Part shown: positions 1 through 64,000 of the stretch, piece by piece | How the letters are laid out: each line of letters starts with the position of its first letter | How positions within the stretch are numbered: position 1 is the first letter of the stretch | NCBI RefSeq assembly: GCF_947504135.1 | Contig: NZ_CANNGG010000002.1 | Span: 310,001 to 374,000, forward strand | Direction of reading: 5' to 3' | Length of the DNA: 64,000 bases | DNA from: an uncultured Tenacibaculum sp. | Lineage (GTDB): Bacteria; Bacteroidota; Bacteroidia; Flavobacteriales; Flavobacteriaceae | The notes under the pieces: model-generated | Databases searched by the model: none | The model's input: only the letters and a program-made list of their open reading frames with translations | Told to the model about the DNA's origin: nothing | Program-made: the position numbers and the translations under genes

Positions 1-837
1 CAACTCGTTATTTTCAGCTTCTAAATAATCACATTCTATTTTAAATAAATCGGGCGTGATTTCATTAAAATTTTTCAAACCTACTTTATATATCACTTTT
101 ACTTTTTTAGGGAAAATATTAATTCCTTTTGGAGCATTTTTAACTAATACAGGTACTTCAATTTCCCCTTCTGTAAATTTATCTACCAACAATTCAATAT
201 CTACTGATTTATGACTTGCTTTGAGTTGAATATTTTCAGGAAATAGAATAGAAGAGGTGATATTTGTGTTTTTAGAGATATTTTCTAAAGTAGCGCTATC
301 AAGATTTAGAAACTCTATTCCGTTAACATCAGTTTCATCACCAGAAATTAAAATGCTATCTGGAGTAAGGTTTAAAGGTTTTGAAAGACCGTATCCTAAC
401 TGAAAAGAAATGTTTACATTAGGTTTTAACGGAACTTTTTTAGAACTCAATAATCCTATTTTTACTGGAATAGTATCTTGCGTGATGCTGTTTAACTCAA
501 TATTATATTTTAATTGATGTTGTATTTCAGAATGCAAGTTTTTTGATAAAAAATAATAGTTGCTTCCCTTTTTTTTAACCGCTTTGTCTAATTGTAGCGT
601 GATTGGTTTTTGATTAATGCTGGACATTAATAAATTATAGCCACTACTTTTTACATCTAAGGTTAGTTTGTTAAAAGGAGCATCAATCAGCGTTTTTTGT
701 TGAGGTAATTTAGTGTATTCAATATCATATTCCACCTCTGCATTATATTCTTTTGAAAGGTTTATAAGTAACCAAAAAAATATAGAGGCGATTAAAAAAC
801 CAAAAAAGGTTTTAGGTATGTTAACGTTTTTTTTCAA
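1..837 (-). CDS. YbbR-like (CdaR-type) domain protein, 3' end cut by window edge
   Basis: This reading frame is not in the ORF track because it runs off the left edge. It is open for 279 codons from a TTG at 837, and no ATG lies in frame upstream before the intergenic hairpin. The N-terminus has a short basic stretch and one hydrophobic segment (PKTFFGFLIASIFFWLLI), then extracytoplasmic beta-rich sequence typical of YbbR domains. YbbR-like proteins in this position (next to yajC, DUF1573 and nusB) are common in Flavobacteriaceae. CdaR regulates a diadenylate cyclase in Firmicutes; whether this one does is unknown. The family call rests on fold-like pattern and context. Confidence 0.72.
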   Translation of the reverse strand, partial: MKKNVNIPKTFFGFLIASIFFWLLINLSKEYNAEVEYDIEYTKLPQQKTLIDAPFNKLTLDVKSSGYNLLMSSINQKPITLQLDKAVKKKGSNYYFLSKNLHSEIQHQLKYNIELNSITQDTIPVKIGLLSSKKVPLKPNVNISFQLGYGLSKPLNLTPDSILISGDETDVNGIEFLNLDSATLENISKNTNITSSILFPENIQLKASHKSVDIELLVDKFTEGEIEVPVLVKNAPKGINIFPKKVKVIYKVGLKNFNEITPDLFKIECDYLEAENNEL

Positions 838-870
838 AAAATAAATATTAACGCAATCTACATAAAAAAC

Positions 871-900
871 AAAAAAGTGAGCTAATTAGCTCACTTTTTT
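871..900. terminator. Bidirectional intrinsic terminator after yajC
   Basis: A perfect palindrome AAAAAAGTGAGCTAATTAGC continues symmetrically into TCACTTTTTT. The GTGAGCTAA stem is flanked by A and T runs, so it can act on both strands. It lies 18 bases past the yajC stop and would end the minus-strand nusB-DUF1573-yajC transcripts before the YbbR gene. Confidence 0.85.
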
Positions 901-918
901 TATATCGATATCTTAGTG

Positions 919-1239
919 TTATTTTTTAGTTTCAGCAATGTACTTTTTGCTTAACTCCATTGAAATGGCAGAACGTTCAAATTTAATCTTTCCAGCACCA
1001 GTTTCGATGGAAACTGTGTTGTCAGTATCATTAATTTCAACGATTTTTCCATGAATACCACTTGTGGTGACAATTTTAGCACCTTTTTTAATTTCTGTTT
1101 GAAACTGCTTTTCTTTTTTTTGACGACGCATTTGAGGGCGAATAATTAAAAAGAAAAAAACAGCAATCATTGCTACAAAAGGAAGCATGTTCATTAAACT
1201 TTCTTGAGAACTAGCTTGTAAAAAAATAGTTGTAAACAT
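919..1239 (-). CDS. yajC: Sec translocon accessory subunit YajC
   Basis: This 106-residue protein has one N-terminal membrane helix (about residues 16-34, LPFVAMIAVFFFLIIRPQ). The family motif RPQMRRQKK follows, then a small cytoplasmic beta domain (GIHGKIVEINDTDNTVSIE). YajC associates with SecDF and aids protein export across the inner membrane. The start codon overlaps the stop of the upstream DUF1573 gene by one base, suggesting translational coupling. Length and architecture are normal for the family. Confidence 0.95.
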   Translation of the reverse strand: MFTTIFLQASSQESLMNMLPFVAMIAVFFFLIIRPQMRRQKKEKQFQTEIKKGAKIVTTSGIHGKIVEINDTDNTVSIETGAGKIKFERSAISMELSKKYIAETKK

Positions 1240-1706
1240 TATGCGTCTTTATTTTTAGGGGTTACCATACCAGAAATTTTGATAATTTCTCTACCTTTCT
1301 CAGTATTGGTAGTTAACGTAACAGATTTTGATTGTTTGTTAGTTCTTCCACTTGTATTAAAGCTAACTTTAATATCACCTGTTTCACCTGGTGCAATTGG
1401 GGCTTTTGTCCACTCAGGAACCGTACAACCACAAGATGCTTGAGCGTGTGTTATTACTAAATCACTTTTACCTGTATTGGTTACAACGAAAGTAGTTTCA
1501 ACAATTTCACCTTCTTTAACTGTACCGAAATCAAATTCTTCTTTGTCAAAAGAGATCTCTGGAGCACCTTGGCTAATAGTATTATCTCTTTTTTCTGCGT
1601 TTTCAATGTTTTCTTTTTTTACTTTTGATGAGGCATTACCTTGTCCACAAGAAACTAACATTCCTGCTGAAACAACAAATGCTAATGCTACTGCTATTTT
1701 CTTCAT
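1239..1706 (-). CDS. DUF1573 lipoprotein
   Basis: This 155-residue protein has a lipoprotein signal peptide ending at the lipobox LVSC (Cys20). A single DUF1573 domain fills the remainder: FDFGTVKEGEIVETTFVVTNTGKSDLVI, then a conserved ASCGCTVPEW and a closing IKISG strand. DUF1573 domains are Ig-like (HYDIN/ASH-related), cell-envelope located and of unknown function. The stop overlaps the yajC start by one base and nusB lies 37 bases upstream, so the three are likely cotranscribed. The same fold appears in the large lipoprotein at 49925. Confidence 0.93.
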   Translation of the reverse strand: MKKIAVALAFVVSAGMLVSCGQGNASSKVKKENIENAEKRDNTISQGAPEISFDKEEFDFGTVKEGEIVETTFVVTNTGKSDLVITHAQASCGCTVPEWTKAPIAPGETGDIKVSFNTSGRTNKQSKSVTLTTNTEKGREIIKISGMVTPKNKDA

Positions 1707-1743
1707 TGTAAAATATTTTTGTTTGTTGTAAAAATACTAATTT

Positions 1744-2682
1744 TTATAATAATCCTCTACCTATTTTAACCATCTTGTTAGAGCTAAGGTAGTCTTTAGC
1801 TAACTTGTCTAAAACACCATTTATAAAGTAACCGCTTTTGTTAGTAGAATAGTCTTTAGCTAACTCAATATATTCATTAATAGAAACTCTACTTGGAATA
1901 GAAGGGAAGTGTAAAAATTCTGTAATAGCCATTTTAATAATAATCATATCAATATCGGCAATTCTATCGGCTTCCCAGTTAGGTGTTTTTTCTTTGATAT
2001 CTTCTTCGTACTTATGTTGATTTAACACAGTTTTGTTGAATAAATTAGAAACGAAAGCTTGATCTTCGTTATCTTTATACAAACTACCTAAAATAAATGG
2101 TTTATTAGCTTTTTGTTTGTTTAGAGTTTTTAATACCCAGGTATTTACAAAAGGAATATCATCAACCCAAGAAATCATTTTATCCTCAAAATAATCCGCT
2201 ATTTTTTCGTTAGGAGCTACAATTTCTCTAAAAAAGTCAATAATAAAAGCACGGTCTACATTAAAAGAATCTTCAACAGTGTCCATGTATTTTTTGTAGA
2301 TGTCACTTTTCTGTAATTCATCTAACAAAATTTTTACATACTCATCGTCAAGATCCCAATAATTTAATTTATTAAGCTCAACATATCCTTCTAAGCTTAC
2401 GCTTTCGTTAAGTTGGTTTAAAAGTTTGTTATCTATAAATTTTGTATTAGGATTAAGTTCTTCTTTAGTAGCAAGAATTTTCTTTTTTGAAAGCTCTATT
2501 CTCTTTCGAGCTAATTTTTGAACTTCAACTAATAGTTGAAGGTTTAAAACGTACAAGTCGTACATTTTTTGAATGCTGTGTTTTAAGAATTTTTCTTCCT
2601 TAACTAAATCATCGCTGTGCGATTGTTGCATCGCATATACCGACTGCATTACTTTAACACGAATATGTCTTCTGTTAATCAT
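1744..2682 (-). CDS. nusB: Transcription antitermination factor NusB
   Basis: This is a 312-residue NusB of the long Bacteroidota type. The first half (MINRRHIRVKVMQSVYAMQQS onward) is a helical extension. The C-terminal ~130 residues carry the core NusB helices, including WEADRIADIDMIIIKMAITEF and RVSINEYIELAKDYS. Proteobacterial NusB is about 140 residues, so the extra length is lineage-specific and not a fusion I can name. NusB with NusE/S10 binds boxA RNA and prevents premature termination, mainly in rRNA operons. An intrinsic terminator lies only 13 bases before this start codon (see findings). Confidence 0.95.
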   Translation of the reverse strand: MINRRHIRVKVMQSVYAMQQSHSDDLVKEEKFLKHSIQKMYDLYVLNLQLLVEVQKLARKRIELSKKKILATKEELNPNTKFIDNKLLNQLNESVSLEGYVELNKLNYWDLDDEYVKILLDELQKSDIYKKYMDTVEDSFNVDRAFIIDFFREIVAPNEKIADYFEDKMISWVDDIPFVNTWVLKTLNKQKANKPFILGSLYKDNEDQAFVSNLFNKTVLNQHKYEEDIKEKTPNWEADRIADIDMIIIKMAITEFLHFPSIPSRVSINEYIELAKDYSTNKSGYFINGVLDKLAKDYLSSNKMVKIGRGLL

Positions 2683-2695
2683 TCTAAAGAACTTT

Positions 2696-2730
2696 AAAAA
2701 AAAGAGCGATAGAAACTATTTCTAACGCTC
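2696..2730 (-). terminator. Intrinsic terminator between leucine dehydrogenase and nusB; sits in the nusB leader
   Basis: On the minus strand GAGCGTTAGAAA, a short loop, TTTCTATCGCTC and eight T form a classic rho-independent terminator. It follows the upstream dehydrogenase gene, so it can end that transcript. The T run stops 13 bases before the nusB ATG, too close to fit a separate promoter after it. Confidence 0.88.
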
Positions 2731-2732
2731 TG

Positions 2733-2740
2733 CAAAAGTA
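2733..2740 (-). promoter_or_regulatory. Candidate nusB -7 box upstream of the terminator hairpin
   Basis: The minus strand reads TACTTTTG, an exact match to the Bacteroidota -7 consensus TAnnTTTG. No good TTTG -33 element is seen at 19-21 bases. If used, transcription would start inside or just before the hairpin, placing the terminator in the nusB leader. Confidence 0.4.
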
Positions 2741-2759
2741 AAACTTTTTTATTTTTTAT

Positions 2760-3860
2760 CTAGCTATTTTGCTCTTTTTTGCGAGCATCAATTCTTGCTT
2801 GTGCAATATTGAAAGCAGCTTGATGTGTAGTGATGTTTTCTTTTTCTGATAAATTGAAAATCTCTAATGTAGTGTTGTAGATGTTTTCAGTTCTCTTTAA
2901 GCTTTCAGCTTTGTCGTAACCTTCAACTTCTGCATATACATTAATAATACCACCAGCATTGATTAAGAAGTCAGGAGCATATGCAATTCCTCTTTCTTTT
3001 AACATCGTACCGTGCTTTAATTCATTAGCTAATTGGTTGTTAGCAGCACCAGCTACTACTTGGGCTTTTAATTGAGCGATGCTTTCATCGTTAAGAGTAG
3101 CACCTAAAGCACAAGGAGCATAGATATCAAGGTCTAAACCAAAAATATCGTTTCCTAATACTACTTTAGCACCGTATTTTTTGCTTAATTCTTCTAAACG
3201 AGCTTCGTTAATATCGTTTAAGATAACTTGAGCACCTTCGTCAGTAATATGCTTTACTAAAGTTTCACCTACGTGACCAACACCTTGTACTAATACTTTT
3301 TTACCATCTAAGTTTTCAGTTCCAAATTTGTATTTAGCAGCAGCTTTCATCCCCATATATACTCCGTAAGCAGTTACAGGAGAAGGGTTTCCAGATCCAC
3401 CAATTGCTTCAGAAACACCTGTTACGTGTGGAGTTACTTCACGGATAATGTCCATGTCACGAGTTTCCATCCCAACATCTTCCGCAGTAATATATTTTCC
3501 GCTTAAAGAGTTTACAAACTCACCAAACTTACGCATTAATGCGTCATTTTTTTGAGTTTTAGCATCACCAATAATAACTGCTTTACCACCACCAAGGTTT
3601 AAACCAGTAACAGCAGACTTATAAGTCATACCACGAGACAAACGTAATACGTCGTTTAAAGCTTCCCATTCACTTTTATATTGCCACATTCTTGTACCTC
3701 CTAAAGCAGGGCCTAAAGTTGTGTTGTGAATACCAATAATTGCTTTTAAACCTGTATCTTCGTCGTTGCAAAAAACGATCTGCTCGTGATTGTCAAAAGA
3801 TAATTGACCAAACACAGGGTCGTTCTTAAGATCTTTAGTATCAATGATTTCTGATGTCAT
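2760..3860 (-). CDS. Leucine dehydrogenase family (Glu/Leu/Phe/Val dehydrogenase)
   Basis: The protein has 366 residues when started at the ATG at 3860. It oxidatively deaminates a branched-chain amino acid to its 2-oxo acid with NAD. Visible motifs are the substrate-side GGTRMW, the catalytic-lysine region GLNLGGGKAVIIG, and the Rossmann motif VLVQGVGHVGETLV. The ORF track starts 18 codons earlier, but a consensus promoter (3914-3945) would place the transcript start at or after that upstream codon. The chosen start also gives the usual family length. Exact substrate preference (Leu versus Val or Phe) cannot be read from sequence. It is divergent from the ABC exporter gene. Confidence 0.93.
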   Translation of the reverse strand: MTSEIIDTKDLKNDPVFGQLSFDNHEQIVFCNDEDTGLKAIIGIHNTTLGPALGGTRMWQYKSEWEALNDVLRLSRGMTYKSAVTGLNLGGGKAVIIGDAKTQKNDALMRKFGEFVNSLSGKYITAEDVGMETRDMDIIREVTPHVTGVSEAIGGSGNPSPVTAYGVYMGMKAAAKYKFGTENLDGKKVLVQGVGHVGETLVKHITDEGAQVILNDINEARLEELSKKYGAKVVLGNDIFGLDLDIYAPCALGATLNDESIAQLKAQVVAGAANNQLANELKHGTMLKERGIAYAPDFLINAGGIINVYAEVEGYDKAESLKRTENIYNTTLEIFNLSEKENITTHQAAFNIAQARIDARKKEQNS

Positions 3861-3913
3861 TTGTTTTAGTTTTTTAATTTGAGATAATTTAAGCAATCTC
3901 AAAAATTCGAGCA

Positions 3914-3945
3914 CAAAAGTAAGAAATCGTTAAAACAAAAGCAAA
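3914..3945 (-). promoter_or_regulatory. Sigma-AB-type promoter of the leucine dehydrogenase gene
   Basis: On the minus strand a TTTG -33 box (3942-3945) is followed after 20 bases by TACTTTTG (3914-3921). Both elements and the spacing match the Bacteroidota housekeeping consensus TTTG-N19-21-TAnnTTTG. Transcription should begin near 3905-3910, which rules out the longest ORF start at 3914. Confidence 0.75.
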
Positions 3946-4016
3946 AAAAGAGAGCTCAATTATGGTATCTTTAACAAGAGCCCTTTTTAAAGTTAAATTT
4001 TTATAAAAAAGTAAGA

Positions 4017-5771
4017 TTGAAAGCATTACAGCATTTAAATAAGTATTTCATAAAGTATAAGTGGAGGTTATTGTTAGGGGTTTTTATAACTGTTCTAGCA
4101 AAAATATTTACACTAAGAATCCCCGATTTTGTTGGTGATTCATTAAATGTAGTAGAAGACTATCAGTTAGGGAAAATAACAGAGCTATCTGAAGTAAAAA
4201 GCATTTTGTTAAATAATATTTTACTTATTATTGGAGTAACTTTATTAGGTGGTTTTTTCACTTTTTTAATGCGTCAAACTATAATAGTGATGTCTCGAAT
4301 GATTGAATTTGATTTAAAAAACGAGATTTACCAACAATATCAGCGATTATCTCTTAATTTTTACAAGCAAAATAGGACAGGTGATTTAATGAACCGTATT
4401 AGTGAAGATGTGTCTAAGGTGCGTATGTATGTTGGTCCGTCTATCATGTATTCTTTAAACATGCTGGTGTCTTTTGTAATTGGTTTTACTCAGATGTATG
4501 CAATTTCTCCAAAACTAACTTTATATACTATGATACCATTTCCAGTTTTATCGGTATCGATTTTTGTGTTGAGTAAGCAGATAAATAAGAGAAGCACCAT
4601 TGTCCAACAATATTTATCGAAGTTAACAACTTTTAATCAAGAGTTTTTCTCGGGTATTAATGTAGTGAAGTCATATGCTATTGAAGATGCAGTAATCAAA
4701 AATTTTGATGATTTAGCTGATGCCAATAAAGAAAAGAATATTAACCTATATAAAGTACAAGCACTGTTTTTCCCTCTAATGATACTATTAATAGGAATCA
4801 GTAATATTATTGTGTTGTACGTTGGAGGAACATTATATATTAATGGAGAGATTCAAGTTGGAGCAATCGGTGCTTTTGTTATGTATGTAAATATTTTAAC
4901 ATGGCCTGTTGCTGTTGTAGGTTGGGTTACTTCTATGATTCAGCAAGCGGAAGCTTCTCAAGAAAGAATTAATGAGTTTTTACAGCATGTTCCTGAAATA
5001 CAAAATAGGAATGAAGAAACTACGGAAGTAGAAGGGGAGATTGAATTTAAACATGTTTCCCTAACTTATGAAGATACTGATATCACAGCATTAAAAGATG
5101 TGAGTTTTAAAGTTGATAAAGGAGAAACTTTAGCAATTTTGGGTAAAACAGGTAGTGGAAAATCGACCATTATCAACCTTATATCACGATTGTATGATAC
5201 TACTGAAGGAACAGTGTTTATAGATGGACAAGATATTACAACGTGTAATTTATATGATGTAAGAAATCAAATAGGATTTGTGCCGCAAGAACCTTTCTTA
5301 TTTTCTGATACAATTGAAAATAACATCAAGTTTGGTAAAGAAGATGCTACAGAAGAAGAAATTATTGAAGCTGCTAAAAACGCTGTAATTCATGAGAATA
5401 TTATCGATTTTAAAGAAGGATATAAAACCATTTTAGGAGAAAGAGGAGTTACACTTTCAGGTGGTCAAAAGCAACGAACCTCTATTGCAAGGGCGATCAT
5501 TAAAGATCCGAAGATTTTAATCTTTGATGATTGTTTATCAGCGGTTGATACCGAGACAGAAGAGCGAATTTTATCTAATTTAGAGCGAGTTTCTAGCGAT
5601 AAAACCACAATAATTATTAGTCACAGGGTATCTTCAGCAAAAAATGCAGATAAAATTATTGTATTAGATGATGGAAAGATAATTCAACAAGGTGTTCATA
5701 ATCAGTTGATAAAGGAAAAAGGATATTATAAAGACCTATATGAACAGCAACTTTTAGAAAAAGAAATATAG
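4017..5771 (+). CDS. ABC exporter, fused permease-ATPase (MsbA-like)
   Basis: This 584-residue half-transporter starts at TTG 4017; no ATG fits. Residues 1-310 form a six-helix ABC exporter membrane domain; about 340-575 is the ATPase. The Walker A is GKTGSGKST, the Q-loop is in IGFVPQEPFLFSD, the signature is LSGGQKQR and the H-loop is IIISHRVS. The residue after the Walker B aspartate is Asp (LIFDDCLSAVD), not the usual catalytic Glu; such substitutions lower hydrolysis in some heterodimeric exporters. Substrate is unknown, with lipid or drug export being the family norm. It is a single gene without a partner half-transporter beside it. Confidence 0.9.
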   Translation: MKALQHLNKYFIKYKWRLLLGVFITVLAKIFTLRIPDFVGDSLNVVEDYQLGKITELSEVKSILLNNILLIIGVTLLGGFFTFLMRQTIIVMSRMIEFDLKNEIYQQYQRLSLNFYKQNRTGDLMNRISEDVSKVRMYVGPSIMYSLNMLVSFVIGFTQMYAISPKLTLYTMIPFPVLSVSIFVLSKQINKRSTIVQQYLSKLTTFNQEFFSGINVVKSYAIEDAVIKNFDDLADANKEKNINLYKVQALFFPLMILLIGISNIIVLYVGGTLYINGEIQVGAIGAFVMYVNILTWPVAVVGWVTSMIQQAEASQERINEFLQHVPEIQNRNEETTEVEGEIEFKHVSLTYEDTDITALKDVSFKVDKGETLAILGKTGSGKSTIINLISRLYDTTEGTVFIDGQDITTCNLYDVRNQIGFVPQEPFLFSDTIENNIKFGKEDATEEEIIEAAKNAVIHENIIDFKEGYKTILGERGVTLSGGQKQRTSIARAIIKDPKILIFDDCLSAVDTETEERILSNLERVSSDKTTIIISHRVSSAKNADKIIVLDDGKIIQQGVHNQLIKEKGYYKDLYEQQLLEKEI

Positions 5772-5786
5772 CAATTCGTATTGCTA
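5769..5786 (+). repeat. Inverted repeat overlapping the ABC exporter stop codon
   Basis: TAGCAAT-TCGT-ATTGCTA is a perfect 7-bp stem with a 4-base loop beginning at the TAG stop. No T run follows, so it is at most a weak terminator or an mRNA 3'-end stabilising hairpin. Confidence 0.45.
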
Positions 5787-5801
5787 AGTCAAATATTTTG
5801 T

Positions 5802-5809
5802 TAGATTTG
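5802..5809 (+). promoter_or_regulatory. Candidate -7 box for the DUF3276 gene
   Basis: TAGATTTG matches TAnnTTTG exactly, 41 bases before the ATG. The -33 position offers only ATTG (5780-5783) at 18-base spacing, so the call rests mainly on the -7 box. Confidence 0.5.
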
Positions 5810-5850
5810 TTGAGAAATTTTAAGTAAACAACTATTATTTAAAGCGAATT

Positions 5851-6213
5851 ATGAGCGAGAGAGTAGAACAAGAAGAAATCTTTTCACAGGTTTTAAGGGC
5901 AGGAAGAAGAACGTATTTTTTTGACGTTAGATCTACAAAGGCAGATGATTATTATTTAACAGTAACAGAAAGTAAAAAATTCACTCACGATGATGGATCT
6001 TTTCATTATCAGAAACATAAAATTTACTTATATAAAGAAGACTTTACTGATTTTACAGAAATGTTAAATAAAGCAACAGACTTTATTGTAAATGAAAAAG
6101 GTTCTGAAGTAATTAGTGAGCGTCACCAAAAAGATTATAAGAGAGAAGAAGGTGCTTCAACAGAGGCTACTTCTACAGAAAGTTTTACTGACGTTTCTTT
6201 TGAAGATATTTAA
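5851..6213 (+). CDS. DUF3276 / Pur-alpha-like nucleic-acid-binding protein
   Basis: This 120-residue protein matches the bacterial PUR family found across Bacteroidota. It opens with EEIFSQVLRAGRRTYFFDVR and has TESKKF and KIYLYKEDFTDF strands. One PUR repeat (about residues 8-85) is followed by an acidic, Ser/Thr-rich tail. The structurally known Bacteroides homologue is a PUR-domain fold; PUR proteins bind single-stranded nucleic acid. The cellular role here is unknown. It stands alone between its own candidate promoter and the terminator at 6321. Confidence 0.88.
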   Translation: MSERVEQEEIFSQVLRAGRRTYFFDVRSTKADDYYLTVTESKKFTHDDGSFHYQKHKIYLYKEDFTDFTEMLNKATDFIVNEKGSEVISERHQKDYKREEGASTEATSTESFTDVSFEDI

Positions 6214-6242
6214 AAGCAGAGGATAACTGTTTTGTATAAACC

Positions 6243-6270
6243 CTAAACACAATTTATAATTTGTGTTTAG
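6243..6270. repeat. 10-bp inverted repeat
   Basis: CTAAACACAA and TTGTGTTTAG are perfect inverted arms separated by 8 A/T bases, 30 bases after the DUF3276 stop. No T tail follows on the plus strand. It may be an RNA hairpin or a protein-binding palindrome. Confidence 0.6.
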
Positions 6271-6320
6271 AGTTTGGTTTGTGCATAAAAAAATCAATTC
6301 AAATTCAATTTACACTTAGA

Positions 6321-6359
6321 AAACCGCCAATTGTTGCACAGCAATTGGTGGTTTTTTTC
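6321..6359 (+). terminator. Intrinsic terminator after DUF3276 gene
   Basis: AAACCGCCAATTG and CAATTGGTGGTTTTTTT form a 10-12-bp stem with one G-U pair, followed by seven T. The minus-strand reading ends GGCGGTTTT, so it may also terminate leftward transcription from the small ORF at 6362-6493. Confidence 0.85.
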
Positions 6360-6361
6360 TT

Positions 6362-6493
6362 TTACACAAGCGATTTTATTTTGTTTGGTAGTTTTGATGC
6401 GAATTCAACCAGCTGCTTATACGTTAAAGTTCTACCTACTCTACTATTAAGTTTATCTTCACGCTGGTTAATCCTTAGTAATTTTTGTTTCAT
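6362..6493 (-). CDS. Possible 43-residue basic small protein
   Basis: An ATG-started frame too short for the ORF track. Its product begins MKQKLLRINQREDKLNSRVG and ends KLPNKIKSLV. It is basic and looks like real protein (amphipathic helix, no low complexity). It stops exactly against the terminator at 6321-6359, and a TATATTTA box lies upstream near 6507. It is the only plausible gene in the 383-base gap between DUF3276 and the isochorismate synthase; the rest of that gap holds the inverted repeat, the terminator and nothing else I recognise. No family is known to me. Confidence 0.4.
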   Translation of the reverse strand: MKQKLLRINQREDKLNSRVGRTLTYKQLVEFASKLPNKIKSLV

Positions 6494-6596
6494 AGGAAAG
6501 CGAGTTTTGAGTTCACCTAAATATAATAAAAAAAACTGAATTTCAGTAGGTTATGTTTATTTTGAGGTAAAGTATTTTGTAGAGTAGGTGTTTTTC

Positions 6597-7634
6597 CTAT
6601 AAAACTTTTTTCATAGTAGTAGTTTTTGCTACTGTTTCTTGCCATTCTTTTATAGCATTACTGTCGTTTGTAATACCACCACCAACATAAATATATACAA
6701 CATCGTTAGAAACCTCCATACAGCGAAGATTAACGAATAAATTACTTTCTCTATCGTCAATATTTAGTTCTCCTAAAAAACCAGTATAAAAACTTCTGTG
6801 ATAGTTTTCGTTATCTAAAATAAATTGTTTTGAAGCCTCTAAAGGCATTCCACAAACAGCAGGAGTAGGGTGTAAGCTTTTGATTAAAGAAGCAGTATTA
6901 GTTTTTAATTTCCCATTAAGAATGGTTCTTAAATGAAGTAATTTACCCGCTTTTATAGTTTTAATACCAGATGTTTTAATGTTTAAGGAAATATCAGATA
7001 ACCTATCAGTAATGTAGTCAGTTACAAATTGTTGTTCTTCTAATTCTTTTGGTTGCCAAGTAACATTAGTTGTACCATTGTAAACTTGAGTCCCTGCCAA
7101 AGCCATAGTAGTAAAACTTTTATCTTTAATACTAACTAGAGTTTCTGGGGTAGCTCCTAACCATAACCCAACTTTAGGATGATACCAAACATATACAAAA
7201 GCAGTAGGATAGTTACTCAGAAGTTTTTGAAAAGTTTTAATAAGATTAAAGTCAGATAACTCAATTTTTTCTTTTCTGGAAAGAACTACTTTTTTAAACT
7301 GCTGATTTTTAATAGCGGCTATTCCTTTTTCAACTAGTTGAATGTGGTTCTCTTCGGAAGCTGCATCAGGAGCGTGATTAGTGTTGTTAGTTTGAGTATC
7401 GTCAATAGTAACTTTTTCTTCAACATAAGTAGATTGATTTCTAGGAATTAAAATAGCTTTATCTCTGCTGTCAAACGGAGCAAAAATAAATCCACTCTCA
7501 TTATAATTTTCAGAAGTAATTACATCGTTGTTTTGTTGAAACCACCCTTTAATTATAGAACTGTTAGGCTTTCTGTAAGTAACAAAAGGTAATTCTTTGT
7601 TGAAGGCTTCTTTTATGTTTAAAAAAATACTCAA
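6597..7634 (-). CDS. menF: Isochorismate synthase / chorismate-binding enzyme
   Basis: This 345-residue chorismate-utilising enzyme converts chorismate to isochorismate, the entry step of menaquinone synthesis. The family core is clear: KKVVLSRKEKI, GATPETLV, MALAGTQ, SLHPTPAVCGMP, then RSFYTGFLGEL and NLFVNLRCMEV. It is shorter at the N-terminus than E. coli MenF, as usual in Bacteroidota. It overlaps the upstream hydrolase gene by 4 bases and shares an operon with it and a PaaI thioesterase, which fits quinone synthesis. Siderophore-type (EntC) function cannot be excluded, but no siderophore genes are near. Confidence 0.88.
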   Translation of the reverse strand: MSIFLNIKEAFNKELPFVTYRKPNSSIIKGWFQQNNDVITSENYNESGFIFAPFDSRDKAILIPRNQSTYVEEKVTIDDTQTNNTNHAPDAASEENHIQLVEKGIAAIKNQQFKKVVLSRKEKIELSDFNLIKTFQKLLSNYPTAFVYVWYHPKVGLWLGATPETLVSIKDKSFTTMALAGTQVYNGTTNVTWQPKELEEQQFVTDYITDRLSDISLNIKTSGIKTIKAGKLLHLRTILNGKLKTNTASLIKSLHPTPAVCGMPLEASKQFILDNENYHRSFYTGFLGELNIDDRESNLFVNLRCMEVSNDVVYIYVGGGITNDSNAIKEWQETVAKTTTMKKVL

Positions 7635-8482
7635 TCTAATTGTTGTATTAAATGTTCTTTAATCGTGTCAAATTTACTCCAAATAAATCCATGACCAGCA
7701 TCAGGAATGCTAATTAACTCAAACTGATTTTTAGGAAACTGCTCTTTCAAAAATAAAGAGTTTTCAATAGGTACAATCCAATCATTAGTTCCATGAATAC
7801 TTACTATGTTGTTAGGAGTAGATTTCCAGTTGTTTTCAAATAGTTGTAAATCTTGTTTATGAGATAACTTTTCCTTGCTCGCTTCTTGCCATATTGGAGG
7901 AACTAGCCATCGAGTAACTTTCCATTTGTATAAATTTAAAGACCACGGCATGGGTTCTACTTCACTACATATAGCAGGAGCCAGCAAAATTACTTTTCTA
8001 ACTTTTTCTTGTAAAGCTAAGGCAATAGGTCCGCCATAAGAATAACCTACAAGAATCGTTTTATCGGGGTTAATATTATGTAAAATATTCTTTAGCATGT
8101 CACGCTCAAAAGCAATACTTTCTTGAACCGGATTTTTGTCTTGAAAATTGTAACCAATTCTGTCGTATGAAATCATATTAGCTTTGCTAAGCAATACACT
8201 ATCCATCATATATTTTACAAAATCGGTAGAAGAACCTATCGTTCCGTGAACAAAAACCAGTGTAGGTAAGGTAGTATCTTTTATGATTGAAAGTTTTCTG
8301 TACTCAAACCCATTAAAGTTTTCATAAGTAAGGACAGGAGTAGCAGAGCTTCCAGAAAATTTTTCAAGTACTTTTACATCAGATTTAGGAGCAGAAAAAT
8401 TCCAGAATAAATAATATAAAACAAGGAAAAGCACAAAGAGAACAATTCCAGCGATTTTCAAGATTTTTTTTAGCAATTTCAT
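7631..8482 (-). CDS. Alpha/beta hydrolase, membrane-anchored
   Basis: This 283-residue protein has an N-terminal membrane anchor (about residues 8-28, ILKIAGIVLFVLFLVLYYLFW) and an alpha/beta-hydrolase fold. Visible features are the oxyanion region FVHGTIGSS, the nucleophile elbow GYSYGG, the late acid in HGTNDWIVP and the catalytic histidine in DAGHGFIW. It overlaps the isochorismate synthase by 4 bases and follows the thioesterase with a 1-base gap, so all three are one operon. A MenH-like role is possible from context, but the membrane anchor and motif details do not prove it. Confidence 0.82.
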   Translation of the reverse strand: MKLLKKILKIAGIVLFVLFLVLYYLFWNFSAPKSDVKVLEKFSGSSATPVLTYENFNGFEYRKLSIIKDTTLPTLVFVHGTIGSSTDFVKYMMDSVLLSKANMISYDRIGYNFQDKNPVQESIAFERDMLKNILHNINPDKTILVGYSYGGPIALALQEKVRKVILLAPAICSEVEPMPWSLNLYKWKVTRWLVPPIWQEASKEKLSHKQDLQLFENNWKSTPNNIVSIHGTNDWIVPIENSLFLKEQFPKNQFELISIPDAGHGFIWSKFDTIKEHLIQQLD

Positions 8483-8483
8483 G

Positions 8484-8900
8484 TTATTGTTTGTCTAAAA
8501 CAATATTGGTAATCTTACAAAGTGAAATCAAGTTATTATCCTCATCAACAATTCTCACTTCCCATAAATGTGTAGTTCTACCTTTATGAATCGCTTTAGC
8601 TGTAGCAAAAACATGTCCCTCTCGCTTACTTTTTACATGATTGATGCTCAGTTCAATCCCTTTAACAATTTTATTAGAGTCTCTTAAAAAAAAAGCGGAA
8701 GCACAACTACCAACCGATTCTGCCAAAGCAGCAGTAGCACCACCATGTAATATTCCATAGGGTTGATGTACTTTAGATGTCACAGGCATTTTTGCTGTAA
8801 TAAAATCATCTCCTACATCAACAAACTCTATCTCTAAAGTTTCCATCAAGGTGTTTTTGTTGTAACTGTTTAAGACTGTAAGAGATGCTTGCTTATTCAT
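8484..8900 (-). CDS. PaaI-family hotdog thioesterase
   Basis: This 138-residue single hotdog domain carries the PaaI signature HGGATAALAESVGS, with His, Gly-Gly and the catalytic acidic residue. It is followed by KGIELSINHVKSKREG and TTHLWEVRI strands. Family members hydrolyse acyl-CoA thioesters. Next to an isochorismate synthase, the likely substrate is 1,4-dihydroxy-2-naphthoyl-CoA in menaquinone synthesis, though this is inferred from context. It is the first gene of a three-gene minus-strand operon and shares a palindromic divergent promoter region with the gene at 8959. Confidence 0.87.
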   Translation of the reverse strand: MNKQASLTVLNSYNKNTLMETLEIEFVDVGDDFITAKMPVTSKVHQPYGILHGGATAALAESVGSCASAFFLRDSNKIVKGIELSINHVKSKREGHVFATAKAIHKGRTTHLWEVRIVDEDNNLISLCKITNIVLDKQ

Positions 8901-8920
8901 GGTAACTAAAAATTATCACC

Positions 8921-8938
8921 CAAAAATACGTATTTTTG
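8921..8938. promoter_or_regulatory. 18-bp palindrome holding two divergent -7 boxes
   Basis: CAAAAATACGTATTTTTG is a perfect palindrome. Read rightward its second half is TATTTTTG, and read leftward the first half is also TATTTTTG; both match TAnnTTTG. The leftward box serves the thioesterase operon and the rightward one the gene at 8959. Neither has a strong TTTG at the -33 position. Confidence 0.6.
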
Positions 8939-8958
8939 TACTGACAAAAAATGATAGA

Positions 8959-9459
8959 ATGTATAAAGTACGCGTAATTTTAGATACGAAAGAAGATGTA
9001 ATACGAACCCTGTTAGTAAACGAAAAAGCTTCATTAGAAAACCTACACTTTGATATTGCAAAAGCGTTTGGTTTTAACGGACAAGAAATGGCATCTTTTT
9101 ACCGTACCGATGAAGATTGGAATCAAGGTGAAGAAATTCCTTTATTCAATATGTCAGAAGCAGGAGAAGGAATTTCAATGGCAACATGTATTTTGCATGA
9201 AGCCTTACCAAACCAACACGATAAGTTAATTTATGTGTACGATTTCTTACAAATGTGGACGTTTTATGTAGAGGTAATAGAACAATCTAATGAAGAAGTT
9301 ACTGAAACAAAAATGATCTTGTCTGTAGGAGAAATCCCAGAGCAAGCTCCAGAAAAAGAATTTAAGGCAGAAGATCTTTCAAAAAATATAGATGATGAAA
9401 TTGATGATGAATTTAATAACTTTGAAAGCCTAGACGATTTTGACTTTGATAATTACTAA
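8959..9459 (+). CDS. Plasmid pRiA4b ORF-3-like family protein
   Basis: The protein has 166 residues from the ATG at 8959. The longer ORF in the track (from 8899) would begin upstream of the palindromic promoter and so is unlikely. The pRiA4b ORF-3 / IS1096 passenger-like domain is recognised by YKVRVILDTKEDV, LHFDIAKAFGF and YVYDFLQMWTFYVEVIE. A very acidic tail follows (DDEIDDEFNNFESLDDFDFDNY). Function of the family is unknown. It is 3 bases upstream of the Sua5/YciO gene and likely cotranscribed with it. Confidence 0.85.
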   Translation: MYKVRVILDTKEDVIRTLLVNEKASLENLHFDIAKAFGFNGQEMASFYRTDEDWNQGEEIPLFNMSEAGEGISMATCILHEALPNQHDKLIYVYDFLQMWTFYVEVIEQSNEEVTETKMILSVGEIPEQAPEKEFKAEDLSKNIDDEIDDEFNNFESLDDFDFDNY

Positions 9460-9462
9460 GCT

Positions 9463-10083
9463 ATGGCACAATTTATAAAACTGTATAATGACAACCCCAA
9501 TCCAAAAGAGATTGAAAAAATTGTAAAAGTTTTACAAAACGGTGGGTTGATTATCTATCCAACCGATACTGTTTATGGTTTAGGCTGTGATATTACCAAT
9601 ACTAAAGCACTAGAAAAAGTAGCAAGAATAAAAAAAGTAAAGCCAGAAAAAGCCAACTTCTCGTTTGTTTGTAACGACTTAAGCCATTTATCTGATTACG
9701 TAAAGCAAATAGATACTGCAACTTATAAAATTTTAAAAAGAGCTTTACCAGGTCCATATACTTTTGTATTACCTGGTAGTAATTCACTACCAAAAGCTTA
9801 TAAAAAACGAAAAACAGTAGGTATTCGTGTACCTGATAATAATATAGCAAGAGCTATTGTAGAAGCTTTAGGAAACCCGATTGTATCTACATCTATTTAC
9901 GATGAAGACGAAGTATTAGAATATACAACCGATCCTGAATTAATCTTCGAGAAATGGCAGAATATTGTTGATGTTGTGGTTGATGGAGGGTATGGAGATA
10001 ACCATGCATCTACTGTAATCGATTTAACAACCGATGAACCAGAAGTAATTCGTGAAGGAAAAGGAAGCTTAGATATTTTGTAA
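9463..10083 (+). CDS. Sua5/YciO/YrdC family protein (YciO-like)
   Basis: This 206-residue protein covers the YrdC-like fold. It has the nucleotide/carbamoyl-binding PTDTVYGLGCD, KPEKANFSFVC, LPGPYTFVLP and GIRVPDN segments and the STVIDLT end motif. Authentic TsaC/Sua5 makes threonylcarbamoyl-AMP for the t6A37 tRNA modification. The KANFSFVC-type core is closer to YciO, whose activity on this substrate is weak or uncertain. It lacks the C-terminal Sua5 domain. It lies between the pRiA4b ORF-3-like gene (3-base gap) and a secreted protein (1-base gap). Confidence 0.88.
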   Translation: MAQFIKLYNDNPNPKEIEKIVKVLQNGGLIIYPTDTVYGLGCDITNTKALEKVARIKKVKPEKANFSFVCNDLSHLSDYVKQIDTATYKILKRALPGPYTFVLPGSNSLPKAYKKRKTVGIRVPDNNIARAIVEALGNPIVSTSIYDEDEVLEYTTDPELIFEKWQNIVDVVVDGGYGDNHASTVIDLTTDEPEVIREGKGSLDIL

Positions 10084-10084
10084 A

Positions 10085-10666
10085 ATGAAAAGAAAAGGTT
10101 TTGTGTTATTCTTCTTCTTAGTGTGGATAAATTGCAATTCACAAGAGTTATTAGAGGGACAAAAGCTATGGAGTAATGATAACAAATTAACGGTTAACGA
10201 TTATAAATTAAAGAAACATGATGTTTACAATGAGTTGATTGTTAGTCAGTTCTTGATTTCACATCAAGTTAATGGATTCGATTTTTTTAAGAAGAATTTT
10301 AATAATAGAGTTTTAAATATTTTTGTGGGAAACGCTTCTTGGATTGATATAAATAATATTTCAAATATTAACAAACAGCTAGCATTTCAGCAACTTCAAT
10401 TTGATTTAGCAGAAATTTGTACTAGGCATTTTAGGAAAAGATTATTGTTGAATAAAAGAAAAATAGCAAAAGGCTTTACAGTTGTTAATAAAATTAGTAA
10501 TGAAATAATTGCTGAGTTTTCATCTAGAAGATTAAAACTTGTGAATGAAACAAAGGGAGGTAAAGATGAAAAGAAAGTTAAAGAATGGAGAGAAAAAATA
10601 AAAAAAGAATTGGAAGACCTGAACGAGTTTAGGTTTGAAAATAAAAAAAGAATAAAGCTTAAGTAA
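10085..10666 (+). CDS. Secreted protein of unknown function
   Basis: This 193-residue protein starts one base after the Sua5/YciO stop (TAAAATG), so it is probably cotranscribed. A signal peptide is visible (MKRKGFVLFFFLVWINCNSQ, cleavage near residue 20). The mature part begins with a Trp-containing ELLEGQKLWSNDNKLTVNDY, then mixed alpha/beta sequence, then a strongly basic, helical, lysine-rich tail with possible coiled coil (VKEWREKIKKELEDLNEF). The opening vaguely recalls DUF922-like secreted proteins, but I do not assign it. It converges on the glycosyltransferase gene with no gap. Confidence 0.7.
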   Translation: MKRKGFVLFFFLVWINCNSQELLEGQKLWSNDNKLTVNDYKLKKHDVYNELIVSQFLISHQVNGFDFFKKNFNNRVLNIFVGNASWIDINNISNINKQLAFQQLQFDLAEICTRHFRKRLLLNKRKIAKGFTVVNKISNEIIAEFSSRRLKLVNETKGGKDEKKVKEWREKIKKELEDLNEFRFENKKRIKLK

Positions 10667-11668
10667 CTATTTTTTTAACATATTGAATTTTTTTCTTCCT
10701 TTAGTGTAATACTGCCAAACTATAGACTTGTGTTCGTAGTAATTCGATTTTTTAGGAGATTCTTTTCTTTTTTTTATGAACTTAAAAAGGTGCGCATAAA
10801 AACTAAAATGAGCTTTTAAAATAGCAAACAAATGATTAGGTTTTCCTTCTAATAAAAATTTAAGGCTTGCTAAACCGTCTAAGATCAAACGAGAAAAAAT
10901 GATTGGAAACAATTTCGTAGAAGGTAAGTTCTTAACCAAGTTGAGTAAACTATTCCTAAAATTTAAAAACGTTTTTCTAGGATTTAAAGTATCCAATGTA
11001 GCACCACCAACATGATATACAGTGGATGCTCCTACATATTTTATAGTATGCCCACTATTTTTAGCACGCCAACACAAATCAATCTCTTCCTGATGTGCAA
11101 AAAAATCTTCATCAAAACCTTGTAGTTGATGAAAAACTCCAGAGCGGATAAAAAAACAAGCACCAGATGCCCAAAAAATTTCGGTAGTATCGTTAAACTG
11201 TCCGTTATCTGTTTCCAAGTCGCTAAACAAACGACCGCGACAATACGGATATCCAAAAGCATCAATAAAACCACCACCTGCACCAGCATATTCAAACTTA
11301 GATTTGTCTTTAAAGTCTAAAATCTTCGGTTGGATAATCGCCGTATTAGGTTCCTTTTTAAAAGTATCAATAATGGGAGTTAACCAGTTCTTGGTAACCT
11401 CAATGTCAGAATTTACTAAACAATATACATCTGCATCAATATGCTGTAAGGCATCGTTGTAACCTTTTGCATAACCGCTATTTTCTGAGTTCTGTACAAT
11501 TTTTACAGTAGGAAAATGTTGCTCTACAAATGCAATAGAGTCATCTGTAGAAGCATTGTCTGCGACATACACTTCCGCTTCTTCAGAACTAAAATTAACG
11601 ACAGAAGGTAAAAACTGCTCAAGCAATTTTTTTCCGTTCCAGTTTAATATGACGATAGCTGTTTTCAA
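10667..11668 (-). CDS. Family 2 glycosyltransferase
   Basis: This 333-residue GT2 (GT-A fold) enzyme transfers a sugar from a nucleotide sugar. Visible motifs are AIVILNWNGKKLLEQFLPS (nucleotide binding), YVADNASTDDS, the DXD-like CLVNSDIEV, FWASGACFFIRS and the acceptor/base motif FDEDFFAHQEEIDLCWRAK. A helical, lysine-rich tail follows. The pattern is that of rhamnosyltransferase-like GT2 enzymes of cell-surface glycan synthesis; donor and acceptor are not readable. No other polysaccharide genes are adjacent, so its pathway is unclear. Confidence 0.9.
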   Translation of the reverse strand: MKTAIVILNWNGKKLLEQFLPSVVNFSSEEAEVYVADNASTDDSIAFVEQHFPTVKIVQNSENSGYAKGYNDALQHIDADVYCLVNSDIEVTKNWLTPIIDTFKKEPNTAIIQPKILDFKDKSKFEYAGAGGGFIDAFGYPYCRGRLFSDLETDNGQFNDTTEIFWASGACFFIRSGVFHQLQGFDEDFFAHQEEIDLCWRAKNSGHTIKYVGASTVYHVGGATLDTLNPRKTFLNFRNSLLNLVKNLPSTKLFPIIFSRLILDGLASLKFLLEGKPNHLFAILKAHFSFYAHLFKFIKKRKESPKKSNYYEHKSIVWQYYTKGRKKFNMLKK

Positions 11669-11714
11669 GACGGCAAATTTACAGTTTATAAATGAAATTC
11701 TAGTTAAAAAGCAT

Positions 11715-11766
11715 GAGTCATTCTGTGTTTCGTCATTCCGAACGAGGTATGATGAGGAATCTCATA
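11715..11766. repeat. Dispersed intergenic repeat, copy 1
   Basis: Contains CGTCATTCCGAACGAGG and GAGGAATCTCAT, preceded by a partial second GTCATTCTG. The core matches the CGTCATT(C/G)CGAG...GAATCT family at 17350, 18378 and 28804. It lies between the glycosyltransferase and the HsdR_N-like gene. Confidence 0.65.
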
Positions 11767-11844
11767 AGTTAAGTAATTCTCATGTTTAAGACTTCGTCTT
11801 CCATTTTGGTAGTGAAGCAATTTTTCGGTTTGAAATAAAGGTAT

Positions 11845-12288
11845 TTACTTGTACTCAGGAATATCTCTTAAAAACACATAGGTTTCGTTCTCTTTATCGA
11901 GCATACAAAAAAAGTGTTGTAGTCCGTTGGTTACGATGAGGTAATCAGCATCAAGCTTTAAGTTATAACGAGCAATCTGATCAAAGGTATCTTGGTTAAT
12001 TTTTATATGTGGTGCTTTACATTCTACAATAATATTCGGATGTCCGTCAGAAGTAAAAACCACAATATCGGTACGTTTTTTAAGGTTGTTGATAACCAAT
12101 TGTTTTTCAATAGCGATTAATGAAACAGGGTAGTTTCTCTCTTGAATTAACCATTGCACAAAATGTTGGCGTACCCATTCCTCGGGAGTTAACACCACAT
12201 ATTTTTTTCTCAAATTATCAAAAATAAGCGTCTTATTTTCGTTACTTTTGAGCTTGAATGTGTAGCTAGGAAGGTTGAGCTTTTGCAT
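11845..12288 (-). CDS. HsdR N-terminal-like PD-(D/E)xK nuclease-fold protein
   Basis: This 147-residue protein corresponds to the type I restriction enzyme R-subunit N-terminal domain alone. It has WVRQHFVQWLIQERNYP followed by RTDIVVFTSDGHPNIIVECKAP, giving the catalytic D-x(n)-E-x-K set, then QIARYNLKLDADYLIVTNG. No helicase domain or hsdM/hsdS follows. In Flavobacteriaceae this stand-alone protein is typically divergent from holA, as here, so it is likely a conserved chromosomal nuclease-fold protein and not a broken restriction system. Its substrate is unknown. Confidence 0.83.
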   Translation of the reverse strand: MQKLNLPSYTFKLKSNENKTLIFDNLRKKYVVLTPEEWVRQHFVQWLIQERNYPVSLIAIEKQLVINNLKKRTDIVVFTSDGHPNIIVECKAPHIKINQDTFDQIARYNLKLDADYLIVTNGLQHFFCMLDKENETYVFLRDIPEYK

Positions 12289-12319
12289 AACTCAAAAATA
12301 ATTATTTAAATTTATTAAA

Positions 12320-12769
12320 GTGCGATTTAACTTTTTCATTTTATTATTTTTAGTAGTAACTCAACTACAAGCTCAAGACTTTTATAAAACCCCATCAGGT
12401 AAAAAGTTTCATACAGCTACTTGTAGAATGGTAGAGAATGTATCGAAAAAGGTAAATGAAGATGAAATTAACGCTTATGGCTTAACTGCTTGTAAAATTT
12501 GTAAACCTTCTTATGTGGGAAGAACAGCTGGTTTTACGAATAAATCTGTAGGAAAATCTTATACGGTAAGATGTAAAGGGGTTACGAAAAAGGGAACACG
12601 GTGTAAGCATCAAACAAAGCTAGCAAACGGATTTTGTTATCAACATACTAAACAATCAAATACTAAAAGTACAAAATCGTATAGTTCAACTTGTGGAGCA
12701 AGAACAAAATCTGGTGGTTCTTGTAAAAGAAAAGTAAAAGGAGGAGTACGATGTTATCAACATCGTTAA
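12320..12769 (+). CDS. Secreted Cys-rich protein with two DUF5763-like zinc-finger-like repeats
   Basis: This 149-residue protein starts at GTG 12320 and has a clear signal peptide (FFILLFLVVTQLQAQ). A His/Cys segment follows (KFHTATCRMVEN ... GLTACKICKPSY), like the Ada/metal-binding-type KYHxxxC fold. Two DUF5763-like repeats come next: CKGVTKKGTRCKHQTK...FCYQH and CGARTKSGGSCKRKV...RCYQH. Each repeat has Cys-x8-Cys and a closing C-YQH. The spacing suggests metal-binding knuckles, but secretion would make disulfides an alternative. Function is unknown. Confidence 0.78.
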   Translation: MRFNFFILLFLVVTQLQAQDFYKTPSGKKFHTATCRMVENVSKKVNEDEINAYGLTACKICKPSYVGRTAGFTNKSVGKSYTVRCKGVTKKGTRCKHQTKLANGFCYQHTKQSNTKSTKSYSSTCGARTKSGGSCKRKVKGGVRCYQHR

Positions 12770-12789
12770 AAATAGAATAAATAACACTT

Positions 12790-12817
12790 CCTCTCCTTCG
12801 GAGAGGACTGAGGAGAG
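12790..12817. repeat. Intergenic stem-loop repeat before holA
   Basis: CCTCTCC-TTC-GGAGAGG is a perfect 7-bp stem, followed by ACTGAGGAGAG which partly repeats the arm. No T run follows. It lies in the 53-base gap before holA and resembles GC-richer mobile intergenic repeats known from flavobacteria. Confidence 0.6.
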
Positions 12818-12822
12818 TCTTT

Positions 12823-13824
12823 ATGAACGAAATTAAATCTATCATATCCGATATAAAAGGAGGTAACATCAAACCCATTTATTTTTTAATGGGAGAAGAA
12901 CCGTATTACATTGATAAAATTTCAGATTATATTGAAGACAATGTGTTAGATGAATCTGAAAAAGGATTCAATCAAGTAGTTATGTACGGTCGTGATGTGT
13001 CGATAGAAGAAATTGTATCGTCGGCAAAACGTTTTCCGATGATGGCAGAAAAACAGGTGATTATTGTTAAAGAAGCGCAAGATTTAAGCCGTACGATTGA
13101 TAAAATAGAGTCGTATGCTGCCAATCCGCAACCGACTACCGTATTGGTGTTTAACTACAAATATAAAAAGCTCGATAAACGTAAAAAGGCGTACAAAGCC
13201 ATTGCTAAAAGCGGACTTATTTACGAGAGTAAAAAACTATACGATAATCAAGTAGCCGATTGGATTCGTCAGGTTTTGGGAGGAAAGAAGTTTAATATCG
13301 AGCCAAAAGCAGCTCAAATGTTGGTAGAGTTTTTAGGAACTGATCTGAGCAAGATTAGTAACGAACTTGATAAATTAACTTCAGTATTACCTGCAGAAAC
13401 TATTATTAGCGATAAGCATATTGAAGAAAATATCGGTATTTCTAAAGATTTTAACAATTTTGAGTTGCGTAAAGCAGTAGGGCAGCGTGATGTGGTAAAA
13501 GCGAACAGGATTATCAATTATTTTGCTCAAAACCCTAAGAATAATCCGTTAGTAATGACAATTTCCTTGCTAAATAGTTTTTTTACACAGTTATTGATGT
13601 ACCACGGATTAAAAGATAAATCGAAAGCTTCGGTTGCTAAAAACTTAGGGGTAAACCCTTATTTTGTAGACGACTACGTAAACGCAGCTCGCAACTACCC
13701 GATGCGAAAAGTATCGCAAATTATAGCCTTATTACGTGATGCCGATGTAAAAAGCAAAGGAGTTGGTGCTAACCAAACCCATGCTGATATTTTAAAAGAA
13801 TTGTTGTTTAAGATTTTGCATTAA
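12823..13824 (+). CDS. holA: DNA polymerase III subunit delta
   Basis: This 333-residue clamp-loader delta subunit matches the family along its length. It has IKPIYFLMGEEPYYIDKI (N-terminal RecA-like fold), RRFPMMAEK-type motif (AKRFPMMAEKQVIIVKEAQDL), ISNELDKLTSVL in domain II, and the C-terminal collar helices with NPYFVDDYVNAARNYP. Delta binds the beta sliding clamp and opens it during loading. It diverges from the HsdR_N-like gene, with the DUF5763 protein between. Confidence 0.95.
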   Translation: MNEIKSIISDIKGGNIKPIYFLMGEEPYYIDKISDYIEDNVLDESEKGFNQVVMYGRDVSIEEIVSSAKRFPMMAEKQVIIVKEAQDLSRTIDKIESYAANPQPTTVLVFNYKYKKLDKRKKAYKAIAKSGLIYESKKLYDNQVADWIRQVLGGKKFNIEPKAAQMLVEFLGTDLSKISNELDKLTSVLPAETIISDKHIEENIGISKDFNNFELRKAVGQRDVVKANRIINYFAQNPKNNPLVMTISLLNSFFTQLLMYHGLKDKSKASVAKNLGVNPYFVDDYVNAARNYPMRKVSQIIALLRDADVKSKGVGANQTHADILKELLFKILH

Positions 13825-13918
13825 CAAATTTAGTCGCTTTTTTAAAAAATAAGTATGAGAGAATAATTCGATTCTTCTTTAATGACTTTTAATAGTTGTT
13901 AGCTATAAGAATAAGACT

Positions 13919-14908
13919 TTATTTTTCAATTACATCTTTGAACATTTTTGTATTTAAGGCAACAAAAATATTTTGACTTGCTTTTTCGATTTCTTCTTTA
14001 GGTAACTTAGTTTTCTTTAAAAAATAATTTATCATTTTTCTTTTTGTCCTATTGTTTTTATAACCGATTCTTGGAGAAATAACTTCTTCTCCTTTTGTAA
14101 AAATGATTATTGGAAAATTATTATTTCTTAATTTATCTCCGATTAACTCCCACCACATATTGTCAGAGTCTCCAAAAGAAGTTCCAAAAATACAAATGAG
14201 GCTAGCTTCTTTAATTTTTGATTTGAATAGATTATCTATAGTGTGTCCGTAAGCTAAATTACATTTCTCTTTTACTATAGCTTCTAAAACATCAAGGTTT
14301 TGGTGAAATTTTTTGTTTTTAAGCTGAGAAACATCATTAACACCTAAAACCATTCTATTGTCTATAAAACCGTGAATATGTTCTACTCCTCGCAATGTAA
14401 CAGGGACATTATCTCTAATATGATGCCCTATAGAAATATTTTTCTTTTCTTCAATTATTTTCTCAATAATGGTTGTGTAATTGAATGTAAAGATGTCAAC
14501 TATCCAAGTGCTGTTTGAATAGCTATTTTTGAATGTTTTAATTTTATTATTGTCAGCAGTAGGAAGGTATACTTCTGGCTTGACTAGGTTTTCAAAGAAT
14601 TTTTCTTTATTTATAGTTGAAAAGTCAAATTTTGATTCCTCTTTTTTTAAATATTCGGCAAGTTGTTCTCCAATATCTTCAAAAACTTCATCAAAATCAT
14701 CAATAGTTTCAAATTCTTCTGTATACTGTCCTAAAGCCAATTCTAAATCAGACCAATTTTTATAATTATTAGAAATATTGTTTTTTAAATTATTAATATT
14801 GTCACTAGACGATTCGATGCTCTTGTAAAAGTCGTAAAAATCTTTATAACTTGTGTTTAAATCAAGATTCAAGTCAAATCCATTTCCTATTATATGTAGT
14901 ATTTTCAA
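13919..14908 (-). CDS. AbiH family protein (phage abortive infection)
   Basis: This 329-residue protein begins with the AbiH signature MKILHIIGNGFDLNLDLNTSYKDFYDF, a nucleotide-binding-like GNGFD motif. Other AbiH blocks follow: WSDLELALGQY, IDIFTFNYT-like WIVDIFTFNYTTIIE, HIHGFI, GVND and CIFGTSFGDSDNMWW. Lactococcal AbiH gives phage resistance by abortive infection; the mechanism of the family is not settled. It lies 16 bases after an ankyrin gene on the same strand, forming a two-gene unit inserted between holA and an ABC-F gene. The unit is visibly more A/T-rich and lysine/asparagine-rich than its neighbours. Confidence 0.88.
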   Translation of the reverse strand: MKILHIIGNGFDLNLDLNTSYKDFYDFYKSIESSSDNINNLKNNISNNYKNWSDLELALGQYTEEFETIDDFDEVFEDIGEQLAEYLKKEESKFDFSTINKEKFFENLVKPEVYLPTADNNKIKTFKNSYSNSTWIVDIFTFNYTTIIEKIIEEKKNISIGHHIRDNVPVTLRGVEHIHGFIDNRMVLGVNDVSQLKNKKFHQNLDVLEAIVKEKCNLAYGHTIDNLFKSKIKEASLICIFGTSFGDSDNMWWELIGDKLRNNNFPIIIFTKGEEVISPRIGYKNNRTKRKMINYFLKKTKLPKEEIEKASQNIFVALNTKMFKDVIEK

Positions 14909-14924
14909 TATATTTTCTACTTTG

Positions 14925-15530
14925 TTATATATTTTCGAGTTTGGTTTTTTCTTTCCATGAAATATACTTATTGGTGTATTTTTCTCCTAGTCTGTCTATT
15001 GTTCCAATATTATTTTCTAATAATAATTTTACAGTACTCCATTTATTTTTTTCTGCTGCCCAATAAACAGCTCTTTCTGAACCATTGTCGTAATCTTGAA
15101 TGTCATTGTCAATTAAAAATTGTAATAATTCAATTTTACCTGTGCTAGCAGCACTACAAAAAATTCCATTAAAATCTTCAAAATAACCGAGTATTAATTC
15201 CATTATTTCTATGTTTCCTTTTGAAGCAGTCCATTGTATCGCAGATGTTTCATTCTTATATTCGTCAGAATTATTAATTAAATATTTGACTAAATTTAAA
15301 TCTTCTGCATCACAAGTATAAGCTAGTAGCATTTTTTTTGCCGCTGATTTATGTGAAATTCCATTTTCGAGAAAATAGATAATAATTTCACTATAATTTT
15401 TTCTGCCCACTATATCAATACACCAATCATCTTGTATGTGGATATTAACTCCATATTTTATACAAGTTTTTATGTTTCTGAAGTTTCCTTCAAAACATGA
15501 TTCTATAAAACTTTTTTCTTGATCTGTCAT
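14925..15530 (-). CDS. Ankyrin-repeat protein
   Basis: The protein has 201 residues when started at MTDQEKSFIE (15530); the track start is four codons upstream. About five degenerate ankyrin units are seen: FRNIKTCIKYGVNIHIQDDW, NYSEIIIYFLENGI, DLNLVKYLINNSD, NIEIMELILGYF, KIELLQFLIDND and KWSTVKLLLENN. There is no signal peptide or membrane segment, so it is cytoplasmic and probably binds another protein. It precedes abiH by 16 bases and is probably cotranscribed, so a partner, immunity or sensor role for AbiH is possible but untested. Confidence 0.85.
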   Translation of the reverse strand: MTDQEKSFIESCFEGNFRNIKTCIKYGVNIHIQDDWCIDIVGRKNYSEIIIYFLENGISHKSAAKKMLLAYTCDAEDLNLVKYLINNSDEYKNETSAIQWTASKGNIEIMELILGYFEDFNGIFCSAASTGKIELLQFLIDNDIQDYDNGSERAVYWAAEKNKWSTVKLLLENNIGTIDRLGEKYTNKYISWKEKTKLENI

Positions 15531-15540
15531 AATTAAATAC

Positions 15541-15640
15541 AACTAGTTTATATACATCATAAAATCACTAAAACTTTCTTTTTAAGGACGGCTCATAGGA
15601 GATTTTAGCAATTTTTTGTTCTCTCAAATATAACAAAATT
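15541..15640. other. Cassette-boundary-like element upstream of ankyrin-AbiH unit
   Basis: Minus strand 15631-15604 reads ATATTTGAGAGAACAA then AAAATTGCTAAA. The same motif, with one substitution and one indel over 28-29 bases, lies at 61505-61533 upstream of another accessory gene. Both are followed about 60 bases later by an A/T-rich ATATAAACTAGTT or ATATAACAAGTTT segment just before the gene start. This suggests a shared boundary element. Confidence 0.5.
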
Positions 15641-15714
15641 AACTACTGTATAAATGAAAGTTTTTGCCAACTTATTAACCGTTTTTGTTAATTTCGTCGC
15701 TTAAAATTATTTGT

Positions 15715-17346
15715 ATGATTACGGTAGATCAATTAACGGTTGAGTTTAGTGGTAACACCTTGTTTAGCGACGTTTCGTTTGTAATTAATGAAAACGATAA
15801 AATTGCTTTAATGGGTAAAAATGGGGCAGGAAAATCCACTATGATGAAAATTATTGCGGGAGTTTCTAATCCTACCAAAGGAGGTGTTCGTAGTCCGAAA
15901 GATACTGTAATCGCTTATTTACCGCAGCATTTGTTAATGGAAGACAATTGCACGGTAAAAGAAGAGGCTTCTAAAGCTTTTGAATCGGTTTTTGCGATGA
16001 AAGCTGAAATGGAAGATCTCAACAAACAATTAGAAACCCGTACCGATTACGAATCGGATGATTATATGAAAATCATCGAGCGTGTATCGGATTTAGGTGA
16101 AAAATTCTACGCGTTAGAGGAAGTAAACTACGAAGCAGAAGTAGAAAAAGCCTTAAAAGGGTTAGGATTTAAGCAAGAAGATTTTGAGAGAGCAACCTCT
16201 GAGTTTAGTGGGGGTTGGCGTATGCGTATTGAGTTGGCGAAAATCTTACTACAAAAACCCGATTTAATTTTATTAGACGAGCCTACCAACCACGTAGATA
16301 TCGAGTCGGTAATTTGGTTGGAAAACTTCTTATTAAACAAAGCCAAAGCGGTAGTGGTAATTTCGCACGATAAAGCCTTTATCGATAATATTACCAACCG
16401 AACCATTGAGGTAACGATGGGAACCATTCACGATTACAAGGCGAACTATTCGCACTATTTAGAGTTGCGTAAAGAGCGTCGTGCACATCAGTTAAAAGCG
16501 TATCAAGAACAACAAAAGTTTATTGCCGATACCAAAGCGTTTATCGAGCGTTTTAAAGGAACCTATTCAAAAACAAACCAAGTAGCTTCGCGTGAGCGTA
16601 TGTTAGAAAAATTGGTTCCTGTAGAAATTGATGAAGTAGATACTTCAGCATTAAAACTGCGTTTTCCGCCTTCACCACGTTCGGGAGATTATCCTGTAAA
16701 AGTGGAAGGATTGACCAAGAAATATGATGATTTAACCGTGTTTAAAGACGCGAGTTTTTCCATAGCTCGTGGTGAAAAAGTATCGTTTGTAGGAAGAAAC
16801 GGAGAAGGAAAATCAACCATGATTAAAGCAATTATGGGAGAAATTGATTTTGAAGGAGAGTGTGGTTTAGGGCACAACGCTAAAGTGGGATACTTTGCAC
16901 AAAATCAAGCTTCGCTGTTAGATCCTGAATTAACAATTTTCCAAACCGTAGATGAGGTTGCTGAAGGAGATATCCGAACGCAAATCAAAAATATATTAGG
17001 ACGTTTTATGTTCTCGGGAGATGATTTAGAAAAGAAAGTAAAAGTACTTTCTGGAGGAGAGAAAACACGTTTGGCAATGGTAAAACTGTTGTTAGAACCT
17101 GTAAACGTGTTGATTTTAGATGAGCCTACGAACCATTTAGATTTAAAATCAAAAGAGGTTATTAAAGAAGCCTTATTACACTTCGACGGAACCTTAATTT
17201 TAGTATCACACGACCGTGATTTCTTACAAGGATTATCTCAAAAAGTATTTGAATTTAAAGACCAACGTGTTATAGAACACTTTGAAACGATTGATGCTTT
17301 TTTAGGGCGTAACAATATCAAAGCGTTAAAGGAGATAGATTTATAA
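15715..17346 (+). CDS. ABC-F family ATPase
   Basis: The protein has 543 residues from the ATG at 15715; the track adds ten unlikely residues. Two ABC domains lack any membrane segment, which defines ABC-F. Domain 1 has GKNGAGKST, the signature FSGGWRMR and LLDEPTNHVD. Domain 2 has GRNGEGKST, LSGGEKTR and LILDEPTNHLD. The charged linker between them (about residues 240-320) contacts tRNA/ribosome in characterised members. It is most likely a translation factor of the YbiT/EttA/Uup class, not a resistance exporter. A -33 TTTTTG and -7 TAATTTCG (15689-15696) precede it, with the start placed 18 bases further on. Confidence 0.92.
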   Translation: MITVDQLTVEFSGNTLFSDVSFVINENDKIALMGKNGAGKSTMMKIIAGVSNPTKGGVRSPKDTVIAYLPQHLLMEDNCTVKEEASKAFESVFAMKAEMEDLNKQLETRTDYESDDYMKIIERVSDLGEKFYALEEVNYEAEVEKALKGLGFKQEDFERATSEFSGGWRMRIELAKILLQKPDLILLDEPTNHVDIESVIWLENFLLNKAKAVVVISHDKAFIDNITNRTIEVTMGTIHDYKANYSHYLELRKERRAHQLKAYQEQQKFIADTKAFIERFKGTYSKTNQVASRERMLEKLVPVEIDEVDTSALKLRFPPSPRSGDYPVKVEGLTKKYDDLTVFKDASFSIARGEKVSFVGRNGEGKSTMIKAIMGEIDFEGECGLGHNAKVGYFAQNQASLLDPELTIFQTVDEVAEGDIRTQIKNILGRFMFSGDDLEKKVKVLSGGEKTRLAMVKLLLEPVNVLILDEPTNHLDLKSKEVIKEALLHFDGTLILVSHDRDFLQGLSQKVFEFKDQRVIEHFETIDAFLGRNNIKALKEIDL

Positions 17347-17349
17347 AAA

Positions 17350-17426
17350 CGTCATTGCGAGTGTAACGAAGAAATCTGTTAGTCGATGGAGAGATTACTT
17401 CAGTTGTAACCTCCTTCGAAATGACG
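17350..17426. repeat. Dispersed intergenic repeat, copy 2
   Basis: Begins CGTCATTGCGAGTGTAACG and ends TTCGAAATGACG, so its termini are inverted (CGTCATT ... AATGACG). It starts four bases after the ABC-F stop and fills most of the gap to the M90 peptidase remnant. Confidence 0.75.
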
Positions 17427-17440
17427 AGTAGAGGGAGCGG

Positions 17441-18311
17441 TTAGTTCACCCCACAACACTTTTTATACTTCACTCCGCTATCACAAGGACAAGGATCGTT
17501 TCTGGAAATATCAAGGCGTTTTAAATGCAGGTTCATGTCGTCCATATCTTGTTTAAAGATTTGCTCTAGCAACGTATAAAGCTCAGGGTGTTTTCTGGCT
17601 AATAACTTCGGATGCTCAAAAAAGTATTCGCTTGCTACCGAGAAAAATTCTGCTTTGTTAGTTCCGCCATACGGATTGATATCGGAAGCGTCGTTGTATA
17701 TTTCTTCAATCTTTTTTGTTGATTAAATCTACCCACGGAATGCTGTATTGTTTTTCTAATAATACATGCGGAACTCCGTCAATGTTTCCATCTAGTTTAT
17801 CAATTAAATGCACAAACTCATGGATAGCAGTGTTTTTTTTATCGGTTTCATTCTCAAAACCTAAATGTAAAGCAGGTTTCGATAAAACCATTTTTCCTTC
17901 TAAATATCCGTTACCTACCATTCCTAAAATTCTTCGGTTGTCTCCTTCGGTTTCAAAATGCTCGTTGAACATAGCAGGGTATAAAATAATTTCTTTGATA
18001 TTAGGATAACGCCATTCAGGAAAATTAAAAATAGGAATTACAGCACTAGAAGCTATCAGTAATTTATCGGTAATTGTAACCGTAACATCAACGCCAATAA
18101 CTTTATGATTTAACAAGAATTCAAAAACTTTAAACTCAAATAATTCTTTTTCATCAGGAGTGAGTGCGTTGTAAAAAGCGACTTTTTTAGTTAAAATAAC
18201 TTTCCATTTGTTTGGAAAAGGAGTTGTAGGTTGTTTCCACTTTGTTGTTGAGGTCCTTTTTTTGAATACAAGAAAAATACCTACGAGTATAATTATAGAT
18301 AAATAAGTCAT
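17441..18311 (-). pseudogene. M90/MtfA-like zinc peptidase with SEC-C tail, broken by a +1 frameshift
   Basis: The upstream part (18311 to 17706) encodes an N-terminal membrane helix and an MtfA-like domain with the zinc motif HEFVHLIDKLDG. It then stops after WVDLINKKD. Shifting one base in a run of six A (plus-strand T run 17712-17717) opens 89 more codons, ending at 17441. These read [23 protein letters not shown] and continue with [11 protein letters not shown] and a C-terminal SEC-C motif, [18 protein letters not shown]. The fused product is the normal MtfA layout, and the lost part should contain the third zinc ligand (Glu). It is either a real inactivating mutation, slippage-dependent expression, or a homopolymer sequencing error. 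Confidence 0.85.
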
Positions 18312-18377
18312 TTAAAATAGCATTGAGACTACTAGTAATTTTTTTTTCAAATATATAAAAATAGGGTAGAGTACAAG

Positions 18378-18481
18378 CGTCATTGCTAATGGAGTGAGGC
18401 AATCTGTATATCGTGTACCGAGTAAAAGATAGCCACGTCGTTCATTTCGATTTCGCTCAATGAGCCTCCTCGCTATGACGT
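18378..18481. repeat. Dispersed intergenic repeat, copy 3
   Basis: Begins CGTCATTGCTAATGGAGTG and contains GAGGCAATCTG. It ends CCTCGCTATGACG, giving inverted termini as in copy 2. It fills much of the gap after the M90 gene and abuts the decayed small gene at 18488. Confidence 0.7.
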
Positions 18482-18487
18482 TTATGT

Positions 18488-18743
18488 ATGGTCATTCTAA
18501 TCAAGTTCTTGAAATTTCCAAAAGAAGAGGTGTTAAACAAAAAGAAAGCAATAGTAAATCGTATTTTAGATTTACAGCGGGCTTTGTCTTTAGGAAATTT
18601 AGAAAGAGAAAGGTAAAAATATTTTTATGGATGTGGATGGTTTAAAGAGAGTAGAAACAACCGTTTGGGGTATTACTGATGCCTCGGTAATTTTAAAAGA
18701 GTCTACTATTATTCCATTAGAAAGAATTGTAAGAGTTGCATAA
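18488..18743 (+). pseudogene. Decayed small gene (two frames)
   Basis: Two adjacent frames look like one small protein. The first runs from ATG 18488 (or GTG 18530): VLNKKKAIVNRILDLQRALS then LGNLERER and stop at 18614. The second, in the next frame from ATG 18627, reads MDVDGLKRVETTVWGITDAS, then VILKESTIIPLERIVRVA and stop at 18743. A +1 shift near 18610 joins them into a ~75-residue protein. The second half looks like a small beta domain. The ORF-track frame 18460-18645 is a different frame and has no protein-like features. The family is unnamed to me; a terminator follows directly. Confidence 0.5.
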
Positions 18744-18745
18744 AT

Positions 18746-18777
18746 AAAAAAGACCTCGAAATTTCGAGGTCTTTTTT
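18746..18777. terminator. Bidirectional terminator between small gene and gcvP
   Basis: AAAAAAGACCTCGAAATTTC continues into GAGGTCTTTTTT as a perfect palindrome. It lies 17 bases past the gcvP stop (minus strand) and just after the small plus-strand gene, and can serve both. Confidence 0.92.
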
Positions 18778-18793
18778 ATAGGTGTTATATTTA

Positions 18794-21649
18794 TTAAGCT
18801 TCTGCTTCCATATAATCTTCAATAGGATTACAAGAGCAAATTAAGTTACGGTCACCAAAAGCATCGTCTACACGGCGTACCGAAGGCCAAAACTTATTGT
18901 CTGCAATATAGTCTAAAGGAAATGCTGCTTGTTTACGAGAGTATGGTAAATCCCACTCATCAGCAGTTAACATTTCTTGCGTATGTGGTGCATTTTTAAG
19001 CGGGTTGTTAGGATTTTCTTTACTCGCTTCGGCAATCTCTTTCCTAATAGAGATTAACGCATCACAAAAACGGTCTAATTCTGCTACACCTTCCGATTCG
19101 GTAGGCTCTACCATAATTGTACCTGCTACAGGGAAAGATACCGTAGGCGCGTGGAATCCGTAGTCCATTAAACGTTTCGCGATATCAGTAACTTCAATTC
19201 CGTTTTGTTTATACTCACGACAGTCTAAAATCATTTCGTGAGCAGCACGGTTCATTTCACCAGTATATAAAGTGCTAAAGTGTCCTTTTAAACGCTCTTT
19301 AATATAGTTTGCGTTTAAAATAGCATTCTTAGTAGAGTTTGTTAACCCGTCAGCACCTAACATTGTAATGTATCCGTAAGAAATTAAACATACCAATGCA
19401 GAACCCCAAGGAGCTGCTGAAATAGCTGTAATGGCATTGTCACCACCAGTTGCTATTACAGGGTTGGTAGGTAAATACGGAACTAATTGAGGAGCTACAC
19501 AAATTGGTCCAACACCTGGTCCACCACCACCGTGAGGAATCGCAAATGTTTTGTGTAAGTTTAAGTGACAAACATCGGCGCCAATGGTTGCAGGGTTTGT
19601 TAATCCTACCTGTGCATTCATGTTTGCACCGTCCATATATACTTGTCCGCCATTATCGTGGATAATTTGCGTAATTTCTTTAATAGCCTTTTCAAATACT
19701 CCGTGAGTAGATGGGTAAGTTACCATTAAAGCAGCTAAATTATCAGCATGTTTTTCAGCTTTAGCACGTAAATCTTCTACATCGATGTTTCCTCTTTCAT
19801 CAGTTTTGGTAACGACCACTTTCATACCCGCCATAACAGCAGATGCAGGGTTCGTTCCGTGAGCAGAAGCAGGAATTAAACAGATGTTTCTGTTGGTGTC
19901 TCCATTTGCTTCGTGATAAGCTCTAATAGTCATTAATCCAGCAAATTCACCTTGTGCACCTGAGTTAGGTTGTAAAGAAGTACCTGCAAAACCAGTAATA
20001 ACATTTAATTGGTTTTCAAGGTTGTTTAACATGATTTGGTATCCTTCTGCTTGATTTAATGGTACAAATGGGTGGATATTTCCCCATTGAGGAGTACTCA
20101 ACGGTAACATTTCAGAAGCAGCATTTAACTTCATGGTACAAGACCCTAAAGAAATCATTGAGTGATTTAATGCTAAATCTTTACGTTCTAACTTTTTAAT
20201 ATAACGCATCATGTCAGTTTCTGATTGATACGTGTTAAATATTTCGTTATCTAAGAAAGAAGTAGCTCTCTTTACGTCTGCTGGAATTACATCAGCTGTT
20301 GCAAATTCAGTAACTAAAATATCTTTGATATTGAATGCTTGTTCGAAACAATCAACAATTTCGTTGATTTCTTTTAAACCTACTGTTTCGTTTACAGAGA
20401 TTGAAACATACTCTGCATCGATGTAGTTAAAGTTGATTCCGTTTGCTTCTGCTACTGGGCGTAACTTGTCAGCTTCAACTTCAACTAAAATAGTATCAAA
20501 ATAAGCACTATTTTTTTGTTTGAAACCTAAATCGTTTAACGCTTTTGCTAAGGTTGTAGTGCTTGTGTGTACACGATCTGCAATGTATTGTAAACCATCT
20601 TTACCGTGGTATACAGCATACATACCTGCCATAACAGCTAATAATACCTGTGCAGTACAAATGTTTGAAGTTGCTTTTTCACGTTTAATGTGTTGCTCAC
20701 GTGTTTGTAATGCCATACGTAACGCACGACCACCGTCAACATCTTTTGTAACTCCAATAATACGACCAGGAATGCTACGTTTGTAAGCTTCTTTAGTAGC
20801 AAAATATCCAGCGTGAGGTCCTCCGTATCCTAAAGGAATACCAAAACGTTGTGTAGTACCTACTACAACGTCAGCACCAAATTCAGCAGGAGCTTTTAAT
20901 TTTACTAATGATAAAATATCAGCAGCAACAGCTACTTTAATGTTATTTGCGTTACAGTTAGCAACGAAATCAGTATAATCATATACTTGTCCGTGCTTAC
21001 CAGGATATTGTACGATAGCACCAAAGAATTCTTCTGAGAAGTTAAACTCTTCGTGGTTACCAACAACTAATTCAATTCCGATAGGAATAGCACGTGTTTG
21101 TAATACTGATAAGGTTTGTGGTAAAATTTCTTCTGAAACAAAAAACTTGTTTACGTTAGCTTTCTTTTGTGCTCTTTCACGAACATCAAATAATAAAGCC
21201 ATAGCTTCAGCAGCAGCAGTACTTTCGTCTAATAACGAAGCATTAGCTAACTCCATTCCTGTTAAATCACAAATCATAGTTTGGTAATTTAACAAGGCTT
21301 CTAAACGTCCTTGTGCTATTTCAGCTTGGTAAGGGGTATAGGCAGTATACCATCCTGGGTTTTCTAAAATATTACGTTGGATAACACTAGGTAAAATAGC
21401 TTCGTGATATCCTAAACCTATATAACTTTTAAAAACTTTGTTTTTTGCACCTAATTCGTTAATGTGATTTAGGTATTCGTATTCGCTCATTGCCGGGGCT
21501 AAATCAAGCTCTTTTTGTAAACGAATATCGTCGGGAATAGTTTCATAAATCAATTGGTCTAAACTCTCAATGCCAATTGTTTGAAGCATTTGATCCTGAT
21601 CTTTAACACGAGGACCTATATGCCTTAGTTGAAATGAATTTGTGTTCAT
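18794..21649 (-). CDS. gcvP: Glycine dehydrogenase (decarboxylating), P protein
   Basis: This 951-residue homodimer-type P protein of the glycine cleavage system decarboxylates glycine on pyridoxal phosphate and passes the aminomethyl group to the H protein lipoyl arm. Both halves are present. The N-terminal half has RHIGP and [30 protein letters not shown], here split from quoted limits by family recognition. The C-terminal half has the PLP-lysine motif [18 protein letters not shown]. Length is normal. Other gcv genes are not in the window, so it is a monocistronic gene, with its own terminator and candidate promoter. Confidence 0.97.
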
Positions 21650-21674
21650 TATTGTGTTGTTGTATTTCGTGCCT

Positions 21675-21682
21675 CAAAAATA
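21675..21682 (-). promoter_or_regulatory. Candidate gcvP -7 box
   Basis: Minus strand TATTTTTG matches TAnnTTTG, 26 bases before the gcvP ATG. No clear -33 TTTG at the right spacing, so this is a single-element call. Confidence 0.4.
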
Positions 21683-21768
21683 GTGAAATTGGTTGATTTG
21701 AGACTACATATTTTTTTGTTAAAAACAATATTTTATTAACCAAAACAACTGGTTATAAATAGAAAAGT

Positions 21769-21776
21769 TATTTTTG
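21769..21776 (+). promoter_or_regulatory. Candidate -7 box of UbiA-like gene, near-leaderless
   Basis: TATTTTTG matches TAnnTTTG and ends only four bases before the ATG at 21781. If used, the mRNA would be leaderless or nearly so. A -33 box is not obvious. Confidence 0.4.
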
Positions 21777-21780
21777 TTAG

Positions 21781-22590
21781 ATGAACCTTTTTAAAAAAGT
21801 ACTCGATTTTTATATAAACTCTAGTATTCATGTAGCCTTAGCGGTGTTTTCTTTGTTTAGAATTACGGAATTATATTTTGATTTTTCATATGATGAATCA
21901 CTTGGTTTTTTTGTGTTTTTTGCGACAATTACTGGATATAATTTTGTTAAATATGCAGGAGTAGCGAAACTCCATCATCGAAGTTTGACTAAAAACTTGC
22001 GAATCATTCAAATATTTTCGCTGATTTGTTTCTTATTGATGTGTTATTATGCGTGGTTACTACCTTTAAGAACTTTATTGTTTTTCGTGCCTTTAGGGGT
22101 TTTAACTTTTTTATATGCAGTACCTTTTTTAAGTGGGTTCCAAAAAAACTTACGAAGTATTGGCTATTTAAAAATAGTAGTAGTGGCTTTGGTATGGGCT
22201 GCAACTACGGTGTTATTGCCAATATATGCTAATGAAATTTCTTTTACAACTGAGGTGTACTTGTATGTAATTCAGCGTTTTTTGTTGGTAATAATATTAA
22301 TCCTTCCCTTTGATATTAGAGATGTGCAATACGATGCTATTTCTTTACAAACAATTCCTAAAAAAATAGGTTTAGAAAACACTAAAAAGTTTGGGGTTGT
22401 TTTGCTTGGGGTGTGTTTGGTGTTGGAGTTTATGATTAGTCCGAATACTCAATACCGTACAGCTTTTTTATTGGTGTTTTCCGTATTGTTAATTTTATTG
22501 ATGAGAGCAAGAGTAAATCAGTCTAAACACTACAGTTCTTTTTGGGTTGAGGCAATTCCAATTTTTTGGTGGTTATTTTTGTTAGTTTAA
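21781..22590 (+). CDS. UbiA-like polytopic membrane protein
   Basis: This 269-residue protein has about eight membrane helices. Around residues 175-195 it carries DIRDVQYDAISLQTIPKKIG, which matches the second Asp-rich motif of UbiA prenyltransferases (DxxDxxxD...T.P...G). The first Asp motif (NDxxDxxxD) is absent; at that place it has YNFVKYAGVAK. So it has the UbiA fold but probably not normal prenyl-diphosphate chemistry. It is divergent from gcvP and upstream of the SerB-SerA fusion, giving no functional clue. It could be a degenerate or repurposed family member. Confidence 0.72.
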   Translation: MNLFKKVLDFYINSSIHVALAVFSLFRITELYFDFSYDESLGFFVFFATITGYNFVKYAGVAKLHHRSLTKNLRIIQIFSLICFLLMCYYAWLLPLRTLLFFVPLGVLTFLYAVPFLSGFQKNLRSIGYLKIVVVALVWAATTVLLPIYANEISFTTEVYLYVIQRFLLVIILILPFDIRDVQYDAISLQTIPKKIGLENTKKFGVVLLGVCLVLEFMISPNTQYRTAFLLVFSVLLILLMRARVNQSKHYSSFWVEAIPIFWWLFLLV

Positions 22591-22759
22591 GATTGAAGCT
22601 TTTAGCAGGTATTGAAACTTGAAAAGTAATAGCTTGTAAGCAGCGTGTTTTTTATAGTTAAAAACTGAAACTTAAGGGTTTTGTAATATGTGTTTTTAAG
22701 AAAACCTTTGTACATTCGTTGGCTTAACAACACAACAACAAAAACACAAATTAAGTAAC

Positions 22760-24652
22760 ATGAATTTAGTAAAACGAAATTTCGTTTTCGATTTCGATAG
22801 TACACTTACCAGTGTGGAAGCATTAGATGTTTTAGCCGAAATCACCTTGAATGGGAGTCCGAAAAAAGATGAGATTATTCAAGAGGTAATCCATATCACT
22901 AATCAAGGAGTTGATGGAGATATTTCTTTTACTGAGTCCTTAGAAAAACGTATTCAGTTATTAAGTGCAAAAAAGTCTGATTTACCTTTATTAATAGAGG
23001 AGCTAAAGCAAAAAGTATCTCCTTCTATAGAGAGAAATAAAGAGTTTTTTGAAAGCTTTTCTGATGATATTTATGTGATTTCAGCAGGCTTTAAAGAATT
23101 TATTGATCCGATTGTAGCGGCATATAATATTCCTTCTGAAAGAGTATTTGCAAACACATTTGAGTTTGACAAAGATGGAGTTATTGTTGGATTTGATACC
23201 CAAAATCCATTATCTAAGCACAACGGAAAGATAGATTGTTTAAAATCCTTAAATTTAGAAGGTGAAGTACAAGTAATTGGAGATGGCTATAGTGATGCTC
23301 TAACTAAAGAAGCTGGTGTTGCTGATACTTTTTTTGCTTATACAGAAAATGTGTCGAGAGATAAGACAATCGCAAATGCCGACCATATTACACCTAATTT
23401 AGATGAATTTTTATACGTAAACAAGTTGCCTAGAAACCTATCATACCCAAAGAATAGAATTAAGATATTATTATTAGAAAACGTGCACCCTGATGCTTTT
23501 ACAAAGTTAACAGGTGATGGTTTTTCTGTAGAAACTGTTTCAAGAAGTTTATCGGAAGATGAATTGATTGAAAAATTAAAAGATGTTCATGTGTTAGGGA
23601 TTCGTTCTAAAACACAAGTAACACGTAAAGTGATTGAAGCTGCTGAAAAATTAATGGTGGTTTCTGCTTTTTGTATTGGAACGAAGCAAATCGATTTGGA
23701 GGCTTGTAAAGAAAACGGAGTAGTAGTTTTTAATGCTCCTTATAGTAATACACGTTCGGTAGTTGAGTTAGCGATAGGTGAAATCATTATGTTAATGCGT
23801 AGTGTTTTCCAAAGAAGTACTGAAATTCACAACGGCCAATGGAATAAAACAGCACAAGGTTCAAGAGAAGTTCGTGGTAAAAAGTTAGGAATTGTAGGGT
23901 ACGGAAACATTGGAAAGCAATTATCTGTGTTAGCAGAGGCTTTAGGAATGGATGTGTATTATTACGATGTAGAAGACAAGTTAGCTTTAGGAAACGCTAC
24001 AAAGTTGGATACTTTAAAAGAATTATTGAATATTTCTGATGTAGTTACTTTGCATGTGGACGATAATGCTGTGAATAAAAACTTTATAGGGAAAGAGGAA
24101 ATAGCTGAAATGAAAAACGGAGTTCATTTAGTAAATCTTTCTCGTGGATTTGTAGTAGATGTTGAAGCTTTGGTTGAAGGTTTGAAGTCTGGTAAAATTG
24201 CTGGGGCTGCTGTAGATGTATATCCTGAAGAGCCTAGAAAAAATGGTGAGTTTTACACTGAATTAAAAGGATTAGATAATGTGATTTTAACGCCACACGT
24301 AGGGGGTAGCACAGAAGAAGCTCAAAAAGATATCGCTGATTTTGTTCCAAGTAAAATTATGGCATATATCAATTCAGGTAACACGGTAGATGCGGTTAAT
24401 TTCCCAAATATTCGCTTACCTAAGCATAAAAATGCACATCGTTTTTTACATATTCATAAAAACGTACCTGGAGTAATGGCGAAGATTAATGAGGTCTTAG
24501 CTAAATATGAATTGAACATAACAGGACAATACCTGTCTACAGATGAAAAAGTTGGGTATGTAATTACTGATGTTGATAAAGAATATAATCAAGAAGTAAT
24601 AACAAAGCTTAAAAAGGTTGAAGGAACTATTAAATTTAGAGTTTTGTATTAA
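22760..24652 (+). CDS. serA: Phosphoserine phosphatase - D-3-phosphoglycerate dehydrogenase fusion
   Basis: This 630-residue protein joins two steps of serine synthesis. Residues 1-225 are a HAD phosphatase of the SerB type: DFDSTLTSVEALDVL catalytic DxDxT, the Ser in VISAGF and GDGYSDALTKEAG. Residues 230-540 are a D-isomer 2-hydroxyacid dehydrogenase of the SerA type: AFCIGTKQIDL, the NAD motif GIVGYGNIGKQ, and the catalytic Arg/Glu/His set with LTPHVGGSTEEAQ. Residues 555-630 form an ACT domain for serine feedback. Only SerC (the transaminase step between them) is missing. A terminator follows. Confidence 0.93.
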   Translation: MNLVKRNFVFDFDSTLTSVEALDVLAEITLNGSPKKDEIIQEVIHITNQGVDGDISFTESLEKRIQLLSAKKSDLPLLIEELKQKVSPSIERNKEFFESFSDDIYVISAGFKEFIDPIVAAYNIPSERVFANTFEFDKDGVIVGFDTQNPLSKHNGKIDCLKSLNLEGEVQVIGDGYSDALTKEAGVADTFFAYTENVSRDKTIANADHITPNLDEFLYVNKLPRNLSYPKNRIKILLLENVHPDAFTKLTGDGFSVETVSRSLSEDELIEKLKDVHVLGIRSKTQVTRKVIEAAEKLMVVSAFCIGTKQIDLEACKENGVVVFNAPYSNTRSVVELAIGEIIMLMRSVFQRSTEIHNGQWNKTAQGSREVRGKKLGIVGYGNIGKQLSVLAEALGMDVYYYDVEDKLALGNATKLDTLKELLNISDVVTLHVDDNAVNKNFIGKEEIAEMKNGVHLVNLSRGFVVDVEALVEGLKSGKIAGAAVDVYPEEPRKNGEFYTELKGLDNVILTPHVGGSTEEAQKDIADFVPSKIMAYINSGNTVDAVNFPNIRLPKHKNAHRFLHIHKNVPGVMAKINEVLAKYELNITGQYLSTDEKVGYVITDVDKEYNQEVITKLKKVEGTIKFRVLY

Positions 24653-24660
24653 ATAATATA

Positions 24661-24685
24661 AAATCCCGCTTAAGCGGGATTTTTC
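24661..24685. terminator. Bidirectional terminator between serA fusion and iclR
   Basis: AAATCCCGCTTAAGCGGGAT followed by TTTTC is a perfect 8-bp GC-rich hairpin, with A's on the other side. It lies 8 bases after the serA stop and just before the convergent iclR gene end. Confidence 0.9.
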
Positions 24686-24687
24686 TT

Positions 24688-25464
24688 TTATAAACTATCA
24701 AAGTCACTTAAATTCTGTTCTATGATATTGGCTCCTTTTTGTAAAATTTGAATATAACTTGTTACATTCTCCATTTTAAATCTACTTGAAGGTCCAGAAG
24801 CACTGACTCCAGCAATTACTTTTCCTTTTTTGTTATAGATAGGAATGGCAATACAAACCAACCCCAATTCTGATTCCTCAATATCTAATGCAAATTTTTG
24901 CTGTTGAATTTGTGCTAATTCCTTTTTGAATTTTGAAACTGAGGTGATGGTGTTTTTTGTAAACGACTGTAATGTGGTTGAGCTTAGAAACACTTCTTGA
25001 TTTTCTAAAGAAGAAAAAGCTAAGAGTAGTTTTCCAATCGCGCTTCCGTTAACAGGAGCGTAAGAACCGATAGAAGTACTTATTTTAAGTCCTTGTAAAC
25101 TATCGGCTTTATTGATATGAAATACTTGTTGCTCTTTTAAAATACCCAATAAAACAGTTTCTTGAATTTCTAAAGCTACCTTCTGTATAGGTTCATTAGT
25201 TAAATTTCTTAGTGATTTATAGATTGAAACACGATTGCCTAATTCAAACAACTTACTGCCCAGTTGGTATTTCTCATTATCATTCTGTTGTACAACATTC
25301 AACGAAACTAAAGTACTTAGTAATCGGTATACGGTACTTTTGTTATGGCCTGTTTTAGTAGCTAATTCTCTAACGCCCCATTCTTTTTTATCATTGGTAA
25401 AAGCATCTAAAACAGTAAATGCTTTGATGATTGATTGATTTAAACTTTTGGAATCGAGCTTCAT
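24688..25464 (-). CDS. IclR family transcriptional regulator
   Basis: This 258-residue protein has an N-terminal winged HTH (residues 10-65: IKAFTVLDAFTNDKKEWGVRELATKTGHNKSTVYRLLSTL in family terms). The C-terminal IclR effector domain has GSYAPVNGSAIGKLLLAFSS and the conserved ELGLVCIAIPIYNKKGKVIAGVSASGP. IclR proteins regulate catabolic operons in response to aromatic or carboxylic effectors. It is divergent from the kynurenine cluster, so it most likely controls that cluster. A perfect palindrome in the shared intergenic region (25510-25526) is the best operator candidate. Confidence 0.92.
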   Translation of the reverse strand: MKLDSKSLNQSIIKAFTVLDAFTNDKKEWGVRELATKTGHNKSTVYRLLSTLVSLNVVQQNDNEKYQLGSKLFELGNRVSIYKSLRNLTNEPIQKVALEIQETVLLGILKEQQVFHINKADSLQGLKISTSIGSYAPVNGSAIGKLLLAFSSLENQEVFLSSTTLQSFTKNTITSVSKFKKELAQIQQQKFALDIEESELGLVCIAIPIYNKKGKVIAGVSASGPSSRFKMENVTSYIQILQKGANIIEQNLSDFDSL

Positions 25465-25509
25465 TTTTTTAGAAAATTATTGACTAATATAATAAAATTA
25501 TGTAGATTT

Positions 25510-25526
25510 ATAAAACGCCGTTTTAT
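25510..25526. promoter_or_regulatory. Candidate IclR operator palindrome
   Basis: ATAAAACG-C-CGTTTTAT is a perfect inverted repeat with 8-bp arms around one base. It lies between iclR and kynU, about 45 bases upstream of the kynU -7 box. Its position and symmetry suit a dimeric regulator. Confidence 0.6.
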
Positions 25527-25566
25527 TATATGAAACACTTTAGTTTTTTATTTAGAATCAAAAATG

Positions 25567-25577
25567 AAGTATCTTTA
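25567..25577 (+). promoter_or_regulatory. Candidate kynU promoter (-7 region)
   Basis: AAGTATCTTTA includes TATCTTTA, one base off TAnnTTTG. The same 11-mer recurs at 31843 before the dioxygenase gene. Transcription from here would start about 25580-25585 and support the kynU start at 25613. Confidence 0.5.
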
Positions 25578-25612
25578 GTGTTTTGAAATGGTTTTTAGAA
25601 ATAAAGATAAGT

Positions 25613-26872
25613 ATGTATAAACCAACATTCGATTACGCACAACAACAAGATAAAGAAGATAAATTAGCTCATTTAAGAGCGCAATTTCATATTCCAAAAG
25701 ACAAGGATGGAAACGACTGGTTGTATTTTACAGGAAACTCTCTTGGGTTGCAACCAAAACAAACACAACAATACATTCAACAAGAATTAGACGATTGGGC
25801 AAAATATGGAGTAGAAGGGCATTTTGAAGCTCGAAACCCATGGATGCCATATCACGAATTTTTGACAAATTCGATGGCGAAAATAGTGGGAGCTAAACCA
25901 TTAGAAGTGGTAGTGATGAATACGCTAACGACCAATTTACACTTGTTAATGGTGTCGTTTTACCAACCGACTAAAACAAAGTATAAAATTGTTATAGAAA
26001 GTGACGCTTTTCCTTCAGATAGATACGCGGTGCAATCGCAATTAAAATTCCATGGATTTGATACGGAAGAAGGATTGATAGAATGGAAACCTCGTGAAGG
26101 AGAAGAATTATTACGTATTGAAGATTTAGAGAAAATAGTAGATGAGCAAGGTGATGAAATAGCCTTGTTATTGATTGGAGGAGTGAACTATTATACAGGA
26201 CAGTATTTAGATATCAAACGTATTGCAGAAATAGGACACGCAAAAAACTGTATGGTAGGGATTGACTTAGCACACGGTGCGGGAAATATTTCTCCAGAGT
26301 TACATGATAGCGGAGTTGATTTCGCGGCTTGGTGTACCTATAAGTATCTAAACTCAGGTCCAGGAAGTTTAGGAGGCCTATTTGTACATGAAAAACATGC
26401 ACACAATAAAGACTTACCGCGTTTTGCAGGATGGTGGAACCATAACAAAGAAACTCGTTTTAACATGCGTCAACCCTTTGATGTAATACCAGGAGCAGAA
26501 GGTTGGCAGTTATCAAATCCTCCTATTTTATCGATGGCAGCAATTAGAGCTTCATTAGATATGTTTGAAGAGGTAGGAATGGAAGCGTTAAGAGCTAAAT
26601 CGGAAAAATTAACGGGCTATTTTGAATATCTAATTAACCAGATTGATACCGATAGAATTAAAATAATTACGCCATCGAATCCGAAAGAAAGAGGTTGTCA
26701 ATTATCTATCCAAGTAAAGAATGCAGACAAAAGTTTACACAAAAAACTAACCGAAAATAATATTATAACCGACTGGAGAGAACCTGATGTAATTCGTTGT
26801 GCACCGGTGCCAATGTATAACAGTTTTGAAGATGTATACAGAATGGTTGAAATTTTAAAAACCTTATTGTAA
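25613..26872 (+). CDS. kynU: Kynureninase
   Basis: The protein has 419 residues from the ATG at 25613 (MYKPTFDYAQ); the track adds ten residues that overlap the promoter. It is a fold-type I PLP enzyme that cleaves (3-hydroxy)kynurenine to (3-hydroxy)anthranilate and alanine. Seen are LYFTGNSLGLQPKQ, the cofactor Asp/His region GIDLAHGAGN, the PLP-lysine motif WCTYKYLNSGPG and RFAGWWNH. It is the first gene of the catabolic cluster, 4 bases before kmo, and divergent from iclR. Confidence 0.96.
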   Translation: MYKPTFDYAQQQDKEDKLAHLRAQFHIPKDKDGNDWLYFTGNSLGLQPKQTQQYIQQELDDWAKYGVEGHFEARNPWMPYHEFLTNSMAKIVGAKPLEVVVMNTLTTNLHLLMVSFYQPTKTKYKIVIESDAFPSDRYAVQSQLKFHGFDTEEGLIEWKPREGEELLRIEDLEKIVDEQGDEIALLLIGGVNYYTGQYLDIKRIAEIGHAKNCMVGIDLAHGAGNISPELHDSGVDFAAWCTYKYLNSGPGSLGGLFVHEKHAHNKDLPRFAGWWNHNKETRFNMRQPFDVIPGAEGWQLSNPPILSMAAIRASLDMFEEVGMEALRAKSEKLTGYFEYLINQIDTDRIKIITPSNPKERGCQLSIQVKNADKSLHKKLTENNIITDWREPDVIRCAPVPMYNSFEDVYRMVEILKTLL

Positions 26873-26876
26873 AAAA

Positions 26877-28271
26877 ATGAGTAAAAAAGACAACATAGTA
26901 ATTATAGGTGCTGGTTTATGCGGAAGTTTATTGGCACTTTGTTTAGCCCAAAGAGGATATAAAGTAGCAATGTATGAAAGTCGTCCAGATTTACGAGTTA
27001 CCGATATTTCAGCAGGACGTTCTATCAATTTAGCATTATCTGATCGTGGTTTTAAAGCACTTCGTTTATGTGGTGTAGAAGAAAAAGCGCGTGAAATTTG
27101 TATTCCGATGTACGGACGTTTAATGCACGATAGAGAAGGGAATACGTTTGCTTCTAATTATTCAGGTAGAGAAGGAGAATATATCAATTCTATTTCGAGA
27201 GGAGACTTAAACGGAATCTTATTAAACGAAGCGGAAGCACACGAAAATGTAAGCATTCATTTTAATACAGAATGTACTTCGGTTGATATTGAAAATACGG
27301 TAGCGCATTTTAAAAACTACAATACGAAGGAAGAGTTTTCAGTAGATGGAGATGTGATTTTTGGAACAGATGGTGCAGGGTCTGCATTGAGGAAAAGCTA
27401 CTATTTAGAAAGAAAATTCTTGTTTAGCTATTCGCAGAATTTCTTGACACATGGATATAAAGAATTAGAAATTCCTGCAGACAAGTTAGGGAAACACCAA
27501 ATAAGTAAAGATCATTTGCATATTTGGCCTCGTGGAGAGTACATGTTAATTGCATTGCCGAACTTAGATGGAAGCTTTACGGTAACCTTGTTTTTAAGTT
27601 TTGATGAAGGGAAATACAATTTCAATAACTTAACTTCCGAAGAAAAGATAACTGAGTTTTTTGAAAAAGAATTTTCAGATGCCTTAGCTTTGATACCAAG
27701 TATTAAAGATGAGTTTTTGAACAATCCAACAGGAGCTTTAGGAACGGTAAAATGTTCTCCTTGGCATTATCAAAATAAAACCTTGTTAATGGGAGATGCG
27801 GCACATGCGATAGTTCCGTTTTATGGACAAGGAATGAATGCTTCGTTTGAAGATGTAACCGTATTTGATGCGATTCTAGATGCACACGAAGGAGATTGGC
27901 AAGCTACTTTTAAGGCTTATGAAAAAGCACGTAAAGAAGATACCGATGCAATTGCTGATTTAGCTATCGATAATTTTTACGAAATGCGTGATCATGTAGC
28001 AAATCCATTATTTAAACAAAAAAGAAAGTTAGAAATGGATTTAGAAAAGACGTTTCCAACAGAATATTTTTCAAAGTATTCTATGGTAACTTTTAATGAA
28101 GAGATTCCGTATGCAGAAGCGATGAAAAAAGGACGTGCGCAAGATAAAGCTCTGTTAAATATGGTAGCTCATCATGATTTGGATACAATTACCGATCTGA
28201 ATGAAGTGTTAAAAAAGGTGCAAGAAGAAACCAATGAGATTTTAGAAGAGGATAAAATAGCGGGATTATAA
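26877..28271 (+). CDS. kmo: Kynurenine 3-monooxygenase
   Basis: This 464-residue flavoprotein hydroxylase makes 3-hydroxykynurenine using NADPH and oxygen. It has the N-terminal FAD Rossmann motif IIGAGLCGSLLALCLAQRG, the GRSINLALSDRG motif typical of KMO, and the second FAD motif LMGDAAHAIVPFYGQGMN. A C-terminal amphipathic helix region follows. It lies 4 bases after kynU and ends directly at the DUF1697 start. Family length is normal. Confidence 0.96.
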   Translation: MSKKDNIVIIGAGLCGSLLALCLAQRGYKVAMYESRPDLRVTDISAGRSINLALSDRGFKALRLCGVEEKAREICIPMYGRLMHDREGNTFASNYSGREGEYINSISRGDLNGILLNEAEAHENVSIHFNTECTSVDIENTVAHFKNYNTKEEFSVDGDVIFGTDGAGSALRKSYYLERKFLFSYSQNFLTHGYKELEIPADKLGKHQISKDHLHIWPRGEYMLIALPNLDGSFTVTLFLSFDEGKYNFNNLTSEEKITEFFEKEFSDALALIPSIKDEFLNNPTGALGTVKCSPWHYQNKTLLMGDAAHAIVPFYGQGMNASFEDVTVFDAILDAHEGDWQATFKAYEKARKEDTDAIADLAIDNFYEMRDHVANPLFKQKRKLEMDLEKTFPTEYFSKYSMVTFNEEIPYAEAMKKGRAQDKALLNMVAHHDLDTITDLNEVLKKVQEETNEILEEDKIAGL

Positions 28272-28793
28272 ATGAATAGATATATAATATTACTAAGAGG
28301 AATCAATGTCTCGGGAAAAAATAAACTTCCGATGGCTGAATTACGAGAAATGTTGAATGAATTAGGGTTTCAAAATGTACAGACCTATATTCAAAGTGGT
28401 AATATTATTTTAGATTCTGAAGAAACAAAAGAGATCGTTTGTCTGAAAATTAAAGAAGCGATTGCTGCTAAATATGGATATGATGTACTTGTATTGGCTA
28501 GAACTCCAGAGGAATGGAAAAGTACACTAGAAAACTACCCTTTTTCACAAGAAAATGAAAAAATAGTAGCTTTTACTTTTTTAGATAGAGTAACTAAAGA
28601 ATCAGTTATTGAAGTTAATGGAATTAACGAAGACAAATATAAAATAGTTGATGATGTGGTGTATTTGTATTGTCCGTCTAGTTTTGGAAAAACTAAACTG
28701 ACAAACAGTGTAATAGAAAAGAAGTTGAAGGCAACAGCAACCACACGCAATTTAAAAACAACGATAAAACTATTAGAATTAGCAACTACCTAA
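28272..28793 (+). CDS. DUF1697 family protein
   Basis: This 173-residue protein has the clear DUF1697 opening YIILLRGINVSGKNKLPMAE and the block GFQNVQTYIQSGNIILDS. It ends with the typical LTNSVIEKKLKATATTRNLKT. The family is widespread and uncharacterised. It starts on the base after the kmo stop and so is cotranscribed with kynU-kmo. It is not a known part of kynurenine degradation; it may be a passenger. A dispersed repeat separates it from the RidA gene. Confidence 0.93.
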   Translation: MNRYIILLRGINVSGKNKLPMAELREMLNELGFQNVQTYIQSGNIILDSEETKEIVCLKIKEAIAAKYGYDVLVLARTPEEWKSTLENYPFSQENEKIVAFTFLDRVTKESVIEVNGINEDKYKIVDDVVYLYCPSSFGKTKLTNSVIEKKLKATATTRNLKTTIKLLELATT

Positions 28794-28803
28794 TAAAACA
28801 GAA

Positions 28804-28873
28804 CGTCATTCCGAGTGTAGCGAAGGAATCTCTTGATAAAAGAATACTTCAACTTTTAAAAGTTTCGCAATGA
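28804..28873. repeat. Dispersed intergenic repeat, copy 4
   Basis: Begins CGTCATTCCGAGTGTAGCG and contains AAGGAATCTC. It ends TTTCGCAATGATG. It fills the gap between the DUF1697 and RidA genes inside the kynurenine cluster, so cluster transcripts would carry it. Confidence 0.72.
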
Positions 28874-28890
28874 TGATTAAAAACAAAAAT

Positions 28891-29304
28891 ATGGACAGTA
28901 AAGTAATCAAAGGAAAAGCAATACCAAGAGGAAAGTTTCCGCATGTAAAACAAGTAGGAAATTTTATTTATGTATCTGGAACCAGTTCACGTAGACCTGA
29001 TAATTCTTTTGAAGGTGTCGCCGTAGATAAATTTGGAACGACCAACTTAGATATTAAAAAGCAAACCCGAGCGGTAATAGAAAACATTCGTGATATTTTA
29101 AATGAAGTTGGAGCTGATTTATCTGATATTGTAGATGTAACTTCATTCTTGGTGAATATGAATGATTTTGGAGGCTATAATGAAGTATATGCTGAATATT
29201 TTGATTATAACGGACCAACTAGAACAACAGTAGCTGTACATCAATTACCACATCCTCATTTATTGATTGAAATTAAAGTGGTGGCGTATAAGAAGCAAGA
29301 GTAA
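28891..29304 (+). CDS. RidA-family protein, probable 2-aminomuconate deaminase
   Basis: The protein has 137 residues from MDSKVIKG (28891); the track start adds seven residues that fall partly in the repeat. It is a YjgF/RidA trimer-type fold: [40 protein letters not shown], and the active-site Arg region GPTRTTVAV. General RidA hydrolyses reactive enamines. In this cluster, with the semialdehyde dehydrogenase and ACMS decarboxylase, it most likely deaminates 2-aminomuconate to 4-oxalocrotonate. The substrate is inferred from context. Confidence 0.85.
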
Positions 29305-29370
29305 AGACACTAGAACCAAGACAAAAGAAGTCTCTTTTCTTTTCTCTTTTTTCTTTAATCTGTGAATGAA

Positions 29371-30813
29371 ATGAACATTAAAAACTACATAAACGGAGAA
29401 CTGGTAGCACCAGTAGCAGGTAATTACATTGATAATTATAATCCATCTATTGGAGAAGTGTATGGACAAATTCCTAATTCAACTAAGGAAGATGTAGCGT
29501 TAGCATATGAAGCAGCAAAGGAAGCTTTTCCTGCTTGGTCGAATACTACATTAAATGAACGTAGAGATATTCTTTCTAAAATAGCACAATTAATTCAACA
29601 GAGGTTACCTGAATTGGCAGAAGCAGAGGCAAAGGATAATGGAAAGCCATTAAGTTTAGCTACAGCGATTGATATTCCGAGAGCATCATCTAATTTTCAA
29701 TACTTTGCAGATGCAGTTACGCAGTTTTCATCTGAAGCTCATGAAAGTGTAGGCTTAGGAGCGATGAATTTTACGTTACGTCAGCCTATTGGAGTAGTAG
29801 GATGTATCTCACCTTGGAATTTACCTCTTTATCTATTCACTTGGAAGATTGCTCCGGCCATAGCTGCAGGAAACTGTGTGGTAGCAAAACCTAGTGAAGT
29901 AACACCAATGACAGCCTATTTATTAGGTGAAATTTGTAATAAAGCAGGTTTGCCTAAAGGGGTATTAAACATAGTTCATGGATTAGGAACCACCACAGGA
30001 CAAGCCATAATTGAACATCCAGATATTAAAGCGATTTCATTTACAGGAGGAACCGCCACAGGAGCACATATAGCTCGTACAGCAGCACCAATGTTTAAGA
30101 AATTGTCTTTGGAGTTAGGAGGTAAAAATCCAAACATCATTTTTGCTGATTGTGATTATGATAAGATGTTAGATACCACGGTTCGTTCTTCATTTGCCAA
30201 TCAAGGGCAGATTTGTTTGTGTGGAAGTAGAATTTTTATAGAAGAAAGTATCTACGAACAATTCAAAAAAGATTTTGTTCAGAAAGTATCAGAACTAAAA
30301 ATAGGAAATCCTTTTGATGAGGATACTAATGTTGGAGCCTTGGTATCGAAACCACATTTAGAAAAGGTAAAATCATACATAGATATTGCAGAACAAGAAG
30401 GAGGTAAGATTCTATATGGAGGTGACAGAGTCACTGTCAAGAATTGTGAAAACGGTTACTATTTACAACCGACGATTATTGAAGTTTCAAGTAACAAGTG
30501 TAGGTTAAATCAAGAAGAGATTTTTGGGCCTGTAGTTACTTTAATGTCTTTTAAAACAGAAGAAGAAGCTTTACAGTTAGCTAATGACGTGGTATATGGA
30601 CTATCATCAACATTGTGGACAAACAACTTGACAAGAACCATGCGTATGTCTAAAGAATTACATACAGGAATCGTTTGGGTAAACACTTGGTTGTTACGTG
30701 ATTTAAGAACTCCTTTTGGAGGTCAAAAAGCGAGTGGAGTAGGACGTGAAGGTGGTTTTGAAGCTTTACGCTTTTTTACAGAACCCAAAAATGTATGTAT
30801 AAAATATGAATAG
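29371..30813 (+). CDS. 2-aminomuconic semialdehyde dehydrogenase (ALDH family)
   Basis: The protein has 480 residues from MNIKNYINGEL (29371). It is an NAD-dependent aldehyde dehydrogenase: CISPWNLPLYLFTWKIAPA, KPSEVTPMTA, the catalytic Glu in LELGGKNPNIIF, the nucleophile Cys in NQGQICLCGSRI, and QEEIFGPVV. The subfamily pattern (WNLPLYL, QICLCGSR) is that of 2-hydroxymuconic/2-aminomuconic semialdehyde dehydrogenases. In this cluster it would oxidise 2-aminomuconate semialdehyde. It overlaps the following small gene by 8 bases. Confidence 0.92.
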   Translation: MNIKNYINGELVAPVAGNYIDNYNPSIGEVYGQIPNSTKEDVALAYEAAKEAFPAWSNTTLNERRDILSKIAQLIQQRLPELAEAEAKDNGKPLSLATAIDIPRASSNFQYFADAVTQFSSEAHESVGLGAMNFTLRQPIGVVGCISPWNLPLYLFTWKIAPAIAAGNCVVAKPSEVTPMTAYLLGEICNKAGLPKGVLNIVHGLGTTTGQAIIEHPDIKAISFTGGTATGAHIARTAAPMFKKLSLELGGKNPNIIFADCDYDKMLDTTVRSSFANQGQICLCGSRIFIEESIYEQFKKDFVQKVSELKIGNPFDEDTNVGALVSKPHLEKVKSYIDIAEQEGGKILYGGDRVTVKNCENGYYLQPTIIEVSSNKCRLNQEEIFGPVVTLMSFKTEEEALQLANDVVYGLSSTLWTNNLTRTMRMSKELHTGIVWVNTWLLRDLRTPFGGQKASGVGREGGFEALRFFTEPKNVCIKYE

Positions 30814-31024
30814 GGAAATAAAGGAAAAAATAATAGCTATTTGTGAAGAGAAGATTGCTAAAAAAGGAGAAAATGTAGGGCTTTCGTTTTATGTGTTTTT
30901 CAAAAATAAAAATGACAATCCGAAAGTACTGATGGAAGTGGCTACTTGGTGGATTCAGACACACCAATTAGATCATTTTGAGAAAGCGGTTAAGATTAAA
31001 CAAATGATTCAGAATAACGAATAA
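30806..31024 (+). CDS. 72-residue protein in kynurenine cluster
   Basis: The start overlaps the dehydrogenase by 8 bases and the stop is 1 base before the SDR gene, a strong sign of translational coupling. The protein is helical and charged: NREIKEKIIAICEEKIAKKG, then a strand LSFYVFFKNK, then VLMEVATWWIQTHQLDHFEKAVKIKQM. No signal peptide or known motif is visible. I do not recognise a family. It may stabilise or regulate a cluster enzyme. Confidence 0.75.
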   Translation: MNREIKEKIIAICEEKIAKKGENVGLSFYVFFKNKNDNPKVLMEVATWWIQTHQLDHFEKAVKIKQMIQNNE

Positions 31025-31025
31025 A

Positions 31026-31802
31026 ATGAATTTAGATATACAACATAAAAACGCCTTGGTATGTGGTAGTACTCAGGGAATAGGAAAAGCGGCAGCAATA
31101 CAATTAGCCGAAGAAGGAGTAAATGTGACCTTAGTAGCTCGTAGTGAAGATAAATTAAAATCTGTGTTGGCAGAGTTACCTAATACTAACCAAAATCACG
31201 GGTATTTAGTTGCTGATTTCACCAATCCAGCAGATTTAAAAGAGAAGTTAGAGGCAACAAATTTACAGTTTCATATTTTGGTGAATAATACAGGAGGTCC
31301 AGCAGGAGGTCCAGTATTTAATGCCAAGTTAGAAGAGTTTGAACGTGCTTTTACCATGCATTTAAAATGCAATCATGTGTTGGTGCAAGCAGTAGTACCG
31401 TTTATGAAAGAGGAAGGTTATGGTAGAGTAATTAATGTGATCTCTACATCAGTTAAACAACCGTTAGATGGTTTAGGAGTTTCAAATACCATACGTGGCG
31501 CAGTTGCCAATTGGAGTAAAACATTAGCGAATGAGTTAGGACAATTCGGAATTACTGTAAATAATATATTACCTGGGGCAACTGCTACAGAACGTTTGAC
31601 AGAAATTATCAATAATAAAGCTGTAAAAACAGGTAAAACTGTTGAAGAAGTTGCAGAAATGATGAAGAACGCATCACCAGCAAAGCGTTTTGCAAAACCA
31701 GAGGAGGTGGCCAATGCGATTGTGTTTTTAGCAAGTGAAAGAGCAAGTTTTATCAACGGAATTAATGTCCCTGTTGATGGAGGAAGAACAAAATCTTTAT
31801 AA
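31026..31802 (+). CDS. Short-chain dehydrogenase/reductase
   Basis: This 258-residue classical SDR has the cofactor motif CGSTQGIGKAAA with the following VTLVARSEDKL, which suggests NADP preference from the Arg. It also has VNNTGG (variant NNAG) and C-terminal NGINVPVDGGRTKSL. The catalytic region is unusual: in the usual S...YxxxK place it reads VISTSVKQPLDGLGVSNTIR, with no YxxxK. That variant (Ser then Leu-Gly-Val-Ser-Asn) occurs in a group of SDRs of aromatic catabolism clusters. Its reaction in kynurenine degradation is not known. Confidence 0.82.
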   Translation: MNLDIQHKNALVCGSTQGIGKAAAIQLAEEGVNVTLVARSEDKLKSVLAELPNTNQNHGYLVADFTNPADLKEKLEATNLQFHILVNNTGGPAGGPVFNAKLEEFERAFTMHLKCNHVLVQAVVPFMKEEGYGRVINVISTSVKQPLDGLGVSNTIRGAVANWSKTLANELGQFGITVNNILPGATATERLTEIINNKAVKTGKTVEEVAEMMKNASPAKRFAKPEEVANAIVFLASERASFINGINVPVDGGRTKSL

Positions 31803-31824
31803 AAGAGATCAAAAATAAAGACTT

Positions 31825-31853
31825 TTTGAAATAAGACTATTTAAGTATCTTTA
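31825..31853 (+). promoter_or_regulatory. Candidate internal promoter before 3-hydroxyanthranilate dioxygenase
   Basis: TTTG (31825-31828) in a TTTTTG run, then 17 bases, then TATCTTTA (31846-31853). The -7 segment AAGTATCTTTA is identical to that before kynU. It lies in a 97-base gap, the largest within the cluster. Confidence 0.5.
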
Positions 31854-31899
31854 AAACAATCTTAACTCTTGTGTTTAAAAGTCTAAAAATCTAAATAAA

Positions 31900-32427
31900 A
31901 TGAGCAAGTTAGTACAACCTTTAAATTTTAAAAAGTGGATTGATGAAAATCGTCATTTATTAAAACCACCAGTTGGAAATAAACAAGTTTGGGATAATGG
32001 GGAGTATATCGTAATGGTTGTTGGAGGACCTAACAATCGTAAAGATTATCACTACAATGAAACTCCAGAATTTTTCTATCAGTTAGAAGGAGATATGGTA
32101 CTGAAAATTATTGATGATAAGGGTGATATGATTGATGTTGAAATTAATGAAGGAGATATTTATTTGTTACCAGGGAAGGTGCCACACTCACCACAACGTA
32201 AAGCGAATACAGTAGGTTTAGTTATTGAATATCCACGTGATGAAGGAATGATGGATGCCTTGGAATGGTATTGTGAAAATTGTGGACATCAATTATACCG
32301 AGAAGAATTTGCTTTAGATAATATTGAAACTGATATGCCAATAATTTTTGATAAGTACTATTCTGACAAAGAGAAATGTACTTGTGATAAATGTGGTACT
32401 GTGATGGAAGCACCAAACAAAGCATAA
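31900..32427 (+). CDS. 3-hydroxyanthranilate 3,4-dioxygenase
   Basis: This 175-residue cupin opens the ring of 3-hydroxyanthranilate to 2-amino-3-carboxymuconate semialdehyde. Iron ligands and substrate residues are in YHYNETPEFFYQLEGDMVLK and PGKVPHSPQR. The C-terminal bacterial-type second iron site is intact: CENCGH near residue 125 and CTCDKCG near 165 give four Cys in two CxxC pairs. Length equals that of the characterised bacterial enzymes. It lies 20 bases before the decarboxylase gene. Confidence 0.95.
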   Translation: MSKLVQPLNFKKWIDENRHLLKPPVGNKQVWDNGEYIVMVVGGPNNRKDYHYNETPEFFYQLEGDMVLKIIDDKGDMIDVEINEGDIYLLPGKVPHSPQRKANTVGLVIEYPRDEGMMDALEWYCENCGHQLYREEFALDNIETDMPIIFDKYYSDKEKCTCDKCGTVMEAPNKA

Positions 32428-32447
32428 ATTTTGCAATAGAAACTAAA

Positions 32448-33533
32448 ATGAAAAAACGCAAATTAAGAATAAACGGACATTCGCATTTATTGCCTTATCC
32501 AGAGCAAATTCCGCAGTTTATGAAAGACAAAGGAATTTTTTGGGTAGATAAGGATAGAAAATTCATGCTACAAAAAGACTGGAGTCGTCCCGTGACGGAT
32601 TCTAGTTTCTTTTTAGATGAAAAACTAGCTTGGATGGAGCATTTTAAAATAGACCATGCGGTTGTTTTAAATCTGTCTCAATTGTATGGGAATGGACTTC
32701 GTTTAGAAGAAATGAAGCAAGCGTTACGTTTTCAAAATGATTTTAATGCGCGTGTACAACATGAAAATCCGTCGAAATTCACAACAGGTTTTGTAGTACA
32801 TCCAGGGTTTGTTCGTGGAGCTTTATGGGAGATAGAGCGATGTGTTGAGGTGTTAGGGATGCGTTTGCTGTGCTTACCAACACACTATATGGATACCATT
32901 GGTACTTGGCGTTGTATTTTTGATGAAGAAAACGAACCTATTTTTGAGCTAGCAGATAAGTATAATTTAGCAGTTGAAATTCATCCGTATGATGGAGAGA
33001 AGTTCATCAAACTACAAAATACAAGTTGGCGTTTCCACCTAATTTGGATGCTGGCGCAGTGTGCAGATGCATACCATTTTTTAACCTTAAATGGATATTA
33101 TGAAAAATATCCTAATATGCGAGTGTGTTTTGCTCATGGAGGTCAGTTAGCACAAATGAACCTAGGACGTCGTATACAAGGTTTTGATGGAAGACCAGAT
33201 TTGTTTGAAGGTAAAACTCACCCTAGAAAAGCGGTGGGGCACAAAAACATTTTCTTTGACACATTAGTCCATGATACCGGTTCGTTAGATTTACTGATTA
33301 AAAATCAAGGTTCTAAGCAAGTGTTAATAGGATTAGATGATCCATATCCGTTAGGAGAGATGGAGAGTGAAATTCAATCGTCATATCCAGGGAAAATTTT
33401 AGATTTAGCTATTGATAGAAATATTATCACAGAAACAGAGCGTGATGAGATGTGGGAGGGTAATGTATTACAGTGGTTATTCGGAGATGATGAAAAAGCA
33501 AAAAGAGATTTAGTATCTAAAATTCTTAAATAG
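32448..33533 (+). CDS. 2-amino-3-carboxymuconate-6-semialdehyde decarboxylase
   Basis: The protein has 361 residues from MKKRKLRINGHSH (32448); the track start lies inside the preceding dioxygenase gene. It is an amidohydrolase-fold enzyme that decarboxylates the dioxygenase product. Metal and catalytic residues are visible: NGHSHLLP (HxH), VEIHPYDGEKF, FAHGGQ and the Asp of LIGLDDPYPLGE. It diverts the pathway from quinolinate/NAD synthesis toward full degradation. It is the last gene of the cluster, followed by a strong terminator. Confidence 0.94.
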   Translation: MKKRKLRINGHSHLLPYPEQIPQFMKDKGIFWVDKDRKFMLQKDWSRPVTDSSFFLDEKLAWMEHFKIDHAVVLNLSQLYGNGLRLEEMKQALRFQNDFNARVQHENPSKFTTGFVVHPGFVRGALWEIERCVEVLGMRLLCLPTHYMDTIGTWRCIFDEENEPIFELADKYNLAVEIHPYDGEKFIKLQNTSWRFHLIWMLAQCADAYHFLTLNGYYEKYPNMRVCFAHGGQLAQMNLGRRIQGFDGRPDLFEGKTHPRKAVGHKNIFFDTLVHDTGSLDLLIKNQGSKQVLIGLDDPYPLGEMESEIQSSYPGKILDLAIDRNIITETERDEMWEGNVLQWLFGDDEKAKRDLVSKILK

Positions 33534-33554
33534 AAGAAGTAGATATAAATAAAC

Positions 33555-33585
33555 AAAAAACCGAAGTATTAGCTTCGGTTTTTTG
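33555..33585. terminator. Bidirectional terminator at end of kynurenine cluster
   Basis: AAAAAACCGAAGTATTAGCT continues into TCGGTTTTTTG; the ACCGAAG/CTTCGGT stem has A and T flanks. It separates the cluster from the convergent TolC-like gene and can serve both. Confidence 0.92.
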
Positions 33586-33587
33586 TT

Positions 33588-34985
33588 TTATAAACTATTT
33601 AATTTACCTAATAGCTTTATAAGTTTTCCTTTTGTCTTGGCGTATTCATACTCATTTTTAATTTCTTTCAATTTACTCTCAATTAGTTTTACTTCTCTAT
33701 AATTAATTAGAAAAATAGAGCTCTCACCCAAAGTAAACTTACGTTCTTCACTTTTTACAATTGTATGATAATCGTTTACAAGTTTTTTTAAAATATCATT
33801 TTGCTTTTTATATGATGTAATTTCTTGCTCGGTAGCCGTTATTTTGTTTTGTAAAGAGACTTTAGTTGATGCAATTTCAAAGTCGATATCTTGTAGTTTT
33901 AGCTTAGCAAGTTTTAAATCTCCTCTAGATTTACGTAAGAATAGAGGAATGCTAACTTGAAGAGAATTCTTGTAGTTCGCAGTGCTAAAAGCATCAAAAT
34001 TATCCACTTTTGAAGCAAGGAAGTTATACTGAAAATCTACTTTAGGTAATAGGTTGTTTACTTTTAGTTGCTTATTTATTTCTAGGTTTCTTTTCTTTAA
34101 CTCCAGTAATTTTAACTTAGGATGGTTTTCAAATTCATTATCAAATAATGTAGTTATAGAAGTGTTTAGAATAGCATCAATATTAGAAAAAGTAGTAACG
34201 TCAGGAATTATTTCTTCTTTTATTTCCATAGGAATGTTGTTACCAATCCATAAATAATTAGAAAGTTCTAACTTAGATTTAATGTATTTAATATTCGCTT
34301 TTTCTAGGTCTAACTTTCTGTTTTTTAAATTGATATTTGCTTCTAAAGTATCTATAGCTGGTTTATCACCAGCTTTGAAGCTTTTCTTTACGTTTTTTAA
34401 CCTGATATCTGCATTAGTGTAATAATCTTTATAAACATTATAACTCTGATAATATTGCAACCAGTTTAAGTACGTGTTTATGGCTTCAAATAAAATATCG
34501 TTAACGAGTAACTGTTGTTCTAGTTTACCTTGCTGTGTATAGAGTTTAGCTTGTTTTAAAGTAGCCATTCTTTTATTAATGAATAAGTTTTTTGCTAAAG
34601 AAACCGATACACCAACATTATATAGTCCTTTTTCTGGAGTATTGTGTTCAGGGTTTAAATATTGACCAGAATTATTCTCATAACTACCTTTTAGCTCTAT
34701 TCCATACCAAGTCGGAATTTTAAAGGTTGAATTTAACTTTTTGTAATAATCTTTGCCTTTAAATTCTTTTCTGTCATAGTCTACTTCTATTTTAGGGTCG
34801 AAACCACCTCTAGCTTTTAATAATTTAGCCTCATTGGTACTTGTAATAAGTTCAGCTTGCTTTATAATAGGGTGGTATTTTTTTACATACCCTAAATATT
34901 CTTCTAAACTAAGTTGAATACTTAAATTATCTTGTGCTGTAGCTATAAAGCTTAGTAACAAAAAAAGGATACTTAACCTTTTCAT
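33588..34985 (-). CDS. TolC-family outer membrane efflux protein
   Basis: This 465-residue protein has a signal peptide (LSILFLLLSFIATAQ). The rest is two repeated long-helix/coiled-coil and beta-strand units typical of TolC: LEEYLGYVKKYHPIIKQAELI, RLKNVKKSFKAGDKPAIDTLEANINLKNRKLDLEKA in the first, and KLKLLELKKRNLEINKQLKV onward in the second. It is the outer-membrane duct of the tripartite exporter with the HlyD-like and ABC proteins upstream (33-base gap). Confidence 0.9.
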   Translation of the reverse strand: MKRLSILFLLLSFIATAQDNLSIQLSLEEYLGYVKKYHPIIKQAELITSTNEAKLLKARGGFDPKIEVDYDRKEFKGKDYYKKLNSTFKIPTWYGIELKGSYENNSGQYLNPEHNTPEKGLYNVGVSVSLAKNLFINKRMATLKQAKLYTQQGKLEQQLLVNDILFEAINTYLNWLQYYQSYNVYKDYYTNADIRLKNVKKSFKAGDKPAIDTLEANINLKNRKLDLEKANIKYIKSKLELSNYLWIGNNIPMEIKEEIIPDVTTFSNIDAILNTSITTLFDNEFENHPKLKLLELKKRNLEINKQLKVNNLLPKVDFQYNFLASKVDNFDAFSTANYKNSLQVSIPLFLRKSRGDLKLAKLKLQDIDFEIASTKVSLQNKITATEQEITSYKKQNDILKKLVNDYHTIVKSEERKFTLGESSIFLINYREVKLIESKLKEIKNEYEYAKTKGKLIKLLGKLNSL

Positions 34986-35018
34986 CTATTTGTTTTTTAT
35001 TGTTTTACTGAGTAGTTA

Positions 35019-36380
35019 TTAGGCTTCTTTTTTTGACTTTTTACCACTTTCTTTATTTTTTGGTTGGTAGAAGTTAGGAGGGAAGCTGTTAATCTGTCTC
35101 CATAACTCAAACCATATAGGTACATTTTCTAACAAGGCAATGGTTTTTGCTCCAGAGCCTACTCTAATAGCTTTTGGCCAAGGTTCTTGATCATTATTAG
35201 GAACAATTAAAACACGATACTTCCCGTTACTACTAATAAAATTTTCGATAGCTACAATTTTAGCACCGTAAGTTCCGTATGATACATTAGGCCAACCACT
35301 AAATACCATAGCAGGCCAACCATCAAACTGAACGCGAACTTCTTCACCAATGTGTATCAATGGTAAATCGATAGGTTGTATGTACATTTCAACAGCTAAA
35401 TCGTAGTCAGCAGGCATAATATTTACTAATTGTTCACCTTCTTTAAAAGTTTCACCAATACCAGACTTTATAGCTTTATTAATATACCCATCTTGTGGAG
35501 CTGTAATGAATAATAAAGAGCTTCGTTTGCTATAATTAGCTAAGCTAGTTTCTAGTTTTGAAACTTGAACTTCAGCATCATAAGCACCAGATTGTGCACT
35601 ATACAAGCTGCTTTCTGTTTTAGATAATTTATCAGCATAAGAAGCTTGTGTACTACTAATAGCTAATTGTGCATTAATAATATTGTTTTTAGAAGTAAAG
35701 AATTTGTTTTCTTGAGAAATCAATTTAGCAGATAACTCTTGAAGTTTTGCTCTTTTTTCTTCAACATCCTTTACAGCTTTTAAACCTTCTTTTTCTAAGG
35801 TAACAGTTCTATCAAATTGAGTTTGAGCTATTTTTTGTTTTATTTTAATAGCTTCAAGATCAATACTATCACTTTTAGCTTTTAAGTAGGCTTGTTTTAA
35901 TTTGTTTTTTGCTTGCTCTAGTTTTAATTTACGTTCTCTTTTAATAGCTATAATCTGATTTTGCAAGGCACTAATCTTATTGTTATATGCTTTGGCGGAT
36001 AGTGTTTTAGAGTTTAACTGTTTACCGGTTCTTTCAGCAAGTTTAGTATCAAAATAGCCACTTTTTATTTCTGAAATTCTTAAAATAGTATCTCCTTTCT
36101 TTACAAAATCTCCCTCTTGTACAAACCATTCTTCTATACGCCCAGGTATTTGTGATTGTAATGTTTGTGGACGTTGATTAGGTTTAAGGGTGGTAACCTG
36201 TCCTTTGCTAGTTACATTTTGAGTCCAAGGTAAAAACAAGATGATTATTAAGATAACAGAAAATACTAGTAAAAACCTTTTAAATAACTTGTGGTACTCT
36301 TTTGTGAAAATGTCTTTTCCAGACTTGAACGTTGTTATGTCTATTTGGTCTGAAACGGTGTTTTTTGATATGTTTAACAT
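35019..36380 (-). CDS. HlyD-family periplasmic adaptor
   Basis: This 453-residue protein has one N-terminal membrane helix (FKRFLLVFSVILIIILFLPW). The first half of a lipoyl/biotinyl domain follows (GRIEEWFVQEGDFVKKGDTIL), then a long coiled-coil hairpin (about residues 125-285). The second lipoyl half (FITAPQDGYINKAIKSGIGE) and a beta-barrel (IHIGEEVRVQFDGWPAMVF) complete it. It bridges the inner-membrane ABC protein and the TolC duct. It lies 6 bases after the ABC gene. Substrate is unknown. Confidence 0.92.
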   Translation of the reverse strand: MLNISKNTVSDQIDITTFKSGKDIFTKEYHKLFKRFLLVFSVILIIILFLPWTQNVTSKGQVTTLKPNQRPQTLQSQIPGRIEEWFVQEGDFVKKGDTILRISEIKSGYFDTKLAERTGKQLNSKTLSAKAYNNKISALQNQIIAIKRERKLKLEQAKNKLKQAYLKAKSDSIDLEAIKIKQKIAQTQFDRTVTLEKEGLKAVKDVEEKRAKLQELSAKLISQENKFFTSKNNIINAQLAISSTQASYADKLSKTESSLYSAQSGAYDAEVQVSKLETSLANYSKRSSLLFITAPQDGYINKAIKSGIGETFKEGEQLVNIMPADYDLAVEMYIQPIDLPLIHIGEEVRVQFDGWPAMVFSGWPNVSYGTYGAKIVAIENFISSNGKYRVLIVPNNDQEPWPKAIRVGSGAKTIALLENVPIWFELWRQINSFPPNFYQPKNKESGKKSKKEA

Positions 36381-36386
36381 GATTAC

Positions 36387-38057
36387 CTAGGATTTAAAGT
36401 TAGTTATACTACCTTTTTCAAGGGTAATTTGTTTGTTGCACTTCTCTTTCCAATATTCATTACGGCTTACAATAATTAAACTCCATGGTTGAGAAACATC
36501 AGTAATGAAATCAATTATTTTTTCAGCTTCATTTTTTTCAAATAAATCAAGGGGATTCTCCAAAATGAGAAGTTTTGGTTTTTTAATGATTGCTCTAGAA
36601 AGAATAATTTTCTTAGCGACTGTATAAGCAATAAGTTTCCCTTCAGGTTTTAAATAAGTGTCTAAACCTTTAGGTTGCTGCTTTAGAAACTCTGTTAATC
36701 CTGTGATTTTAAAAATGTTATGTATCTCGTCATCTGTTATAGAAGAATCTCCAAAAGTTATGTTTTCTCTAATAGTTCCTTTGAAAGGAGTTTCTTCTGA
36801 AAGAGATAAGCCTAGGTTAGCTCTGTAGTTGTTAGTTAATACACCTTTTAGTGATAAGTCATTCACAAAAATACCTCCATATGTTGGTTCAATTAAACCA
36901 GAAATGAGTTGAATTAAACTAGATTTTCCAGAGTTACTACTTCCTTGAAGTAAAACTCTATCGTTAGAGTTTATTTCAAAAGAAACATTATTAATTACTG
37001 GTTTTGGTCTGTTGTTAACAACATAGGATACATCTTGAAATTCAATTTTAAAAGGTTTATCTCTATTAATATTACTACCTTTTTGTGGCTCTATGGGTTT
37101 ATCTATAACCTCTCCGAGTTTTTCTAAAGATGTAAGTACATCGTAAAAAGATTCAAGTCCAAGTATTAATTTTTCTACAGAATTCATAATTAGGATGATA
37201 ATAATTTCAGCAGCAACAAATTGACCAATATTCATTTGTTGTGTCAGTACTAAAAAACCACCTATAAGTAATAAACCAGCAGTAATAATTACTTTAAAAC
37301 TAATCATTTGAATATATTGCATAACAAGTACTTTAAAGTGACTTTCTCTAGATTTTAAATAATCATCTACAAGAAGATCACTTTTTTCAAGAGCTAGTTT
37401 TGTTTTTCCTGATAATTTAAAACTTATTATAGTTCTTGCAATCTCTTGAAGCCAGTGAGCCACTTTATATTTGTTTTTTGACTCTTTTAAACTCGTTTCC
37501 AATCCTTTTTCTGCGGTGTACTTAAAAACAACATAGATTAATAGTAAAACTAACAATCCGAAAATAATAAAAAACGGATGGTAAAAGGAAAGTAGAAGTA
37601 AGGCAAAAATGATTTGTAACAGAGCAGAAGGAGCATCAATTAAAATTTTTGAAATACCTTTTTGAATGGTTAACGTATCAAAAAAGCGATTGGCAAGTTC
37701 AGGGGGGTAATAGTTTCTTAATTCATTCATTTTAATTTTAGGAAATCGATAACTAAGTTCTATAGATGCTCTGGTAAATATTCTTTGCTGAATAGTTTCA
37801 ATAATTCTAAACTGCATTAGTTTTAAAACTCCACTAAAAGCAACACCAGCAGTTACTAATATGACTAGTACAATCCAAGAAGCAGAAATTTGAGCTGCTT
37901 GTAATAAGTTAATAATAGCTTGTACACCTAAAGGTAATGAGAGAGCAACAATACCTTCAAAAATAGCGTAGTAAGCGATTTGGGTTGTGTCTTTTTTTTC
38001 TAATTTTATTAGCCCTATAAATCGCTGCCACGGTGTTAGTTTATTTTTTTTCCTCAT
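36387..38057 (-). CDS. ABC exporter with degenerate ATPase domain
   Basis: This 556-residue protein has a six-helix membrane domain (about residues 20-305) and an ABC-like domain (330-550), without an N-terminal peptidase. Walker A is kept (LQGSSNSGKSSL). Other motifs are lost: the Q-loop place reads LSLSEETPF without Gln, and the signature place reads GKLIAYTVAKK in place of LSGGQ. Walker B is LLILENPLD without Asp-Glu, and the switch reads IIVSRNEYW without His. It probably binds ATP but should hydrolyse poorly. It overlaps the TetR gene by 17 bases. Substrate is unknown. Confidence 0.87.
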   Translation of the reverse strand: MRKKNKLTPWQRFIGLIKLEKKDTTQIAYYAIFEGIVALSLPLGVQAIINLLQAAQISASWIVLVILVTAGVAFSGVLKLMQFRIIETIQQRIFTRASIELSYRFPKIKMNELRNYYPPELANRFFDTLTIQKGISKILIDAPSALLQIIFALLLLSFYHPFFIIFGLLVLLLIYVVFKYTAEKGLETSLKESKNKYKVAHWLQEIARTIISFKLSGKTKLALEKSDLLVDDYLKSRESHFKVLVMQYIQMISFKVIITAGLLLIGGFLVLTQQMNIGQFVAAEIIIILIMNSVEKLILGLESFYDVLTSLEKLGEVIDKPIEPQKGSNINRDKPFKIEFQDVSYVVNNRPKPVINNVSFEINSNDRVLLQGSSNSGKSSLIQLISGLIEPTYGGIFVNDLSLKGVLTNNYRANLGLSLSEETPFKGTIRENITFGDSSITDDEIHNIFKITGLTEFLKQQPKGLDTYLKPEGKLIAYTVAKKIILSRAIIKKPKLLILENPLDLFEKNEAEKIIDFITDVSQPWSLIIVSRNEYWKEKCNKQITLEKGSITNFKS

Positions 38058-38727
38058 TTGAAAGTACGTTTAAAGTTAATTCTGTAAAAAAGGATGTGAT
38101 AGTAGTGTTTTCATTACAGTTAGTAAGTGATTTAAAATGAGCTTTGACAAATTGCTGATGTAATATTCCTTCAATTACAGTGCTTGCTAATGTTAAAGGA
38201 TGTTTGTACGAATTGTCATAATTACTAATAATTTCTGCAAAACGTTTTATTACTTCTTTATACAGTTTAAAAAACCCGTCTTTATTTTCAGTATCTACCT
38301 CTTTTGTAGAGTATGATTTTGAATTTTCATTGATTATGATTAAGTTAAGTAAGGCTTCATTTATATGAGAAAAGTTATTGTCTTGTTTGGCTTTTCTAGT
38401 TAAAACTTCAATAGCTTTAATCAATTTTTCTTTTGGGTTGTTAATACTATAAGTTTCTATTACTAAAGAATACTGAATCCATCCCCAATACCAAGAAGTT
38501 AAGTAGATTAAAAGTCTATGCTTACTTTCAAAATAACGATAAATAGAACTTTCGTTCGAGCCTATTACTTTGCCTAATCTCTTGAAATTAAAGTTTTCAA
38601 AACCAATTTCTTCAATTAGTATAATACTGTTTTCTATTATTCTTTTACCTAAATCAGATGTTTCAGGATCTTTAATATAAATACCAGAAGGAATCTCTAT
38701 TTTTAAATTTGATAGTAAATTTTTCAT
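38041..38727 (-). CDS. TetR/AcrR family regulator
   Basis: This 228-residue protein has a TetR-type HTH at about residues 25-75: IIENSIILIEEIGFENFNFK then RLGKVIGSNESSIYRYFESK, where SxSSIYRYF is the hallmark recognition-helix region. The C-terminal ligand domain is divergent. It is the first gene of the four-gene exporter operon and overlaps the ABC gene by 17 bases, so it likely autoregulates the operon in response to an unknown compound. In the 241-base gap upstream only a terminator and A/T-rich sequence are seen. Confidence 0.9.
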   Translation of the reverse strand: MKNLLSNLKIEIPSGIYIKDPETSDLGKRIIENSIILIEEIGFENFNFKRLGKVIGSNESSIYRYFESKHRLLIYLTSWYWGWIQYSLVIETYSINNPKEKLIKAIEVLTRKAKQDNNFSHINEALLNLIIINENSKSYSTKEVDTENKDGFFKLYKEVIKRFAEIISNYDNSYKHPLTLASTVIEGILHQQFVKAHFKSLTNCNENTTITSFFTELTLNVLSNEEKK

Positions 38728-38911
38728 AATTAAAAATTAACTATGCAAATATAATAGTAAAACTATTAATTATGAAAATAAAAGTATTAATAAGGTGTTA
38801 ATTTTAATTACATAAAATACTTATGAAGACTTTTTAGAATATGACTAACTTTATAGAATAGTGTTAAATTAAGATTTATTTGGGGTAAAAATGAATGTTT
38901 GAAGTACATTA

Positions 38912-38946
38912 AAACTAAAAAAGCCTCAGAAATTACTCTGAGGCTT
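38912..38946 (-). terminator. Terminator after yceI-like gene
   Basis: On the minus strand AAGCCTCAGAG, a short loop, CTGAGGCTTTTTTAGTTTT form an 8-9-bp hairpin with a T tail. It lies 24 bases past the YceI stop. Confidence 0.85.
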
Positions 38947-38969
38947 TCAAATATATGTTTAATCGGTTT

Positions 38970-39602
38970 TTATTTAAAAACAGATGTAATGTTTAAAGCT
39001 ACTTCATCCCAAGTTTTTGAAACTCCATCAGCACCTTTATGTAAATCTTTACATGCAGTATTTAAAGATTCTAATGCCTTATTAGCTTGCCAGTCTGTAA
39101 TTTTCATAGTTGTATTTAAACTGAACTCTTTTCCGTTTAAAGTGTATTTAAAAGGAAGTTTTTTAGTAACACCATTCATGGTTAAGCTAGCGTGACCAAT
39201 AGAGTCATTTTCTAAAACTAGTTTACCAGAAAGTAATTCAGTATTATCCATTACTCCGAAGAAAAACTTTTTAATTTTAAAATCTCTGCTAGTATCTTTT
39301 GTGAAAATACTACTTACAGGAATAGAAAACTCAGCATTGTTGATAGCATCTTTTGCTGTATCAGCTTCACCACCAGCAGTAATGTTTACTTTTTGAAATT
39401 GTCCATTTACAGGTACTTTTTCAGTAGTTTTATAAGCTGTCCAGTTTATTACATTGTCAGCATCTTGTAATACAAAAGCGGCTTTCTTTTCTGTTTTAAC
39501 TTCTTCCTTTGTGGTTTCTGTTTCTTTTTTTGCTTCTGATTTACAAGATGTCATTTGAAAAACTGTAAAACAGATAACTAAAGAATAAACGATTTTTTTC
39601 AT
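38970..39602 (-). CDS. YceI-like lipoprotein
   Basis: This 210-residue protein has a lipoprotein signal with lipobox MTSC (Cys20), a Lys/Glu-rich linker (KKETETTKEEVKTEKKA) and a YceI lipocalin-like beta barrel. In it NVINWTAYKTTEKVPVNGQF, FKIKKFFFGVMDN and GHASLTMNGVTKKLPF are seen. YceI proteins bind long isoprenoid or fatty-acyl lipids. It is exported to the envelope. It lies 5 bases after an acyl-CoA-binding protein gene, which suggests a lipid-related pair. Confidence 0.88.
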   Translation of the reverse strand: MKKIVYSLVICFTVFQMTSCKSEAKKETETTKEEVKTEKKAAFVLQDADNVINWTAYKTTEKVPVNGQFQKVNITAGGEADTAKDAINNAEFSIPVSSIFTKDTSRDFKIKKFFFGVMDNTELLSGKLVLENDSIGHASLTMNGVTKKLPFKYTLNGKEFSLNTTMKITDWQANKALESLNTACKDLHKGADGVSKTWDEVALNITSVFK

Positions 39603-39607
39603 GATAT

Positions 39608-39865
39608 TTATTTTATAATTGAATTTACTAATTTAATATACTCTTTTTTTGCTTCTCGTTCACTCATACCTCTAAGTTGCATCCAAGCATTAAATTTAAA
39701 GGCATTTCGTAAATCACTATTGTCATTAAATGTAAATCTATCTCCTTTTACGGCTTGTTTATAGTAAGCATATAGGCGCAGCATAACATCAGGAGGAAGT
39801 TTTTCCTCTAAATCAGATGCTATGTTATAAGCTTCTTTAAACTTTAAATCTAAATCATTTTCCAT
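39608..39865 (-). CDS. Acyl-CoA-binding protein
   Basis: This 85-residue protein is a full four-helix ACBP: LDLKFKEAYNIASDLEEKLP, LRLYAYYKQAVKGDR (the conserved YxxYKQA), and KFNAWMQLRGMSEREAKKEYI. The usual lysine and tyrosine ligands of the CoA moiety are in YKQA and AKKEYI. ACBPs are best known from eukaryotes but occur in Flavobacteriaceae. It lies 29 bases after cdsA and 5 before the YceI gene, so lipid metabolism is the common theme. Confidence 0.92.
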   Translation of the reverse strand: MENDLDLKFKEAYNIASDLEEKLPPDVMLRLYAYYKQAVKGDRFTFNDNSDLRNAFKFNAWMQLRGMSEREAKKEYIKLVNSIIK

Positions 39866-39894
39866 GGCTTTGGATAATTAAATGTACAGACAGT

Positions 39895-40686
39895 TTACAT
39901 TATATAATGAATATACAAATATACGAAGGGTGCAAGGAAAAACAAGCTATCTAGCCTATCTAATAATCCACCATGTCCAGGCATAATTGTACCACTATCT
40001 TTTACATTGGCTTGTCTTTTAAGTTTAGATTCTACTAAATCACCCAAAGATCCAAAAACAGAAACGATAACTGCAATGATTACCCAGTTTAAGATAGAAA
40101 AAACACCTGAATATTGCCCAATGATAAAGCCTACAATTATAGAAAAAACGACACCACCTATAAAGCCTTCAATAGTTTTTTTAGGAGATACTTTTTCAAA
40201 CAATTTATGTTTTCCGAAGTTTTTACCCACCAAGAAAGCAAAGCTGTCATTCGTCCAAATAAGAAGCATAATATAAATTATGATGTAAGGCTGATACATA
40301 TTGTCAATAAACGGAAGGTTTATTAAAAAGTAAAAAGGAAAAATTAAATAGATGGCTTGTAAAAATATTTTTTCACTAAAAGCTTCTGTTTTTATAGGCT
40401 TTGTACTAATAAGTAAATATAATAAGACAGCTAAACCGAATAGGGTAATAGCTAGTAAAAAATCAGTAAAATTAATAGTTTTTTTTATTGAAGAAAAAAC
40501 CACGTAAGCTAAAAGTAAATAGGGAATAAAGCTTTTTAATTTTAAAATTTTAGAAAGTTCCCCGATACAAACTGTTGCAAATATAGCTAATAAACCTATG
40601 TATGTTTCTGCAGAAACCAGGATAGCAGAAATAGATAGGATAGCATAAACAAGTGCTGAAAGTGATCTTGTTAAAAGGTTAGACAT
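39895..40686 (-). CDS. cdsA: Phosphatidate cytidylyltransferase
   Basis: This 263-residue polytopic inner-membrane enzyme makes CDP-diacylglycerol from phosphatidate and CTP. About seven or eight helices are seen. The C-terminal signature is clear: DSFAFLVGKNFGKHKLFEKVSPKKTIEG in mid-protein and SVFGSLGDLVESKLKR...KDSGTIMPGHGGLLDRLDS at the end. It follows the LUD gene by 3 bases. A psd gene often sits between cdsA and the ACBP gene in related genomes; none is here. Confidence 0.95.
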   Translation of the reverse strand: MSNLLTRSLSALVYAILSISAILVSAETYIGLLAIFATVCIGELSKILKLKSFIPYLLLAYVVFSSIKKTINFTDFLLAITLFGLAVLLYLLISTKPIKTEAFSEKIFLQAIYLIFPFYFLINLPFIDNMYQPYIIIYIMLLIWTNDSFAFLVGKNFGKHKLFEKVSPKKTIEGFIGGVVFSIIVGFIIGQYSGVFSILNWVIIAVIVSVFGSLGDLVESKLKRQANVKDSGTIMPGHGGLLDRLDSLFFLAPFVYLYIHYIM

Positions 40687-40689
40687 AGG

Positions 40690-41280
40690 TTAAAGATCTT
40701 CAAAGAGCAGCAAATATAAATCTTTTGTGTTATTGTTGCCATAATTTAAGAAATTATCATCTTCAACTTCAAATTTGTAATTTCTTATAGAGCTGATGTT
40801 AGTTGGAATATTACCACTAAAGTGTGTTTTAATTCCCATTAAACCTTCTCCTGTATTTTTTACTAATTGACTAGTTGTGGCATACACAATAAAGTGCTTA
40901 GAATGGGCTGCTAGTTTTTGGCTACCTAATTGATTAGAAGAAAATAATATTTCTCCTTTGTCAGCAATTAAGTGCTCACAAGAGGTGAAAAAAGGAACTG
41001 AATCTGATGAATGTTGTTGAACATTTACCTCAATTTTTTCAGTAATTTTTAATAAGTCATAATCTGTACAAGTAACTTTTCGCCAATTATTTTCTTGTAA
41101 GATGCTTTTTAAATTATTAGTTACTTCGTTTATAGATGTACAGTATAAAAATTTACCTCCTTTATTTATAAAATGATGAACAAAAGAATCATCTAAAGAT
41201 AAATGAACTACTTGCTCATTGGCAATCTTCTCTTTAGATGATTCTTTAAAGGTTTTAAATAATTTATTGAAAAAATTCAT
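40690..41280 (-). CDS. LUD-domain protein
   Basis: This 196-residue LutC/YkgG-like protein has SVPFFTSCEHLIADKGEILF and KHFIVYATTSQLVKNTGEGL, matching the LUD domain core. LutC takes part in lactate oxidation with LutAB in other bacteria. Here it is a stand-alone gene between ftsH (12 bases) and cdsA (3 bases), a context conserved in Flavobacteriaceae, so its role is probably different and unknown. Confidence 0.85.
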   Translation of the reverse strand: MNFFNKLFKTFKESSKEKIANEQVVHLSLDDSFVHHFINKGGKFLYCTSINEVTNNLKSILQENNWRKVTCTDYDLLKITEKIEVNVQQHSSDSVPFFTSCEHLIADKGEILFSSNQLGSQKLAAHSKHFIVYATTSQLVKNTGEGLMGIKTHFSGNIPTNISSIRNYKFEVEDDNFLNYGNNNTKDLYLLLFEDL

Positions 41281-41292
41281 TCAAATAAAAAA

Positions 41293-43221
41293 CTATTCTT
41301 CAGTTGTTGTTTCAGTTTTTTCTTCTTCCTTTCCAAACGGTCTATCTCCAAAGATTTTTACTAAATCGTCTTTGAAAATCACCTCTTTTTCAAGTAATAA
41401 TTCAGCTAACTCAGTTAGTTTATCTCTGTTTTCATCTAGTATATGAATAGCTCTTTTGTATTGATTTTCGATAATTTCTGAAATTTCTTCATCAATTTTC
41501 TGAGCAGTAGCATCACTATACGGCTTAACAAAAGCATCGTTTCCAGATGAATCGTAATAGGTAATGTTACCTACTTTATCATTTAAACCGTAAACAGTAA
41601 CCATAGCACGAGCTTGTTTCGTAACTTTTTCTAAGTCGCTTAACGCACCTGTAGAAATCTTATCAAACATTAACTTTTCAGCAGCTCTACCACCCATGGT
41701 AGCACACATCTCATCAAGCATTTGCTCTGTTTGAATAATTTTTCTTTCTTCTGGAAGATACCAAGCAGCTCCTAATGATTGACCACGAGGAACGATAGTA
41801 ACTTTTACTAAAGGAGCGGCATGCTCTAACATCCAACTTACTGTTGCATGACCTGCTTCGTGGAAAGCAATAACTTTCTTTTCTTTCGGAGTAATTACTT
41901 TGTTTTTCTTTTCTAAACCTCCTACAATTCGATCAACAGCATCTAAGAAATCTTGATGCTCGATTGCTTCTTTACCTTTTCTTGCAGCGATTAAAGCAGC
42001 TTCGTTACAAAGGTTAGCAATATCAGCTCCAGAGAAACCAGGAGTTTGTTGTGCTAAGAATTCTAAGTTTACGTTTTCAGCTAACTTTAATGATTTGATA
42101 TGTACGTTAAAAATTTCTCTACGTTCGTGTAAGTCTGGTAAATCAACATAAATTTGACGATCAAAACGACCAGCACGCATTAAAGCTTTATCTAATACAT
42201 CAGCACGGTTGGTAGCAGCTAATACAATTACATTAGTATCGGTACCAAAACCATCCATTTCTGTTAATAATTGGTTTAAAGTGTTTTCACGTTCGTCATT
42301 ACCACCTGTCATACTGTTTTTACCTCTAGCACGCCCAATAGCATCAATTTCATCAATAAAAATGATTGAAGGCGATTTTTGTTGTGCCTGCTTAAATAAG
42401 TCACGAACACGAGATGCACCAACTCCTACAAACATTTCAACAAAATCAGAACCTGATAAAGAGAAGAAAGGTACGCCAGCTTCACCAGCAACAGCTTTAG
42501 CTAATAAAGTTTTACCAGTACCAGGAGGTCCTACTAACAAGGCTCCTTTAGGAATTTTACCTCCTAGTTTAGTATATTTTTCAGGGCTCTTTAAGAAGTC
42601 AACAATTTCTTGAACCTCTTCTTTAGCACCTTCTAAACCAGCTACATTTTTAAAAGTAGTTTTAACTTTAGTATTCTCGTCAAAAAGTTTTGCTTTAGAT
42701 TTTCCGATGTTGAAAATTTGACCTCCAGCACCACCGCCTCCAGCAGCTCCTGACATTCTTCTCATAAAGAACAACCAAATCGCAATTAATAAAATAAATG
42801 GAAGGAAGCTGATAAGGGTATCCATCATGCTCGTTCTTTCAATATTTACTTTATCAAAATCAAGGTTGTTTTCTTTTTTTTCTTTCTCGATCTCGTTTTC
42901 AAAATTTTGTAAATCACCAAAATTGTAGCTGTACAACGGAGAACCTTTTCTAAAGAAAGGAGATTCAACTAATTTTTTATGCTCTTCTTTTTTTTCTGCT
43001 TCAGGCTTTAAAAATATTTGAGCAACATTGTTGTTTTCAACAACTATTTTTTGAATATCGTTGGCTTCTAAAATTTTAGTGAACTCGTTTTTAGAAATAT
43101 TACGAGACCCTAAGCTACCAGAGTTAAAAAAACTTAACCCTAATAATATAATTAGTATTGGTATGTATAGCCAAAACGAGCTAAACGTAAATTTTGGCGT
43201 GTTTTTTTTATTATCACTCAT
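41293..43221 (-). CDS. ftsH: ATP-dependent zinc metalloprotease FtsH
   Basis: This 642-residue protein has two N-terminal membrane helices (about 12-30 and 135-153) around a periplasmic domain. The AAA+ domain has Walker A GPPGTGKTLLAKA, Walker B IIFIDEIDAIG and the second region of homology with Arg fingers. The M41 protease has HEAGH zinc ligands and the third ligand region in DLEKVT. It degrades membrane and some cytoplasmic proteins. It lies 25 bases after rsfS. Length and motifs are normal, with an acidic C-terminal tail. Confidence 0.97.
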   Translation of the reverse strand: MSDNKKNTPKFTFSSFWLYIPILIILLGLSFFNSGSLGSRNISKNEFTKILEANDIQKIVVENNNVAQIFLKPEAEKKEEHKKLVESPFFRKGSPLYSYNFGDLQNFENEIEKEKKENNLDFDKVNIERTSMMDTLISFLPFILLIAIWLFFMRRMSGAAGGGGAGGQIFNIGKSKAKLFDENTKVKTTFKNVAGLEGAKEEVQEIVDFLKSPEKYTKLGGKIPKGALLVGPPGTGKTLLAKAVAGEAGVPFFSLSGSDFVEMFVGVGASRVRDLFKQAQQKSPSIIFIDEIDAIGRARGKNSMTGGNDERENTLNQLLTEMDGFGTDTNVIVLAATNRADVLDKALMRAGRFDRQIYVDLPDLHERREIFNVHIKSLKLAENVNLEFLAQQTPGFSGADIANLCNEAALIAARKGKEAIEHQDFLDAVDRIVGGLEKKNKVITPKEKKVIAFHEAGHATVSWMLEHAAPLVKVTIVPRGQSLGAAWYLPEERKIIQTEQMLDEMCATMGGRAAEKLMFDKISTGALSDLEKVTKQARAMVTVYGLNDKVGNITYYDSSGNDAFVKPYSDATAQKIDEEISEIIENQYKRAIHILDENRDKLTELAELLLEKEVIFKDDLVKIFGDRPFGKEEEKTETTTEE

Positions 43222-43246
43222 AAATAGGTGTATAAAATGTTAGCAA

Positions 43247-43615
43247 TTAAGCAGGGTTGATTTCGGTAATTTTTGCATCTCCCCAAAGACTTTCAATGTC
43301 GTAAAATTCACGAACTTGTTTTTGAAAGATATGTACAACAACATTTACGTAATCCATAAGAACCCATTCAGCGTTACCAAGACCTTCAACGTGCCAAGGT
43401 TTGTCTTTAAGTTCTTTGCTTACTACTTTTTGTACAGAGCCCGAAATGGCATTAACTTGTGTGTTCGAGTTAGCAGAACAAACTACAAAATAATCACAAA
43501 CAGTGTTTTCTATCTCCCTTAAATCTAGTAATTGGATGTCTTCTCCCTTTACATCATCTATCCCTTTAATAATCACAGCTAAAAGATCGTCTGTGTTTGT
43601 TTGTTTTATTGTCAT
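43247..43615 (-). CDS. rsfS: Ribosome silencing factor RsfS
   Basis: This 122-residue protein binds ribosomal protein uL14 and blocks subunit joining under starvation. Its core is easily seen: VIIKGIDDVKGEDIQLLDLR, VCDYFVVCSANSNTQVNAI, and the family motif PWHVEGLGNAEWVLMDYVNVVVHIF. It is first in the rsfS-ftsH-LUD-cdsA operon and divergent from birA. The 86-base gap holds a TAACTTTG -7 box (43636-43643). Confidence 0.95.
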   Translation of the reverse strand: MTIKQTNTDDLLAVIIKGIDDVKGEDIQLLDLREIENTVCDYFVVCSANSNTQVNAISGSVQKVVSKELKDKPWHVEGLGNAEWVLMDYVNVVVHIFQKQVREFYDIESLWGDAKITEINPA

Positions 43616-43635
43616 TAAATAAAATTAAGTTTTAG

Positions 43636-43643
43636 CAAAGTTA
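43636..43643 (-). promoter_or_regulatory. Candidate rsfS-ftsH operon -7 box
   Basis: Minus strand TAACTTTG matches TAnnTTTG, 20 bases before the rsfS ATG. No TTTG is seen at the expected -33 site. Confidence 0.45.
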
Positions 43644-43701
43644 TTGTTTTTTTGTGAGTAATTTATGTAATATTGATACTTGTTTCACTCACTAAATTTA
43701 C

Positions 43702-44439
43702 ATGAAAATAATCAAACTTAATGCCATCGATTCAACCAACACTTTTTTGAAAGATATGGTGTCAAAAATGTCAATTGATGATTTTACAGTAGTGGTTGCT
43801 AAAACTCAAACAAAGGGTAGGGGGCAAATGAACTCAGAATGGGTAGTTGAAGAAGGTAAAAACTTGACTTTTAGTGTGTTTTGTAGGTTTGAAGCTTTGC
43901 GTATTGAAAATCATAAGTATTTAAATTTCTGTGTTTCGTTAAGTGTTTTGGAAGCGTTGAAAGGCATAGAAATACCAAATTTAGCGGTGAAATGGCCTAA
44001 CGACATTCTGTCAGGAAATAAAAAAATAGTAGGGATTTTAATAGAGAACTCTTTAAAAGGTAGCAATATAAGTTCTTCTGTGATAGGTATAGGGATTAAC
44101 GTAAACCAAAATACTTTTCCTGAAAAATTACCTAATGCTTCTTCAATTAAAATGATTTTAAATAAAGAAACAGATTTAGATACTTTATTAGAAATTGTAC
44201 TTTTTAAACTTAAAGAAAATTTAGAACTCTTAGATAAAAAAGAATATCAGTTATTAGAAGAGAATTATTTAAAAGTATTGTATAAAAAAAATGTTCCGAC
44301 AATGTTTAAAAACAATCAGAACATTTTATTTATGGGTAAAATCATTGGAGTTTCAGAAAATGGAAATCTCCAAATTGAATTAGAAGACGAAACGATTCAA
44401 GAATTTGGGTTGAAAGAAGTTTCGTTTGCTAATTTATAA
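43702..44439 (+). CDS. birA: Biotin-[acetyl-CoA-carboxylase] ligase
   Basis: This 245-residue class I biotin ligase has no N-terminal HTH, so it is an enzyme and not the repressor. The catalytic domain shows IDSTNTFLKDM, the biotinyl-AMP loop TQTKGRGQMNSEWV, LAVKWPNDILSGNKKIVGILIE and GIGINVNQ. A small C-terminal SH3-like domain ends it. It is divergent from rsfS and overlaps the convergent SRPBCC gene by 6 bases. Confidence 0.95.
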   Translation: MKIIKLNAIDSTNTFLKDMVSKMSIDDFTVVVAKTQTKGRGQMNSEWVVEEGKNLTFSVFCRFEALRIENHKYLNFCVSLSVLEALKGIEIPNLAVKWPNDILSGNKKIVGILIENSLKGSNISSSVIGIGINVNQNTFPEKLPNASSIKMILNKETDLDTLLEIVLFKLKENLELLDKKEYQLLEENYLKVLYKKNVPTMFKNNQNILFMGKIIGVSENGNLQIELEDETIQEFGLKEVSFANL

Positions 44440-44823
44440 CTTTGCTAAGTTTTCAGTTAAAGTACCAATAAACTTTGTTAACGGAGCTTTCACCATCATT
44501 GCCATCATAGCATTGAACTCACCATCAAACTTTAAAGTTACCTCACTTTCGTTTTCAGAAACCTCATTAATGTCAGCAGCTAATGTAAAAGGTAACTTAC
44601 TGCTTGCAGCACCTAAAGTAACATTTGAGTATTCGGTTTTATCTTTCATAACCAATCTAATTTCAGGCATTCCTTTTAAACCAAAAATAAAGCTATCACC
44701 ATCTACCTCAAATTTTTGAGTATTCTCAGGCATTAATTGCTCAAAGTTTTTAAGTTTGGTTAAAAAATCAAATAAGTCTTTAGATGACTTTTTTACAGTT
44801 ACTGTATTTCCTTCTATATTCAT
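44434..44823 (-). CDS. SRPBCC (START-like) family protein
   Basis: The protein has 129 residues from MNIEGNTVTV (44823), which places the start 7 bases after the pyrE stop; the track start overlaps pyrE. It is a lipid/hydrophobic ligand-binding fold with a short N-terminal strand, helix KSSKDLFDFLTKLKNFEQLMP, beta strands, and a long C-terminal helix (FNAMMAMMVKAPLTKFIGTLTENLAKL). Ligand is unknown. It is cotranscribed with pyrE and converges on birA with a 6-base overlap. Confidence 0.85.
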   Translation of the reverse strand: MNIEGNTVTVKKSSKDLFDFLTKLKNFEQLMPENTQKFEVDGDSFIFGLKGMPEIRLVMKDKTEYSNVTLGAASSKLPFTLAADINEVSENESEVTLKFDGEFNAMMAMMVKAPLTKFIGTLTENLAKL

Positions 44824-44830
44824 TGTGCTG

Positions 44831-45481
44831 TTAGTTTTCGTTTTGTTTCCATTTACTAGGTTCAATTCTCCAGTCTTCTAAAGTACGGAGTTCTTCGCTA
44901 GTTATATATTTACTGTCTAAAGCTTGTTCTAATAGGTATTCATAGTTACTTAATGTAGTTAGTTCTACACCGTCTGCTTTAAAATTTTCAGAAGCAATAC
45001 TAAATCCGTAAGAGAAAATAGCTACCATACCTTTAACATTAGCATGTGCTTCTTTTAAAGCTTTTACTGCATTTAAACTACTTTTACCTGTACTAATTAA
45101 ATCTTCAATAACTACAACATTTTGGCCACTTTCTATATGTCCTTCAATTTGGTTTTGTCTACCATGTTTTTTAGGTTCTGGTCTTACATATACAAAAGGT
45201 ACTCCTAGTTCTTGAGCAACTAATATACCAATCGCAATAGCTCCGGTTGCTACACCTGCAATCACATCAGGTTTACCATGCTTTTCTTCAACCAGTTTAG
45301 CAATTTCTTGTTTCAAAAAATTCCTAACAGGAGGATATGATAATGTAATTCTGTTATCGCAATAAATTGGAGATTTCCATCCAGAAGCCCATGTAAAAGG
45401 CTCTTTCGGGCTCAATTTTATCGCTTTAATTTGCAAAAGAAGCTCGGCAGTTTTTTTTGCTGTATCTTTGTTAAAATCCAT
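44831..45481 (-). CDS. pyrE: Orotate phosphoribosyltransferase
   Basis: This 216-residue enzyme joins orotate and PRPP to make OMP in pyrimidine synthesis. It has FTWASGWKSPIYCDNR, DVIAGVATGAIAIG, and the PRPP loop QNVVVIEDLISTGKSS. The C-terminus has an extra ~25-residue basic tail, as is common in Bacteroidota. The start codon is 7 bases from the divergent NUDIX start; a consensus -7 box overlaps that NUDIX start codon, so the pyrE mRNA would have almost no leader. Confidence 0.95.
   Translation of the reverse strand: MDFNKDTAKKTAELLLQIKAIKLSPKEPFTWASGWKSPIYCDNRITLSYPPVRNFLKQEIAKLVEEKHGKPDVIAGVATGAIAIGILVAQELGVPFVYVRPEPKKHGRQNQIEGHIESGQNVVVIEDLISTGKSSLNAVKALKEAHANVKGMVAIFSYGFSIASENFKADGVELTTLSNYEYLLEQALDSKYITSEELRTLEDWRIEPSKWKQNEN
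45463..45470 (+). promoter_or_regulatory. Candidate NUDIX -7 box inside pyrE coding sequence
   Basis: TATCTTTG matches TAnnTTTG and lies over pyrE codons 4-7. It ends 18 bases before the NUDIX ATG at 45489, giving a short leader and ruling out the track start at 45468. Confidence 0.5.
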
Positions 45482-45485
45482 GCCG

Positions 45486-45493
45486 CAAATGTA
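45486..45493 (-). promoter_or_regulatory. Candidate pyrE -7 box overlapping the NUDIX start codon
   Basis: Minus strand TACATTTG matches TAnnTTTG, ending 4 bases before the pyrE ATG. A TTTA at the -33 site (45512-45515, 18-base gap) gives partial support. The NUDIX ATG (45489-45491) lies inside the box. Confidence 0.5.
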
Positions 45494-46088
45494 TAAAGTT
45501 TTTGTTAATGATAAACCAATAATCTTTACAACTTCAATTAAAAATGAAGGGGATTTTCCTGTATATATTTACAAAAATACGATTATTGAAGAACTTATTT
45601 ACAAGTTAAAAGTAGGTAAAATTGAAGGTGTTTACTTGTATTCGAATAACTTAGCTGAAGTTTGGTTAGAGTTTAAAGAAAAATATAAGGTAATTGTTGC
45701 TGGGGGTGGATTGGTTTTAAATGACAACAACGAAGTGCTGTTTATATATAGAGGTAGCAAATGGGATTTACCCAAAGGAAGAATTGAAGAAGGAGAAGGA
45801 ATAGAAGAAACAGCTATTAGAGAAGTAGAAGAAGAATGTGGTGTTGAAAATCTAACAATACAAAGAAAACTTATTGATACTTACCATTTATTTGTAATGG
45901 ATAATGAATACCGTTTAAAAGAAACTCATTGGTATTTAATGCACTCAGATTATGAAGGGGAGTTAATTCCACAATTAGAAGAAGGAATCACAGAAGTAGC
46001 TTTTAAAGATGAGAAAGCAACCCAAGAAGCCTTAATGAATAGCTACGCTAACATACAACTTGTCTACAATTCCTACGTAAAAGGATAA
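45489..46088 (+). CDS. NUDIX hydrolase
   Basis: The protein has 199 residues from MYKVFVNDKPII (45489). The C-terminal two thirds form the NUDIX fold with a full box, GRIEEGEGIEETAIREVEEE then CGV, matching Gx5Ex7REUxEExGU. The N-terminal ~65 residues are a small extra alpha/beta domain. NUDIX enzymes cleave nucleoside diphosphates linked to another moiety; the substrate here is unknown. It is divergent from pyrE, with interlocked promoters. The inverted repeat at 46090 begins right after its stop. Confidence 0.9.
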   Translation: MYKVFVNDKPIIFTTSIKNEGDFPVYIYKNTIIEELIYKLKVGKIEGVYLYSNNLAEVWLEFKEKYKVIVAGGGLVLNDNNEVLFIYRGSKWDLPKGRIEEGEGIEETAIREVEEECGVENLTIQRKLIDTYHLFVMDNEYRLKETHWYLMHSDYEGELIPQLEEGITEVAFKDEKATQEALMNSYANIQLVYNSYVKG

Positions 46089-46089
46089 G

Positions 46090-46110
46090 TTTATGACACT
46101 CTGTCATAAA
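46090..46110. promoter_or_regulatory. Inverted repeat upstream of dnaK, possible heat-shock regulator site
   Basis: TTTATGACA-CTC-TGTCATAAA has perfect 9-bp arms with a 3-base centre. No T tail follows in the NUDIX direction, so it is not a terminator for that gene. It lies about 50 bases upstream of the TTGGCATA promoter-like element of dnaK, a typical activator or repressor position. Confidence 0.5.
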
Positions 46111-46159
46111 AAACAATTACTTTTTGTTCTTTTTCTGCCAAAATAATAGAGGAACTCTG

Positions 46160-46196
46160 TTGGCATACACTTTGACTAATACTACTCGTAAATTTG
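46160..46196 (+). promoter_or_regulatory. Candidate dnaK promoter region
   Basis: TTGGCATACACTTTGAC (46160-46176) resembles a -24/-12 element (TGGCAC-N5-TTGC) but has GA where GC is expected. Slightly downstream TAAATTTG (46189-46196) matches the standard TAnnTTTG box, 32 bases before the ATG. Which is used cannot be decided by reading. Confidence 0.4.
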
Positions 46197-46228
46197 AATT
46201 AAAAACTTAAAAAAGATAAATAAAGATT

Positions 46229-48133
46229 ATGAGTAAAATTATAGGTATAGATTTAGGTACTACGAACTCATGTGTGTCTGTAATGGAAGGAAATGAGCCA
46301 GTAGTTATTCCAAATGCTGAAGGAAAAAGAACTACACCATCTATTGTAGCATTCGTAGAAGGTGGTGAGCGTAAAGTAGGAGATCCTGCAAAACGTCAAG
46401 CAGTAACAAACCCAACAAAAACAGTTTATTCTATTAAACGTTTTATGGGGAACAAGTATTCTGAGTCTGAAAAAGAGGCAGATAGAGTACCTTATGAAGT
46501 AGTAAAAGGAGATAACGATACACCAAGAGTAAAAATTGATGATCGTTTATATACACCGCAAGAAATTTCTGCAATGATTTTACAGAAAATGAAGAAAACT
46601 GCTGAAGACTATTTAGGTCAAGGTGTTTCTGAAGCGGTAATTACAGTACCAGCATATTTTAACGATGCACAACGTCAAGCTACTAAAGAAGCAGGTGAAA
46701 TTGCAGGGTTAACAGTTCGTCGTATTATCAACGAGCCAACTGCAGCAGCATTAGCTTACGGGTTAGATAAAGCAAATGATGATAAAAAAATTGTAGTATT
46801 CGATTTTGGTGGTGGTACGCATGATGTTTCTATCTTAGAATTAGGAGACGGAGTATTTGAAGTATTAGCTACTGATGGAGATACTCATTTAGGAGGTGAT
46901 GATGTAGATGAAAAAATCATTAACTGGTTAGCAGACGAGTTTAATGCTGAAGAGAATATGGATTTACGTAAAGATCCTATGGCATTACAACGTTTAAAAG
47001 AAGCTGCTGAAAAAGCTAAGATTGAATTATCAAGTACAACTTCAACAGAAATTAACTTACCATATATCACAGCTACAGCTAGTGGACCAAAACACTTGGT
47101 AAGAACATTAACAAGAGCAAAGTTTGAGCAATTAATCCACGATTTAATTGATAGAACAATTGAGCCATGTAGAACAGCATTAAAAAATGCAGATTTATCT
47201 ACATCTGATATTGATGAAGTAATTTTAGTAGGAGGTTCAACTCGTATTCCTGCAATTCAAGAAGCTGTTGAAAAATTCTTCGGAAAAGCACCAAGTAAAG
47301 GTGTAAATCCAGATGAAGTTGTATCGTTAGGAGCAGCAATTCAAGGAGGAGTGTTAACAGGCGATGTTAAAGACGTATTATTATTAGATGTTACACCATT
47401 ATCATTAGGAATTGAAACAATGGGGAATGTATTTACCAAGTTAATCGAAGCAAATACAACCATTCCAACTAAAAAATCGCAAGTGTTCTCTACAGCAGTA
47501 GACAACCAACCATCAGTTGATATTCACGTATTACAAGGTGAAAGAGCGATGGCAGCAGATAACAAAACAATAGGTCGTTTCCAATTAACAGATATTCCTC
47601 CAGCACAAAGAGGAGTGCCTCAAATTGAAGTAACTTTTGATATTGATGCAAACGGAATTATTAAAGTATCTGCAGTAGATAAAGCAACAGGTAAGTCACA
47701 AGACATCCGTATCGAGGCTTCTTCAGGGTTATCTGATGAAGAAATTCAAAAGATGAAGCAAGAAGCAGAAGCTAATGCCGATGCAGACAAACAAGCAAAA
47801 GAAACAGCAGAGAAAATTAATGGAGCAGATTCTATGATTTTCCAAACAGAAAAGCAATTAAAAGAGTTTGGTGATAAATTATCAGCTGATAAAAAAGAAC
47901 CAATCGAAGCTGCTTTAGAAGAGTTAAAGAAAGCTCACGAATCTAAAGATCTAGCTGCTATCGATGCTGCAATGGAGAAGATCAACGAAGCTTGGAAAGT
48001 TGCTTCAGAAGAAATGTATAAAGCACAACAAGATGCACAAGCTAACGGAGCAGGCGCACAAGGAAATGCAAATACAGGTTCTTCATCAGAAGGAGATAAT
48101 GTAGAAGATGTAGACTTCGAAGAAGTTAAATAG
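46229..48133 (+). CDS. dnaK: Chaperone DnaK (Hsp70)
   Basis: This 634-residue protein is full length. The nucleotide-binding domain has [37 protein letters not shown] (the HDVS variant is usual in this phylum) and [13 protein letters not shown]. The linker is [16 protein letters not shown], and the substrate domain and acidic C-terminus ([12 protein letters not shown]) follow. It folds nascent and stress-damaged proteins with DnaJ and GrpE, which are not in this window. A terminator follows 31 bases later. Confidence 0.98.
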
Positions 48134-48164
48134 TATTGATTAAAATCAATTACTAATAAATAGT

Positions 48165-48199
48165 AAAAAGCGGTAAACTAATGGTTTGTCGCTTTTTTT
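48165..48199 (+). terminator. dnaK terminator
   Basis: AAAAAGCGGTAAAC, loop, GTTTGTCGCTTTTTTTG forms an imperfect stem (AAAAAGCG/CGCTTTTT plus AAAC/GTTT) with a seven-T tail, 31 bases past the stop. Confidence 0.88.
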
Positions 48200-48357
48200 G
48201 TTGAAAACTTTAACTGCTAATACATGTATATTTATTTTTTTATGCAAAATTTATTATGTAACCCCTATAAACAAAAGTAGTTACTCCATACTCCAAGAAA
48301 AACCAAATCATTTTTAAAACGGAAATACATTCGAGAGTAACTTTTACCTTTAAGCTA

Positions 48358-48426
48358 TAAACGAGGGTGGTTTTTATGTATATTTACCCTCGTTAAGAAG
48401 ACGCAAGTAATTATTACCCTCGTTAA
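48358..48426. promoter_or_regulatory. Three operator-like ACCCTCGTTAA repeats before fic
   Basis: TTTACCCTCGTTAA (48383-48396) and ATTACCCTCGTTAA (48413-48426) are direct repeats exactly 30 bp apart. An inverted copy, TAAACGAGGGT, is at 48358-48368, and a weaker CGAGAGTAA is at 48332. The last copy ends two bases before the fic ATG. The remainder of the 295-base gap after dnaK holds the terminator and A/T-rich sequence. Confidence 0.75.
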
Positions 48427-48428
48427 AA

Positions 48429-49514
48429 ATGACTGAATTTAACAAAAACGAACCCTACAATAATTTACCTTTATTACCGCCTAAACAAGATTTAGAAACA
48501 GTAGCTATACTTCGTAAAACAATTACAGCGAGTAGAGCGTTGGCACAACTTAATGGTATGCTAACAAATCTACCAAATCCAACGCTGTTTTTAGATACAA
48601 TTCATTTGCAAGAAGCTAAAGCTAGTTCTGAAATTGAGAATATTATTACAACTAATGACGATTTATATAAATCTTTAGTTGCTGATAAAAATTTTGGTGA
48701 TTTTGCTACAAAAGAAGTTTTAAGTTATAAAGAAGCTTTGTTTTTTGGTTTAAAAACTATTGAAAAACGCCCTTTTATAAGCACTAATTTATGTGTCGAT
48801 ATAGTACAAAGCATTAAAAAGAATAGTGCAGGTATTAGAACAACTCCAGGAACTACCTTAAAAAACACAAAGGGAGAAACAATATATACACCACCAGTAG
48901 GAGAAGCTATAATACGTGAAAAATTAGCTAATTTAGAAGTTTTTATTAATGAAAATAAAACAATAGATCCATTAATAAAAATGGCGTTAATGCATTATCA
49001 ATTTGAAGCAATACACCCGTTTAGTGATGGTAATGGTAGAACAGGACGTATCTTATTATTGTTATATCTAAAACTAGAAAAATTATTAGATATTCCCGCT
49101 ATATACTTAAGTGAATATATCATAAAAAATAAAGCTGATTATTATAATAAATTACGAGAAGTTACAGAAAATAATGATTGGGAATCGTGGATATTATATA
49201 TGCTAGAAATGGTAGAGTATACCGCCAACAAAGGTTTGAAGCGATTAAAAGATGTAACTGAGTTGATGGAGCAAATGACTACAGAAATTAAAGAAAAACT
49301 ACCTAATATATACTCTAAAGAACTGATAGAGATACTTTTCAGACTACCATATACCAAAAGAAAATTTTTAATTGATGAAAAATTAGGAACGCCTAAAACA
49401 GTAGGTAATTACCTAAAAGCTTTGGAAGATGCAAGCTTTTTAACTTCAGAAAAAGTAGGTAAAGAAAAACTATATCTTAATCATAGATTAATGGCTGTTT
49501 TAGAGGAGTCTTAG
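48429..49514 (+). CDS. Fic family protein (class II) with C-terminal winged-helix
   Basis: This 361-residue protein is a Fic AMP-transferase with motif IHPFSDGNGRTGR (HxFx[D/E]GNGRxxR) near residue 200. The N-terminal helix has SSEIEN, fitting the class II inhibitory motif [S/T]xxxE[G/N], so it is likely self-inhibited by the Glu. The last ~75 residues (TKRKFLIDEKLGTPKTVGNYLKALEDA and onward) look like a winged-helix DNA-binding domain. Together with the operator-like repeats directly upstream, autoregulation is likely. The AMPylation target is unknown. Confidence 0.92.
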   Translation: MTEFNKNEPYNNLPLLPPKQDLETVAILRKTITASRALAQLNGMLTNLPNPTLFLDTIHLQEAKASSEIENIITTNDDLYKSLVADKNFGDFATKEVLSYKEALFFGLKTIEKRPFISTNLCVDIVQSIKKNSAGIRTTPGTTLKNTKGETIYTPPVGEAIIREKLANLEVFINENKTIDPLIKMALMHYQFEAIHPFSDGNGRTGRILLLLYLKLEKLLDIPAIYLSEYIIKNKADYYNKLREVTENNDWESWILYMLEMVEYTANKGLKRLKDVTELMEQMTTEIKEKLPNIYSKELIEILFRLPYTKRKFLIDEKLGTPKTVGNYLKALEDASFLTSEKVGKEKLYLNHRLMAVLEES

Positions 49515-49538
49515 TATTATAAAATAATCGAAAAGTAA

Positions 49539-49709
49539 GATACAATAAGTATCAATGAATTCATCCCAAATATAAAAAAGGTAATTGAATTAGTTGATAA
49601 CTTCAATAAAGAAGAATTTGTATTCGATTTACTGAAAGCATACGGTGTATCTAAAACTTCGATTACACGTTTAAAGAAAGGTACTTTCAATTTATCTAAA
49701 GTAAAATAA
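49539..49709 (+). pseudogene. Remnant resembling N-terminus of a type IIG-like DNA methylase
   Basis: This open frame of 56 codons has no ATG. It reads NEFIPNIKKVIELVDNFNKE, then EFVFDLLKAYGVSKTSITRL, then KKGTFNLSKVK and stop. The AYGVSK-SITRLKKG-xNLSK pattern resembles the start of Eco57I-type class I SAM-dependent DNA methyltransferases of restriction-modification/BREX type, as I recall the family. It ends just before a terminator, with no methylase motifs beyond. It may be a scar of a lost defence gene beside fic. The gap 49515-49924 otherwise holds the terminator and a leader hairpin (49875-49894). Confidence 0.5.
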
Positions 49710-49715
49710 GTTTTT

Positions 49716-49744
49716 AAAAGCTCGCCAATAGGCGAGCTTTTTTG
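49716..49744 (+). terminator. Terminator after the methylase remnant
   Basis: AAAAGCTCGCCAATAGGCGA followed by GCTTTTTTTG gives an 8-bp GC-rich stem with a four-base loop and a T run. It would end fic transcripts. Confidence 0.9.
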
Positions 49745-49924
49745 TTTTCAATAAAATCGTTGTATTGCTTTTAGAAAGAAAAAGAAACGTTTTAGAAAAG
49801 AACAAACCCCTTTCAGCAAGTTTTTCAGTGTGTTAGTTACTGTGTTTATATTTTTATACTCAAATAAGGGAAAAGCACTTTTATGTAGAAGTGCAAAAAA
49901 TAAAAATTAGAAAAAAAGACACAC

Positions 49925-52087
49925 ATGAGAAAAAAAATTACCATGTATGCAGGTGCTATTCTTTTTGTACTTGCAAGTATCACAAGTTGTGATAAAGATG
50001 AAGAAATTATTCCAGCAGTATTTTCTATTGATCAAATAGAAAAAGACTTCGGAACAGTAGAGGTAGAGCAGTCTGCTAGTTATTCATTTGAAGTAACAAA
50101 TAAAGGAGAAGCAGACTTAGAAATTGATGAGTTTGTTATAAAAGGAACAGATGCAGCAGATTTTTCTACAAGCGCAGTGCCTAAAGTAATTAGAAAAGGA
50201 GAGGCTTATAGCTTCGAAATTACTTTTGCTCCTTTAACAGAAGGAAACAAAGAGGCTATTTTAGAAATTACTACTAACATAGGTAAAAAAGAAGTAACAG
50301 TAACAGGAGTTGCAGAGCCAAAACCACTACCAACTGTAGACTTAAATGTAACAACTTTATCTTTTGGAGATGTAGAAATTAACCAAACAGATGATGCTAC
50401 ATTCACCATAACAAATAGCGGAGATGCCGACTTAGAAATTACTGCTTTTGAGGTAAAAGGAACAGATGCTTCTGAATTTACAGCGGCTGCAACAGCAGAA
50501 ACGTTAGCTGTAGGAGGCACAAAAACGGTTTCGGTAACGTTTGCTCCAGCAACAGAAGGGAATAAAACGGCTAGTTTAGAGATAACAACAAACGTAGGTG
50601 TAAAAATCATAACGTTAGATGGTAAAGGTACTGCGGTAGCAGAACCAGTAATGACATTTAGCGAGTCGCCAATTGCTTTTGGTAACGTAGAAGTAGGTCA
50701 AGAATTATCTAAAACTATTACAGTTTCTAATACAGGAAATGCAGATTTAGAGATTACTAATGTAAATATTGTTGGAAGTAGTACCGCATCATCTTTTACA
50801 GTAATAGGAGGAACAAGTTCATTAATAAGAACTATTGCTCCAGGTGATACATATACTTTTGAAGTTAAATTTATTCCAAGTTCAGAAGGGTATGTTTCAG
50901 CATCTATTAGGCTTTATAATAATGCTTATGATATTGGTTATACGTTTTTAGGAATGAATGGAACAGGAACAGCGCCAGCACAACCTGCAATTGCTTTTAG
51001 TGAAACAGGATTGGGTTTTGGTGATGTTACTGTAGGAAACTCTGGAAATGATTTAACTTTTGCTATTCAGAATAATGGTCAAGGAAATTTAGAGGTAAGT
51101 AATATTAGAATTAGCGGAGCTAACGCAAGTGATTTTAACTTAATTAATGTGTCTGCTCCACAAACAATTGTGTCTAATGGCTCATATACTGTTACTGTTA
51201 GATTTACACCTCAATCAGAAGGGCAGAAATACGCACAAGTTTTTGTAGAAAATAATGACCCTACAAAACCTAACCATGGACTTATTGTTGAAGGAAAAGG
51301 ATTACAGGCTACGACAGGAAATGTAGTATCTATTCCAGACGCTAACTTTAAGGCGGCATTAGTTGGAAATTCATCGATTAATACGAACGGAGATACTGAA
51401 ATTCAAGTTTCAGAGGCTCAGGCTTTCACGGGTGAAATTAGAGTAGATGGATTGAGTATTTCAGATGTAACAGGTTTAGAAGCTTTTGAAAATATTTCAC
51501 GATTTAATGCAATGAATAACGCTTTAACTAGTATAGATTTAAGCCAAAACACAGCAATAACAAGATTAGTATTAAGACAGAATAATTTAACCGCTTTAGA
51601 TCTTTCAGCTAATACAGCTTTAGAAACTATATTAATTGACCAGAATAGTATAAGCTCAATAGATTTATCTAATCACTCAAGCTTAGCTATCCTAGATTGT
51701 AGAGATAATAATATCTCAACATTATTATTACCAACAACGAATAGCATGAATCATTTATACTTAGAGGAAAATCAAATTAGTACGTTAGATGTTTCTATGT
51801 ATCCAGAATTAAGAACTTTATATGTTTACAACAACAATTTAACAAGTGTAGATATTTCTAATAATTCAAAACTTTATGTTTTAGATGTTAGAAGTAACAA
51901 TTTAACAAGTTTAAACGTAGCAAATGGTAATAATGTAAATATCCGTTTTATGGTTGCAGATGGAAATGATGACTTAACGTGTATTCAACATGATGCTGGT
52001 TTTGATCCTTTAAACCCACCAAATACGCAAGCAAACCAATGGGCTAAGCCATCTGGAGCTTCTTGGAGCACAGTCGCATGTCAATAA
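49925..52087 (+). CDS. Surface lipoprotein with four HYDIN/ASH-like domains and leucine-rich repeats
   Basis: This 720-residue protein has a lipoprotein signal (lipobox ITSC, Cys22). Four tandem ~105-residue choice-of-anchor D / ASPM-SPD-2-Hydin-like Ig domains follow (about 30-455). Each carries a FG(D/T/N)VEV opening, a TN(K/S)GEADLEI-type strand and a FAPxTEGNK-type close. Residues 470-690 are leucine-rich repeats (LTSIDLSQNTAITRLVLRQN, LTALDLSANTALETI). The end is WSTVAC, without an obvious T9SS tail. The protein is probably surface-exposed and adhesive or protein-binding. A hairpin (GCACTT...AAGTGC) lies in its leader. Confidence 0.85.
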   Translation: MRKKITMYAGAILFVLASITSCDKDEEIIPAVFSIDQIEKDFGTVEVEQSASYSFEVTNKGEADLEIDEFVIKGTDAADFSTSAVPKVIRKGEAYSFEITFAPLTEGNKEAILEITTNIGKKEVTVTGVAEPKPLPTVDLNVTTLSFGDVEINQTDDATFTITNSGDADLEITAFEVKGTDASEFTAAATAETLAVGGTKTVSVTFAPATEGNKTASLEITTNVGVKIITLDGKGTAVAEPVMTFSESPIAFGNVEVGQELSKTITVSNTGNADLEITNVNIVGSSTASSFTVIGGTSSLIRTIAPGDTYTFEVKFIPSSEGYVSASIRLYNNAYDIGYTFLGMNGTGTAPAQPAIAFSETGLGFGDVTVGNSGNDLTFAIQNNGQGNLEVSNIRISGANASDFNLINVSAPQTIVSNGSYTVTVRFTPQSEGQKYAQVFVENNDPTKPNHGLIVEGKGLQATTGNVVSIPDANFKAALVGNSSINTNGDTEIQVSEAQAFTGEIRVDGLSISDVTGLEAFENISRFNAMNNALTSIDLSQNTAITRLVLRQNNLTALDLSANTALETILIDQNSISSIDLSNHSSLAILDCRDNNISTLLLPTTNSMNHLYLEENQISTLDVSMYPELRTLYVYNNNLTSVDISNNSKLYVLDVRSNNLTSLNVANGNNVNIRFMVADGNDDLTCIQHDAGFDPLNPPNTQANQWAKPSGASWSTVACQ

Positions 52088-52175
52088 AAAACATTCCCTT
52101 TAAATAGTAATTCAAGAAAGAAAGTTACCTGTGTAAAAGCAGGTAGCTTTTAATAACATAAAAACAGTAATAGAA

Positions 52176-53486
52176 ATGAAAAAATATACAATATTAGTTT
52201 GTTTATTCTTCGCTAGTTTTTTGTTTCATCAAACAGCCAATGCTCAGTTTGGTAACATGTTAAAAAAAGCTAAGCAAAAAGTAACAAAAAAAATAGAAGA
52301 GAAAGCTTCTTCATCAATAGAAAAATCAACTACAAGTTCAGATACTAATTCAACGTCTAATACAAATGAGTATTCAGATGAAGAGTTTAAAAAAGAGTTA
52401 GCTAAAAAGTATCCCAACGATAAAGAAAAGCAAGATTTTTATTTTAAAAAGTATAAAGAATATCAACAAAAGCAAGCAGCAGAAAAAGAGGCTTTGTTAG
52501 CTAAAGAAAATAGTAAAGGGAAAGTAGTGAATGAAATTCCTTCACCTATAGAAAGTAGTGAAAATGATAAATTTAAAGACAATCAAATTTATGTATTAAA
52601 CAGAACGAAATTTAAAAAAATGCCTGCTTACGATGGTGGTTTTTCTGATAAGATGGAACTGTCTGGTTACTACCATTTATCACAATACTTTGTTAGAAAT
52701 CCTTCAAGTCATTTTGATAGCAATCCAGGTGATATTTACGAAGGCTTTTCTATTGAATATGATCCGACAACGTATCAATTAAACGCTTATTTCACTCCAG
52801 AACAAAAACGTTATGGTGTAGTTCCAGAGCAATATAGAAAATCTGCAGACAAAGGAAATATTCAGTTTCAGTTTGGAATGGGAGGTGGACCAGAGTGGAC
52901 CAATGCTAATGTGCTTTTATTAGAACCAGGGGTGTTGTTAATAGGGGCTGAAGTATATCATAAAAATGATAATGAAGGCCATAAATGGATGAATAATGCT
53001 CAACCAAAACAGTTTGTGATTGCTGCTAAAAATCCAGAAAAAATTAAGAAGTATTATAAAAATCCTGAATTAACATCTCAAACAACTTTTGCTAAGTTTG
53101 ATAACTTACGTAAAGATTGGTTAGGAGCAAAGTTAAATAGTGTAACAATGCCAGCAAAAGGTAGTTTAAACAGTAGTTTGATAGGAATTGCTACCAAAGG
53201 GTTAAATGCTTATTACGGTAAAACAAGTATGAAGAACTTAAAGCAATATGTTACTTCAAACAAGTGGTCAACAGTAAAGCATAAAGTAACAGGAGTTCCT
53301 TTGTATCAATGGGTAGTTGGAGCCGTAGTTCAGGAAAACTCTGATGGGCAGTGTATGTTACAACAATTTATTTTACGAAGAGATTATACAGGGGGGGGAA
53401 AATACGGAGAAGTTTATTTTAATGGAATTAGCCGAACTGGAGGAGCACCTTACGGAGGATATTGTAAGTGTGACGCAAAGCCTTAA
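52176..53486 (+). CDS. Secreted protein of unknown function
   Basis: This 436-residue protein has a clean signal peptide (ILVCLFFASFLFHQTANA, cleaved before QFG). A lysine-rich coiled-coil and Ser/Thr-rich linker follows (KKAKQKVTKKIEEKASSSIE, then STTSSDTNSTSN). The rest, about residues 125-430, is aromatic-rich and beta-like with no motif I know; it ends GGYCKCDAKP. It lies 88 bases after the HYDIN-LRR gene, on the same strand. No function can be assigned. Confidence 0.75.
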   Translation: MKKYTILVCLFFASFLFHQTANAQFGNMLKKAKQKVTKKIEEKASSSIEKSTTSSDTNSTSNTNEYSDEEFKKELAKKYPNDKEKQDFYFKKYKEYQQKQAAEKEALLAKENSKGKVVNEIPSPIESSENDKFKDNQIYVLNRTKFKKMPAYDGGFSDKMELSGYYHLSQYFVRNPSSHFDSNPGDIYEGFSIEYDPTTYQLNAYFTPEQKRYGVVPEQYRKSADKGNIQFQFGMGGGPEWTNANVLLLEPGVLLIGAEVYHKNDNEGHKWMNNAQPKQFVIAAKNPEKIKKYYKNPELTSQTTFAKFDNLRKDWLGAKLNSVTMPAKGSLNSSLIGIATKGLNAYYGKTSMKNLKQYVTSNKWSTVKHKVTGVPLYQWVVGAVVQENSDGQCMLQQFILRRDYTGGGKYGEVYFNGISRTGGAPYGGYCKCDAKP

Positions 53487-53686
53487 AAATAACAATGAAA
53501 CTTCATGTTAAAAAAAGAAGAGTAAAAAAAGATACACTCATACGGTTCATAAATTCCTATTTATACCATTAATTTTTAGAGGTAAATTTTTTTGGTTAAA
53601 AAGAGTTATAATTGAAAAGTCATTTAATGGTTATAAATTGACTATCATAGGAGTTAATTAATTTTAAACTAAGAACAGTTGTGAAT

Positions 53687-53728
53687 AAAGGTGGTGTTTT
53701 GCGTATTATTGCATAGCCACCTTTTTTA
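53687..53728 (+). terminator. Terminator before the histidine kinase gene
   Basis: AAAGGTGG and CCACCTTTTTT form an 8-bp stem with a 22-base loop and a T run. It ends 17 bases before the chosen kinase start at 53745. The track start (GTG 53691) lies inside this hairpin and is therefore unlikely. Confidence 0.65.
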
Positions 53729-53744
53729 TAGTGATATTAAATTT

Positions 53745-56660
53745 GTGAAAAAAACTTTTTACATACTTGTTTTCGTATTTCTTTTCTTTGAAAATGTTTT
53801 TTCACAAGAGCCTTTTTATACGCAATTTACATCGGATGATGGTCTAGCTTCTCTGGCTAATTTTAATATTATTCAAGATAAAGATAATCTTGTTTGGGTT
53901 GGTGCAGAACAAGGATTGTTTTACTACAATGGTAAAAAATTTATTAAGGTAAAAAATACGATTGCTACCACTAAAAGTATCTTCAATTTACAAATTGATG
54001 ATGAGGGGCAAATATGGTGTTCTACAATTTCAGGACATATTTATAAAGTTGTAAATAAAGAGTTACAGCTATTTAAAGACTTTTCTAATGAGTTAAAAGG
54101 AACCTTTGCTCATTTAATGGTTTTTAAAAATGATATTTTCTTTATTTCTCAGAGGAAGAGTTTTCAGATAGATAAAAAAACAGGATCAGTAAAAAAAGAC
54201 TTAAATGCTGAGGTTTCTAAAATAGCAAAATCTGAAAACGGTTTTTTTTATTACAATTTAAAAGAAACAAATACGATTACTCATGTTTATGAAGAAGAGG
54301 GAATACCAGTTTTCAAAAAAGTAAAATGTGATAAAAAAAGATTTTCTTTAGATGAAGAGAATTTTCAGATGTTTCAGTGGTTTGATGAGATTGTTGTTAA
54401 ACTTGATAGTGATGTATCAAAAGCGTTTTCAATTAATATTCATACAAGAGAAATTAGTTTTATAAAACTTCCGAATAATTTTCAAAAAGCTCAGGTATAC
54501 AATACAAAGAAGTTTCAGAAAAACTGGTTGTTAACATCAAATGGTATTTATAAAACTTTAGAAAAAACAAAAGTTAATGATACCGAACAAATTTTTAAAG
54601 ATTATCATATAACGGATGTTTTAAAAGATAATGAAAATAATTATTGGTTAACTACACTTCAGAATGGTGTTTTTGTAGTACCAAGTTTAGGAATAACAAA
54701 GAAGAGTTTTTTAGAGATAAAAGAAGATATTATCTCAATAGAAGTTGTAGCAGAAAATCGTTTGTTACTAGGTACCCAAAATGGTAATTTAATAGATTAT
54801 AATACACAAAATAACAATTATACAATTTCGAATTTACCGAACCAGCGACCGGTAAATAGAATCAAATATGATGAAATACTCGATAGGGCATATATAAGTA
54901 CTAACGGAACGAGTAGCTATATTTATGATTTAAAGAGTAAAAAAATGACGAATGTTGGGAGTCAATTTACAACAGCTAAAGGTTTTGCTCAAATAAGTAA
55001 GGATTCGCTGGTGTATTTATCGTACCGACATGCTATTATTTACACCCATTTGTCAAAAAATAAAGAGCATATAGTTTTAGATAGTAAAAGACCTATTGGT
55101 ACTCATTACGATTCTAAAAATAAACTCATTTACGTAACTTATATTGACGGAACGGTAGTTTATAATAAGAAACTACAAACCATTCCCGTAAGTTATCAAA
55201 ACAAGCCTATTATTTTTTCTGAATACACTCAAACTTCTAATGGTAAAATATGGGCAACCACAAAAGATAAAATCTTAGGGTTAGAAGCTGGAAAAGTTAC
55301 CGACAGCATTACGTATTCAACGGGGTTGTTGCAATCTCAAATAAAAGGAATTTTAGGAAAAGATAATTTTCTGTGGATTGTTACTGAAAAAGGGATACAG
55401 CGATATGATACAGATAAAAAATCGATAAAAACAATCAATTTAACTGATAAAAGTGCTATAAAGTTCAAACATCCGGTTGTTCAAAACGATTATTTATGGG
55501 TGCCTGGAAATAATTTTTTATGTAGAGTAGATATATCTATTCCAGATCTAATGCAACCTAAAACAGCCCCATTGGCCTATATAAGCAATGTTAAAATTGG
55601 AGGTGAAGAGCAAGAAATAAAAACAAAGTATGAGCTACCTTATAAAACCAATGATATTACATTTAATTTTAATGCAAACGGATTTAAAGCTAGTAGTAAA
55701 AATGTTTTTCAATATAAACTCTTGGGTTTCAATACCGAATGGCAAACATCAGAACTGAATGATGATGTTGTTAGGTATATTGGAATTCCATCTGGAAAAT
55801 ATGAGTTTTTACTTAGAACCAAAAGTTTAGATGGAAGTATTGGGGAAGAAAGTAAAGGCGTTAAAATTATTGTTCAAAAACCTTTTTGGGAGAATTGGTG
55901 GTTCATAGCTGCTGTATTTTTCACATCAGTTTTAGTGATAGTAATGTATTACCGAATTAAGTTACAGTGGAAAGAGAAAGAAGGAGAGCGAGAGTTAGAA
56001 AAAGTGATTTTAGCTAGTAGAATAAGTAAGTTACGATTAGAGAACTTACGCTCACAAATGAATCCTCATTTTATTTTTAATTCTTTAGGAGCAATTCAAG
56101 ATTATGTAATGAAGAACGAGAAATATTTAGCGAGTGATTATCTGGTCAAATTTTCCCGTTTGATTAGAATGTATTTAAATCATAGTAGGGTTAATGTAAT
56201 ATCGCTAAAAGAAGAACTCAATTCGCTAGAAACTTATATAGCATTAGAACAATTACGATTTGAGAATAAATTTAAAGTTCATTTCTTAGTAGATAAGAAT
56301 TTAAATAAAGATCAATTTGAAGTTCCACCGTTATTTTTACAACCGTTTGTAGAAAATGCCATAAAACATGGACTTGTTCATAAAAAGGAACAAGGGAATT
56401 TATGGATAACAATTAAAAATAAGACTAATAATTTGTTAATTGTAACTATAGAGGATGATGGTATTGGAAGGGAAAAATCATTAGAAATCAATAAGAAAAG
56501 ACAAGGACATAAATCTTTTGCTGTGAACGCAACTCAAGAGCGAGTTTCACTATATAAGAAAGAAAAGTTATTTGATATTTCAGTAGAGTTTACAGATAAA
56601 GTTGATGAAAATAATAAGGCTACAGGAACGGTAGTAACACTAAAAATAAAAAGAATTTAA
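53745..56660 (+). CDS. Propeller-sensor histidine kinase (LytS/His_kinase type)
   Basis: The protein has 971 residues from GTG 53745, giving a signal peptide (FYILVFVFLFFENVFSQ). The periplasmic part (to ~700) consists of two-component-regulator propeller repeats (GLASLANFNIIQDKDNLVWVGAEQGLF) and a Y_Y_Y domain (FNANGFKASSKNVFQYKLLG). A membrane helix (WWFIAAVFFTSVLVIVMYY) leads to a kinase with RSQMNPHFIFNSLGAIQ (phospho-His) and an HATPase (QPFVENAIKHGLVH, DDGIG). The cytoplasmic kinase phosphorylates the LytTR regulator 2 bases downstream. Confidence 0.93.
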   Translation: MKKTFYILVFVFLFFENVFSQEPFYTQFTSDDGLASLANFNIIQDKDNLVWVGAEQGLFYYNGKKFIKVKNTIATTKSIFNLQIDDEGQIWCSTISGHIYKVVNKELQLFKDFSNELKGTFAHLMVFKNDIFFISQRKSFQIDKKTGSVKKDLNAEVSKIAKSENGFFYYNLKETNTITHVYEEEGIPVFKKVKCDKKRFSLDEENFQMFQWFDEIVVKLDSDVSKAFSINIHTREISFIKLPNNFQKAQVYNTKKFQKNWLLTSNGIYKTLEKTKVNDTEQIFKDYHITDVLKDNENNYWLTTLQNGVFVVPSLGITKKSFLEIKEDIISIEVVAENRLLLGTQNGNLIDYNTQNNNYTISNLPNQRPVNRIKYDEILDRAYISTNGTSSYIYDLKSKKMTNVGSQFTTAKGFAQISKDSLVYLSYRHAIIYTHLSKNKEHIVLDSKRPIGTHYDSKNKLIYVTYIDGTVVYNKKLQTIPVSYQNKPIIFSEYTQTSNGKIWATTKDKILGLEAGKVTDSITYSTGLLQSQIKGILGKDNFLWIVTEKGIQRYDTDKKSIKTINLTDKSAIKFKHPVVQNDYLWVPGNNFLCRVDISIPDLMQPKTAPLAYISNVKIGGEEQEIKTKYELPYKTNDITFNFNANGFKASSKNVFQYKLLGFNTEWQTSELNDDVVRYIGIPSGKYEFLLRTKSLDGSIGEESKGVKIIVQKPFWENWWFIAAVFFTSVLVIVMYYRIKLQWKEKEGERELEKVILASRISKLRLENLRSQMNPHFIFNSLGAIQDYVMKNEKYLASDYLVKFSRLIRMYLNHSRVNVISLKEELNSLETYIALEQLRFENKFKVHFLVDKNLNKDQFEVPPLFLQPFVENAIKHGLVHKKEQGNLWITIKNKTNNLLIVTIEDDGIGREKSLEINKKRQGHKSFAVNATQERVSLYKKEKLFDISVEFTDKVDENNKATGTVVTLKIKRI

Positions 56661-56662
56661 AA

Positions 56663-57412
56663 ATGAAAGCGTTAATAATTGATGATGAGGCAAAAGCACG
56701 TAGCGTAATGGAAACGATGCTTACAGAATTCTTCCCTGAAATAAAAAGTATTAATACAGCTGACAACTTGTTGAATGGAGTAAAAGAAATAAATCAGCAT
56801 GCTCCTGATATTGTTTTTCTAGATATTGAAATGCCAGAATATTCAGGGTTAGAAATTTTAGACTTTATTTCTGAGCCTATCGAATTTCAATTAATTTTTA
56901 CAACAGCCTATCAACAATATGCGCTAGATGCATTAAAGTTATCGGCAATAGATTATTTGGTAAAACCTATTGATAGAGAAGAATTACGAGTAGCTATAAA
57001 TAAGGCTAAAGTAAATATAGAGCAGAAAAAGGTTTCAGCGCAATTTTCGGAGCTAAAAAAAGCAATTCAATCCTTATCGTCACATAAAATAGCTTTAGAA
57101 GTTCCTGGAGAAATCATTTTTGTATCTCATGAAGATATCTTGTATTTAGAAGCAGATGGTATGTATACAAAGGTACATCTGGCAAATAAAGAAAAGCAGC
57201 TTATTAGTAAACCGTTATCATATTTCGAAAATCAACTTCAAAGCAATAACTTATTTTTCAGGTGCCACAGGTCTTTCTTAATTAACCTCCATTATTTAGA
57301 GAAGTTTATAAAAAAAGATGGAGATTTTTTGTTGATGCAAAATCAAACAACAATACCTATTTCTAAAACAAAAAAGCAAGAATTTTTAAAGATTATAAAA
57401 GAAGTGTTTTAG
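56663..57412 (+). CDS. LytTR-family response regulator
   Basis: This 249-residue protein has an N-terminal receiver domain with acidic pocket LIIDDEAKAR, phospho-acceptor Asp in IVFLDIEMPEYSG and the Lys in DYLVKPIDR. A LytTR DNA-binding domain fills residues 145-245: EDILYLEADGMYTKVHLANK, FFRCHRSFLINLHYLEKF. It starts 2 bases after the kinase gene and is its cognate regulator. Targets cannot be read; the two secreted genes upstream are reasonable candidates. Confidence 0.95.
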   Translation: MKALIIDDEAKARSVMETMLTEFFPEIKSINTADNLLNGVKEINQHAPDIVFLDIEMPEYSGLEILDFISEPIEFQLIFTTAYQQYALDALKLSAIDYLVKPIDREELRVAINKAKVNIEQKKVSAQFSELKKAIQSLSSHKIALEVPGEIIFVSHEDILYLEADGMYTKVHLANKEKQLISKPLSYFENQLQSNNLFFRCHRSFLINLHYLEKFIKKDGDFLLMQNQTTIPISKTKKQEFLKIIKEVF

Positions 57413-57421
57413 ATTTGCGGT

Positions 57422-57844
57422 ATGCAATTTTATCAAAAAGAAATTCAATTACCAGCATTTAACAGAGGTTATCATTTAATTACAGATATTTTATTAGAAG
57501 CATTTCCAGAGCTTAAAAATATTAAGGTAGGACAGTTTCAGGTATTTATAAAACACACATCAGCAAGTTTAACGATTAACGAAAATGCTGACCCGACTGT
57601 TCGAATGGACTTTGAGTCGCATATCAACAAAATGATTCCTGAAAATATGCCATACTACAAGCATGATTATGAAGGAGCAGATGATATGCCTGCACATATT
57701 AAAAGTTCGATGTTAGGATGTCAGGTACAGATTCCGATCACCAATGGAAAACTTAATTTAGGAACTTGGCAAGGAGTGTATTTAGGAGAGCACAGAAATT
57801 ATGGTGGTAGAAGGAAAGTAGTACTAACAGCTTTTGGAAATTAA
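57422..57844 (+). CDS. YjbQ/UPF0047 family protein
   Basis: This 140-residue protein fits YjbQ over its full length: FNRGYHLITDIL, KHTSASLTINENADPTVRMD, and the His-containing HDYEGADDMPAHIKSSMLG, ending GTWQGVYLGEHRNYGGRRKV. Homologues have weak thiamine-phosphate synthase-like activity in vitro; the in vivo role is unclear. It is 9 bases after the response regulator and directly adjoins the next gene. Confidence 0.92.
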   Translation: MQFYQKEIQLPAFNRGYHLITDILLEAFPELKNIKVGQFQVFIKHTSASLTINENADPTVRMDFESHINKMIPENMPYYKHDYEGADDMPAHIKSSMLGCQVQIPITNGKLNLGTWQGVYLGEHRNYGGRRKVVLTAFGN

Positions 57845-58372
57845 ATGAAGTATCATAAATTTAACTTTTACAGAAGTACCTATTGTGAGTTTGAAATGCA
57901 AAACATCAATTTTTTTGATGATATGAAAGCTCATTTTCAAAGTAAATCGGGGAGCTATTACTATTACACTGAAGAAGGTGTTTTTCGTTACTCAAACCAC
58001 TGGGGTAGGGTTGCAAATTGCAGATGGAAAATTCAGGGAATAGACCATTATAAAAATCAGAAATATTATGTAGGCTATGCAAATTGGTCAGACTTTTATC
58101 CGCTGAACAGTAAAGATAAAGTGTTTTATATAGAGGTAGACTATCAAGAGCGTAAAGCAAATATCAAAAGAATACGAACTGACGAAGAGTGTAAAGAATT
58201 CTTAATGACCTCAGAATTTGCACATCAACGTTTAAAACAAATTCAAACCTTATTTAAAGAGTACAAGTGGGCACGATACTATGAAGAAGATATAGATGTT
58301 TTAAGAAAAATAATCATCGAAAAACTCATAACAACAAACAAAACACTACAACAACTAAAGTTGGAGTTATAA
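57845..58372 (+). CDS. Unknown 175-residue cytoplasmic protein
   Basis: It starts on the base after the yjbQ stop, so it is translationally coupled to it. The protein has no signal or membrane segment. It is Tyr/Trp-rich at the N-terminus (GSYYYYTEEGVFRYSNHWGR, CRWKIQGIDHYKNQKYYVGY) and helical and charged at the C-terminus. The SNHWGRVANCRW region looks like a conserved core. I do not recognise the family. It converges on the next gene with a 6-base overlap. Confidence 0.75.
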   Translation: MKYHKFNFYRSTYCEFEMQNINFFDDMKAHFQSKSGSYYYYTEEGVFRYSNHWGRVANCRWKIQGIDHYKNQKYYVGYANWSDFYPLNSKDKVFYIEVDYQERKANIKRIRTDEECKEFLMTSEFAHQRLKQIQTLFKEYKWARYYEEDIDVLRKIIIEKLITTNKTLQQLKLEL

Positions 58373-58801
58373 ATCTTTGTAATCTCTATTAACACCAAGA
58401 CTAAAGCCAAAGCGCGTGTCACTTTCTCTACCTAGTCTGTGAATAGCAACTTTACCTAATGGAATTTTACCAAACTCGTTGTTGGTAATTTCCTCATTAT
58501 TTAAAATAAGCTTTCCTTTAAATTGCTTTTTTGTGTTGTACTCACTTCTATCCTTCTTGTTCTGATAAATATTTATAGATAGGATATTATCCTTATCCGT
58601 ATAACCACAAAAAATACCGTGTTTATCCCAAATCATGTACTCGTTACTCTTTTTTAATTCTCTACTAGGCTTACCCAATACTTGAATTAAAGTACTGTAA
58701 TTTGTAGGAAAAGTTAGGGGTTTATTGTTTACATGAATAACATCCGTATCGCATTCAATAACTAAATTTTTCACCTTTTTTTTCTTGAAGAAATTAAGCA
58801 T
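58367..58801 (-). CDS. Unknown 144-residue protein (possible DUF7738-like)
   Basis: This protein opens with a basic stretch (LNFFKKKKVKN), then VIHVNNKPLTFPTNYSTLIQVLGKPSRELKKSNEYMIWDKHGIF-type strands. LGKPSR and WDKxGI patterns recall DUF7738 proteins, but that is from memory only. No signal peptide is seen. It sits alone on the minus strand, overlapping the preceding gene's 3' end by 6 bases and divergent from the NDH-2 gene. Confidence 0.65.
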   Translation of the reverse strand: MLNFFKKKKVKNLVIECDTDVIHVNNKPLTFPTNYSTLIQVLGKPSRELKKSNEYMIWDKHGIFCGYTDKDNILSINIYQNKKDRSEYNTKKQFKGKLILNNEEITNNEFGKIPLGKVAIHRLGRESDTRFGFSLGVNRDYKDL

Positions 58802-58923
58802 AGTAGTTGTTTTATTGGGTTAATGAATTTAAGGGATGAAATGTAAAACTAAAAAATAATTTTTAAGAAACTCCTTTCTCTTTTAGTTAAATTTGCTAAT
58901 TACATATAAAACCCTAATTAATA

Positions 58924-60237
58924 ATGAACATACCTCAAACGAGTTTTCCTCGAGTTATTATTGTAGGAGGTGGATTCGCAGGATTGGCAGCTGCAAGAGC
59001 ATTAGAAAATCAAGAATTACAAGTTGTTTTAATCGATAAACACAATTACCATACATTTCAACCTTTACTATATCAAGTAGCCACAGGAGGATTGGAGCCT
59101 GATAGTATAGCGTTTCCTCTAAGAAAAAGGTTTAACGATATAGAAAATTTTTATTTTCGGTTAGCTAAAGTTACGGGTATAAATGCAGAGAAACGAATTG
59201 TAGAAACTACGATTGGTAATTTGGAGTATGACGAGTTAATTCTTGCCACAGGATCTACTACAAATTTCTTCGGAAATACCAATATTCAAAAATATGCGAT
59301 GGAAATGAAATCGGTTCCGCAGGCATTGAATATTCGTAGTTTGGTTTTAGAAAACTTTGAAGAGGCATTATTGGTTACCGATTTAGAAAAACGAAGAGCG
59401 TTAATGAACTTTGTTATTGTAGGAGGAGGACCAACCGGAGTAGAGTTAGCAGGAGCATTAGCGGAAATGAAAAAAGGAATTCTTCCTAAAGATTACCCTG
59501 ATTTGGATATTCGAGAAATGAAAATTAATCTCATTCAAAGTTCAGGAGAGTTATTAAAAGGGATGAGTAAAGCTTCTTCAGAAAAATCAGAAGATTTTTT
59601 AATAAAGTTAGGAGTAGATGTATGGAAAGACCTTCGTGTACTCGATTATGACGGAGAAACTGTTACTACAAACGGAGAAGATCATTTTAAAGCTCAAACC
59701 GTTATTTGGGCAGCAGGAGTAAAAGGAGCTGCTGTTAATGGTTTAGTCGAAGAATGTGTAGTTGAAAGAGCCAATCGATTTAAAGTAGATGAATACAACA
59801 AAATAATCGGTTATGATAACATATACGCTATTGGAGATGTAGCGTGTATGGAAACCAAAGAGTATGAAAGAGGACACCCTATGATGGCACAACCTGCAAT
59901 TCAACAAGGAAGGTTGTTGGGGAAAAACATCATAGCCAAGTTAAAGAAGAAAAAGCAAATACCTTTTAAGTACAAAGACAAAGGGTCAATGGCAACTATT
60001 GGAAGAAACAAAGCAGTTGTTGATTTACCTAAATGGAAATTCCAAGGAGTTTTTGCTTGGTTTGTATGGATGTTTGTGCACTTGTTTTCACTTATTGGAT
60101 TTAGAAATAAAGTAATTGTGTTTATGAATTGGGTGTATAATTACATCCGTTTTGATCGTGAAACAAGGTTGATTATCCGTCCGTATAAAAAGAAAAATAA
60201 ATACAGCTTTAAAGAACAAGAAAATGGCAATTACTAG
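58924..60237 (+). CDS. ndh: Type II NADH dehydrogenase (NDH-2)
   Basis: This 437-residue protein oxidises NADH and reduces quinone without pumping protons. It has the FAD Rossmann motif VIIVGGGFAGLAAARAL, YHTFQPLLYQVATGGLEPD, the NADH motif FVIVGGGPTGVELAGALAE, and IYAIGDVACM. A C-terminal hydrophobic/amphipathic segment (FQGVFAWFVWMFVHLFSLIGF) binds the membrane. It overlaps the next gene by 14 bases. It would pass electrons to the menaquinone made with the operon at 6.6-8.9 kb. Confidence 0.94.
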   Translation: MNIPQTSFPRVIIVGGGFAGLAAARALENQELQVVLIDKHNYHTFQPLLYQVATGGLEPDSIAFPLRKRFNDIENFYFRLAKVTGINAEKRIVETTIGNLEYDELILATGSTTNFFGNTNIQKYAMEMKSVPQALNIRSLVLENFEEALLVTDLEKRRALMNFVIVGGGPTGVELAGALAEMKKGILPKDYPDLDIREMKINLIQSSGELLKGMSKASSEKSEDFLIKLGVDVWKDLRVLDYDGETVTTNGEDHFKAQTVIWAAGVKGAAVNGLVEECVVERANRFKVDEYNKIIGYDNIYAIGDVACMETKEYERGHPMMAQPAIQQGRLLGKNIIAKLKKKKQIPFKYKDKGSMATIGRNKAVVDLPKWKFQGVFAWFVWMFVHLFSLIGFRNKVIVFMNWVYNYIRFDRETRLIIRPYKKKNKYSFKEQENGNY

Positions 60238-60532
60238 AAACGTTAAATGTCCAAACTGCGGAGTTTTTAATAAGAATAGCGATTACTGTAAAAATTGTAA
60301 TACGTTAATTTCTTTTGAAAAGAAACAAGAACAAAAAGTAGCAGCATATAAAGAAGAAGAGCTTCAAAAAGTAAAGTATGAAATAGAAAACCCAAACTTG
60401 GCAGAACGCTTAAAAAAACATTCGTTTTGGTTGTATCGTATTGTTGGTTGGGTTTTATACTCGGCGTATTTATTGGTAAGTGCAATAGGAGCGTTAATTG
60501 CATGGTTTATAGCAATGGTAGCAGCAGGATAG
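60224..60532 (+). CDS. Small zinc-ribbon membrane protein
   Basis: This 102-residue protein overlaps ndh by 14 bases. The N-terminus is a zinc ribbon with four Cys in two CxxC pairs (CPNCGVFNKNSDYCKNC). A charged helix follows, then a C-terminal hydrophobic hairpin or helix (FWLYRIVGWVLYSAYLLVSAIGALIAWFIAMVA). It is thus likely a membrane-anchored zinc-ribbon protein facing the cytoplasm. Function is unknown; coupling to ndh suggests a related role. Confidence 0.8.
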   Translation: MAITRNVKCPNCGVFNKNSDYCKNCNTLISFEKKQEQKVAAYKEEELQKVKYEIENPNLAERLKKHSFWLYRIVGWVLYSAYLLVSAIGALIAWFIAMVAAG

Positions 60533-60538
60533 GAGCGT

Positions 60539-60892
60539 ATGCAAAAAAGGATACTTCCATATTACTTCTATATTTCAGTTGCTGTAGGAAGCTTTATTTA
60601 TCTCGCTCAGCAATTTGAAATTATACTACCTAAAATCGTTAATAATTATGTAAATGATTTTTTAATACTACCGATTGTATTAACGATCTGTCTTTTTATT
60701 TTACGATGGAGTAGAGGGGATAAAAGTTATACAATTCCTCTTGGTGTAATTATGTATATCTGCGCTTTCTACGGAGTTATTTTTGAGTATTTACTACCTA
60801 AGTTTCATCCAAGATACACCGCTGATTTCATTGATGTATTCTTATATTTTATGGGTGGTGTAGTTTTTTATTTTCTTCAGAAAAAGGAATAA
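60539..60892 (+). CDS. Small integral membrane protein
   Basis: This 117-residue protein has about four membrane helices: LPYYFYISVAVGSFIYLAQQ, FLILPIVLTICLFILRW, IPLGVIMYICAFYGVIFEYL and FIDVFLYFMGGVVFYFLQ. There are few soluble residues and no motif I know. It lies 6 bases after the zinc-ribbon gene and probably ends the ndh operon. A hairpin with a T run (near 60929-60955, GACAC...GTGTC) may be its terminator. Confidence 0.78.
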   Translation: MQKRILPYYFYISVAVGSFIYLAQQFEIILPKIVNNYVNDFLILPIVLTICLFILRWSRGDKSYTIPLGVIMYICAFYGVIFEYLLPKFHPRYTADFIDVFLYFMGGVVFYFLQKKE

Positions 60893-60953
60893 ATATTTTG
60901 AAAAACAGAATTAGTGCTTTTTATAAGACACGGTGTTGATGTGTCATTTTTTT

Positions 60954-61427
60954 CTACCAACTCAAACAAAATTTGTTGTCACCATTGTCTCTATCAATTT
61001 CCATAGAACCTGCTTCAGCTCCGTATGTCCAATGACCTGTAAATCTCAGTTTAATTGGGTCAGAATCTTTTGTAATAATCACATTACTAATTTCCCATAT
61101 TCCAGTCGATTCGTATCCTTTTGTATTTCGAGTATCAGTGTCCAATGTCCATTTAACTTTTCCATTTTCAATTAGAGTGAGAGTAGGTGAAAGTGTATCA
61201 TTCCGATTTTCCAATATTAATTTTCCATTTTTTGCTAATTGAAATTCTTTAGCATTTTTAGTTATTTCAATTGGTTTAATAGTTACCGCTTCGAAAGGTC
61301 CATCATCCATTCCGCAACCAACACTAAATTGATACCAAACTACTCCTATTAGTCCTAAATATCCAGTGATTCCAATTCCTGCAATAATTCCGACTCCTAT
61401 TAATATTTTTTTAAAGGTTTTGTTCAT
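60954..61427 (-). CDS. Unknown membrane-anchored protein (accessory)
   Basis: The protein has 157 residues from MNKTFKKILIGVG (61427); the track start is 11 codons upstream, inside the boundary element. It has one N-terminal membrane helix (LIGVGIIAGIGITGYLGLIGVVWYQF) and a beta-rich extracytoplasmic domain with ENRNDTLSPTLTLIENGKVK and LRFTGHWTYGAEAGSMEID. No family is recognised. It is alone on the minus strand between two housekeeping blocks. The upstream motif shared with the ankyrin-AbiH unit marks it as accessory. Confidence 0.72.
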   Translation of the reverse strand: MNKTFKKILIGVGIIAGIGITGYLGLIGVVWYQFSVGCGMDDGPFEAVTIKPIEITKNAKEFQLAKNGKLILENRNDTLSPTLTLIENGKVKWTLDTDTRNTKGYESTGIWEISNVIITKDSDPIKLRFTGHWTYGAEAGSMEIDRDNGDNKFCLSW

Positions 61428-61442
61428 TTCTAAAAGGTACAC

Positions 61443-61540
61443 AAACTTGTTATATGTCAAACTTTAGCTCTTTTATCCCGACAATAGCATGGGATATAAT
61501 GAAGTTTAGCAATTTTATTGTTTTCTCAAATATATACAAA
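61443..61540. other. Cassette-boundary-like element upstream of accessory gene
   Basis: Minus strand 61533-61505 reads ATATTTGAGAAAACAAT then AAAATTGCTAAA, matching 15631-15604 with one substitution and one indel. Between it and the gene are TTATCCC/GGGATA inverted arms and an ATATAACAAGTTT segment, about the same distance as in the other copy. Confidence 0.5.
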
Positions 61541-61573
61541 AAATCCCGAGTTAATTAACTCAGGATTTTTTTG
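61538..61573. terminator. Bidirectional terminator after ribBA
   Basis: AAAAAATCCCGAGTTAATTA continues into ACTCAGGATTTTTTT, a long near-perfect hairpin (one mismatch pair) with A and T flanks. It lies 19 bases past the ribBA stop. Confidence 0.9.
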
Positions 61574-61591
61574 ATTTTATGTTGTTTGCGA

Positions 61592-62734
61592 TTAGTAGCT
61601 TACGTAATCAACAATTTCTAATCCGTAACCAATCATACCTACACGTTTGGTTTGTTTAGTGTTAGAAACTAAACGTAGTTTATGTATGTGTAAATCGTGT
61701 AAAATTTGAGCACCAATACCAAAATCTTTGTTATCCATTACCACATTCGGAGCTTTCATTTCTCCTTTCGCTTGGTTTTCTTTCAACACACGAAGTCTGT
61801 TTAATAAGTTTAACGCTTGCATTTGTTGGTTAATGAATAAGATAGCACCTCTACCTTCATCATTAATAACCTTAAACATTTGGTCTAACTTTTTATCAGC
61901 ATTGTTGGTAAGTGTACCTAAAATATCGTTGTTAACTAAAGTAGAGTTTACACGAGTTAAAATAGGTTCGTTCTTACTCCAAGTACCTCTGGTTAAAGCA
62001 ATATGAACTTGGTTGTTAGTCGTTTGTTGGTAAGCGCGTAAACGGAAGTCACCAAAACGAGTTTGAATATTAAAGTCTTCTTTCTTTTCAATTAAAGAAT
62101 CGTGTTCCATTCGATACGCTACTAAATCTTCAATAGAAACAATTTTCAAATCGAATTTTTTAGCAACTTCTAATAGTTGAGGTAAGCGCGCCATAGTACC
62201 GTCTTCATTCATAATTTCAACGATAACTCCAGCAGGTTGTAAGCCAGCTAAACGAGCAAAATCGATAGCAGCTTCGGTATGTCCTGTTCTACGTAAAACA
62301 CCACCGTTTTTAGCTTTTAGTGGGAAAATATGTCCAGGTCTAGCTAAATCGAAAGGTTTTGTATCAGGATTTATTAAGGCTTCGATAGTTTTAGCTCTAT
62401 CAGAAGCAGAGATACCAGTAGTAACTCCATTTCCGCGTAAATCTACAGAAACGGTAAAAGCAGTTTCCATAGGGTCGGTATTGTTGCTAACCATCATACC
62501 TAATTCTAATTCTTTACAGCGAGTTTCGGTAAGTGGCGTACAAATTAGTCCACGACCATGGGTTGCCATAAAGTTGATCATTTCTGGAGTAATTTTTTCA
62601 GCAGCGGCTAAAAAGTCACCTTCATTTTCACGATCTTCATCATCAACAACGATAATAACTTTACCGTTTTTGATATCTTCTATAGCTTCTTCAATTGTGT
62701 TTAATTGAATATTCGTTGATGCTTGTGTTGTCAT
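61592..62734 (-). CDS. ribB: RibBA: DHBP synthase with degenerate GTP cyclohydrolase II domain
   Basis: This 380-residue protein has an intact N-terminal 3,4-dihydroxy-2-butanone-4-phosphate synthase (residues 10-210). In it [32 protein letters not shown] and RRTGHTEAA are normal. The C-terminal GCH2 half (215-380) keeps the fold ([20 protein letters not shown]) but lacks the three zinc Cys. Where C-x10-C-x-C should be it reads [19 protein letters not shown], and EGRGIGL is replaced by NQQMQALNL. So it makes the ribulose-derived riboflavin precursor, but not the GTP-derived one. It overlaps the LptF/G stop by one base. Confidence 0.93.
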
Positions 62735-64000
62735 TATTTTGTTGTTTTCTCTTTTTTAGAGAATATGTTTTTAAAAGAGTTTCGTATTGGAGCCATAAAG
62801 CTGTTAATATCGAACAATCCTTTGTCTTTAGTTGCTCTAAGTGTTAAAGTTACCGCCAAAGGTAGCATTAAAAATACACTTAGCCAAGAACCGACAATTG
62901 CTGTTAGCGAGCTTTCTTCTGCTAAATTTCTACCAAAGGTATTGGAGAAAAAGTACAGTACATAAATAGCAATGGCTAAAATCATGGGTAAGCCCATACC
63001 ACCTTTTCTAATGATGGAACCTAACGGAGCCCCGATAAAGAAAAGTAGTAAACAAGAGAGTGAAAAAGCAACCCTGTTGTAAAATTCAATGTCGTATAAG
63101 TTTAAATATTTACGTCTGTTTTTTAAGGTTTCTTTGTAATCTTTGTTATTGTTTATTGTACGTTCTAACTTTGAAGTTGCTGTGATAAGCACATTTTGTT
63201 TTTCTCTTAAATCAAAATTATCAAGGATATCTGACGATAATTTTTTGTTCATTAACGAATCAGGATATTGGTGTAAGTCTTCTACATCAACGCCTAAAAA
63301 TAGGTTTTTAGCTCTACTGGCAACATAGTCGTGATAACTTTGTTTCATCGTTGGTAACGTGTCTTTTAACTGAGCCAAACTTAACATGTTGTACTGCGTT
63401 TTGTACTTTTCTTCTTCAAGATCATCATCACTAAAAGAAGAAATATCGATATTGATTGTATATTCATCAAAATCGGCATAGGATGCAGGCATTTTTTCTC
63501 GTTCTTTAAAAGAAGCTCCGTTTTTTATATGGTGTTCAAAAAAATGGCCATCATACAAAACTAAGGTCATGTAACGACTTCCTTCTTCAGAAAGAATTTC
63601 ACCTTTTTTTGCTGTAATAATTTTATTATTTCCTCTTTTAGAAGATAAATCGTAAATCATTACTTCTTTTAATAGGTTGTCTTCTTCTCCGTATTTTTCT
63701 TTAAATTTTATTTGAAAGTTGGGAAGCTCTGTATTAAAACCTCCTGCAACTAGTGCAATGGCAGGTTGCTTTTTCTTAATATTCACCTTCATGTTTAGCT
63801 GTTTTAGCATAGCATAAGGGTACACGTAATTGAGAAATAAGAAGTTAATACCGCTTAAAAAAATAGCGAGAAAAACAATCGGACGGACCATTCGTTGTAA
63901 GGAAACACCAGCAGATTTTGCTGCAGCAAATTCGTAGTTTTCAGACAAACTACCTAGTGTCATAATCGAAGAAAGGAGTACTCCAATGGGTAAGGCTTGC
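62734..64000 (-). CDS. LptF/LptG-family permease, 5' end cut by window edge
   Basis: The frame stays open to the right edge, so the track start (ATG 63963) is internal: upstream codons read QALPIGVLLSSIMTLGSLSENYE. That is the conserved second-helix region of LptF/G, followed by AAAKSAGVSLQRMVRP. A periplasmic beta-jellyroll domain follows, then three C-terminal helices (FYNRVAFSLSCLLLFFIGAPLGSIIRKGG). LptFG with LptB extract lipopolysaccharide from the inner membrane. About one helix is missing at the edge. The stop overlaps the ribBA start (TAATG). Confidence 0.9.
   Translation of the reverse strand, partial: QALPIGVLLSSIMTLGSLSENYEFAAAKSAGVSLQRMVRPIVFLAIFLSGINFLFLNYVYPYAMLKQLNMKVNIKKKQPAIALVAGGFNTELPNFQIKFKEKYGEEDNLLKEVMIYDLSSKRGNNKIITAKKGEILSEEGSRYMTLVLYDGHFFEHHIKNGASFKEREKMPASYADFDEYTINIDISSFSDDDLEEEKYKTQYNMLSLAQLKDTLPTMKQSYHDYVASRAKNLFLGVDVEDLHQYPDSLMNKKLSSDILDNFDLREKQNVLITATSKLERTINNNKDYKETLKNRRKYLNLYDIEFYNRVAFSLSCLLLFFIGAPLGSIIRKGGMGLPMILAIAIYVLYFFSNTFGRNLAEESSLTAIVGSWLSVFLMLPLAVTLTLRATKDKGLFDINSFMAPIRNSFKNIFSKKEKTTK

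Follow-up and report, generated by a model that had tools for sequence, protein, structure and literature searches.

Two genes on the reverse strand occupy the interval bounded by holA and an ABC-F ATPase gene in the 64,000-nucleotide stretch of Tenacibaculum DNA analysed here (the window), which is part of a genome of 2.62 Mb in 16 contigs. The AbiH-family gene (13919..14908, − strand) starts with TTG and encodes 329 amino acids, of which residues 4–270 match PF14253. The ankyrin-repeat gene lying upstream of it (14925..15530, − strand) starts with ATG and encodes 201 amino acids recognizable as an ankyrin protein by Pfam Ank_2 and an AF2 model, with no catalytic domain recognised. The two are separated by a gap of 16 nucleotides (14909..14924) which, as read from the sequence, is compatible with co-transcription. 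The conserved borders, namely holA for DNA polymerase III delta on the left (12823..13824; TIGR01128, E 6e-81) and the ABC-F gene on the right (15715..17346; product beginning MITVDQ), are both encoded on the + strand. The ankyrin ORF could be extended to a TTG at 15542, but its 60% identical homologue (L032) begins at an ATG, and the start at 15530 is therefore right. The −7 promoter element of Bacteroidota has the consensus TAnnTTTG. A script scan found a match, the weak promoter candidate TATATTTG (15625..15632, − strand) ca. 95–100 bp upstream of the ankyrin ATG, and no full −33/−7 match.

Both genes are real and chance ORFs are ruled out; each is the only copy of its kind in the genome. 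Their GC contents are 26.7% (AbiH) and 27.2% (ankyrin), compared to 34.8% for holA, 37.3% for the ABC-F gene and 32.2% for the whole window. The composition of the two genes is thus foreign-looking, and their location at an accessory-gene site is supported. A first-pass annotation of the DNA had described an ankyrin protein and AbiH 16 bases apart on one strand between holA and ABC-F, in sequence more A/T-rich than the flanks; the ORFs and coordinates are confirmed, as is the compositional contrast (27% versus 35–37% GC). A 19-nt near-tandem repeat (84%) at 14908–14945 spans the ankyrin stop codon and the AbiH start region and may be due to chance in A/T-rich DNA. To the left of holA, a stand-alone protein matches HsdR of type I restriction systems in its N-terminal domain only (11845–12288; HSDR_N_2, E 6.8e-42), and no other restriction-modification genes were found among the ORFs listed beside it.

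The AbiH protein matches PF14253 with an E value of 2.5e-40 and 139.7 bits (cut-off 30.9) over profile positions 1–259 of 260, which bears out the earlier family assignment. In this nearly complete coverage of the model and in its nature as a single-gene accessory element it resembles the abortive infection protein AbiH of Lactococcus lactis S94 and its homologues in S. thermophilus, from which it differs by a weak match to the PADLOC AbiH model (E 0.0026), its occurrence in another phylum and the ankyrin gene directly upstream. AbiH was cloned in 1996 and its mechanism was still listed as unknown in 2025; in S. thermophilus it inhibits Vansinderenvirus phages, again by an unknown mechanism (PMC12322248). 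The protein carries the motifs GNGFD (residues 8–12), FNYT with N143, HIHG with H179 and GTSFGDSD (residues 242–249). The AF2 model, based on an alignment of 48 relatives of 26–77% identity, has a mean pLDDT of 94.1 and a pTM of 0.92. A Foldseek search of the PDB returned SIR2-containing phage-defence proteins (ThsA, SIR2-HerA, DSR2) as all of its first eight matches (probabilities 0.96–1.00), led by ThsA (E 4.4e-5, probability 1.00), with the sirtuin CobB lower in the list; the TM-scores are moderate (~0.4). Sequence comparison with the PDB gave no match for the single AbiH query and, for the profile of 48 relatives, the SIR2 NADase KomC as a weak best match (E 0.077), in whose alignment NYT of AbiH lies opposite NYD and HIHG opposite FHG.

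All 48 AbiH proteins have N143, Y144 and H179, which correspond by motif to N112/H152 of ThsA and N133/Y134/H171 of DSR2. This equivalence to SIR2 catalytic residues is based on motif, spacing and the KomC alignment rather than on coordinate superposition, the distance between the Asn and the His being 36 residues in AbiH versus 40 in ThsA and 38 in DSR2. The exchanges N112A and H152A abolish NAD+ cleavage by ThsA (PMC7272460), and DSR2 uses N133, Y134, D135 and H171 (PMC11263360). AbiH thus shares the predicted fold, the Asn-Tyr and His of the NAD+ pocket and the Asn-to-His spacing with the SIR2 NADase effectors ThsA of Thoeris, DSR2, SIR2-HerA and KomC. In contrast, the Asp following Asn-Tyr in the active enzymes (D114 in ThsA, D135 in DSR2) is absent, its place being taken by Thr (T145) in 47 of the 48 AbiH proteins and by Ser in one; no SLOG, HerA or C-terminal sensor part is recognised, nor is there a conserved partner gene. 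The match of the AF2 model to SIR2 NADases (those of Thoeris, SIR2-HerA and DSR2) and the invariance of the Asn and His make it very probable that AbiH acts as a defence effector, and the phage-defence precedent invoked in the first-pass annotation gains the backing of a predicted SIR2-type fold. The model further suggests that it is probably SIR2-like and NAD+-consuming, with the reservation that, owing to the Thr in place of Asp, NAD+ chemistry is not assured. As AbiH was predicted to be a Sir2 enzyme as early as 2012 (PMC3506569), the SIR2 assignment is not new; a predicted SIR2 fold in which Asn and His are invariant and Thr replaces the usual Asp nevertheless lends itself to a direct test of the mechanism.

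The ankyrin protein matches Pfam Ank_2 (E 3.4e-13) and exceeds the cut-off of several Ank models. Its best AF2 model (pLDDT 84.4) is a solenoid of helix pairs, and its structural matches in the PDB are ankyrin repeat proteins. The gene is rare: one close relative (60% identity) was found among 168 congeners, in genome G442, while 400 family genomes gave only two weak generic matches and 398 genomes of the order none elsewhere at E ≤ 1e-10. No AbiH match was detected in G442, where the ankyrin gene lies downstream of a small tyrosine recombinase as one of many short same-strand ORFs spaced by repeat copies (core AACCGAT). The array (L215, G442:C3:51000-70900, 6000–19901) comprises about 25 such ORFs with degenerate repeats in between (core AAAGTCTAAATAACCGATCACTTAAA, ~20 copies), two duplicated gene units of 98–99% identity and three copies of the hairpin-like GTTAGCCTGGTCCACTTCGTGGAACTTGGCCAACTAAC, and is immediately preceded by an XRE-like gene and one for a tyrosine recombinase of 198 aa. 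It resembles an integron-like array of cassettes whose site is unusual. Its repeat AACCGATCACT is absent around the AbiH and ankyrin genes of the window.

Recurrence of the pair was assessed at 123 AbiH loci, including that of the window, collected from 400 family genomes, 99 congeners and a species-level genome collection, with flanks of 1.5–5 kb where available and a few loci sharing a genome. At the ~120 other loci, queries with the window ankyrin, a generic ankyrin consensus and a repeat HMM detected no ankyrin neighbour. With the HMM the window gene scores E 1.8e-30, a value to be read in the light of the model's being trained partly on the window's own repeats, so that its power to detect distant ankyrins lacks independent proof; its search extends to AbiH neighbours beyond the families listed in a Pfam scan of 66 neighbour genes, in which a lone ankyrin match could be hidden because the 25 most populous families are given. 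Among these listed families are TIR domain genes, and distant AbiH relatives adjoin HsdR or type IIG/III-like restriction genes. No ankyrin gene was detected even beside the closest AbiH relatives (77%, 74%, 68%, 66% and 63% identity), the first two of which (L135 and L136, the latter from Flavobacterium aquaticum) have unrelated neighbours; close relatives come mostly from Flavobacteriaceae, 46 of 400 genomes of which contain AbiH. Plasmid records contain one distant AbiH (Mammaliicoccus, 29.8%) and no ankyrin relative, neither protein has a relative among the viral contigs, and a viral structure library gave no match at E ≤ 0.001. AbiH relatives without ankyrin and the G442 ankyrin gene without AbiH demonstrate that both genes exist independently; among the sampled loci their pairing was seen once, and the comparison suggests that it is probably incidental.

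Chromosomal defence hotspots are known in other bacteria, and the interval between holA and ABC-F shares with them conserved borders and a changing defence-type cargo. In the genus sample of 168 species genomes, holA is 72–99% identical in 59 congeners and ABC-F 89–98% identical in those which have it within 10 kb of holA. This arrangement differs from a typical hotspot in that it occurs in just 6 of 57 fetched congener regions besides the window. The cargo lying between the two border genes consists of a GajA/AriA-like AAA ATPase with a small gene in G453, a YobI/Tmn-like NTPase (PADLOC Tmn, E 2.4e-87) in G416, several small ORFs in G419 and other genes in G401, G402 and G442. Downstream of holA, G424 and G477 carry TssD/Hcp modules, followed in G424 by PDC-S06; ABC-F was not found in the sequence fetched there, so that only the holA side is common with the window site. 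Owing to this varied cargo beside holA, we regard the site as a turnover spot; by sequence comparison the holA–ABC-F gap turns over and is prone to house defence genes in some close relatives, without being a locus fixed throughout the genus, and as such is a place to seek further defence genes in these bacteria. Neither AbiH and its Sir2 prediction nor hotspots of defence genes in general are new; the details of the holA–ABC-F spot and of the isolated ankyrin neighbour we have not seen described, no literature search having been aimed at the spot.

Several observations concern the borders of this site. The last 62 codons of holA are duplicated ~5 kb downstream of holA in G424 (L078, 5261–5446) and G477 (L079, 5005–5187), where the copy bounds the TssD effector-type module, an arrangement suggestive of a recombination or integration event at the 3′ end of holA in these two genomes. 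Short ORFs built of tandem repeats, e.g. repeated HAVISATHAVVSSE or WVADTTAWVANTTA, adjoin the cargo in three congeners (oriented coordinates L080 3111–3449, L081 2480–2881, L078 8587–8979) and are likely tandem-repeat DNA, not genes. The similarity of AATTTAGTCGCTT and AATTTCGTCGCTT at the borders of the window insert is not claimed as a target-site direct repeat, because two congeners whose cargo differs have a similar stretch (AATTTCGCCGCTTAAAAT) ahead of ABC-F and because the sequence after holA is not conserved.

Taken as a whole, we consider it somewhat probable that a solo AbiH effector and an independently acquired ankyrin gene stand side by side at a turnover spot. According to this scenario, the insert would be accessory cargo whose functional core is a single-gene defence effector, a predicted SIR2-like enzyme. 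Phage infection might trigger AbiH, which would then most likely consume or otherwise attack NAD+ and stop the infected cell before phage release. The upstream ankyrin gene would be a separately acquired single gene, probably sharing a transcript with AbiH through its position, and its product most likely a binding protein acting independently, such as an orphan polymorphic-toxin or T6SS immunity protein, rather than a partner of AbiH. The proposal is weakened by the Thr replacing the Asp of NYD, by the TM-scores and by the PADLOC E value already given.

The first-pass annotation had read the two genes as a module and a new pairing, with the ankyrin protein as phage sensor or as inhibitor or immunity partner controlling AbiH, and had named co-occurrence in other genomes as its check. 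The common strand, short gap and shared low GC with the ankyrin gene first speak for such a unit, as do the protein-binding character of ankyrin solenoids and the thin sampling of a rare family, and spacing and composition would equally fit acquisition of both genes in one step; adjacency by itself is, however, weak evidence for an ankyrin regulator of AbiH. With no recurrence at ~120 loci, unrelated genes around close AbiH relatives and an ankyrin homologue in a genome lacking AbiH, we consider a true two-gene module improbable, and the pairing is of little weight unless an interaction is demonstrated. In its most specific form the ankyrin protein would serve a SIR2-like AbiH NADase exclusively, as its sensor or inhibitor, in a rare two-gene abortive infection system comparable to the two-component SIR2 systems; such a system appears very improbable to us. 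A possible but doubtful reading, which sharpens the ankyrin half of the scenario preferred above, would have the ankyrin gene confer immunity to a polymorphic or type VI toxin, as an orphan with no relation to AbiH. Imm-ank proteins are known from polymorphic toxin systems, heterogeneous polyimmunity loci included (PMC3482391), and the window protein resembles them in being a bacterial protein of ankyrin repeats that stands alone within an accessory region; the TssD/Hcp modules at the holA-flanking spot and the position of the G442 homologue within an array of small ORFs point the same way. The window copy differs, however, in having no recognised toxin or other immunity genes alongside (no toxin domain among the neighbouring genes profiled), no toxin gene is recognised beside the G442 copy, whose neighbouring ORFs were read and mostly not profiled, and none of the array genes has been demonstrated to be an immunity protein. 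The view of AbiH and the ankyrin gene as decaying passengers devoid of present function, which we regard as unlikely, could draw on the TTG start of AbiH, on a relative in G136 interrupted by an in-frame stop (L005, 1492–2466) and on the occurrence of AbiH in only 46 of 400 family genomes. Yet both ORFs are intact, every invariant AbiH residue is retained, and the relatives L135 and L136 likewise start with TTG.

Integron attC sites as flanks of the window unit are not supported: the attC-like score downstream of AbiH was reached by 22 of 40 shuffles, that upstream of the ankyrin gene by one of 40 but with arms of low complexity, and the gap between the two genes is too short for such a site. 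Several AbiH genes of Flavobacteriaceae are preceded by a GTTAGCAACAAGGC-like and followed by a AGCCCAGTTGCTAACAA-like sequence resembling attC half-sites (L142, 5980–6150 and 4840–5000; also L135, L139, L140, L143 and L145), and the downstream site of L142 is the only one whose attC-like score lies clearly above that of the shuffles (0/40).
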